A stretch of DNA of 32,443 bases from NCBI GenBank assembly GCA_001779315.1, contig MFJU01000026.1, positions 23,687 to 56,129 on the forward strand, in the 5' to 3' direction. This document shows, piece after piece, positions 1-32,443 of the stretch. The notes beneath the pieces were generated by a model that saw nothing but the letters and a program-made list of their open reading frames with translations, did no database searches and was not told the DNA's origin. Origin of the DNA: Candidatus Gottesmanbacteria bacterium RIFCSPLOWO2_01_FULL_42_22. GTDB lineage: Bacteria > Patescibacteriota > Microgenomatia > 2-02-FULL-39-11. Position 1 is the first letter of the stretch. Every line of letters starts with the position of its first letter. The position numbers and the translations under genes are program-made.

Positions 1-464
1 TCTTCACGGGTGGCATTCATCCTGATTTCCGGCTGTTTCTCCAGAGTGGCCAGATCTGCTAAAGCCAGTTCTGTCCTGATCGTTTCAATATCCTCAACAG
101 GATTAACTTTTTCCGAAACATGAATTACATTGGGATCTTCAAATAACCTGACAACATGGATGACGGCATTGACTTCCCTGATATGGGCTAAGAATTTATT
201 GCCCAGACCTTCTCCTTTTGCGGCATCTTTTACCAGTCCGGCAATATCATAAAATTCGACAACAGCCGGAATGATCTTTTCAGTTTTGACGATTTTCGCC
301 AATACCGGTAACCTTTCATCAGGCACTTCCACCACACCGATATTCGGCTCGATGGTACAAAAAGGGTAATTGGCAGCTTCGGCAATTTGCCTTTTCAGAA
401 GCGCATTAAACAGTGTCGACTTACCCACATTCGGCAACCCGACAATCCCGACAGAAATATTCAT
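1..464 (-). CDS. ychF: Ribosome-associated GTPase/ATPase YchF (Obg-like ATPase), N-terminal part
   Basis: The visible 154 codons form the N-terminal nucleotide-binding domain of YchF, an Obg-family P-loop protein that binds ribosomes and prefers ATP in characterised members. The P-loop reads [14 protein letters not shown] at about residues 9-22. It is followed by the FCTIEPN switch segment and the DIAGLV motif, all typical of YchF. The ATG at 464 gives the canonical [16 protein letters not shown] start. The C-terminal helical and TGS domains lie beyond the left edge, so the gene is partial because of the window, not broken. A TAAAAT box at 471-476 ends 6 nt before the ATG and there is no Shine-Dalgarno, so the message may be leaderless. 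Only 35 bp separate it from the lysine operon, with no clear terminator between them. Confidence 0.95.
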
Positions 465-476
465 GGACTGATTTTA
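465..476 (-). promoter_or_regulatory. Possible -10 box of a leaderless ychF promoter
   Basis: On the minus strand TAAAAT (471-476) lies 6 nt upstream of the ychF ATG and no Shine-Dalgarno is present. No good -35 hexamer is seen. The same geometry recurs before other genes in this window. Read-through from the lysine operon is the alternative. Confidence 0.35.
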
Positions 477-499
477 TCACGAAATAAGACCCAGGAGCA

Positions 500-1162
500 T
501 TATAGAATTTTAATCTCACCTCTAGACATAGTTTGCCAAGGATAATCTGAAAATTTTTCAGAACATACTAGAGTTAAATCATCTTTCTGAAAATACTGCA
601 AACTAAAATAACTTGGATGAAGTGAATATTCGCATAATATATAAAAATTATTACTCGATATCAGTCCAACATTCATCCCTTCAACAAGTTTTGAATTAGT
701 AAGCATTGTTTGATCAAGATTTTTAAGGGAATCTCTTTCATTTTTGGCTTTAGTTTCTTCAATTAAAAATGAAAACATTTTTTGCGCTCCTATTTTGCCA
801 TTTAAGACCTTTGGGATTTTAACACCGCGGATCATTCCGTTAAAAACAAAACATAAATTATTGTTTATATAAGGCTGATTAAATTCCAGGTTATTTTTAT
901 GTTGTGGGAATCCTGCGCTTCTGGCATGAACAGCAAAAATATTTGTTTGCGGAAAAGATGAAAATAGATCCTGATCCTCCCAAATTGGCGATAATGATTT
1001 ATGTAATTTCCATGAATTGTGCTCTTGCCAGGCAACACCCCAGCCGTCACCTTGCCAGTCACCGTCAGGCGCATGACTTTTTTGGCACATCAAGGCAAAT
1101 TCTTTAAGTAATTTTTCAGGTTTAACTATCTCTTTTGATTTAACTAACAAAAATCGGCACAT
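500..1162 (-). CDS. Class-II glutamine-amidotransferase-like Ntn hydrolase, last gene of the lysine operon
   Basis: This 220-residue protein has the fold signatures of YafJ-type class-II amidotransferases. Cys2 after the initiator Met would be the N-terminal nucleophile. DGWGVAW lies at 39-45, HAR at 79-81 (the arginine that binds the substrate alpha-carboxylate in GlmS), NQPY at 95-98, and Asn108-Gly109 forms the oxyanion hole. The canonical GxTDSE motif, whose Asp binds the alpha-amino group of free glutamine, reads GKIGAQ at 122-127, so that Asp is a Gly. The gene starts 3 nt after lysJ and holds the place where the lysine-releasing hydrolase LysK would be expected. Inference: it may cleave the gamma-glutamyl amide joining lysine to the LysW C-terminal Glu. 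An ordinary amidotransferase or another amidase activity remains possible. There is no synthase domain and no Shine-Dalgarno, so translational coupling to lysJ is likely. Confidence 0.85.
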   Translation of the reverse strand: MCRFLLVKSKEIVKPEKLLKEFALMCQKSHAPDGDWQGDGWGVAWQEHNSWKLHKSLSPIWEDQDLFSSFPQTNIFAVHARSAGFPQHKNNLEFNQPYINNNLCFVFNGMIRGVKIPKVLNGKIGAQKMFSFLIEETKAKNERDSLKNLDQTMLTNSKLVEGMNVGLISSNNFYILCEYSLHPSYFSLQYFQKDDLTLVCSEKFSDYPWQTMSRGEIKIL

Positions 1163-1165
1163 AAA

Positions 1166-2323
1166 TCAGGATAATATCTTTTTCAGGGTTGTGACAGCTC
1201 TTTTTAATTCATTTTTAGTAATAATTAATGGGGGCAGAAAACGGACGATATTAGATCCTGCCGGTATTGCGATAATTTTTTCTTGCTGTAAGGCTTTAAG
1301 GATCGATGTGGCATTATCTTTTAATTCCATTCCTATCATTAATCCTAATCCTCTAACACCAATTATTTTAGGATTATTAATCGACTTTAACTGATCTAAA
1401 AAATATTTACCCATCTTTTTAGCTTCAGCGAATAACTTACCATTATCTAATTCCTTTAAAACTGCCAATACTCCAGCACAGGCTAAAGGATTTCCTCCAA
1501 AAGTGGATGTATGGATATGCACCGGAATTTTATTCGATATTTCTTCCGTTACTAAGGTTACTCCGATAGGGATTCCTCCAGCTAATCCTTTACCTAAACA
1601 AAGAATATCCGGTTTAAGTCCAAACTGTTCACAAGCTAAAAAAGAACCGGTTCTGCCGACACCTGTTTGTATTTCATCGACAATAAGCAATATATTTTGT
1701 TTATCACAAATATCTTGAAGTTCTGAATAAAACTCATGAGGAGCAACATAGATTCCGCCTTCACCCTGAACCGGTTCAATTATGATAGCCCCAGTATTTT
1801 GAGTTATTTGTGATTTTAACTCCTCAATATTACCAAAATTTACATGAGTAAAATTCCAGAGAAGAGGCAAAAATGGATTCCTATACTTATCTCCTGCTGT
1901 TGCGGATAGAGCTCCAAGAGTCTTACCATGATAAGAGTTTTTCATTGCAATAAAATGTGATTTTCCGGTTGCAACTTTAGCAAATTTCAAAGCTGCTTCC
2001 GTACTTTCGGCTCCGGAGTTAGAAAAAAATATTTTCGATAGTTTTCCGCCTGTCACTTCTAATAATTTTTCTGCGGCTTGAGATCTAACCGTGCTGTTAA
2101 ATGAACCATGAAGATTGACTAATTTATCCAATTGTTGATGCAAGGCTTTTGTAATCGCTGGATGATTATAACCAAATATATTGACTCCATAATTTGAACC
2201 CAGGTCAAGATATTTTTCTCCATTTTGATCAAAAAGATATACTCCATCGCCCTTGATAAAAGTAACCCCCCTATTCGGATAAGAGGCAACAAAAACGTTT
2301 TTTGAGGTATTTGCAGTGTTCAT
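1166..2323 (-). CDS. lysJ: [LysW]-aminoadipate semialdehyde aminotransferase LysJ
   Basis: This is a class-III PLP-dependent aminotransferase of 385 residues, the usual length. It would transfer an amino group to the semialdehyde carried on LysW to give LysW-bound lysine, the penultimate step of the pathway. Visible marks are SNSGAEST (101-108) for phosphate and cofactor binding, YHGKTLGALSAT (131-142), the VDEIQTGVGRTG segment with Asp216, and the Schiff-base lysine Lys245 in LGKGLAGG. Family members also act as acetylornithine aminotransferase (ArgD). The LysW, X, Y and Z neighbours assign it to lysine here, although dual use for arginine cannot be excluded. It begins 1 nt after the lysZ stop. 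Confidence 0.9.
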   Translation of the reverse strand: MNTANTSKNVFVASYPNRGVTFIKGDGVYLFDQNGEKYLDLGSNYGVNIFGYNHPAITKALHQQLDKLVNLHGSFNSTVRSQAAEKLLEVTGGKLSKIFFSNSGAESTEAALKFAKVATGKSHFIAMKNSYHGKTLGALSATAGDKYRNPFLPLLWNFTHVNFGNIEELKSQITQNTGAIIIEPVQGEGGIYVAPHEFYSELQDICDKQNILLIVDEIQTGVGRTGSFLACEQFGLKPDILCLGKGLAGGIPIGVTLVTEEISNKIPVHIHTSTFGGNPLACAGVLAVLKELDNGKLFAEAKKMGKYFLDQLKSINNPKIIGVRGLGLMIGMELKDNATSILKALQQEKIIAIPAGSNIVRFLPPLIITKNELKRAVTTLKKILS

Positions 2324-2324
2324 A

Positions 2325-3119
2325 TTAATTAATTGTAGTTCCTTTCCCTTTCATTGCTTGCGAGACAGGATTTTTAATTCTGCCGTCTCCAAAATAAATA
2401 TTTGTAACACCAGCATTAATTGCTTCTGTAACTCCCAATAATTTTTTCTTCATTCTTCCTTCGGATTTCTCTAGAAATTTATCAATATCTTCAATGTCAA
2501 TATGCGATACTTTGGATGATGGATCATCAAGTTTTTCCATAAATCCCGGAGCTTCGAAAAGAATTACTAGAGTTCTTACTTTAAGATCTCGAGCCATAAC
2601 AGCTAAAGCCCGGTCATTGTCAACATTAATAAGTTCTCCAGAATCGGTTATTGCTGGAATAGTTATTACGGGAGTGAAACCTCCGCGTGTGAGTATGCTT
2701 ATTAATTTAGTATTTACAGATTCCACTTTTCCAGTTAAAGAATCCGTTATCAGTTTTGTTTTTGATCCGACTTTTGCCAAAATCGCATCTTTTTTTTTGC
2801 CTAACCATAACTTACCATCGGCACCGCTTAAACCTACTGCATTGATTCCGTGTTTCTGAAGGCAGGAAACAATTTTTTTATTTATTAATCCGCTATAAAC
2901 CATCGTTAATAATTCCATTGTTTGGTTATCGGTATATCTGCTTGTATGACCTGAAGGAGACTGAATAATTTTTTCAGATAACCCAAACTTTTGGGATATT
3001 TCTTTGAAGGCGGCATTTGCTCCATGGACAATTATTGTCTGTTCATTCAAAGTGGCAATATCCTGGGCTATATAATTCCAGTTTATATATTTACCTCCAC
3101 CTGCTTTAATTATGATCAT
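2325..3119 (-). CDS. lysZ: [LysW]-aminoadipate 6-kinase LysZ
   Basis: This amino-acid kinase-fold protein of 264 residues is related to N-acetylglutamate kinase (ArgB). It would phosphorylate the side-chain carboxylate of alpha-aminoadipate attached to LysW. The start MIIIKAGGGKYIN carries the KxGGG nucleotide-binding motif, and VHGANAAF follows at about residues 32-39 in the substrate-loop position. Further on, GLSGADG and the NVDNDRALAVMA segment match the family core. The start overlaps the 3' end of the homoisocitrate dehydrogenase gene by 14 nt, which indicates translational coupling. LysZ and ArgB cannot be separated by sequence reading alone; the complete LysW operon decides the call. 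Confidence 0.88.
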   Translation of the reverse strand: MIIIKAGGGKYINWNYIAQDIATLNEQTIIVHGANAAFKEISQKFGLSEKIIQSPSGHTSRYTDNQTMELLTMVYSGLINKKIVSCLQKHGINAVGLSGADGKLWLGKKKDAILAKVGSKTKLITDSLTGKVESVNTKLISILTRGGFTPVITIPAITDSGELINVDNDRALAVMARDLKVRTLVILFEAPGFMEKLDDPSSKVSHIDIEDIDKFLEKSEGRMKKKLLGVTEAINAGVTNIYFGDGRIKNPVSQAMKGKGTTIN

Positions 3120-4116
3120 AGATCTTTTTATAGTTTATAATAACTTCTCTTGTCACTTCCGATGTTTTCGCATTCCCTCCAAGATCGAATGTAACACAAT
3201 TATTTTTTATGGTCTGAATAATTGCCTTTTTTAGACTCAATGCTTTTTTAAATTCGCCCAAATATTCAAGCATTAAACAAGCGGCAAAAAAAGCAGCAAC
3301 CGGATTGATTACATTTTTCCCCTGATATTTTGGAGCTGAACCGTGCACTGGTTCAAATAGTGCGTGAGACTCACCTATATTCGCAGAAGCAGCAACCCCT
3401 AATCCTCCAATAAGGGCTGCGGCTTCATCAGACAGAATATCTCCAAACATATTTGTTGTAACAATGATATCGAAGATATCTGGTTTTTTCACAAGATTTA
3501 ACGCACAAGAATCAACTAACATATAATCCATCTCAATTTCAGGAAATTCACTGTGCACTTCCTCTGCAATTTTAAGAAATAAACCGTCTGTCAATCGTAA
3601 AATATTTGCTTTGTGCACAACAGTAACTTTTTTTCTATTTTGTTTTATGGCTAATTCAAATGCAAATCTTATGATTTTTTCGCTTGCCTTTTTGGTAATA
3701 ATTCTTGTGGCTTCTGCTCCGATTTTTGTTTTTCTTTCCTTACCTGCATATAAATCTTCAGTATTTTCGCGAACAATGACAAAATCTATATTTTGCCTGC
3801 TAGATTTTAATGGCAACGAGTAGAAAGGCCTAACATTTGCATAAAGATCCAATATTTTTCTCAATCTAACAATCGGGCTGAAGTAATTTTCAATGATTGG
3901 CGGTGTCGTTACAGCTCCAAAAAGTATGGCGTCAGATTTTTCGCATTTTTTAACCGTATCTTCCGGGAGAGAAGATCCATTATCCAAATAGCACTGATAA
4001 CCCGCATAGGCTTCACTTATATTAAATTTAAGACTGGTTCCTTCTAAAAGTAATAAGGTTTCCGAAATAACTTCAGGACCTACCCCGTCACCCCTGATAA
4101 CACATAGAGAATACAT
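3106..4116 (-). CDS. Homoisocitrate dehydrogenase (isocitrate/isopropylmalate dehydrogenase family)
   Basis: This 336-residue beta-decarboxylating dehydrogenase should oxidise homoisocitrate to 2-oxoadipate, the keto acid that feeds aminoadipate formation. It shows the N-terminal IRGDGVGPEV nucleotide-fold motif, RLRKILDLYANVRP and VIVRENTEDLYAG for substrate binding, the VVHKANILRLTDGLF segment with the catalytic Lys, and NMFGDILSDEAA for the metal site. The C-terminal FEPVHGSAPKYQGKNVINP is the NAD-binding signature. The VRENTEDLYAG form is more like homoisocitrate or isocitrate than isopropylmalate dehydrogenases. It lies 1 nt after lysU and overlaps lysZ. Some relatives act on several 2-hydroxy acids, so a side role on isopropylmalate is possible. 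Confidence 0.87.
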   Translation of the reverse strand: MYSLCVIRGDGVGPEVISETLLLLEGTSLKFNISEAYAGYQCYLDNGSSLPEDTVKKCEKSDAILFGAVTTPPIIENYFSPIVRLRKILDLYANVRPFYSLPLKSSRQNIDFVIVRENTEDLYAGKERKTKIGAEATRIITKKASEKIIRFAFELAIKQNRKKVTVVHKANILRLTDGLFLKIAEEVHSEFPEIEMDYMLVDSCALNLVKKPDIFDIIVTTNMFGDILSDEAAALIGGLGVAASANIGESHALFEPVHGSAPKYQGKNVINPVAAFFAACLMLEYLGEFKKALSLKKAIIQTIKNNCVTFDLGGNAKTSEVTREVIINYKKIYDHN

Positions 4117-4117
4117 T

Positions 4118-4612
4118 TTAAAATCTCTCCAAATCAGACAAGTGATTTAATCCATGTTTTTGTAAATACGGAATTATTCCTCCATCTTTATTTAATCGAA
4201 GCATCATAGAAGGAATAGATATTTTTTTCTTGTTTTTTTTTGTTTTGTTTATTAAAACCTGATTTTTGATGTCAAGAATCAATACATCGTCCTTGTCAAT
4301 TCCATCTGTGTCTGCATTGACCAATAACAATCCTAAATTAAGACTATTTCTAAAAAAAATACGTGCAAAAGATTTTGCCAGGATTGCTTTTATGTGGCGA
4401 TGTTTTAGAGCTATTGCGGCTGTTTCGCGGGATGATCCGCAGCCGAAATTCTCCCCTGCAACAATAAAATCTCCTTTTTTAACATTTTTATGAAATTCAG
4501 GACGATATTCTATAAAAGCAATTGAAGCCAACTTTAAAGGGTCAGTGGTAATATTAAATCTTCCCGGTGTAATTAGGTCTGTATTGATGTTATCTCCAAA
4601 TATCCAGTTCAT
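4118..4612 (-). CDS. lysU: Homoaconitase small subunit LysU
   Basis: This 164-residue protein is the swivel-domain subunit of a two-chain aconitase-family hydro-lyase that converts homocitrate to homoisocitrate with LysT. The start MNWIFGDNINTDLITPGRF is the canonical opening of LeuD/LysU proteins, and GENFGCGSSRETAAIAL (about residues 53-69) is the conserved substrate-carboxylate loop. It overlaps lysT by 4 nt (ATGA), as expected for subunits made in equal amounts. Its size and motifs also fit isopropylmalate isomerase small subunit. The assignment to lysine rests on the surrounding operon. Confidence 0.87.
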   Translation of the reverse strand: MNWIFGDNINTDLITPGRFNITTDPLKLASIAFIEYRPEFHKNVKKGDFIVAGENFGCGSSRETAAIALKHRHIKAILAKSFARIFFRNSLNLGLLLVNADTDGIDKDDVLILDIKNQVLINKTKKNKKKISIPSMMLRLNKDGGIIPYLQKHGLNHLSDLERF

Positions 4613-5883
4613 GATAAATAATTTCTTGGGTCAGTAATAAATCCAGTAATTGCCGATGCGGCAGCTGTTGCCGGACTGGCAAGATAAATTAAGGCTTTCG
4701 GGCTACCCATTCTCCCTGTAAAATTGCGGTTACTCGTAGATACACAGACTTCATTATCTGCCAAAACACCTTGATGCCTTCCTAGACATGGTCCACAACC
4801 CGGATTAGTTACAACTGCTCCCAATTCCATAAAAAATTTAACATACCCTTTTTGCAAGGCTTGAAGATAAACTAATTTAGAAGCCGGAGTTACAATCACT
4901 CTTAATCCCGGATGTAATTTTCTGTTTTTCCAGATCGAGGCAACAATATCCAAATCCTCAATCCTGCAGTTTGTACACGATCCGATAAAGATCTGGTCTA
5001 ACTTGATTTTTTCTTTTTCAACTTCAGAAACTTTGGCTACGTTATCGATGTCAGGCGGCTTAGCAATTAACGGTTCTAAGCTAGAAATATCAAAGCGCAT
5101 TATTTTTTCATAATTAGCTTTTTTGTCACTTGCCAGATCGCTTTTATTGAATTTATATGCGCGATTATTTTTAACCAGATATTCCGATGTATTTTCATCA
5201 GGCTCGACAATGGCCGCTTTTGCACCCATCTCGGCAGACATATTTGTTAAAGTCAATCGTTCCGGAACATTAAATGAACAAACTGTTTCTCCACCATATT
5301 CCAAAACTTTGTAATTTCCGCCATCAGGGCCAATACTTTTTGCAACATTTAAAACAACGTCTTTTGAAAATACACCTTTTGGGAGCTTTCCGTTTATTTC
5401 AATTCTAACCGTTGGCGGAACCTTGAACCAACAAATTCCTGTAGCCATAGCTATTGCGGCATCTGTCGATCCCACTCCAATTGTTAATGCACCCAAACCT
5501 CCGCCTGTGGGAGAATGAGAATCTGCCCCAAGAATTAAATTACCCGGATTAATAAACCTTTCAGACATGATTTGATGACAGACCCCATCTGTAGTAACCG
5601 GAATTCCCTGTTCATCTGCGAATTTTCTGATCGCTGACTGCAAACTGGCCATTTCGGTATTAGGAGCAGGATAGGCATGATCAAATGGAATGAATATTTT
5701 TTTCTTATCCCAGACTTTTTTGGCAATCTTATAAAAAGGTTCCAGCGCCCAAGCGCAGGTCGTATCGTGGGCCATGACTAAATCCAAATTAGCTAAAACA
5801 AAATCACCGGCATATACGTTTTTTCCTGAATGAGATGAGAATATTTTTTCAGCAATAGTTTGATCTCTGTCAGCTTTTCCCAT
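4609..5883 (-). CDS. lysT: Homoaconitase large subunit LysT
   Basis: This [4Fe-4S] hydro-lyase large subunit isomerises homocitrate through homoaconitate. The chosen ATG at 5883 gives 424 residues opening MGKADRDQTIAEKIFSSHSG, which matches the family start; a longer reading frame up to 6006 would add 41 unrelated residues inside the upstream gene. Cluster ligands are visible as GSCTNCR and as the two cysteines of NPGCGPCLGRHQG. Substrate and active-site segments include MAHDTT, GADSHSPTGGGLG and the C-terminal STSNRNFTGRMG. The start overlaps the homocitrate synthase gene by 14 nt and the end overlaps lysU by 4 nt. It depends on Fe-S supply, presumably from the SUF system encoded in the same window. 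LeuC is the alternative name by similarity. Confidence 0.88.
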   Translation of the reverse strand: MGKADRDQTIAEKIFSSHSGKNVYAGDFVLANLDLVMAHDTTCAWALEPFYKIAKKVWDKKKIFIPFDHAYPAPNTEMASLQSAIRKFADEQGIPVTTDGVCHQIMSERFINPGNLILGADSHSPTGGGLGALTIGVGSTDAAIAMATGICWFKVPPTVRIEINGKLPKGVFSKDVVLNVAKSIGPDGGNYKVLEYGGETVCSFNVPERLTLTNMSAEMGAKAAIVEPDENTSEYLVKNNRAYKFNKSDLASDKKANYEKIMRFDISSLEPLIAKPPDIDNVAKVSEVEKEKIKLDQIFIGSCTNCRIEDLDIVASIWKNRKLHPGLRVIVTPASKLVYLQALQKGYVKFFMELGAVVTNPGCGPCLGRHQGVLADNEVCVSTSNRNFTGRMGSPKALIYLASPATAAASAITGFITDPRNYLS

Positions 5884-6910
5884 ATTTTTTATAAAAATCC
5901 TTAACAGTTTTTTCATCGGTTCGGCCTGAAATTTCAGAGCCATAGACCAATTGTCTGACATTTCCAAAAACTCCCGGAGAAATAGGTTCGTAAGTTGTTG
6001 GGCCAAAATTTACCAGGGCGTGAAGATGAATACCAGCTTTATGGGCAAAACCGTTTTCCCTATTGGTTAGTAGATTAAAGGGAACTTCTTTTCCAATCAT
6101 TCCGGCCAGAGTATTTTCAGCTTCAGTGACATATTGAAGATTGTATCTTTTAGAAATTTTGGGATCAAAAATATAAAGTGCCGCTAAAAATGTACTTAAT
6201 GCGGTTATTCCGCTTCTTTCTCCAATTCCTAAAAGAGTAGTGTCAACCCAGTTTGCTCCGCTTTTTATAGCACTTATAGCATTACTATTGGCTTGTCCTA
6301 AATCGTTATGAAAATGAACTTCTATATCCGTTTTAATAAATTTTCTAAGATTACTAATCTTGTTTTCAATATCCCAACTCATGGCAACACCTAAGGTATC
6401 GGCGATACCAATCCTATCAACTTTCATACTCTCGCTTAATTCATATACTTTGATAGCTTCGTTTGCATCTGCCTGAAAAAAATCTTCAACGCTGACTCTT
6501 ATTTCCAATTTTTTTTCTTTTGCTTTCAGAATATTGGCTTTTAAATTTTCCAAATACTGTGACATGTTTAAGCGCATAGCTTTTAACCTGACAGGATCAA
6601 CTGTACATAAAATATTTACTCCGTCAATCCCAGATTCAATTGCTAATGTTAAATCTTCTAGCCTATTTCTTACATGAGATATTATCGGTGGTCTTTGAGG
6701 AATTTGGACTAATTTGGTAACCGTCTTTCTTATTTCGTCAACAACAGGATTGCCAACTTCAATTCGATCAACCCCTATTTTGGATAACAATTTTAATATC
6801 AGTATTTGCTGAGGAAGACTTAAAGAAGAAAAACGATACTGCAAGCCCTCTCTTAAAGATGTGTCAATAATTCCTTTATAGTTTTTTAAAAAACTATTCA
6901 AATTATTCAT
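5870..6910 (-). CDS. Homocitrate synthase (HMGL-like/isopropylmalate synthase family)
   Basis: This 346-residue Claisen-condensing TIM-barrel enzyme is expected to join acetyl-CoA to 2-oxoglutarate, the first step of the alpha-aminoadipate route. DTSLREG at 16-22 is the family opening motif with the catalytic metal-site Asp and Arg. VEDFFQAD, the metal-binding VHFHNDLG (H-x-H) and GIGERSG follow. NGFAHKAGIHLHAL near the C-terminus corresponds to the segment that reaches the active site in homocitrate synthases. It lacks the long regulatory C-terminal domain of LeuA-type isopropylmalate synthases, so lysine feedback on this enzyme would have to act at the barrel, as in Thermus. It starts 3 nt after lysY. 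NifV-type and Thermus-type homocitrate synthases cannot be separated here. Confidence 0.87.
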   Translation of the reverse strand: MNNLNSFLKNYKGIIDTSLREGLQYRFSSLSLPQQILILKLLSKIGVDRIEVGNPVVDEIRKTVTKLVQIPQRPPIISHVRNRLEDLTLAIESGIDGVNILCTVDPVRLKAMRLNMSQYLENLKANILKAKEKKLEIRVSVEDFFQADANEAIKVYELSESMKVDRIGIADTLGVAMSWDIENKISNLRKFIKTDIEVHFHNDLGQANSNAISAIKSGANWVDTTLLGIGERSGITALSTFLAALYIFDPKISKRYNLQYVTEAENTLAGMIGKEVPFNLLTNRENGFAHKAGIHLHALVNFGPTTYEPISPGVFGNVRQLVYGSEISGRTDEKTVKDFYKKYGKS

Positions 6911-6913
6911 AAA

Positions 6914-7957
6914 TTAGATAGGGTGTAATCCCATAAACTCTAAGCTGGTTTTTTCTTCAAATCCGCACATTAAATTCATGCACTGAACGGCATTACCCGC
7001 TGTCCCTTTGGTCAAATTATCGATAGCCCCGATTATTACTAACCTTTCTGTATACTGATCGATTTCAAAGCCAACGTCACAAAAATTTGTACCCTGAAGT
7101 ATTTTTGGTTCCGGATATCTATAAAAACCACTTCTCATTTTTACTAAACGAATAAAGGGTTCGTTCCCATACTCTTTCCTGTATACCTGCCATATATCTT
7201 TTTCAGTTATTCCGGGGTTAAGGAATGTATGAACTATTACATGAAGTCCTCTTACTATTTCTATAGCTGTTGCCGTTATTGCAACTCTTGGCTTGATTTT
7301 ATTAAATGTTAACTCCTGTTCGATCTCCGCAGTATGCCTGTGGCCTGTTGGCATATACGTTCGGACAACTCCTGATCTTTCAGGATGATGCGAAGAATCA
7401 GAGCCTTTACTCCCTGCCTGAGAACTGCCCATTTTAGCATCTATAATAATTTTATTTAAATCGATTAGTTTATGTTTGATAACAGGCATTAATGACAGTA
7501 TGGAAACAATTGCTTCGCATCCCGGACCTGCTACAAACTTAGCATTTTTTATTTCCTGTCGGTGAAACTCGGGCACACCATAGACAAACTTTTTAAGAAG
7601 AGTTGGGTTTTTATGCGGAACTTTATACCATTTATTCCAGTCCGATTCCTCGCGTAATCTAAAATCTGCTCCCAAGTCAATAATGTATTTTGTCAGTTTG
7701 GCAAATCTATCCATAAAATTCATTGATACTCCGTTTGGTAAAGAAACAAACAAAACATCACAACTGCTTAAATTATTTATATCCTTGTACACAAGATCTG
7801 TTTGTCCCCTTAAATTCGGATGCTGAAGAGTTACAGATTCACCCACAAACCGCGAAGATGTAACATCCTGAATTTTAACTTTTGGATGATTTAGAAGAAG
7901 CCTTAACAGTTCTCCTCCGGCATATCCTGATGCCCCGACTATACTTACTTTAACCAT
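6914..7957 (-). CDS. lysY: [LysW]-aminoadipate semialdehyde/phosphate reductase LysY
   Basis: This 347-residue reductase is homologous to ArgC. It reduces LysW-aminoadipyl phosphate to the semialdehyde using NAD(P)H. The opening MVKVSIVGASGYAGGELLRL holds the Rossmann GxxGxxG motif, the catalytic cysteine is Cys147 in GPGCEAI, and PTGHRHTAEIEQ carries the catalytic His. I placed the start at ATG 7957: a strong AGGGGGT Shine-Dalgarno lies 9 nt upstream inside lysX, whereas a start at 7999 would add 14 residues before the Rossmann motif. The gene overlaps the lysX end by 8 nt. LysY and ArgC are close; the operon decides. Confidence 0.9.
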   Translation of the reverse strand: MVKVSIVGASGYAGGELLRLLLNHPKVKIQDVTSSRFVGESVTLQHPNLRGQTDLVYKDINNLSSCDVLFVSLPNGVSMNFMDRFAKLTKYIIDLGADFRLREESDWNKWYKVPHKNPTLLKKFVYGVPEFHRQEIKNAKFVAGPGCEAIVSILSLMPVIKHKLIDLNKIIIDAKMGSSQAGSKGSDSSHHPERSGVVRTYMPTGHRHTAEIEQELTFNKIKPRVAITATAIEIVRGLHVIVHTFLNPGITEKDIWQVYRKEYGNEPFIRLVKMRSGFYRYPEPKILQGTNFCDVGFEIDQYTERLVIIGAIDNLTKGTAGNAVQCMNLMCGFEEKTSLEFMGLHPI

Positions 7958-8813
7958 ATTTTGATACCCCCTGACAAAATTTAAGTATTTCTGCAGCAAT
8001 ATTAACCCCTGTTACTCTTTGAACGTTTTTATATTCCATCGTATGATTAACTTCATTAACCAACAAACCCGCATCAGTTTCAAAAATATCAACGCCAAGA
8101 ATTCCTCCTCCAATTGCTTTTGAAGTTTTTGAACAAATATCAGATATTTTTGTATTGATCGTGCAATTTTTAGCCTCTGCACCACGCGCGGTATTTGTAA
8201 TCCAGTGGCTTGTTTCTCTGTATATTGCACAAATTGCTATATTATCTATAACAACAACTCTAATATCCCTGCCCGGTTTTTTGACATATCTTTGAATATA
8301 AAAGACTTTTTGGATTGGAGAACCTAATACTTGCTTTTGTTCAATAATTCCTTCGAGTGCGTCATCGTCATTTACTTTTGCCAAGAGACGTCCCCATGAA
8401 CCAGAAACAGGTTTTATAACTATTGGGTAACCGCCTAATTCCTTTACAGCTTCTTTTGCCTGGCTCTCTGTAAAAACTAAAGCAAATGGTACTGTGGGAA
8501 TTTTATGTTCATGTAAAAGTAGTGAAGTTAAAAATTTATTATCACAGTTTTGAACAACTCTCGATGAATTGACAACTGGAATTCCTATTCGCTCAAAAAA
8601 AAGAGTAGCTTGAAAACCCACAGATGTTGACAAGCATCTGTCTAATATTACGTCGATATTATTATCCCATTTATCTGGATTAAATACCTGATATCTGACA
8701 TCAATTACAGAAAGTGGTATATCCTTTTTTTTTGCTTCACGGATTATTAACTTTTCATCCTCCCTTATAGTAGAATGTAATAATCCAATTTTAAATTTGG
8801 TATTTGATCCCAT
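7950..8813 (-). CDS. lysX: [LysW]-aminoadipate ligase LysX (ATP-grasp)
   Basis: This 287-residue ATP-grasp ligase attaches the alpha-amino group of alpha-aminoadipate to the gamma-carboxyl of the C-terminal glutamate of LysW. Visible marks are DRCLS at 58-62, the ATP-binding KPVSGSWGRL at 134-143, QRYVKKPGRDIRV at about 174-186, and NEVNHTMEYKN at 253-263, the metal-binding strand with the LysX-type NHTMEF/Y wording. RimK and ArgX are relatives. The position directly after lysW (1 nt apart) and the NHTME motif favour LysX. It overlaps lysY by 8 nt. Confidence 0.92.
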   Translation of the reverse strand: MGSNTKFKIGLLHSTIREDEKLIIREAKKKDIPLSVIDVRYQVFNPDKWDNNIDVILDRCLSTSVGFQATLFFERIGIPVVNSSRVVQNCDNKFLTSLLLHEHKIPTVPFALVFTESQAKEAVKELGGYPIVIKPVSGSWGRLLAKVNDDDALEGIIEQKQVLGSPIQKVFYIQRYVKKPGRDIRVVVIDNIAICAIYRETSHWITNTARGAEAKNCTINTKISDICSKTSKAIGGGILGVDIFETDAGLLVNEVNHTMEYKNVQRVTGVNIAAEILKFCQGVSKYG

Positions 8814-8814
8814 A

Positions 8815-8997
8815 TTATTCGCCCCAATCTTCTTCTATCTTGGGCGCCTCTTCAAAAGTGACATTGTTCCCAGTTTTGCCTTTAACAACAATGCGATTAT
8901 TACAGCTAGGACATTGTATAATTTCTGAAACTTCAGTATTATCTTCTACTGAAATCGTTTCTGCGCAGATTGGACAGTCAGATTTCAAATTTGACAT
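8815..8997 (-). CDS. lysW: Amino-group carrier protein LysW
   Basis: This 60-residue acidic zinc-binding carrier protects the amino group of aminoadipate during lysine synthesis. Four cysteines in two pairs, C8-P-I-C11 and C29-P-S-C32, form the zinc site. The C-terminus EEDWGE ends in the glutamate that is modified by LysX, matching the EDWGE tail of characterised LysW proteins. It is the first gene of the operon and is preceded by a clear GGAGGT Shine-Dalgarno (minus strand, around 9005-9010), unlike many leading genes in this window. The protein is a marker that separates this pathway from leucine or free-intermediate lysine pathways. Confidence 0.96.
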   Translation of the reverse strand: MSNLKSDCPICAETISVEDNTEVSEIIQCPSCNNRIVVKGKTGNNVTFEEAPKIEEDWGE

Positions 8998-9020
8998 TAT
9001 GAACTACCTCCATAAATTTT

Positions 9021-9115
9021 TATAATACTTAGTAAATAGCGTTTATTATTACTTAAATATAGAAAATGTCAAATTTTAACTAAATCTTGACAATATTTAT
9101 GTTAAAATGTTAAAT
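9021..9115. promoter_or_regulatory. Divergent promoter region between lysW and the ACT-domain gene, with an inverted repeat
   Basis: Two TTGACA boxes face away from each other: 9067-9072 on the minus strand towards lysW, and 9087-9092 on the plus strand towards the ACT gene. The plus promoter pairs with TTAAAT at 9110-9115 (17-nt spacer). For lysW, TATTAT at about 9021-9028 or TAATAA closer to the TTGACA are the -10 candidates. The two -35 boxes form the ends of an imperfect dyad at 9069-9091 (GTCAA ... TTGAC), a plausible shared operator. Confidence 0.5.
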
Positions 9116-9122
9116 TTCAGAC

Positions 9123-9776
9123 ATGATATCAATATCTGATGCAGTTTTTGAGATAGTTAAGCAATCTCCATATCTAACTGAAGCCTTAAGTGACCAAATC
9201 GTAAATTTATCTTCACTCGCCCGCAAAATTCACAGTCAAGTTGAGGATAAAGTTAAAAAAGATATAAATGATGGAGCAATAATTGCCGCACTTAAACGAA
9301 TTAGTTCTAAACTTAAAAATAAAATTAAAAAAGTTAAAATCCTTAATAATTTGAGTGGTATGACGGTCAGATCGAATATCACAGAATATACATATGTAAA
9401 TACAGAAACTTTGCTTAAAAAAGTACAAGCATTAATTTTAAATATTGGAAGTAAAAGAGAAATTTTTTTGAATCTATCTCAAGGGGTAACCGAATCAACA
9501 ATAATTGCTAGCGGAAATATTGAAAAAGAAATTCAACAGGCATTTAGAAACGAAACTTTAACAGTAAAATTGGAAAATTTATCGTCGATTTCAATAAAAC
9601 TACCGCAAGATACCGTCGATAATCCCGGGGCTTATTATTCCATATTAAAATTGTTCGCGCTTGAAGGAATTAATATGGTGGAAATGATTTCGACCTTTAC
9701 AGAAGTTAGTTTGATTTTTCGGACAAATGATATAGATCGCGCTTTTTCTGTCTTAACAAAAGCCACGATGGAGTAA
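9123..9776 (+). CDS. ACT-domain protein with a helix-turn-helix-like N-terminus; candidate lysine-responsive regulator
   Basis: The 217-residue protein has two recognisable parts. Residues 1 to about 70 are helical and include LSSLARKIH...DGAIIAALKRI, which reads like a small DNA-binding helix-turn-helix but is not a family I can name. The C-terminal part (about 160-215) resembles the ACT repeat of aspartate kinases: DNPGAYYSILKLFALEGINMVEMISTFTEVSLIF, with the PG-x-Y and GINMVEM signatures. No kinase domain is present. ACT repeats of this type bind lysine or threonine in aspartokinases. The gene is divergent from lysW and shares its control region, so a role as a lysine-sensing repressor is a reasonable inference. 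It has no Shine-Dalgarno, and the -10 box ends 7 nt before the ATG, suggesting a leaderless message. Confidence 0.7.
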   Translation: MISISDAVFEIVKQSPYLTEALSDQIVNLSSLARKIHSQVEDKVKKDINDGAIIAALKRISSKLKNKIKKVKILNNLSGMTVRSNITEYTYVNTETLLKKVQALILNIGSKREIFLNLSQGVTESTIIASGNIEKEIQQAFRNETLTVKLENLSSISIKLPQDTVDNPGAYYSILKLFALEGINMVEMISTFTEVSLIFRTNDIDRAFSVLTKATME

Positions 9777-9954
9777 GTTTTTTAAGTTTATATACGAGGT
9801 CTAAAAAATTCTTATCTGCGGTGCTTCTGATCTTATAATCCACCCGAATTTATCTCTAAGTAAGATCAAACGGTCTTTTCTGGGTTGGGGTAACTGGAAA
9901 GAGAACTGGAATTGAAAAAGTGGAGCAGAGAAATTCAAGTGCCGACAGATAAAT

Positions 9955-10365
9955 TCATTCCGCTGATTTTACCAATCGTTTTAAAATATGTAGGCGTAAA
10001 ATAAAAATATAGAAAAGTATTACAAAAATCCCTGTAATCAGAAAATCGTAACCTTTCAGATAATATCGGGTAGTATTAAAACCGAGATCGCCTAAAACAA
10101 CGGCAAATTCCTCAAAAATAATTCCGAGTCCTATTGCCGGCAGGCGATATACCATTCTTCTTTTTTTATTTAGGAGATAATAAAGAATCAATAAAAGGCC
10201 TATCTGATAATGATGCAAAGAATCATTTAGAATTCTTTGGTAAATTTTTGACTCCTTATCAAATATCACAGTGAGAGAAATTACCCAAATCCTGGTCAGG
10301 ATCATGGCAATAAATACAGATCTAAAAAATTTAACAATGCTTTTATTAATTTTAAGTTTAAACAT
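9955..10365 (-). CDS. Small polytopic membrane protein of unknown function
   Basis: This 136-residue protein has about four hydrophobic segments (roughly 12-33, 53-65, 72-93 and 106-127), with basic residues between them (NKKRRMVYR at about 66-74). I do not recognise the family. It is not close to its neighbours in direction or function: the ACT gene is convergent and the DUF2680 gene lies about 190 bp upstream. An extended -10 promoter (10398-10406) supports transcription. There is no Shine-Dalgarno. An eight-codon frame at 10358-10384 overlaps the start codon and might couple translation, but this is weak. The 178 bp between this gene and the ACT gene (9777-9954) holds nothing I can recognise. 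Confidence 0.6.
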   Translation of the reverse strand: MFKLKINKSIVKFFRSVFIAMILTRIWVISLTVIFDKESKIYQRILNDSLHHYQIGLLLILYYLLNKKRRMVYRLPAIGLGIIFEEFAVVLGDLGFNTTRYYLKGYDFLITGIFVILFYIFILRLHILKRLVKSAE

Positions 10366-10397
10366 ATAGAAGCAAATGATTCATTTATTGAAGAATA

Positions 10398-10406
10398 ATT
10401 ATATCA
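10398..10406 (-). promoter_or_regulatory. Extended -10 promoter of the small membrane protein gene
   Basis: The minus strand reads TGATATAAT, a perfect TGn extended -10 with consensus TATAAT. Transcription would start near 10391, about 26 nt before the ATG. No convincing -35 hexamer is seen, as is common with extended -10 promoters. Confidence 0.55.
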
Positions 10407-10500
10407 AATAAGACTAAATATTTCCTATGTGTTATTTGCCTTAAAGATTGGAGTGTGCTCTCGAATTCGCCAGCTAGGTCGTAAGCGGTTTTCATAAGGA

Positions 10501-10524
10501 CATTCCGACCTCTTGATCGGAATG
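10501..10524. terminator. Hairpin downstream of the DUF2680 gene, possible terminator
   Basis: CATTCCGA (10501-10508) and TCGGAATG (10517-10524) form a perfect 8-bp stem with an 8-nt loop, 30 bp past the stop of the minus-strand DUF2680 gene. There is no run of T after it on the minus strand, so it may stabilise a 3' end rather than terminate intrinsically. Confidence 0.4.
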
Positions 10525-10554
10525 CCCTTGCTCAACATGAGAGAACCTCCTCAA

Positions 10555-10992
10555 TTAATCAGCCCGCCAGCCTCTCATCATTCCCCATTTTCCTCCAAAT
10601 CCTCCGAAAAAGAGGTTGAGGTCGATGCCGTTTTCTTCAGCCCATGTCTGCATCTCTTCATGGTGTGCTTCTCTATCTGTCTGCCTCTTTTCCATCAGTT
10701 CTTCTTTCTTATCCATGATCAGTTGCTTCTTGGCTTCGGTCAGCTTGCCTTCTTTGACCAAAGCTGTCAACCTCTCTTCAAACCTGGCTTTCATCTCTTC
10801 CTGCCGTGCTTGTTTATGTTCGTCAAAAACCGACTGCACATCTGCCTCTTTCAGATTGAATTTATCCGCAATTCGCGTAATCAGACTTTTGAATGGTGAT
10901 TCATTCGTCTGGGCGGATACAGAAGCTGTTCTAACCAGACCGGCTCCGAGAAGTGTCAATAATAAGGCAGTAACAATTAAAGTTTTTTTAAT
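10555..10992 (-). CDS. Secreted DUF2680-family protein with an apparent ATT start codon
   Basis: The 145-residue reading has an N-terminal signal peptide (I/M-KKTLIVTALLLTLLGAG, cleavage probably after VSA at about residue 27). A helical, highly charged domain follows, with RIADKFNLKEADVQSVFDE, the pattern of the DUF2680 family, and a Gly/Trp-rich tail. The function is unknown; the abundance of Glu, Lys, Gln and Arg suggests a helical extracytoplasmic protein. The only ATG-like start in frame is absent: the GAGGAGGT Shine-Dalgarno (11001-11008) is spaced 8 nt from an ATT codon at 10992-10990, directly before KKTLIV. A TTG at 10959 would remove half the signal peptide and lacks a ribosome site. 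So initiation at AUU, or an ATG-to-ATT error in the sequence, is indicated. Confidence 0.75.
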   Translation of the reverse strand: MKKTLIVTALLLTLLGAGLVRTASVSAQTNESPFKSLITRIADKFNLKEADVQSVFDEHKQARQEEMKARFEERLTALVKEGKLTEAKKQLIMDKKEELMEKRQTDREAHHEEMQTWAEENGIDLNLFFGGFGGKWGMMRGWRAD

Positions 10993-11000
10993 CTTTTCTC

Positions 11001-11008
11001 ACCTCCTC
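11001..11008 (-). promoter_or_regulatory. Shine-Dalgarno that fixes the ATT start of the DUF2680 gene
   Basis: GAGGAGGT on the minus strand is a near-perfect anti-16S match. Its 8-nt distance points to the ATT at 10992-10990 and not to the TTG at 10959, which is 41 nt away. Confidence 0.75.
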
Positions 11009-11009
11009 T

Positions 11010-11046
11010 AGAAAGACTTAGTGAATATCATGAACTTAGTCTTTCT
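11010..11046. promoter_or_regulatory. Inverted repeat directly upstream of the DUF2680 ribosome-binding site
   Basis: Arms 11010-11022 and 11034-11046 (AGAAAGACTTAGT and ACTTAGTCTTTCT) pair at 12 of 13 positions around an 11-nt loop. The 3' arm on the minus strand ends 1 nt from the Shine-Dalgarno. It could be a 5'-leader hairpin that controls ribosome access or a protein operator. Confidence 0.5.
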
Positions 11047-11049
11047 TGA

Positions 11050-11119
11050 GTCCGCCTAAGATTGCTCTTCGAGCCGCGCTACGAACAGTAGGTAAGGCGA
11101 GAAGTAAGATCAGGCGGAC
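11050..11119. repeat. Long-range inverted repeat in the gap between the DUF2680 and sugar-dehydrogenase genes
   Basis: GTCCGCCT (11050-11057) and AGGCGGAC (11112-11119) are perfect inverted copies with 54 nt between them, and flanking CTTG/CAAG bases extend the pairing. The enclosed sequence is richer in G and C than its flanks. No promoter or gene is obvious; a structured RNA or small palindromic element is possible. Confidence 0.4.
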
Positions 11120-11161
11120 AAGTTCATTGTCATAGAATAGGAAATATTCCTGAAAGAATGC

Positions 11162-12289
11162 TTAAAGGGATGAGGGATTTATGCGGATAATCCGGTCATC
11201 GGCAGGATTGGGATTACCGCGGCCGTCATGATTTGAGGTAGTTATGTAAAGCATGTTATCAGGACCTTTGATGACTTCCCTGATCCGACCATATTGGCCT
11301 TTAAAATGCTCTTTTAAATCCGTCAGTTTATTCCCGTTAATGACAGCCTCATAAAGCGTTTGCCCGCGCAAACCGCCGAAAAAGAGGGCGTTCCCGATAA
11401 AAGCCGCTCCCGCCGGCGCCCAAGTAGTTTTACTCCCGGAATGCCGGACCGGACTTACCATTCCCTCTTTTTTTTCATCTCCCTGGATGTCCGGCCAGCC
11501 GTAATTTTTACCGTTTTCGATCAGATTAAGCTCATCCAGTCCTGAAGCAACACCGGACCGGCCATGCTCTGTAGCCCAAAGTCGGTCGGCCGCATCCCAA
11601 GCCAAACCCTGAACGTTGCGGTGACCGTAAGAATAAATTTCATTGTTAAAAGGATTGCCTGGTGCTGCATCACCATCTGCAGTAACCCTAAGAATTTTTC
11701 CGGCTAAAGATGATTTATCCTGTGCCCGGGATGGCTCCTGGGCATCGCCTGTTCCTATATATAAATTAATATCAGGTCCGAATTTGATCCGGCCGCCGTT
11801 ATGATTGGAGGCTCCGGGAATCCTGTTAACAATTACTTTCTCATCTGTTAATTGTCCATTCCGGTAAATCATCCTTACAACCCGGTTATAAGTATTGGAA
11901 CCGGACTGTAAATATGTGTAATAAAGATAGATATAGCTGTTTTCGGAAAAATCAGGATGAGGTACTATACCCAAGAGTCCCCCTTCCCCGATTTCTTTAA
12001 CTTGAGTTAAAGCCGCTACCGGCTCGGATTTCAAGACCCCTTGATCATTTATCTGGCGGACTCTCCCCGGCCTTTCCGTCACTAACATGGTGTTGTCCGG
12101 CAAAAAAGCTATTGCCCATGGAGTATCCAGATTTGAAGCAACAACCTTTATTGAATCAGAAGTTGCAGTAATATCCCCAGTTATATTAGAAGAGGGCTTT
12201 TCCGTAACAATATTGTCCCTGCCGCCTCTGAAAAAGAACCAGGCAACCGCCAATGAAACAAATAATATAACTAAGACCGCTTTACTCAT
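11162..12289 (-). CDS. Membrane-anchored PQQ-type soluble aldose sugar dehydrogenase-like protein
   Basis: This 375-residue six-bladed beta-propeller is of the glucose/sorbosone dehydrogenase family (YliI/Asd-like). Residues 4-20 form a transmembrane anchor with the propeller outside. Typical marks are LDTPWAIAFLPD, TERPGRV, the SNHNGGRIKFGPD...LYIGTGD stretch that carries the catalytic His and metal/PQQ contacts, YGHRNVQGLAWD, and ATEHGRSG...DELN. Characterised relatives oxidise sugars with PQQ. Whether this organism has PQQ is unknown and no PQQ synthesis genes are in view, so the activity may differ. It is the last gene of the exporter operon, 13 nt after the DUF5666-like gene, with no Shine-Dalgarno of its own. 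Confidence 0.85.
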   Translation of the reverse strand: MSKAVLVILFVSLAVAWFFFRGGRDNIVTEKPSSNITGDITATSDSIKVVASNLDTPWAIAFLPDNTMLVTERPGRVRQINDQGVLKSEPVAALTQVKEIGEGGLLGIVPHPDFSENSYIYLYYTYLQSGSNTYNRVVRMIYRNGQLTDEKVIVNRIPGASNHNGGRIKFGPDINLYIGTGDAQEPSRAQDKSSLAGKILRVTADGDAAPGNPFNNEIYSYGHRNVQGLAWDAADRLWATEHGRSGVASGLDELNLIENGKNYGWPDIQGDEKKEGMVSPVRHSGSKTTWAPAGAAFIGNALFFGGLRGQTLYEAVINGNKLTDLKEHFKGQYGRIREVIKGPDNMLYITTSNHDGRGNPNPADDRIIRINPSSL

Positions 12290-12302
12290 AACTAAAAAAA
12301 GC

Positions 12303-12722
12303 TTAAGGTGTCGGAGTCATTCTTCCCCGCATTTCCCGGAACATCCCGGTTCCGATCGAGATGTTTTCAGCGGTAACCGAGCCGTCGGTATTATTACTGC
12401 CGAAGGCCGTCACTCTTTCCCCGACTTTAAGATCCGTTTTTGCCCCCTCGGAAGCTTTATTAATGGCAGTTTTATCCGAAAGAATTATGATTTTGGAACT
12501 GCCGTCAGCTAATTTAACAGTAATACTCTCATCGTCACCGGCAATAATCTCTCCGTTAACCGGCCGGAAACCTGATTGTAGTGATCCTCCCGTCCGATTA
12601 CGGAATTGACCGGCCGTAAAATCAGTTCTTGCGGAACTTCCTACTGACTTTCCGGCGAAAAAACCGGCTGCAGCTGCAACTATAGCAATAATAACAATAA
12701 TTATAATTTGATTTTTCTTCAT
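12303..12722 (-). CDS. Membrane-anchored DUF5666-like protein
   Basis: The 139-residue protein has an N-terminal transmembrane helix (5-23) and an extracytoplasmic beta-rich domain from about residue 53: VNGEIIAGDDESITVKLADG, then DLKVGERVTAFG and SVTAENISIG. This is the pattern of DUF5666 (small OB-like repeats of unknown function). A start at ATG 12722 was chosen because AAAGGAGGTGATC lies just upstream, nearly the full anti-16S complement, and because it puts KK before the hydrophobic helix; a start at 12743 would add seven residues. The ribosome-binding site sits in the tail of the permease gene, 13 nt away. A part in the exporter as an accessory or surface factor is inferred from position only. 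Confidence 0.75.
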   Translation of the reverse strand: MKKNQIIIIVIIAIVAAAAGFFAGKSVGSSARTDFTAGQFRNRTGGSLQSGFRPVNGEIIAGDDESITVKLADGSSKIIILSDKTAINKASEGAKTDLKVGERVTAFGSNNTDGSVTAENISIGTGMFREMRGRMTPTP

Positions 12723-12735
12723 TAGATCACCTCCT

Positions 12736-13959
12736 TTACTCATACCTCAAGGCTTCTATCGGTTCAAGATTAGCTGCTTTTCTGGCAGGATACCAGCCGA
12801 AAATAATACCGATAGCAGCCGAAACAACAAAGGCTAAAAAAATTGAGTTTAAAGAAACGACAAAGGCAAATGACATAAATACTGAAAACAGAAAGGATAT
12901 CAAAACCCCCAAAATAATGCCGAATAGGCCACCCGTAAAAGTCAGAATGACACTTTCGCTCAAAAATTGGGTGATGATCACTTTTTTCTTGGCTCCCAAA
13001 GCTTTACGCAAACCGATCTCTCTGGTCCTTTCGGTAACCGTCACCAGCATGACATTCATGATACCGATGCCGCCGACCAAAAGGGAAATGGCTGCCACAC
13101 CTGATAAAAGTGCAGTAAAAGTACCGGTCACCTGGGAAGCCGTCTCCAAAATATCCTGTTGGGAAAAGATGGAAAAATCAGCTTCCTGCGGATCACTCAA
13201 TTTATGGCGCTGTAAAAGAAGGTAACCGACCTGATTTTGAGCTTGCACCATCACTTCTTCACTTTCCGCTTCGAGCGAAATAGTCGATAGGTAATTGACG
13301 CCGAAAAGCTGTTTTTGCGCGATAGTCAACGGCACATAGATAACATCATCCTGGTTTTGGAAACCGCTGCCGCCTTTGGAGACTGTCACACCGATGACTC
13401 GAAGTGTCTGGCCGTTTATCCTAACCGCTTGGCCGACGGGATTTATCCCTTCGCCGAATAAATCAGCGGTTGCCGCCGGACCCAGTACCGCCACCCGGGT
13501 CTGCGCAGTCACATCCCGCTCGGTAATAAAATTTCCGAAAGCTGTCTCTATTTTCCGAACTTGGGCATATAGAGGAGTTACTCCCATCACCGAAGTATTG
13601 GTATTATTGCGGCCGGCAACCACCTGGGCCCTTCCGGAGTATTCGGGAGAAACATTTTTAACGGCGGTAATGGCAGGTGAATTTTCTATGTCTTTGGCAT
13701 CATTAAATGTCAGTGTGGTTCTGGCACCGGCCGCTCCCCTGACTCCTCCACTTTGGGCTGAACCGGGCATGACCGTCAATAAATTTGAACCGAGCGACTG
13801 GATTTGCGACTCAACCGCTTTTTGGCTGGCCTGCCCCAAAGAAACCAGGGCTATGACCGAGCCTATACCGATGATAATGCCTAAAATTGCCAAACCTGTG
13901 CGCAGTTTATTGAGAGCCAGTGTTGACAAACTTTCGATTGCTAATTCCCGGAAATCCAT
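12736..13959 (-). CDS. MacB-like ABC transporter permease (FtsX domain, periplasmic MacB core)
   Basis: This 407-residue permease has the MacB plan. TM1 lies at about 17-42 (RTGLAILGIIIGIGSVIAL), then a large extracytoplasmic domain up to about residue 280, then three C-terminal helices that form the FtsX domain, with the typical VTERTREIGLRKALGA segment between them. Such permeases move lipoproteins, peptides or drugs by a mechanotransmission mechanism rather than passing substrate through the membrane. I chose ATG 13959, 1 nt after the ATPase gene. A longer frame from 14058 adds 33 residues inside the ATPase gene. It acts with the ATPase and the MacA-like adaptor just upstream. No TolC partner is visible here. 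Confidence 0.88.
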   Translation of the reverse strand: MDFRELAIESLSTLALNKLRTGLAILGIIIGIGSVIALVSLGQASQKAVESQIQSLGSNLLTVMPGSAQSGGVRGAAGARTTLTFNDAKDIENSPAITAVKNVSPEYSGRAQVVAGRNNTNTSVMGVTPLYAQVRKIETAFGNFITERDVTAQTRVAVLGPAATADLFGEGINPVGQAVRINGQTLRVIGVTVSKGGSGFQNQDDVIYVPLTIAQKQLFGVNYLSTISLEAESEEVMVQAQNQVGYLLLQRHKLSDPQEADFSIFSQQDILETASQVTGTFTALLSGVAAISLLVGGIGIMNVMLVTVTERTREIGLRKALGAKKKVIITQFLSESVILTFTGGLFGIILGVLISFLFSVFMSFAFVVSLNSIFLAFVVSAAIGIIFGWYPARKAANLEPIEALRYE

Positions 13960-13960
13960 A

Positions 13961-14653
13961 TCAGATTTTCCTCCGGCGGTGACCATTGCCGTCTGAGGCA
14001 ATATGGCCGTCTTTGAGGTGAATAATCCTTTTGGCATATTCGGCAATATCTGCCTCATGGGTGATCATGATGATCGTATGGCCTTCACGGTTCAGCTTCC
14101 GGAAAATTTCCATGATTTCTGCCGCCTGGGCCGAAGCAATATTGCCTGTCGGCTCATCGGCCAAGAGGATACTCGGGTTCATGACCAATCCCCGGGCAAT
14201 GGCCACCCTTTGCTGTTGTCCTCCGGACAACTGATTAGAGGTATGGAAAAACCTGTCCTTCAAACCTACCATTTCCAGATACATTTCCGCGCGCCGGCGC
14301 CTTTCATCGGCGGTTATATCCGCATAGACCATCGGCAGCATGACATTTTTTAAAGCAGTTGTCCTGGGCAAAAGATTATAAGCCTGAAAAATAAAACCGA
14401 TCTTTTTATTGCGTACTTCGGCCAACTCATCATCGGATAATCCGGCCATATTTTCACCGTCCAGAAAATACTTGCCTGAAGAAGGTTTATCCAAGGCACC
14501 GAGAATATGCATCAAAGTTGATTTGCCTGAACCGGACGGTCCCATAATAGCCACAAATTCGCCCTTTTTTATTTCAAATGAAACATCGGCCAAAGCCACA
14601 GTTTCCAATTCGCCTATTTTATAGGTTTTTGACATATGGGATACTTTGATCAT
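13961..14653 (-). CDS. MacB/LolD-type ABC transporter ATPase
   Basis: This 230-residue ATP-binding subunit has Walker A GPSGSGKST (about 38-46), the Q-loop IFQAYNLLP, signature LSGGQQQR, Walker B ILLADEPT and H-loop ITHE. It is of the MacB/LolD/FtsE group, which pairs with FtsX-type permeases. The D-loop reads GNIASAQ where most relatives have GNLDS, so the conserved D-loop aspartate is replaced by alanine; this may alter coupling between the two ATP sites. It follows the adaptor gene by 14 nt and precedes the permease by 1 nt. Confidence 0.9.
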   Translation of the reverse strand: MIKVSHMSKTYKIGELETVALADVSFEIKKGEFVAIMGPSGSGKSTLMHILGALDKPSSGKYFLDGENMAGLSDDELAEVRNKKIGFIFQAYNLLPRTTALKNVMLPMVYADITADERRRRAEMYLEMVGLKDRFFHTSNQLSGGQQQRVAIARGLVMNPSILLADEPTGNIASAQAAEIMEIFRKLNREGHTIIMITHEADIAEYAKRIIHLKDGHIASDGNGHRRRKI

Positions 14654-14667
14654 AGAGTAGTGAAAAA

Positions 14668-15975
14668 CTACCGCCGGAATATCCCACCCCCGCCGGATCC
14701 TCTGAAACCGCCTGAAAAAGGAGAATTGCCTGAAGACTGATTATTGTTACCGGAGGTGCTGCTGTTTTGAGAAGTGATGACTGTTTGGCCTTCGGTAAGT
14801 CCGCTTTTGATTTCAATCTGGGTATCATTGGCCTGCCCAATTTCAACCGGAAGGGAAACCTCCCGGCCTTTTTCAAGTAGCCTGACTTTTGACTCTCCGT
14901 CAGTTGTTTGGACAGCGGCCGACGGCACCATCAGGGTATCAGTAACGATGTTGTTAATAATTGTTGCGGAAATTGCCATATTCTGGTAAATACCTTCGAT
15001 ACCCGAATCGAAAGTGACGGTCACCGGGTAATTGGTGACTCCGGAGCTTATGGTACCGGAAGTATTGATGGATGAAACTTTGCCGGCAAAGGTTTTATCG
15101 GGATAGGCATCCAGAGTCATAGTCACTTTCTGACCTATTCTTACTTTAGGAATATCTATCTCGGTTAAATTAACAGTAGACTGGATCCCATTTTCCTGAG
15201 GAACGACTCTTGCTATTGTTTGGTTTGAAGAATTACCGGCTGTCGTATTGCCGGAAGCAATCTGACCGGAAGTGATGCCCTGACCTTCTGTTATGGCCAG
15301 ATTGGAAATAATACCGGCGATAGGAGCCGTCACCACCGACGAGATTTGCCGGTAAGAATACCAGGAAGATGTTAAAGAGGCTTGGGCTTGGGCTTGGGCG
15401 ATGACACCGGCTTGGTTATTATAATCCGATTCCGCCTGCAGCCATTCGGCCCGCTGAATAATATATGTCGGATCATCGTAGACAGGATCAGCTGTTCCGG
15501 CTCCCTTGACAAAAGTCTGATTGGCCTTGAACAGGGCTGCCTGCAAAGCGTTCATTTTGGACTTGGCCGAATTTAAGCTGTTTTTGGCCTGCAAATAACC
15601 GGCCCAAGCTGCAGCCTGTCTCTGCAGGGAATCCGTATCCAGGGAAATCTCAGCAATTTTCTGACCTTTGGTAACATAGTCACCGTCTTTAACAAAAACA
15701 CTGCGGACTACACCTCCGGCTGAAGTGGTCACGTTACTGCCTGTTCCTCCCGAAATAACGCCTGAGGCAGTCACGGAATTAATTAAAGTCCCCCTCTCGA
15801 CTTCCGCTGTCTGGAATTGCGGACTTTGTGATTTATCCTTAAGAATTTGGTTTCTACCGAACCAGACAAGCAGGGAAAGTATTAGCAAAACTACTATTTT
15901 CTTTATTAAGGACAGTCGGATAAAACGATTTTTTGTGCCGCCAACGAAGCGGCTGAGGGCTATAAAAATTTTCAT
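14668..15975 (-). CDS. MacA-like membrane fusion (periplasmic adaptor) protein
   Basis: This 435-residue HlyD/RND-type adaptor has a membrane anchor at about 25-40, preceded by basic residues. A split biotinyl-lipoyl-like domain follows (VVRSVFVKDGDYVTKGQKIAEI at about 89-110, second half SSVVTAPIAGIISNLAITEGQGI). Between the halves lies an alpha-hairpin rich in Ala and Gln, and then the beta-barrel and membrane-proximal parts. The tail (about 400-435) is Ser/Gly/Asn-rich and ends GGGGIFRR, as in adaptors of Gram-positive and CPR-type MacAB systems. It starts the exporter block, 52 nt after the kinase gene, and has an operator copy and a possible promoter of its own upstream. Confidence 0.88.
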   Translation of the reverse strand: MKIFIALSRFVGGTKNRFIRLSLIKKIVVLLILSLLVWFGRNQILKDKSQSPQFQTAEVERGTLINSVTASGVISGGTGSNVTTSAGGVVRSVFVKDGDYVTKGQKIAEISLDTDSLQRQAAAWAGYLQAKNSLNSAKSKMNALQAALFKANQTFVKGAGTADPVYDDPTYIIQRAEWLQAESDYNNQAGVIAQAQAQASLTSSWYSYRQISSVVTAPIAGIISNLAITEGQGITSGQIASGNTTAGNSSNQTIARVVPQENGIQSTVNLTEIDIPKVRIGQKVTMTLDAYPDKTFAGKVSSINTSGTISSGVTNYPVTVTFDSGIEGIYQNMAISATIINNIVTDTLMVPSAAVQTTDGESKVRLLEKGREVSLPVEIGQANDTQIEIKSGLTEGQTVITSQNSSTSGNNNQSSGNSPFSGGFRGSGGGGIFRR

Positions 15976-15998
15976 TTGTCTAATTAATTTAACAAAAG

Positions 15999-16017
15999 TA
16001 TCTGAAAATAACCTGAA
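15999..16017. promoter_or_regulatory. Direct-repeat operator upstream of the MacA-like gene (copy 2 of the regulator's site)
   Basis: On the plus strand this reads TATCTGAAAATAACCTGAA, with CTGAA units 11 bp apart (16002 and 16013). It matches the site at 17752-17770 at 16 of 19 positions. Towards the gene, a TTAAAT -10 candidate lies at 15987-15992, so the second repeat would overlap the -35 region, the usual position for activation by OmpR-type regulators. Confidence 0.6.
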
Positions 16018-16027
16018 AGTCCGTTTA

Positions 16028-17050
16028 TTAAAGGATATTTCGGGGCTGTTTCAGAGGCAGAGTTATAGTAAAAGCCGATCCCTGATTTTTTTTAGTGGTG
16101 ACTTGAATTGTTCCGTGGTGGACATCGATAATCTTCTTGGCGATTGAAAGACCCAGGCCGTAACCGGATACATACTGATTTGTTCTGGCTTTATCGCTTC
16201 TGTAAAACCTCTCAAAAATATGGGGTAAATCCTGTCGGTCAATTCCGATTCCCTGGTCCGTAACTTTAACAATCAGAGATTGCCCGGTTATTTTTGATGA
16301 TAAATTAATTGACTTTTTTTTCTGACTGTATTTGACGGCATTATCCAAAAAAATAACCAGCATTTCTGTCAGGCGAATCCTGTCACCATCCATCATTTGC
16401 GATTTATGCGGATAACTTATGGCAATCTGTTTTTGTTTAGCCAAAGGTTTTATCTTTGCCACAGCCTCTCGGACCACACTTTTAAAATCCAGAGGTGCAA
16501 AAACAAAATAATTGGGCTTTTCGATCTGGGCCAACTCTAATAATCTGTCTGATATCGACTGCAAATTATCAACTTCCTCCAAATTGCTGACCAGTAGGGA
16601 TTTGGCTTGTGTCAAAGTCAGCTTTTTATCCCGTAAACTGACTTCAGTTTGGGTTTTGATCGAAGTCAGGGGCGTCCGCAGTTCATGGGAAGCATCAGCA
16701 ATGAAACGGTTTTGTTCTTGAACCATTTCTTCAATGGGGCGCAAGGTCCGTCCGGCCAGAAAAAAACCGGCGCCGCCGGCCAAAACCAGGATACCCCCGT
16801 TGATAATCCCCAGGGCTACCAAAAGGCGTTCCCTGATTTCATCAACAGATACCGGCGCAAACATCTCCGGAAAATCCGGCAAGCCGAAAAACTGGGCGCG
16901 GAACCGCTCAACCCTGATTTGCTGTCTTCTTTCAATCCGGGAAAGCTCCGCATCTGCTCCTTTATAGATAAAAGCGCTGAAGAGGAGGCTGACCGACATG
17001 ATAATAGTCAGATACCAGGCTGTCAGCTTGAAACGAGCGTTATGAAACAT
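16028..17050 (-). CDS. Sensor histidine kinase
   Basis: This 340-residue two-component kinase has two transmembrane helices (about 9-29 and 78-99). They flank a short extracytoplasmic loop of about 50 residues rich in Arg, Phe and Pro, which would sense an envelope signal. A cytoplasmic HisKA domain follows, with RFIADASHELRTPLTSIK and phospho-acceptor His122, and then a HATPase domain with N-box DNAVKYS, G1 DQGIGI, F-box HIFERFYRS and G2 GYGLGLSIAK. The HAMP linker is minimal. It overlaps the regulator gene by 1 nt (TAATG), so the pair is translationally coupled. Its likely output is control of the MacAB-like exporter downstream. Confidence 0.92.
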   Translation of the reverse strand: MFHNARFKLTAWYLTIIMSVSLLFSAFIYKGADAELSRIERRQQIRVERFRAQFFGLPDFPEMFAPVSVDEIRERLLVALGIINGGILVLAGGAGFFLAGRTLRPIEEMVQEQNRFIADASHELRTPLTSIKTQTEVSLRDKKLTLTQAKSLLVSNLEEVDNLQSISDRLLELAQIEKPNYFVFAPLDFKSVVREAVAKIKPLAKQKQIAISYPHKSQMMDGDRIRLTEMLVIFLDNAVKYSQKKKSINLSSKITGQSLIVKVTDQGIGIDRQDLPHIFERFYRSDKARTNQYVSGYGLGLSIAKKIIDVHHGTIQVTTKKNQGSAFTITLPLKQPRNIL

Positions 17051-17730
17051 TATTCGCCTGTTGCCGAAATTTTGTAACCGAAGCCTCTGACGGTTTTGAT
17101 CAGCTTCGGACCGGAACTGATCCGGTCGATCTTCTTTCTTAAAAAGCCGACAAAGACCTCAACCGTATTTGTTAATATATCGGCATCATAATTCCAGACA
17201 TGACTGATAATCTGTTCTTTGGTGATGACTTTGTCCGGATGGCGCATCAAGTATTCAAGTAGAGCAAATTCCCGACCTGATAATTTTAGGATTTGCCGGT
17301 TCCTCCTCACCTCATAAGTGACAGTGTCTAAAATCAAATCCCCTACCTGCAAAATCCGTCCGGTGCTGTTTTTGGGCCGGCGCAAAAGAGCTCTCAAACG
17401 GGCCAGAAGCTCATTGAAGGAAAAGGGTTTGCTCAGATAATCATCGGCACCGGTGTTTAAACCTGTCACCTTGTCATCGACCCGGCCTTTGGCTGTCAGT
17501 ATCAGAATGGGTGTATGAATATTTTTCTGCCGCAGTTTTCGGGTAATGGCCAGGCCGTCTATTCCCGGCAGCATCAGGTCCAAAATGAGAGCATCGTAAT
17601 CTTCAGTAGCCGCCAAGTCATAACCGGCAGGGCCATCGTAAACTGTATCCACGGCAAAATTCTCCAGTTCCAGACCTTTTTTAACGGAGTTGGCGATTTT
17701 GTGTTCATCCTCAACTACCAGAATTCTCAC
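17050..17730 (-). CDS. OmpR/PhoB-family response regulator
   Basis: This 226-residue regulator has a receiver domain (1 to about 118) with the acidic pair E7-D8, phospho-acceptor Asp51 in LILDLMLPGIDG, and Lys in LSKPFSF. A winged-helix DNA-binding domain follows (about 128-222, with SGREFALLEYLMRHPDKVITKEQI and TVRGFGYKI). The start codon is GTG at 17730. No Shine-Dalgarno is present, and a TAAAAT box ends 7 nt upstream, suggesting a leaderless message. The operator at 17752-17770 just behind its promoter implies autoregulation. It forms an operon with the kinase and probably the exporter. Confidence 0.93.
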   Translation of the reverse strand: MRILVVEDEHKIANSVKKGLELENFAVDTVYDGPAGYDLAATEDYDALILDLMLPGIDGLAITRKLRQKNIHTPILILTAKGRVDDKVTGLNTGADDYLSKPFSFNELLARLRALLRRPKNSTGRILQVGDLILDTVTYEVRRNRQILKLSGREFALLEYLMRHPDKVITKEQIISHVWNYDADILTNTVEVFVGFLRKKIDRISSGPKLIKTVRGFGYKISATGE

Positions 17731-17737
17731 AAAACGT

Positions 17738-17780
17738 ATTTTACCAGTATTTAGCTGAAAATGAGCTGAATCAGTATTTA
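17738..17780. promoter_or_regulatory. Promoter and direct-repeat operator of the response-regulator gene
   Basis: AGCTGAA occurs twice, 11 bp apart, at 17753-17759 and 17764-17770. An outer pair CAGTATTTA is repeated at 17745-17753 and 17772-17780. Helical-turn-spaced direct repeats are typical OmpR/PhoB sites. The minus-strand -10 box TAAAAT lies at 17738-17743. The same core recurs at 15999-16017. Confidence 0.6.
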
Positions 17781-17816
17781 ATATGATGCCGGTTATATTT
17801 TTTTACGAAGGATGTG

Positions 17817-17822
17817 TATAAT
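17817..17822 (+). promoter_or_regulatory. Consensus -10 box of the serine hydrolase gene
   Basis: A perfect TATAAT ends 9 nt before the ATG at 17832. With a start site about 7 nt downstream, the 5' leader would be only 2-3 nt, and there is no Shine-Dalgarno. The -35 region (17794-17799) is poor, so activation by the nearby operator is possible. Confidence 0.6.
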
Positions 17823-17831
17823 CATTAATCT

Positions 17832-18806
17832 ATGGAGACGGGTTACCCTGCTTTCGATCGAAACATAGAAAGCAAAACAGGGGGAGGAAGCCGGAAAGCA
17901 TATTTGGGATTGGCGGTTTTTCTAATTCTTATTACTTTGACAGTTTTATATAAAGCAGAAAAAGTTGTACTTCTGAATCCGGTGGTCGAGGTAAGTCCCA
18001 AGATATCAGAAAATAAAGCTGGGGATAAACCAAACCAGGTAACTGTGGCCGACAATTTGGATTTTGAGGAGATTGAGGCTGAAATTTCACGCCTGACATC
18101 CGATTCCTCCGGTACCTATTCCGTCTATCTGGAAGATTTGAACAGTGGCAGAAATTTCGGCATTAACGAACAGATGGTTGTCACGGCTGCCTCAGTCAAT
18201 AAAATTCCCATACTGGCTGCTCTCTATCATAAAGCCGGTAAAAACGAAATTGATCTGGACAGAATCATCGTTCCTCAAGCTAAAGATGTCCAGGATTACG
18301 GTACCGGCTCCATCCGCTATGATGCTCCCGGTACTGCCTATTCCCTCAAAACCCTCGCCCGACTGATGATGGAAAAATCCGACAATACCGCCGCCTATAT
18401 TCTGGCCTCTCTTGTCGTTGGCCTGGATGACATTCAAAACCTAATCGAAAGCTGGGGATTGACCCAAACCGATATGAAAATCAATAAAACATCTGCCAAA
18501 GATATCGCCATCATCACCATAAAAATGTACCGCTCAGAAATCACCGGTAAAGCATTAACCGCTGAAATGATTGATTTTATGGACGACAGCGATTTTGAAG
18601 ACCGCATCCCCAAAGGAATTGACGGCAATACAAAGGTTTATCATAAAACAGGAGATGAAGTCAGGACAGTCCACGATGCCGGTATTGTCGATCTGCCGGG
18701 CAAACCCTATTTTCTGGCTGTTTTTACAACAGATATCGTGGACGAAGAAGCCACTAAAACCAAAATCGCCCAAATTTCCAGGATAGTTTATGAGAATATG
18801 AAGTGA
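17832..18806 (+). CDS. Membrane-anchored serine hydrolase of the class-A beta-lactamase/DD-peptidase fold
   Basis: The 324-residue protein has a short basic cytoplasmic N-terminus, a transmembrane anchor (about 24-40) and an outer domain with all three active-site motifs of the penicillin-recognising serine enzymes: Ser121-Val-Asn-Lys124, Ser183-Asp-Asn185 and Lys272-Thr-Gly274. The region where class-A beta-lactamases carry the deacylating Glu166 shows no clear ExxLN motif, so peptidoglycan hydrolysis or an esterase role is more likely than antibiotic resistance. It is divergent from the response regulator and shares its 101-bp control region, so it may belong to the same envelope-stress response. 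Confidence 0.87.
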   Translation: METGYPAFDRNIESKTGGGSRKAYLGLAVFLILITLTVLYKAEKVVLLNPVVEVSPKISENKAGDKPNQVTVADNLDFEEIEAEISRLTSDSSGTYSVYLEDLNSGRNFGINEQMVVTAASVNKIPILAALYHKAGKNEIDLDRIIVPQAKDVQDYGTGSIRYDAPGTAYSLKTLARLMMEKSDNTAAYILASLVVGLDDIQNLIESWGLTQTDMKINKTSAKDIAIITIKMYRSEITGKALTAEMIDFMDDSDFEDRIPKGIDGNTKVYHKTGDEVRTVHDAGIVDLPGKPYFLAVFTTDIVDEEATKTKIAQISRIVYENMK

Positions 18807-18817
18807 TACCTCCGTTG

Positions 18818-19906
18818 TCAATTGGGAAATTTAAGCAACTCTGTATGGCAAAATTTCGGCTTGCTTTTTTCCGAATCCCAAAGATGAAATGGCCCTCCTA
18901 AACAGTCTTCCCAAAATTCACATTTTAGACAATCAGTATTGGCAGTGCGATTATTCAGACGGAAATACTTGAATTTATTATTCCAGATTTCAGAAAAACG
19001 GTCATGACGTACATTTCCCTGAATAAATTCCTTTCTTCTCTCAACATTGGGGCAGACAAAAATATCACCATTATAGAGGATACTGGCGGTGTCGATACCC
19101 GTACGGCAGATAAAGAAGCCGTTTCTAACTTCATTTTCATACTGTAACCCGAGAAATCCGGAGCAACCGTAAGTGACTTCGAATTTGGACGATTCCCTTC
19201 TTGATTTTATAAAATCAAGAAGGTATTTAAACTGGGAACCTTTTAAAAGCAGACCTCTATTGGTTTCTGCCCGGCCAATGGGATCGACATTGATCACCCT
19301 CCAAGAATCAATTCCCAAACCTGAAAATATTCTATACATCTCCTCCAATTGGCTTATATTCCCCCGGTGCACTACCGTCGTAATTTGTACTGTCTTCAAA
19401 AAACGGGCAGCGACGAGAAGACGTACCGCAGATATAGCATGATCATAAGCCTTTTTCATGTTCCTGAATGAATCGTGAGTTTGTCCAATACCGTCAATTG
19501 AAATTGATATGGTATTCATACCTGTTTCCTTCATTTTTCTGACGACATCAGGATTTACCAGATAACCGTTTGTAACCATACCCCAGTAAAAACCCAAATG
19601 GCTAGCATACTTCATAACTTCAAACAAATCCTTCCTGACCAAAGGTTCACCGCCGGTAACGGCGATCATAATATTCTTAGGGTAGAAATCCCTGCCAATC
19701 TCCCTAAAAACCCGTATTATTTCAACTGTCGACAACTGGCCGGGAAATGTTTTCCGACCGGCACTGCTGCCGCAATGTTTGCAGAAAAAGTTGCAATTCA
19801 TAGTACATTCCCAAAAGAGGTAAGATAATGGATGCTTATCACGGAGTTTCCTCTTATAACCGGACCATAACTTGAGCTGTCCTGTCTTTATAATTTGGGC
19901 GAACAT
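18818..19906 (-). CDS. Radical SAM/SPASM-domain protein, candidate peptide-modifying enzyme
   Basis: This 362-residue radical SAM enzyme carries the CxxxCxxC cluster motif at Cys38, Cys42 and Cys45 (CNFFCKHC), the AVTGGEPL segment that contacts S-adenosylmethionine, and SISIDG. Its C-terminal part has the SPASM pattern for further [4Fe-4S] clusters: Cys267, Cys285 in GDIFVCPN, the exact Cx2Cx5C run Cys326/329/335, and Cys353. SPASM enzymes commonly modify ribosomal peptides (PqqE, AlbA, mycofactocin MftC, anSME). It ends the short operon 20358-18818, 22 nt after two tiny membrane-peptide genes that are the obvious substrate candidates. No substrate-recognition (RRE) domain is visible at the N-terminus. 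There is no Shine-Dalgarno before the ATG. Confidence 0.88.
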   Translation of the reverse strand: MFAQIIKTGQLKLWSGYKRKLRDKHPLSYLFWECTMNCNFFCKHCGSSAGRKTFPGQLSTVEIIRVFREIGRDFYPKNIMIAVTGGEPLVRKDLFEVMKYASHLGFYWGMVTNGYLVNPDVVRKMKETGMNTISISIDGIGQTHDSFRNMKKAYDHAISAVRLLVAARFLKTVQITTVVHRGNISQLEEMYRIFSGLGIDSWRVINVDPIGRAETNRGLLLKGSQFKYLLDFIKSRRESSKFEVTYGCSGFLGLQYENEVRNGFFICRTGIDTASILYNGDIFVCPNVERRKEFIQGNVRHDRFSEIWNNKFKYFRLNNRTANTDCLKCEFWEDCLGGPFHLWDSEKSKPKFCHTELLKFPN

Positions 19907-19928
19907 ACAAAACTATTGTCAGATCCGA

Positions 19929-20123
19929 TTACTTTTTACCCTTACGGAAGAAGTAATATATACCAAATAAGGCACAAACCAGTAGGATTCCCGGTACATA
20001 AACAATATTAAAGACAGAATTTATCTTCTCTGCCGTTGTCGGTTCCCGCATCGAGGGCGGACCGTACAGAATCTGCTGTGCGAATACTACAGGCATTAAA
20101 AATCTATAGAATTTTTGTTTCAT
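19929..20123 (-). CDS. Small membrane peptide with LYGPP motif, candidate radical SAM substrate
   Basis: The 64-residue reading from ATG 20123 has a basic, hydrophobic N-terminus (MKQKFYRFLMPVVFAQ), then QILYGPPSMREP, a polar stretch, one transmembrane helix (about 41-59) and a basic tail FRKGKK. A start at 20222 was rejected because it would overlap the neighbouring gene and add 33 residues of poor character. The peptide shares with its upstream neighbour a Q-x-LYG-x-P motif followed by a C-terminal helix and a Lys-rich end, so the two look like diverged copies. The function is unknown. Placement before the radical SAM gene suggests a modified precursor or a signalling/adhesion peptide. Confidence 0.6.
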   Translation of the reverse strand: MKQKFYRFLMPVVFAQQILYGPPSMREPTTAEKINSVFNIVYVPGILLVCALFGIYYFFRKGKK

Positions 20124-20133
20124 AGAATTTTCT

Positions 20134-20358
20134 TTAATTTTTTTTTCTTTTTTTGATATAAATTGAAATTCCCATAATAATCGCCAAAACGATGATAACC
20201 GGTACAGCGACAATAGAAACAAGAGATAATATCACAAAGACAGGACTTCGAGGAGAACCATAGAGAGGTTGGACTCCTGGGATATTCCCTATTTCGCCTT
20301 GAGTCAGGAGGACCGATGCTTTAAAGATATTTCTGACCTTTCTGGAGAAAGTGTTCAA
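20134..20358 (-). CDS. Small membrane peptide with LYGSP motif, first gene of the radical SAM locus
   Basis: The 74-residue frame has a basic N-terminus, GVQPLYGSPRSP at about 28-39, a strongly hydrophobic helix (about 41-66) and the basic end IKKRKKN. The Q-x-LYG-x-P motif and helix-plus-lysines layout mirror the next gene, 10 nt downstream. The only available start is TTG at 20358, with a weak AGAG upstream. The start and leader lie inside the 48-bp repeat found again at 20983-21030, so this promoter region has been duplicated. I do not recognise the family; coding status rests on the shared motif and layout. Confidence 0.5.
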   Translation of the reverse strand: MNTFSRKVRNIFKASVLLTQGEIGNIPGVQPLYGSPRSPVFVILSLVSIVAVPVIIVLAIIMGISIYIKKRKKN

Positions 20359-20398
20359 TTTTCTCTAGTGTAAATCCGGACATATAAAAAGTAAATAG
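20351..20398. repeat. 48-bp direct repeat, copy 1 (leader of the small-peptide operon)
   Basis: This copy begins GTGTTCAATTTTCTCTAG and ends AAAAGTAAATAG. It matches 20983-21030 at 46 of 48 positions in the same orientation. It covers the start codon and presumed leader/promoter of the 20134-20358 gene. Confidence 0.85.
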
Positions 20399-20456
20399 TA
20401 CCTGAGTTTCTCATTTTCTCCTCTTTAATGAAATATTAAGGCTAAATATCCCAAAT

Positions 20457-20469
20457 TCAGGACACTAAT
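20457..20469. repeat. 13-bp direct repeat TCAGGACACTAAT, copy 1
   Basis: This is identical to 20957-20969, exactly 500 bp away in the same orientation. Both copies lie outside the inverted repeats of the GIY-YIG cassette and inside the 48-bp repeats. The rest of 20399-20498 shows nothing recognisable. Confidence 0.7.
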
Positions 20470-20509
20470 AGCCTCATGATAATTACCATCAATTATAATG
20501 TCATTGCGA

Positions 20510-20527
20510 GGGTCGACGCTTCGACCC
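20510..20527. repeat. Left-end hairpin of the GIY-YIG cassette
   Basis: GGGTCGA (20510-20516) and TCGACCC (20521-20527) form a perfect 7-bp stem with a CGCT loop, just inside the left terminal inverted repeat. Confidence 0.7.
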
Positions 20528-20564
20528 GTGGCAATCCCGCAGGAATCTGAAAAAGAGTAAGGTT

Positions 20565-20906
20565 ATGCAGAAATACTACTGCGTGTATATTATTACTAAT
20601 TCCAGAAATACTGTTTTATATACTGGTGTTACCGGCAATCTTATTGCCAGAATATACGACCATAAAAATAAATCAGTCTCCTCATTCAGCAGTAAATATA
20701 ATCTGGAGAAACTGGTTTATTATGAAATATTTGATGATATAAATATAGCTATTGAAAGGGAAAAACAAATAAAAGCAGGTAACAGACAGAAGAAAATTGA
20801 ATTAATCGCTTCTTTTAATCCTGATTGGAAAGATCTTTACAGTACAATTCTCCAGTCCAACGGGATTGCCGCGTCGTCCCGATTAAATCGGGACTCCTCG
20901 CAATGA
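20565..20906 (+). CDS. GIY-YIG nuclease-domain protein
   Basis: This 113-residue protein is mostly a single GIY-YIG domain. The family motif appears as Val7-Tyr8 and Tyr19-Thr-Gly21. Arg29 and His33 follow, and Glu64 in EREKQIK is the metal-binding glutamate. Stand-alone members of this group (YhbQ-like and UvrC-N-like) are common in CPR and Bacteroidetes and lack a known cellular role. The last 15 or so residues (NGIAASSRLNRDSSQ) are encoded by the right-hand inverted repeat, and the TGA stop falls inside CAATGAC, so the gene and its repeat are fused. It is the only plus-strand gene in this stretch. Confidence 0.85.
   Translation: MQKYYCVYIITNSRNTVLYTGVTGNLIARIYDHKNKSVSSFSSKYNLEKLVYYEIFDDINIAIEREKQIKAGNRQKKIELIASFNPDWKDLYSTILQSNGIAASSRLNRDSSQ
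20876..20894. repeat. Right-end hairpin of the GIY-YIG cassette
   Basis: GTCCCGAT and ATCGGGAC pair around TAA. The hairpin lies within the last codons of the nuclease gene. A near copy (TCCCGAT, CAA, ATCGGGA) occurs inside korA at 25039-25055. Confidence 0.7.
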
Positions 20907-20956
20907 CAAATTCAAGAGATTCCATAAGTTATCCACTAACTGCTTCATAACTTCAA

Positions 20957-20969
20957 TCAGGACACTAAT
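20957..20969. repeat. 13-bp direct repeat TCAGGACACTAAT, copy 2
   Basis: This is identical to 20457-20469 and lies between the nuclease cassette and the second 48-bp repeat. Confidence 0.7.
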
Positions 20970-20982
20970 TTGGGAAACTTGG

Positions 20983-21030
20983 GTGTTCAATTTTCTCTAG
21001 TGTTAATTCGGACATATAAAAAGTAAATAG
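20983..21030. repeat. 48-bp direct repeat, copy 2
   Basis: This matches 20351-20398 at 46 of 48 positions. Unlike copy 1 it leads into no gene: reading minus-ward, the next frame is the intergenic sequence before the GIY-YIG cassette. It lies 33 bp past the lon stop. Confidence 0.85.
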
Positions 21031-21031
21031 A

Positions 21032-21051
21032 ATATCGTCTGTAGACGGTAT
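21032..21051 (-). terminator. Possible lon terminator
   Basis: CGTC (21036-21039) pairs with GACG (21044-21047), and ATA/TAT extends the stem past one mismatch. On the minus strand it is followed by a T-rich stretch (TTTACTTTTT). The stem is short, so the call is weak. Confidence 0.35.
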
Positions 21052-21063
21052 TATAAGGGTAAT

Positions 21064-23529
21064 TTAGGATGGCAGGCGGGCCATCATTGGCGGGTGGATG
21101 CCTTTGGGTTCTTCGATTTCTTCTTTAACTTTTAAGGGTTGGCCAAGAGCCACTTTAAATACCTGGTCCATATGGTCGACATAAACAAACTTAAGATCGT
21201 CTAAAACATATTTGGGAATATCCTCAAGGTCCTTTTTGTTTGATTTCGGCATGATGACGGTTTTGATGCCGGCACGGTGAGCGGCAATTACCTTTTCTTT
21301 TACCCCGCCGATTTCCAAAACCCGGCCTCTTAAAGTCACCTCTCCTGTCATGGCGGCGTCTTTTTTGACCGGTATTTGTGATAGGGCTGAAACCATGGCG
21401 GTGGTGATGGCCACACCGGCTGAAGGGCCGTCTTTGGGAACAGCTCCTTCAGGCACGTGAACATGGATATCGACATTCTGGTAAAACTTTTCGTTTAAGC
21501 CTAATTGTTTGGCTTTAGCCCGGATATAGGACAGTGCTGCCTTGCAGGATTCCTGCATGACCTCACCCAAATGTCCGGTCAAAAGGAGGTTTCCCTTGCC
21601 TTTCATCAGGGCAATCTCGATAAAGAGGATATCGCCTCCGGCTTCGGTCCAGGCCAGTCCGGTTGACATGCCGATTTCATCAATCTTTTCAGCCAGATAT
21701 GAGGTGAATTTGGCCGGTCCGAGATATTTATGAAGATCAGAAGCTTTGATGATTTTTGATTTGGTTTTGCCTTCAACGACTTCGCGGGCGACCTTCCGGA
21801 AAACTGTGGCGATTTCCCTTTCCAAACTTCTGACACCGGCTTCCCGGGTATATTTGCGGATAACGTAATGGATGACCCTTTCCGTCAATTTAATCTTATT
21901 GGCAGTCAAACCATGGGCATCCAGCTGTTTGCCGACTAAAAAATCCTTGGCAATGTGAAATTTTTCATCTTCCGTATAGCCCGGGAAGTGAATAATTTCC
22001 AATCTGTCTCTCAAAGCCGGCGGAATGGTATCCAAAACATTGCAGGTGGTGATAAACATGACATCTGATAAATCAAACGGCACTTCCAAATAATGATCGG
22101 AGAAGGAATGGTTCTGTTCCGGATCCAGAGCTTCCAAAAGCGCTGCCGAAGGGTCTCCACGAAAGTCTGTGCCGACTTTGTCAATTTCATCCAGCATGAA
22201 AACCGGATTTTTGGTACCGGCCTGCTTGATGCCCTGTATCATTCTGCCCGGCATGGCTCCGACATAAGTCCGGCGATGGCCTCTGACTTCAGCTTCATCA
22301 CGGATACCGCCTAAAGACACTTTAACGAATTTGCGTCCCAAAGCGCGGGCAATAGACTTGCCGATTGATGTTTTGCCCACCCCGGGCGGACCGACAAAAC
22401 ATAAAATAGTCGGAGTGGCTGTTTTCTTTTTAATTTCTTCTTTAGGCAGAGTTTTCTCATCAGGTTTCTTTTCGGCTTCTAACGAAAGTTCGAATTTTTT
22501 CTTCAGTTTCATCACTGCCAGATATTCCAATATTCTTTCCTTGACTTTTTTTAAGCCGAAATGGTCTTCATCCAGAATTTTATCCGCTTCTCTTATATCA
22601 ACCTCGCTTGACGAAGCCACACTCCAGGGCAGATCTACCAGCCAATCAAGATAAGTTCTGATATAAGAGGCTTCAGGATTATAACTGGACATTTGGGCCA
22701 GTCTTTTCAGCTCCTTTTTGGCTTTTTCCTCAACCTCAAAAGTCATTTTGGCTTTCTTGATTTTATCCAAAAGCTCCCTGACTTCTTTAGTTTCGCCTTC
22801 CTCACCCAATTCTTTTTCTATGGTTTTCAGTCTTTCACGCAACACCGCTTCCTTAACGCTCTTGTCAAATTTTTCCTGGGTTTTAGAGGCTATTTTTCTT
22901 TCTATTTCCAGGATTTTCACTTCATGGTTCAGATAGTCGGATATCCTGCTAAGTCGGTCCTTGACGTTTCTGGTTTCCAAAAGCAGCTGCTTTTCCGCCG
23001 GTTTGATATCCAGGACAGCTGCCACATGGTTGGCAAATTCACCGGGAGTCAAACCAGACATGATATTCATAAAAGAAAGAAAATCAACTGATTTGCCCAT
23101 GTTGACGGCTCTTTTAAGTTCTGCCGTAATATGATTGACTAAAGCCGTCACTTCATCCGCTGCACCCTGCTCATCTGCCACATCGACCACTTTGGCAACG
23201 AAATATGGATCGGTTGATTCATAAGAAAGTATCTCGACACGCTTAATGCCTTTAACCAGGGCATTGATTTCGCCGTCGGTTTTCAAAAGCCGTTCGATTC
23301 TGGCTATGGTGCCGATGGTAAACAAATCAGAGGGTGCAGGTTCATGAAGATGCGGTGTTTTCTGCATCACTAAAACGACATTGCGGTCGGTAGAATTTGA
23401 GGCTTCAATAGCCGCCAATGAACGCGGCCGGCCGAAAGTGAGGACTATTTCCGTATTGGGAAAAACCACCCCGTCGCGGATGGGAATTATCGGAAGTGTT
23501 TTAACTTTGTTTATTTCTTCTTCAGCCAT
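21064..23529 (-). CDS. lon: ATP-dependent protease Lon (LonA)
   Basis: This 821-residue cytoplasmic AAA+ serine protease degrades misfolded and regulatory proteins. The N-terminal LON substrate domain begins [17 protein letters not shown] coiled-coil stretch (around 210-290) leads into the AAA+ module with Walker [10 protein letters not shown] and Walker [10 protein letters not shown]. The protease domain carries the Ser-Lys dyad: Ser in [11 protein letters not shown] and Lys in [11 protein letters not shown] Lys/Glu-rich insertion ([18 protein letters not shown]) just before Walker A is longer than in E. coli Lon. ATG 23529 was chosen; a TTG at 23571 would add 14 residues upstream of the family start and lies in the promoter. 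There is no Shine-Dalgarno. A CIRCE-like operator overlaps its promoter, so heat-shock control by HrcA is likely. Confidence 0.96.
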
Positions 23530-23537
23530 TCGTATGT

Positions 23538-23564
23538 TTAGCAGTGTAACAAACTGACTGCTAA
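23538..23564. promoter_or_regulatory. CIRCE-like (HrcA-type) operator upstream of lon
   Basis: TTAGCAGTG-N9-GACTGCTAA has the exact 9-N9-9 layout of CIRCE (TTAGCACTC-N9-GAGTGCTAA) and matches 15 of 18 arm bases. The change at arm position 7 (C to G) is compensated by a G-to-C change opposite it, so the dyad is kept. It lies between the -35 box and the lon start. Confidence 0.65.
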
Positions 23565-23571
23565 ATGTCAA
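23543..23571 (-). promoter_or_regulatory. lon promoter
   Basis: On the minus strand, consensus TTGACA (23566-23571), a 17-nt spacer and TACACT (23543-23548) form a sigma-70-type promoter. The CIRCE-like dyad covers the spacer and -10. The ATG is 13 nt past the -10 box, leaving a leader of about 7 nt. Confidence 0.6.
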
Positions 23572-23592
23572 ATATTGATTAATGCTGATCTA

Positions 23593-24465
23593 TTAGATAA
23601 ATTCTGCAATAAACTTATTTAAATCCCTGTTGGTAATATCTTCTTCTACCAGGGCTTTTTCCTTCAATTGGTTGAGGAAATCAGTATAAACCGGCCTTTC
23701 GGTTTTGTAAACAATACCGATGGGAATTTTATCTTCCAATTCCAGTGATTTATCCAGTGCCAATCTCAAGTTTGACCGGTCATAATCCCCGGCAAGCTTA
23801 TAGACCCTTTCGCGGTAAAAGGCATAACCGTTGGCCGGATTGAAGGTGACGCAGGGTTGGAAAACATTAATCAGGGAAAAACCCCGATGATTTATGCCTG
23901 ACATGATCAAATCCGTCAAATGAACCAAATCCTGGGAGAATCCTTGGGCGACGAAAGTCGCACCCTGGGTCAAAGCCAAAGCAAGCGGATTGACCGGAAC
24001 TTCTATCAAACCCTGCGGAGTTGATTTAGACTTCGCCCCTTTCGAGGCTGTGGGTGCCACTTGTCCTGTGGTCAAACCATAGACTCTATTGTCATGAACG
24101 ATGACGGTAATGTCATGATTGCCGCGGGCCGCATGCAGAAGATGATTGCCTCCTTCACCATAAGTGTCCCCGTCTCCGGCTATAACTATAACAGGCAATT
24201 TATGGTTGGCGATTTTAACTCCGACAGCTGTGGGGATAGCCCTTCCATGAAGCGCATGGAAACTGTTGGCCCAGAGAAAATCATTCATATTGCCGGAACA
24301 GCCGATACCGAATATGACAGCCATTTTGTCAGGCTCAAGCTGTAATTTGTTAAAGGCGGTTTTTAAGGAAGACCAAATACCGAAATTGCCGCACCCCGGA
24401 CACCAGGTCGGAAAATAACCCAAGAAAGCGCTGTTTATTTTGGCGGTGGCTGTCTGACCGTTCAT
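23593..24465 (-). CDS. korB: 2-oxoacid:ferredoxin oxidoreductase, beta (thiamine diphosphate) subunit
   Basis: This 290-residue beta subunit performs oxidative decarboxylation of a 2-oxoacid with electron transfer to ferredoxin, or the reverse CO2-fixing reaction. Cys22 and Cys25 in WCPGCGN and Cys56 in GIGCSGN are cluster ligands of the proximal [4Fe-4S] centre. GDGD at 97-100 with the following GGNHLLHAARGN binds Mg2+-thiamine diphosphate, and VHDNRVYGLTTGQVAPT is the family signature. It overlaps korA by 4 nt (ATGA). Whether the substrate is 2-oxoglutarate, pyruvate or another 2-oxoacid cannot be read here. A link to 2-oxoglutarate supply for lysine synthesis is only speculation. Confidence 0.92.
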   Translation of the reverse strand: MNGQTATAKINSAFLGYFPTWCPGCGNFGIWSSLKTAFNKLQLEPDKMAVIFGIGCSGNMNDFLWANSFHALHGRAIPTAVGVKIANHKLPVIVIAGDGDTYGEGGNHLLHAARGNHDITVIVHDNRVYGLTTGQVAPTASKGAKSKSTPQGLIEVPVNPLALALTQGATFVAQGFSQDLVHLTDLIMSGINHRGFSLINVFQPCVTFNPANGYAFYRERVYKLAGDYDRSNLRLALDKSLELEDKIPIGIVYKTERPVYTDFLNQLKEKALVEEDITNRDLNKFIAEFI

Positions 24466-26204
24466 AATAGCTCCTTTATTTTTACCATTATTTCATGAGG
24501 GTAGACGGGACGGCCTGAATATTTCAACAGCTTTTGCGGAAATTCTATGCCGGTTGCCATGGTCAATAGCTGTCCGAGTTGTCCGGTGGAATTATTTTCG
24601 ATAAGCAGAAATTTGCCGAACCTGCCCAAAAATTCTTTAAGTTTGCCAAAATCCAAAGGCCAAAGACGGCTAAAATGGACATAGTTAAAACTGCCGCCTG
24701 ATTCTTTCATGGCCTGCAAGATTGGCCCTTTCATGGATCCCCAGGAAACAACTGTCAAAGGAGGCTCTTTTGCCCCGAAAACTTCCGGTAAACGGAAATC
24801 ATTGGAGAGATAAGTCGCTTCTTTACGGTTTCTTTTATCAACCTGTTTTACCCTCTCTCCGGCATCCTCAGTGGTATGCCCGTCTTCACCGTGTTCATAA
24901 GAATTGGCCTGATGAAGACTCTGTTTCATTCCCGGCAAGGCTCTGGATGAAATGCCGTCATCCGTAATCAAATAGCGTTTATAAGACGTAATTTTCAATA
25001 ATTCTTCTTGTGACAAAAGCTTGCCCCTGTCAATTCTGTCCCGATCAAATCGGGATTGAATTTCGAATTTTTCAACTGATTGGTGTCCCTCCTGAAGATA
25101 TTTATCGGCCATGATTAAAACGGGTGTCTGGTATCTGTCTGCCAAATTAAAAGCTTCAACAGTCAGTTTATAAGCTTCCCCGACATCACCCGGGGCCAGG
25201 ACAATTTTGGGGAATTCACCGTGCCCGCTTCTGATGACAAAATGCAGATCACCCTGTTCTGTCCAGGTCGGCATGCCGGTGGCCGGCCCGGGCCGCTGCC
25301 CCATAACTATGACAATCGGAGTTTCTGTCATACCTGAAAGCGAAACAGCCTCAACCATCAGGGCAAATCCGCCGCCTGATGTAGCAACCATAGAACGCGC
25401 TCCCGCCCAGGAAGCACCCAAAGCCATATTGATGACGGATATTTCATCCTCCGCGTGCTTGACCACTATACCTGCCTTTTCGGCTTTGGAGGCCAAATAA
25501 TGTAAAATAGCTGACGAAGGCGTCATCGGATAAGCACAGTAAAATTGACAGCCCGCCCTAATAGCCCCCAAGCCTATTACTTCATTTCCGGTAATATATA
25601 ATTTCGGGCTAATGACGGACTTTTTTTCCAGTTTATGGAGGATGTCAATCTTAAAATTTTTCTTTGCCTCATTCATGCCGAGAGTGGCTGCCTCTCTGTT
25701 TTTAGTGATGATTTCTTCACCTTTCCTGGCGAACGTTTCCGCAATCAGAGTATTTAAGATCTCCATATCCGCTCCGATTAAATGCATCAAAACCCCCAAA
25801 GCTATATTGTTCAGCATGACCATCGGAAGGCTGTTTTCCCTTAGGATTCGCGAGAATGGGATATGAACATAATGGATATTCCTATCAGGTTTCATGAGTT
25901 TACTTTCATCAGTTTTTTCATTATCAAAGACAATGACTCCCCCTTCACGGACTTCGTGGCCGTGAAGATCGGCAGTTTCCTTGTTTAAACAAAGCAGTAA
26001 GTCAACTCCCTGCCCCTGGGAATGGACCTCTTCGTCTGAAATGCGCACCTCAATGACATTGTGCCCGCCGCGGATAAGGGAGGGGTATTCTGAATATTCA
26101 AAAGCATGGTAACCGGAGCGGGTGGCAATTTTGCCCAAAAAAAGGCCGGTGGTCATAATGCCGAAACCTGCTTCTCCGCCGATTTTGACTGTAAAATCAA
26201 TCAT
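24462..26204 (-). CDS. korA: 2-oxoacid:ferredoxin oxidoreductase, fused gamma-alpha subunit
   Basis: The 580-residue chain joins the gamma domain (1 to about 190; KIGGEAGFGIMTTG, SLIRGGHN) to the alpha domain (from about 200). The alpha domain begins with YITGNEVIGLGAIRAG and YPMTPSSAI, the pyrimidine-binding thiamine domain, and carries EDEISVINMALGASWAGARS and the GQRPGPATGMPTWTEQGDL segment. This fused layout is typical of the two-subunit KorAB group. It lies 65 nt after the ferredoxin gene and is probably co-transcribed. A 17-nt palindrome inside the frame (25039-25055) encodes SRFDRD-like residues before DRGKLL and may be a small insertion. Confidence 0.92.
   Translation of the reverse strand: MIDFTVKIGGEAGFGIMTTGLFLGKIATRSGYHAFEYSEYPSLIRGGHNVIEVRISDEEVHSQGQGVDLLLCLNKETADLHGHEVREGGVIVFDNEKTDESKLMKPDRNIHYVHIPFSRILRENSLPMVMLNNIALGVLMHLIGADMEILNTLIAETFARKGEEIITKNREAATLGMNEAKKNFKIDILHKLEKKSVISPKLYITGNEVIGLGAIRAGCQFYCAYPMTPSSAILHYLASKAEKAGIVVKHAEDEISVINMALGASWAGARSMVATSGGGFALMVEAVSLSGMTETPIVIVMGQRPGPATGMPTWTEQGDLHFVIRSGHGEFPKIVLAPGDVGEAYKLTVEAFNLADRYQTPVLIMADKYLQEGHQSVEKFEIQSRFDRDRIDRGKLLSQEELLKITSYKRYLITDDGISSRALPGMKQSLHQANSYEHGEDGHTTEDAGERVKQVDKRNRKEATYLSNDFRLPEVFGAKEPPLTVVSWGSMKGPILQAMKESGGSFNYVHFSRLWPLDFGKLKEFLGRFGKFLLIENNSTGQLGQLLTMATGIEFPQKLLKYSGRPVYPHEIMVKIKELL
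25039..25055. repeat. Palindrome inside korA similar to the GIY-YIG cassette hairpin
   Basis: TCCCGAT (25039-25045), CAA, ATCGGGA (25049-25055) is a perfect 7-bp inverted repeat. It differs from the hairpin at 20876-20894 mainly in one loop base. It lies in frame in korA. Confidence 0.5.
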
Positions 26205-26269
26205 CTTAATTACCGATGTATATTTCGGTCGGTTGTTAATTCTGATTCCTTCTTACCTTTACGGATATT

Positions 26270-26530
26270 TCAGGGATAAATCTGCTTGCCGGTTACATCC
26301 TGAATTATGATGGCGGCAACCGGACAGGCTTTGGCAGAATCAATGATGGTTTCCGAAGATTCTTCCTCGGCTGTATCCAAAAAAATCGCTTTGGCTTCAT
26401 TGTCTAAGGCCCAGGTCTTGGGCGCAACGGCAATACAGGATGCAGCTCCTATGCAGAGATTCCTGTCCATGGTGACTGTCAGTTTGCCTACTTTTCTTGG
26501 TCCTGACGGATTTGTCTGGTTATATGTCAT
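26270..26530 (-). CDS. Single-cluster ferredoxin with three cysteines (probable [3Fe-4S])
   Basis: This 86-residue ferredoxin carries Cys26, Cys32 and Cys69 in CIGAASC and ACPVAAI. The position that is Cys in [4Fe-4S] ferredoxins is Ala29, so a [3Fe-4S] cluster, or a [4Fe-4S] cluster with one non-cysteine ligand, is expected. The body (KTWALDNEAKAIFLD) matches short ferredoxins of the P450-partner and KorAB-associated kind. ATG 26530 was chosen; a TTG at 26566 lies in the promoter's -35 box. The message seems leaderless. The gene directly precedes korA, so it is the likely electron acceptor or donor of KorAB. Confidence 0.85.
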   Translation of the reverse strand: MTYNQTNPSGPRKVGKLTVTMDRNLCIGAASCIAVAPKTWALDNEAKAIFLDTAEEESSETIIDSAKACPVAAIIIQDVTGKQIYP

Positions 26531-26537
26531 ATATACA

Positions 26538-26566
26538 TTTATATATAATCGGAGCCGTTTTGACAA
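26538..26566 (-). promoter_or_regulatory. Leaderless promoter of the ferredoxin-korAB unit
   Basis: On the minus strand: TTGTCA (26561-26566), a 17-nt spacer, TATAAA (26538-26543), then only 7 nt to the ATG at 26530. No Shine-Dalgarno is present. Confidence 0.6.
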
Positions 26567-26573
26567 TAATTGA

Positions 26574-26936
26574 CTATTTATGCAAAGCCTGATGGATAGT
26601 TTCCAGGGGCAACAGGGCGCATTTTATTCTGGCCAGAGTCAATTTGAGGCCCAGCAGTCTTTCAACATCCTCTTTTTGAAGAGCCAAAACTTCCGTGGAT
26701 GTTTTTCCCTTTATAAATTCCGTCAGCATGGAAGCTGAAGCCATGGAAACAGCGCAGCCTGTTCCGGTGAAACTGACTGCCCTGATTTTGCCTTTTTGCG
26801 AAAGATCGATATTGATGGTAATTGAATCCCCGCATGAAGGATTATTCTGACTGACTCTGGTGGCAGATCCGGCTAGCGTTCCGTAATTTCGCGGATTGCG
26901 GAAATGATCCAGAATATTGTCCCGGTAAAGATCCAT
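26574..26936 (-). CDS. sufU: SufU, zinc-dependent sulfurtransferase/scaffold-type partner of SufS
   Basis: This 120-residue IscU-fold protein has Cys35 (NPSCGD, with Asp37), Cys61 (TGCAVSMAS) and Cys106 (RIKCALLP), the SufU ligand set that binds zinc and accepts persulfide from SufS. The insert between the second and third cysteines (IKGKTSTEVLALQKEDV) is the SufU-type extension missing in IscU. ATG 26936 shares its A with the sufS stop (TGATG) and has a GAGGAAG ribosome site; a GTG three codons upstream is less likely. It is the last gene of the SUF operon. Confidence 0.92.
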   Translation of the reverse strand: MDLYRDNILDHFRNPRNYGTLAGSATRVSQNNPSCGDSITINIDLSQKGKIRAVSFTGTGCAVSMASASMLTEFIKGKTSTEVLALQKEDVERLLGLKLTLARIKCALLPLETIHQALHK

Positions 26937-28177
26937 CAGCACCACTTCCTCAGGAAAAATTTTGCCGTATTTTCCAATCCCTGAAGGAGAGCATCGACAT
27001 CACTTTCATCATTATAAAGATAAAAAGAAGCCCGGCAGGAAGAATTGATTTCAAGCCTGTGGTGAAGCGGCATAGCGCAATGGTGCCCGCTCCTGATGCA
27101 GATATTGTCGTTATTTAAAATCTGGGCCACATCATGGGGATGGATGCCTTTTAAATTAAAGGCAATAACTCCACCCCTCTCTGTTGCCTCTTTGGGACCG
27201 TAGATTTCAATAGCCGATAGCTTTTGCAGTTTCCCTAATGCATAGACAGTCAACTCTTTCTCATGCTCCCGAATCTTCCCCATGCCGATATTTTCCAGAT
27301 ATTCAACGGCTTTTGCCAATCCTAATACTCCGGCGATATCAGGAGTCCCGGCTTCAAATTTATAAGGGGGCTCGTTATACACTGTCTTCTCCAATTGAAC
27401 CTCCCTGATCATTTCCCCGCCGGTCTGATAGGGAGGCATCTTCTTTAATAATTCAGCTTTGCCCCATAAAACTCCGACACCGGTCGGCCCGAGCATTTTG
27501 TGAGCAGAGAAAACCAGAAAATCACAGCCTAAATCCATGACCGATAATTTCAAATGGGGAACAGCCTGGGCGGCATCAATGACAATAACCGTATTTTTGT
27601 TAATTTTTTTAACCCTGGCGATTATTTCCTTTACGGGATTGATTGTGCCCAGGACATTGGAGATGAAGGTGAAAGTAAGAATAGCGGTATTTTTGTCAAT
27701 TTTTTTCTCAAGATCGTCAAGCTTTAATCTTCCCTCATTATCTATATCAATAAACCTGAGCGGAATTTTCTTTTCCCCGGAAATTACCTGCCAGGGAACG
27801 ATGTTGGCATGATGTTCCATGACTGTTGAAACGATATTGGAATGGGCGGGTAAAGTGCGGCCAACTGTCTGGGCTATCAGATTGAGACTTTCCGTGGCGT
27901 TGCGCGTAAATACCACTTCGGCGCTGTTTGGGCAACCGATAAATTCAGCCACTTTTCCTCTGGAGTTTTCATATCCTTCGGTTGCTTCTTCCGACAAAGT
28001 ATAAACACCGCGGAAAATATTGACAGGGCATTCTTCATAATACCTGACAGTTTCCTGAATTACGGATTGAGGTTTCAACGAGGAAGCTGTCGAATCTAAA
28101 TAAACAATTCTTTTACCCTTAATTTTTCTTTGAAGAACGGGAAAGTCAGATGCGATTTTTGAGGGTTTAAACAGCAT
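26936..28177 (-). CDS. sufS: Cysteine desulfurase SufS
   Basis: This 413-residue group-II cysteine desulfurase takes sulfur from cysteine as an enzyme persulfide for Fe-S assembly. EHHANIVPWQ (121-130) stacks on the cofactor, Asp201 in VIVIDAAQAVPH binds the pyridine nitrogen, Lys227 in FSAHKMLGPTG forms the Schiff base, and Cys367 in RSGHHCAMP is the persulfide cysteine. It hands sulfur to SufU, encoded directly after it with a 1-nt overlap. It lies 9 nt after the Rieske-type gene. Confidence 0.95.
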   Translation of the reverse strand: MLFKPSKIASDFPVLQRKIKGKRIVYLDSTASSLKPQSVIQETVRYYEECPVNIFRGVYTLSEEATEGYENSRGKVAEFIGCPNSAEVVFTRNATESLNLIAQTVGRTLPAHSNIVSTVMEHHANIVPWQVISGEKKIPLRFIDIDNEGRLKLDDLEKKIDKNTAILTFTFISNVLGTINPVKEIIARVKKINKNTVIVIDAAQAVPHLKLSVMDLGCDFLVFSAHKMLGPTGVGVLWGKAELLKKMPPYQTGGEMIREVQLEKTVYNEPPYKFEAGTPDIAGVLGLAKAVEYLENIGMGKIREHEKELTVYALGKLQKLSAIEIYGPKEATERGGVIAFNLKGIHPHDVAQILNNDNICIRSGHHCAMPLHHRLEINSSCRASFYLYNDESDVDALLQGLENTAKFFLRKWC

Positions 28178-28186
28178 ATCAGGTTT

Positions 28187-28495
28187 TTACAGTTGGATTT
28201 TGATATCATCTCCTTCAACTGCAACCTCATAAATCCCTAAGGATTTTGTAGCCGGAGGGGCTAGGACATCTCCTTTCTGAATATCAAACTGCGCGCCGTG
28301 GCAATAGCAGGTTAAAGTTAAACCGTCCAAGAATCCTCCGGCCAGTGAACACTGCTGATGGGTACAGATTCCGTCAAAAGCCAAATATTCACCGTCTACA
28401 TTGGCAACGGCTATGACTCTGCCTGCTACGCGGTATTCCTTCATCCGTCCGTTTTCAATCTCGCTCTTTTTGGCAACCGTGATAAAATCAGGCAT
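28187..28495 (-). CDS. Rieske-type [2Fe-2S] ferredoxin in the SUF operon
   Basis: This 102-residue Rieske-fold protein has both ligand boxes: Cys44-x-His46 (CTHQQCSL) and Cys63-x-x-His66 (CYCHGAQF). There is no signal peptide or membrane anchor, so it is a soluble cytoplasmic electron carrier like the ferredoxin components of dioxygenases. The extra Cys49 and Cys65 are where disulfide-forming cysteines sit in high-potential Rieske proteins, although cytoplasmic conditions may keep them reduced. Small Rieske proteins of this kind are found in some SUF operons. It may supply electrons for cluster assembly or sense redox state; its partner is not shown by the sequence. Confidence 0.9.
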   Translation of the reverse strand: MPDFITVAKKSEIENGRMKEYRVAGRVIAVANVDGEYLAFDGICTHQQCSLAGGFLDGLTLTCYCHGAQFDIQKGDVLAPPATKSLGIYEVAVEGDDIKIQL

Positions 28496-28506
28496 AGTTG
28501 GCTTTA

Positions 28507-29127
28507 TTATACAACCAAGCGCTTTATCTTGGTATCCAGATCGCGGACAAGCTGTTCCCTTAAATTTTCATCTTCTATCCTTTGGAGGGCATCGCGGTAA
28601 AATCCCGACAGCATAAGTACACTGCATTGGCTTTCCGATAAACCGCGGGTTTTTAAGTAATACCTCTGCAAATCATTCAGCCTTCCGACAGTGGCCCCGT
28701 GGGTACAGCGGACATCATTGGCCAGAATCTCCAATTTAGGACGTGAGTCAGCCCAGGTCCCTTTCGACATTAATATATTGTCGTTTTTCTGGTAAGCATT
28801 GGATTTCCGGGCCCCTTTGCCAATTTTGATCAAACCCTCGTAGAAGAATTTAGCTGAACCGAATAATACTGATTTTATTAACAAATCGCTGACACTCTCC
28901 TCTTTTTGATGGTCCTGAAGAGTATAAAGCCTTAATACCTGTTTTCCGTGGCCTAAAATTAAACCGATGATCTCTGCGTCACTGCCGGAGCCTTTGATGG
29001 CAATTTCTATCTGGCCCGTCTGGTCATCATCGCCGGCCAAATACAATACAAAAGTCTTTTTTTCGTTTTGCCCGACGGTAAATTTTTTTTGTCCGGTAAG
29101 TGAATCGATTAAAATAATATTATTCAT
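28507..29127 (-). CDS. sufD: SufD, half-length form
   Basis: This 206-residue SufBD-family protein is about half the usual SufD length (about 400). It retains the C-terminal part of the beta-helix and the helical end: EILANDVRCTHGATVGRLN and RYYLKTRGLSESQ are the conserved SufD C-terminal motifs, with Cys and His of the RCTHG site that helps hold the nascent cluster. The long N-terminal region is absent. The reading frame is complete with a normal start and tight spacing (1 nt after sufB), so it is a compact form and not a broken gene. It would form the SufBC2D scaffold with SufB and SufC. Confidence 0.87.
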   Translation of the reverse strand: MNNIILIDSLTGQKKFTVGQNEKKTFVLYLAGDDDQTGQIEIAIKGSGSDAEIIGLILGHGKQVLRLYTLQDHQKEESVSDLLIKSVLFGSAKFFYEGLIKIGKGARKSNAYQKNDNILMSKGTWADSRPKLEILANDVRCTHGATVGRLNDLQRYYLKTRGLSESQCSVLMLSGFYRDALQRIEDENLREQLVRDLDTKIKRLVV

Positions 29128-29128
29128 A

Positions 29129-30523
29129 TTATCCGACTGACCCTTCCATTTCCAGCTGTATCAGCCTGTTCAGCTCAACCGCGTATTCCAAAGGCAACTC
29201 TTTCACAATCGGTTCAATAAAGCCGTTAACGATCATCGCTTCGGCATCGGCTTTTTTCAATCCCCGGCTGTTAAGATAAAACAATTGTTCATCTCCTATT
29301 TTGGAAACGGTAGCCTCATGTTCTATTTGGACATCGTTATGCCTGATATCCATCGTCGGATAAGTATCCGATCTGGAAGTATCATCAATCAGGAGTGCAT
29401 CGCAGATGACTTTTGTTTTAGCTTTTATGGCACTTGGGAATACCTGGATTAACCCTCGGTATGAGGTCCGTCCTCCGTCAGCGGAAACCGACTTGGAAGT
29501 AATTTTACTGCTTGTATAAGGCGCGAAATGAATCGCCTTGCCGCCTGCATCCTGATGCTGGTTGGCTCCGGCATAAGCTACCGATAAGATTTCGCCGCGG
29601 GCGCCTTTACCCATCAGATATACTGACGGATACTTCATGGTCAGCTTCGATCCGATATTACCGTCAATCCATTCGCCGAAACCTTCAGTCTCGACTCTCA
29701 TTCTTTTGGTGACCAGATTATAAACATTTCCCGACCAATTCTGGATGGTGGTATAACGCACGCGGGCGCCCTTTTTGACGAAAATTTCCACCACGGCGCT
29801 GTGGAGTGAATCGGTGGTATAAACGGGAGCTGTACAGCCTTCCACATAATGGACATAACTGCCTTCATCGGCAATAATTAATGTTCTTTCAAATTGCCCC
29901 ATGTTGGCGGCATTGATCCGAAAGTAAGCCTGCAGCGGCAATTCCACTTTGACCCCTTTCGGCACATAGATAAAAGAACCGCCCGACCAGACAGCACTGT
30001 TTAAGGCAGAAAACTTATTATCCTGGGGCGGAATAAGTGTGCCGAAATATTCCCTGACAAGATCAGGAAATTCCCTCAATCCCGTATCCATATCGAGAAA
30101 AATGACCCCTTTATCCCCCAAAGTTTTTTGGATGCTTTTATAGACAACCTCGCTTTCATACTGCGCGCTAACCCCCCCTAAAAATTTTTTCTCAGCTTCC
30201 GGTATGCCGATGGCATCATAAGTTTCTTTAATTTCCTTCGGTAGTTCTTCCCAGCTTCCGGCTTTGTCCTTGATAGGTTTAATATAGTAATAAATATCGT
30301 CAAAATTAATACGGCTCAAATCCCCGCCCCAGACAGGCATCTGCTTTTTATAAAAAACCGCCAGTGCCTCAAGCCGGAACCGCAGCATCCACTCCGGTTC
30401 GTTTTTATGTCGGGAAATTTCTTCAACAGTCTTTTTATTAAGCCCTTTTTTGGATTTAAAAGTGTAATTTTCTGGTTTACTAAAACCGTAACGATAGTCT
30501 GACTGGAGAATCTGATTGTTCAT
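29129..30523 (-). CDS. sufB: SufB, Fe-S scaffold subunit
   Basis: This 464-residue scaffold of the SufBC2D complex is of full length. The start has [20 protein letters not shown], then [21 protein letters not shown]. The core is a beta-helix with [22 protein letters not shown] and [21 protein letters not shown]. The C-terminal region [20 protein letters not shown] and [19 protein letters not shown] are signature motifs. It receives sulfur from SufS/SufU, and ATP hydrolysis by SufC drives a conformational change. It lies 3 nt after sufC. Confidence 0.96.
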
Positions 30524-30526
30524 AAA

Positions 30527-31291
30527 TTACGGTGAGAGCCACTCCCGGTAGCCGCTTTTTTCAATTTTCCGCGCTAAAATAAAGCTGCCGGAAGATACCA
30601 GCTTGCCTTTTATTAAAATATGAACATAGTCAGGTTTGGCAAATTTAAGAATTCTCTGGTAATGGGTAATTAAAAGGATTGAACAGCCTGCCTTTTTCAA
30701 TAAACTTATACCGTGGGCCACGATTCTCAGGGCATCCACGTCAAGTCCGGTATCGATTTCATCAAAAATGGCCACTCTCGGAGATAAAATTAATGCCTGC
30801 AACATTTCCAGTTTCTTCTTTTCACCACCGGAAAATTCTTCGTTTAATCCCCTGTTTAAAAATTCCCTGGGCATTTCCAGCTTCCGGGATACAGCTAAAA
30901 TTTTCTCGTTAACTGAGGATACCAGGTTCAAAGCGGGGTTATGTTTGCTCCTGCCTTTACCGTTGTGATTTTGACCCAACGCCATCCTCAATAAATTGGC
31001 TACACTGACCCCGGGGACTGCCACGGGATTCTGAAAAGCCAGAAACATACCGAGCCTGGCCCTTTCGTCAGTCGCCTTTTCCTCTAGATTCCGGCCAAGT
31101 ATACTGATCTGTCCAGAAGTCGTCAGATATCCGGGATGTCCCATCAGAACCTGGGCTAAAGTTGACTTGCCGCTGCCGTTTGGCCCCATCAGGCAATGAA
31201 TTTTGCCTCTTAAAAGCTCCAAATTGATGCCGGAAAGGATTTTTTTATCCTCAAGCTGGACGGACAAATTTTTTATGCTTAAAATGCTCAT
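30527..31291 (-). CDS. sufC: SufC, ATPase of the SUF complex
   Basis: This 254-residue ABC-type ATPase shows Walker A GPNGSGKST, Q-loop LAFQNPVAVPGVS, the SufC signature EEFSGGEKKKLE, Walker B VAIFDEIDTGLD and H-loop LITHYQRIL. It is soluble and dimerises on SufB/SufD, not in a membrane. It is about 254 residues, typical for SufC. The start overlaps the Rrf2 regulator stop by 4 nt (ATGA), so the regulator and the operon are translated together. Confidence 0.96.
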   Translation of the reverse strand: MSILSIKNLSVQLEDKKILSGINLELLRGKIHCLMGPNGSGKSTLAQVLMGHPGYLTTSGQISILGRNLEEKATDERARLGMFLAFQNPVAVPGVSVANLLRMALGQNHNGKGRSKHNPALNLVSSVNEKILAVSRKLEMPREFLNRGLNEEFSGGEKKKLEMLQALILSPRVAIFDEIDTGLDVDALRIVAHGISLLKKAGCSILLITHYQRILKFAKPDYVHILIKGKLVSSGSFILARKIEKSGYREWLSP

Positions 31292-31686
31292 ATTTTGGCG
31301 ATTTCAGCCAGACTGACCTGATTCAAAATTGACGCCAATTTTAAATTGAATCTTCCCCAAAAAGAATGGCAGATGCATTTGGTCGAGGTCAAACGGCAAT
31401 CTCCGTCATAGCAGGCCGTTTTTACTATTTCTTTGGAAACGGCTGACAGAATTTCAGCGGCGGATATTTCTCCGGGGGATTTTTTAAGGCGGTAGCCGCC
31501 GATAACCCCTTCGCGGCTTTCAATTAAACCCTTATTTTTCAGTTCCAAAGCGATGTGTTTCAGAAAAAAGGATGATAAACCGGTTGATTTTGCAATTTTA
31601 GTCAAAGAAAGAAATTCTTTTGACTTTTGCCGGGCCAGATGGGACATAAAGATTATGGCAAAATCTTCCCTTTTTGATATTTTCAT
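31288..31686 (-). CDS. Rrf2/IscR-family transcriptional regulator of the SUF operon
   Basis: This 132-residue winged-helix regulator has the N-terminal helix-turn-helix (about 25-55, LSLTKIAKSTGLSSFFLKHIALELKNKGLI) and the wing GVIGGYRLKKSP. It carries Cys92, Cys97, Cys104 and His107, nearly the same spacing as the [2Fe-2S] ligands Cys92, Cys98, Cys104 and His107 of E. coli IscR, with an extra Cys106. So it probably binds an Fe-S cluster and reports cluster supply to its own operon. ATG 31686 was chosen over a TTG at 31698. The dyad just upstream (31699-31723) is a fitting operator. It starts the operon that ends with sufU. Confidence 0.9.
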   Translation of the reverse strand: MKISKREDFAIIFMSHLARQKSKEFLSLTKIAKSTGLSSFFLKHIALELKNKGLIESREGVIGGYRLKKSPGEISAAEILSAVSKEIVKTACYDGDCRLTSTKCICHSFWGRFNLKLASILNQVSLAEIAKI

Positions 31687-31698
31687 AAAAGGCTGCAA

Positions 31699-31723
31699 AA
31701 CTGTTACTTAAGAAGTACTAGTT
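31699..31723. promoter_or_regulatory. Dyad operator candidate for the Rrf2/IscR-like regulator
   Basis: AACT-GT-TACTT-AAG-AAGTA-CT-AGTT pairs symmetrically at nine of eleven arm positions around a 3-nt centre. It lies 12 bp before the regulator's ATG, where it would cover the -10 region or start site. Confidence 0.5.
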
Positions 31724-31761
31724 AGTTTAACAAAAAAGAGTTTAAAGTCAATAATTGGAAG

Positions 31762-31770
31762 TGCTATAAT
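31762..31770 (+). promoter_or_regulatory. Extended -10 promoter of the dedA gene
   Basis: TGCTATAAT is a consensus extended -10. The start site would fall near 31777, about 5 nt before the ATG, with no Shine-Dalgarno. No convincing -35 is seen. Confidence 0.6.
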
Positions 31771-31781
31771 TAAATTTTCAT

Positions 31782-32443
31782 ATGGATATTTTGGGCAATC
31801 TTTTGGACCTGTTCCTTCATTTAGACAAGAACCTCGCTCTGGTCATCAGTCAAATCGGGATTTTTACCTATATATTTCTGTTCCTGATCATCTTTATGGA
31901 AACCGGCCTGGTAATTACTCCCTTTCTCCCGGGTGATTCCCTATTATTTGCTGCCGGCACTTTGGCCGTTAGCGGAAATCTGAATATCCTGCTGCTTTTT
32001 TTACTGCTTTCGTCAGCGGCTATTTTGGGCGATACGGTCAATTACTGGATAGGGGCCATCATCGGACCGAAAATTTTTGAAAAAAAGCGCATTCCTTTCC
32101 TGAAAAAGGAATATTTGACTCGAACGGAAAAATTTTATGAAAAACACGGCGGCAAGACCATAATTTTGGCCAGGTTTATCCCGATTATCCGCACTTTTGC
32201 CCCTTTTGTCGCCGGTATCGGCAAAATGAGTTACAGTAAATTCGCCAGTTTCAACATTATCGGAGGAATTGCTTGGGTAGCCCTTTTCCTGTATTCCGGT
32301 TACTTTTTCGGTAATTTGCCTCTTATCAGAGAAAATTTCCACTATGCCATCTTCGGTATTATCTTTGTCTCGATTCTGCCGGCGGCAATTGAATACCTCA
32401 AACATCTGAAAAGCAGGAAAAAAAACATCGAATTGGAACTGGA
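31782..32443 (+). CDS. DedA-family membrane protein, cut by the right edge
   Basis: The visible 220 codons cover nearly a full DedA/VTT-domain protein (usual length about 200-220). DedA proteins are polytopic membrane proteins; characterised members act in lipid-carrier (undecaprenyl phosphate) or phospholipid translocation and membrane-potential homeostasis. Seen here are IIFMETGLVITPFLPGDSLLF (the E-x-G...PG-D motif), a hairpin with GDTVNYWIGAIIG, then ILARFIPIIRTFAPFVAGIGKM, the conserved R-F-x-P-x-x-R motif, and a last helix before a Lys-rich tail. The frame is still open at the edge. It is divergent from the SUF regulator and functionally unrelated to it. Confidence 0.92.
   Translation, partial: MDILGNLLDLFLHLDKNLALVISQIGIFTYIFLFLIIFMETGLVITPFLPGDSLLFAAGTLAVSGNLNILLLFLLLSSAAILGDTVNYWIGAIIGPKIFEKKRIPFLKKEYLTRTEKFYEKHGGKTIILARFIPIIRTFAPFVAGIGKMSYSKFASFNIIGGIAWVALFLYSGYFFGNLPLIRENFHYAIFGIIFVSILPAAIEYLKHLKSRKKNIELEL

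Follow-up and report, generated by a model that had tools for sequence, protein, structure and literature searches.

The window, by which we mean the whole 32,443-nucleotide stretch analysed here, holds a tight LysW operon on its reverse strand (500-8997) with the gene order LysW-X-Y-S-T-U-HICDH-Z-J-NTN, NTN being our name for the putative LysW-gamma-lysine hydrolase encoded last. The first gene (8815-8997) encodes the LysW carrier, which has the zinc-ribbon cysteines and a C-terminal EDWGE (EEDWGE in full), scores above the cut-off for the Pfam LysW domain and matches the NCBIfam LysW models below their cut-offs. It is followed by the ATP-grasp ligase LysX (7950-8813; TIGR02144, 310.7 bits, cut-off 275.6), whose signature, WITNTARG, is of the AAA type, an Asn-Thr within the LysX motif having been reported for AAA-specific LysX (PMC10433800), and by the ArgC-type reductase LysY (6914-7999, true start probably near 7955; TIGR01850, 389.5 bits). 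Then come a LysS of the homocitrate synthase type (5870-6910; TIGR02146, 255 bits, below its cut-off of 413), the large and small homoaconitase subunits LysT (4609-6006, a mechanically assigned start, with the true one probably near 5860; TIGR02086, 533 bits, above cut-off) and LysU (4118-4612; TIGR02087, above cut-off), and a protein of the homoisocitrate dehydrogenase type (HICDH, 3106-4116; PF00180, NF040619/TIGR02088). The operon closes with the [LysW]-aminoadipate kinase LysZ (2325-3119; NF010659, 279.9 bits, cut-off 223), the aminotransferase LysJ, which converts LysW-aminoadipate semialdehyde to LysW-lysine (1166-2323; TIGR00707, 416.6 bits, above cut-off), and, 3 bp after the lysJ stop, NTN itself (500-1162), a 220-residue protein with an ATG start.

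The first-pass annotation had described this operon as lacking LysK while providing every step from homocitrate to LysW-bound lysine. The former statement stands, as no LysK is found among the operon genes; the latter does not, as LysN, which converts 2-oxoadipate to alpha-aminoadipate, is not among the operon's open reading frames, and this step may be performed by a general aminotransferase encoded elsewhere in the genome. Adjoining lysW and divergent from it is a 217-residue ACT-domain regulator-like gene (9123-9776, forward strand) that is kept in most relatives and is likely to encode a lysine-sensing regulator; most LysW operons of the NTN type have it at this position, as do two loci outside CPR (L046 and L052). 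The window gave no match to Rfam and thus contains no known lysine riboswitch.

Fold and active site of the terminal hydrolase

Profile libraries leave NTN below their cut-offs. The match to Pfam GATase_4 (PF13230) is weak, at 19.1 bits with a gathering cut-off of 23, and a relative of NTN in another genome (G053) passes the same model with 41.8 bits; the NCBIfam EgtC model TIGR03442 aligns over residues 1-212 with an E-value of 8e-11, scoring 41.7 bits against a cut-off of 218.7. The AlphaFold model of NTN is confident (pLDDT 94, pTM 0.92). Among PDB entries, sequence-based matches are weak and fold-based matches are clear, with EgtC (4zfj-4zfl) the best of the latter (E about 1e-10, TM 0.70-0.78), followed by the structural-genomics class-II amidotransferases 1te5 and 3mdn, GlmS and PurF. 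The resemblance of the model to EgtC, other class-II amidotransferases and GlmS means that the Ntn fold assignment holds, in line with the class-II amidotransferase domain named in the first-pass annotation.

The active-site residues listed there are likewise all as described. NTN begins MCRFLL, such that removal of the initiator methionine would leave an N-terminal cysteine, and its motifs are MCR (Cys2), HAR (Arg81), FNG (Asn108-Gly109) and G122-K-I-G-A-Q127, the last being a GxIGxQK in place of the usual GxTDSE. An alignment of 23 NTN relatives shows no variation at Cys2, Arg3, Arg81, Asn108, Gly109 or Lys128, and all 23 have glycine at the position of the GxTDSE aspartate (consensus G-x-I-G-[AST]-[QE]-K). 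The pattern first remarked in this one protein, with the Asp lost but Cys, Arg and Asn-Gly kept, is thus shared by the whole LysW-linked family. It is not seen in a canonical paralogue of the same class (in genome G603), which has GETDSE at this position; taken together, these observations make the loss characteristic of the family rather than peculiar to the window.

Why would an amidotransferase-like enzyme discard this residue? In GlmS, an arginine binds the alpha-carboxylate of glutamine and an aspartate binds its alpha-amino group. In LysW-gamma-lysine, the alpha-carboxylate of the terminal glutamate is free and its alpha-nitrogen is in a peptide bond; if the residues have kept their roles, the Asp may be gone from NTN because there is no free amino group for it to bind. 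The same residue weighs against the idea that NTN is a plain glutaminase, or an ammonia donor to a partner enzyme in the operon. Although the class-II amidotransferase fold would suit such a function, all 23 relatives lack the Asp needed to bind free glutamine, unlike the TDSE-bearing paralogue, and no synthetase domain is fused or adjacent to NTN. Additionally, we know of no enzyme of the LysW lysine pathway that uses ammonia; LysJ takes its amino group from an amino donor. With the Asp lost and no ammonia-using partner, we reject this reading as extremely improbable.

Distribution of NTN, LysX and M20 enzymes

The enzyme known to release lysine from LysW, LysK, is an M20 metallopeptidase (NF003367/TIGR01902), and a search of the whole window genome (1.42 Mb, 93% complete) returned no match to the M20 family, whereas all 14 control genomes contain one. 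In other words, there is no M20 peptidase and hence no LysK in the window genome, be it in the operon or away from it, in agreement with the first-pass proposal that NTN takes the place of a missing LysK. Nor is the window genome alone in this respect: nine of the 21 LysX-containing genomes of the class, some of them 93-98% complete, are without any M20 enzyme (G000, G001, G003, G011, G515, G613, G631, G680 and G682). The other 12 keep some M20 enzyme, which in G609 lies beside lysW, and this counts against the replacement of LysK by NTN. However, the LysK-sized M20s scanned from LysX genomes, with those of at least 450 residues set aside, reach no more than 99 bits with TIGR01902, the LysK/lysine-deacetylase subfamily model, for which the cut-off is 163 and the Deinococcus LysK reaches 329; by the curated models, then, none of the scanned enzymes is a LysK.

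NTN, by comparison, tracks LysX almost perfectly. In the family (15 genomes), NTN is present in eight genomes and LysX in seven of those eight, the eighth being a case of a cut contig. Across the 374 genomes of the class, LysX is found in 21, NTN in 23 and both in 20, a pairing with a Fisher p of about 7e-30, which ignores phylogeny and serves as a guide only. The apparent exceptions dissolve on inspection. The sole LysX genome of the class without NTN (G701) has a contig that ends inside lysU; and of the genomes with NTN but without LysX, one (G004) has a 6-kb cut contig carrying LysZ-LysJ-NTN, and another (G603) contributes the canonical TDSE paralogue. The last is G422, a genome that lacks LysX and whose NTN (L129, 9203-9877, reverse strand) has neither the MCR start nor Cys2; judged by its sequence, this protein, the only one of its type found in a genome without LysX, looks as a relic would be expected to look.

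Seven families of the class show the pairing, as do several lineages beyond the class, most of the genomes surveyed being metagenome bins. Among 380 genomes of the phylum, LysX scores above cut-off in four (G000, G022, G053 and G206), and NTN is present in the same four. The two genes need not be neighbours: in G022 they lie on separate contigs and not in an operon, and two Entotheonella chromosomes carry NTN by itself, with LysX-Y-Z-J and LysW far off and no M20 gene beside them. These unlinked cases argue against mere hitch-hiking in an operon. In G022, LysX adjoins a ribosomal protein S6 (rpsF-like) gene (L135, 9399-11070), with no other LysW-pathway gene near. The first-pass annotation had recognized that a LysK gene elsewhere in the genome, together with an NTN equally frequent in genomes with LysK, would speak against its proposal, and neither was observed. 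Co-occurrence also fits an accessory role for NTN, for example in editing or in LysW maturation.

Gene order offers a further line of evidence. Scanning about 85,000 species genomes gave 28 NTN loci, of which 25 have LysJ directly upstream of NTN. LysK has this same slot in Deinococcus, where a plasmid cluster carries an M20 enzyme annotated as [LysW]-lysine hydrolase directly after lysJ. All nine plasmid LysW clusters compared (from Deinococcus, Streptomyces and Bacillota) have an M20 enzyme and none has NTN, and NTN clusters lack M20 with the sole exception of that in G609, so the inverse presence expected of two alternative enzymes was found; the associated Fisher p of 6e-8 ignores shared ancestry and is again a guide only, and most of the nine plasmid clusters look like secondary-metabolite clusters, leaving just one plain lysine operon among them. 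The LysW-carrier cluster of a Staphylococcus epidermidis plasmid (L163, 7995-16162) comprises LysW, a RimK-type ligase, ArgC, M20 and a transketolase pair and is apparently an amino-group-carrier product cluster; Pseudalkalibacillus (L164) and Streptomyces camelliae (L166) have similar clusters.

Could NTN instead be an editing hydrolase that clears misloaded or stalled LysW conjugates, with a generic M20 or other peptidase responsible for normal release? The M20 enzymes kept by some LysX genomes, one of which adjoins lysW (in G609), would be in keeping with this idea. It is nonetheless very improbable in light of the nine M20-free LysX genomes described above, and of the fact that NTN occupies the LysK slot after LysJ and was not seen to be absent from any contig long enough to include that slot. 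At the G609 locus (L142, 3731-5043), beside the LysW operon, the M20 enzyme is accompanied by another LysW-like gene, convergent, whose product stops at EED and lacks the WGE tail.

Proposed release of lysine from LysW

Of 32 such genomes, 31, with the window genome among them, have no dapA above cut-off, which leaves the LysW route as the only visible route of lysine synthesis there. LysW must be recycled, and no conserved operon gene other than NTN could do so. From gene order, co-occurrence, the absence of LysK, the residues and the fold, we propose that NTN is a LysW-gamma-lysine hydrolase that replaces the unrelated LysK, a reading to which we assign a probability of roughly 0.8. After removal of Met1, Cys2 would serve as the N-terminal nucleophile and attack the gamma-carbonyl of the C-terminal glutamate of LysW, with Asn108-Gly109 forming the oxyanion hole and Arg81 holding the free alpha-carboxylate of that glutamate. 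The glycine at the former Asp position would give room to the LysW tail. Lysine would then leave, and water would free LysW for a new cycle.

A further finding counts against this reading. Short LysW-X-Y-Z-J-NTN operons without LysS, LysT, LysU or HICDH occur at several loci (among them L029, L031-L034, L040, L142 and L145), and no homoaconitase above cut-off was found elsewhere in those short-operon genomes that were searched. With many NTN operons lacking the alpha-aminoadipate genes in this way, the substrate bound to LysW in these genomes is uncertain. A role in arginine or ornithine synthesis is not favoured for the short operons, as the AAA-type Asn-Thr signature is present in LysX at all NTN loci with a readable stretch.

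The LysW tails raise the question of whether NTN has a second substrate. Of the approximately 31 LysW proteins encoded in NTN genomes, four have a C-terminal glutamine, as EDWGQ or DWGQ with the stop directly after (those of L027, L032 and G609 (L142), and the two-domain LysW of G053 (L133)). The last is a tandem protein ending DWGQ (L133, 7826-8179, reverse strand), whose cluster also holds three LysX copies and NTN. LysX requires a gamma-carboxylate on LysW, so a Gln-tailed LysW should first be deamidated. This requirement lends some appeal to the notion that NTN is a maturation enzyme that deamidates a Gln-tailed LysW, giving a Glu-tailed form for loading by LysX, while some other peptidase releases lysine; the chemistry would be an ordinary glutaminase reaction on a peptide-bound Gln. 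We regard this notion as very improbable because about 27 of the 31 LysW proteins that accompany NTN already end in Glu, such that a pure deamidase would be useless there, and because lysine release in M20-free genomes would be left without explanation. The tails cannot carry a statistical argument either: C-terminal Gln is found in none of 12 M20-type LysW proteins, but with p 0.31 this difference lacks significance, and under the NCBIfam archaeal LysW model Gln and Glu tails score alike, with no penalty for Gln, which implies that Gln tails may occur outside NTN genomes too.

The LysW-gamma-lysine hydrolase that we favour could accommodate these tails, since a Gln tail is an amide with ammonia in the place of lysine and the NTN active site could deamidate it as well. 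By analogy, NTN might be a two-purpose gamma-amide hydrolase of LysW that turns a Gln tail into a loadable Glu and also releases lysine, a tentative extension that goes beyond the first-pass annotation and that we consider possible but would not bet on. Its counterpart would be Dop, which both deamidates Pup and depupylates, Pup having a Gln tail or a Glu tail depending on the species (PMC3511204). The parallel is one of function, since the target of Dop is likewise the gamma-carbonyl of a C-terminal Gln/Glu on a small carrier protein (PMC3511204); its fold, however, is glutamine-synthetase-like and unrelated to that of NTN, and it releases the lysine side chains of proteins, not free lysine.

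Other known systems share either the reaction or the fold. LysK performs the reaction proposed for NTN, in which the gamma-glutamyl amide that joins lysine to LysW is hydrolysed, but LysK is a metalloenzyme without homology to NTN, which has the EgtC/GlmS Ntn fold and an N-terminal Cys nucleophile. EgtC, from ergothioneine synthesis, has an N-terminal Cys and cuts a gamma-glutamyl amide; its identity to NTN is just 11-14%, and it acts on a free gamma-glutamyl group, whereas the genes around NTN are LysW genes, not ergothioneine genes. Dug3, also of the class-II amidotransferase type, forms with Dug2 a complex that cuts the gamma-glutamyl bond of glutathione (PMC6508711), a similar cleavage, but on glutathione and with no link to LysW. 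In the open-access literature searched, we found nothing that links LysW to an Ntn hydrolase or amidotransferase.

If NTN does release lysine, one known step of a lysine pathway has two unrelated enzymes to perform it, and these genomes are wrongly called incomplete when annotation relies on homology to LysK. A function would be assigned to a family that profile libraries leave below their cut-offs, and an amidotransferase fold would have been redirected, with the loss of one Asp, from free glutamine towards the C-terminus of a protein. Should the two-purpose reading also be true, amino-group carrier proteins would have a second release mechanism that evolved independently of the first. In this group of tiny uncultured bacteria, the proposed enzyme activity would be a new one and would fill a gap in the biosynthetic pathway.
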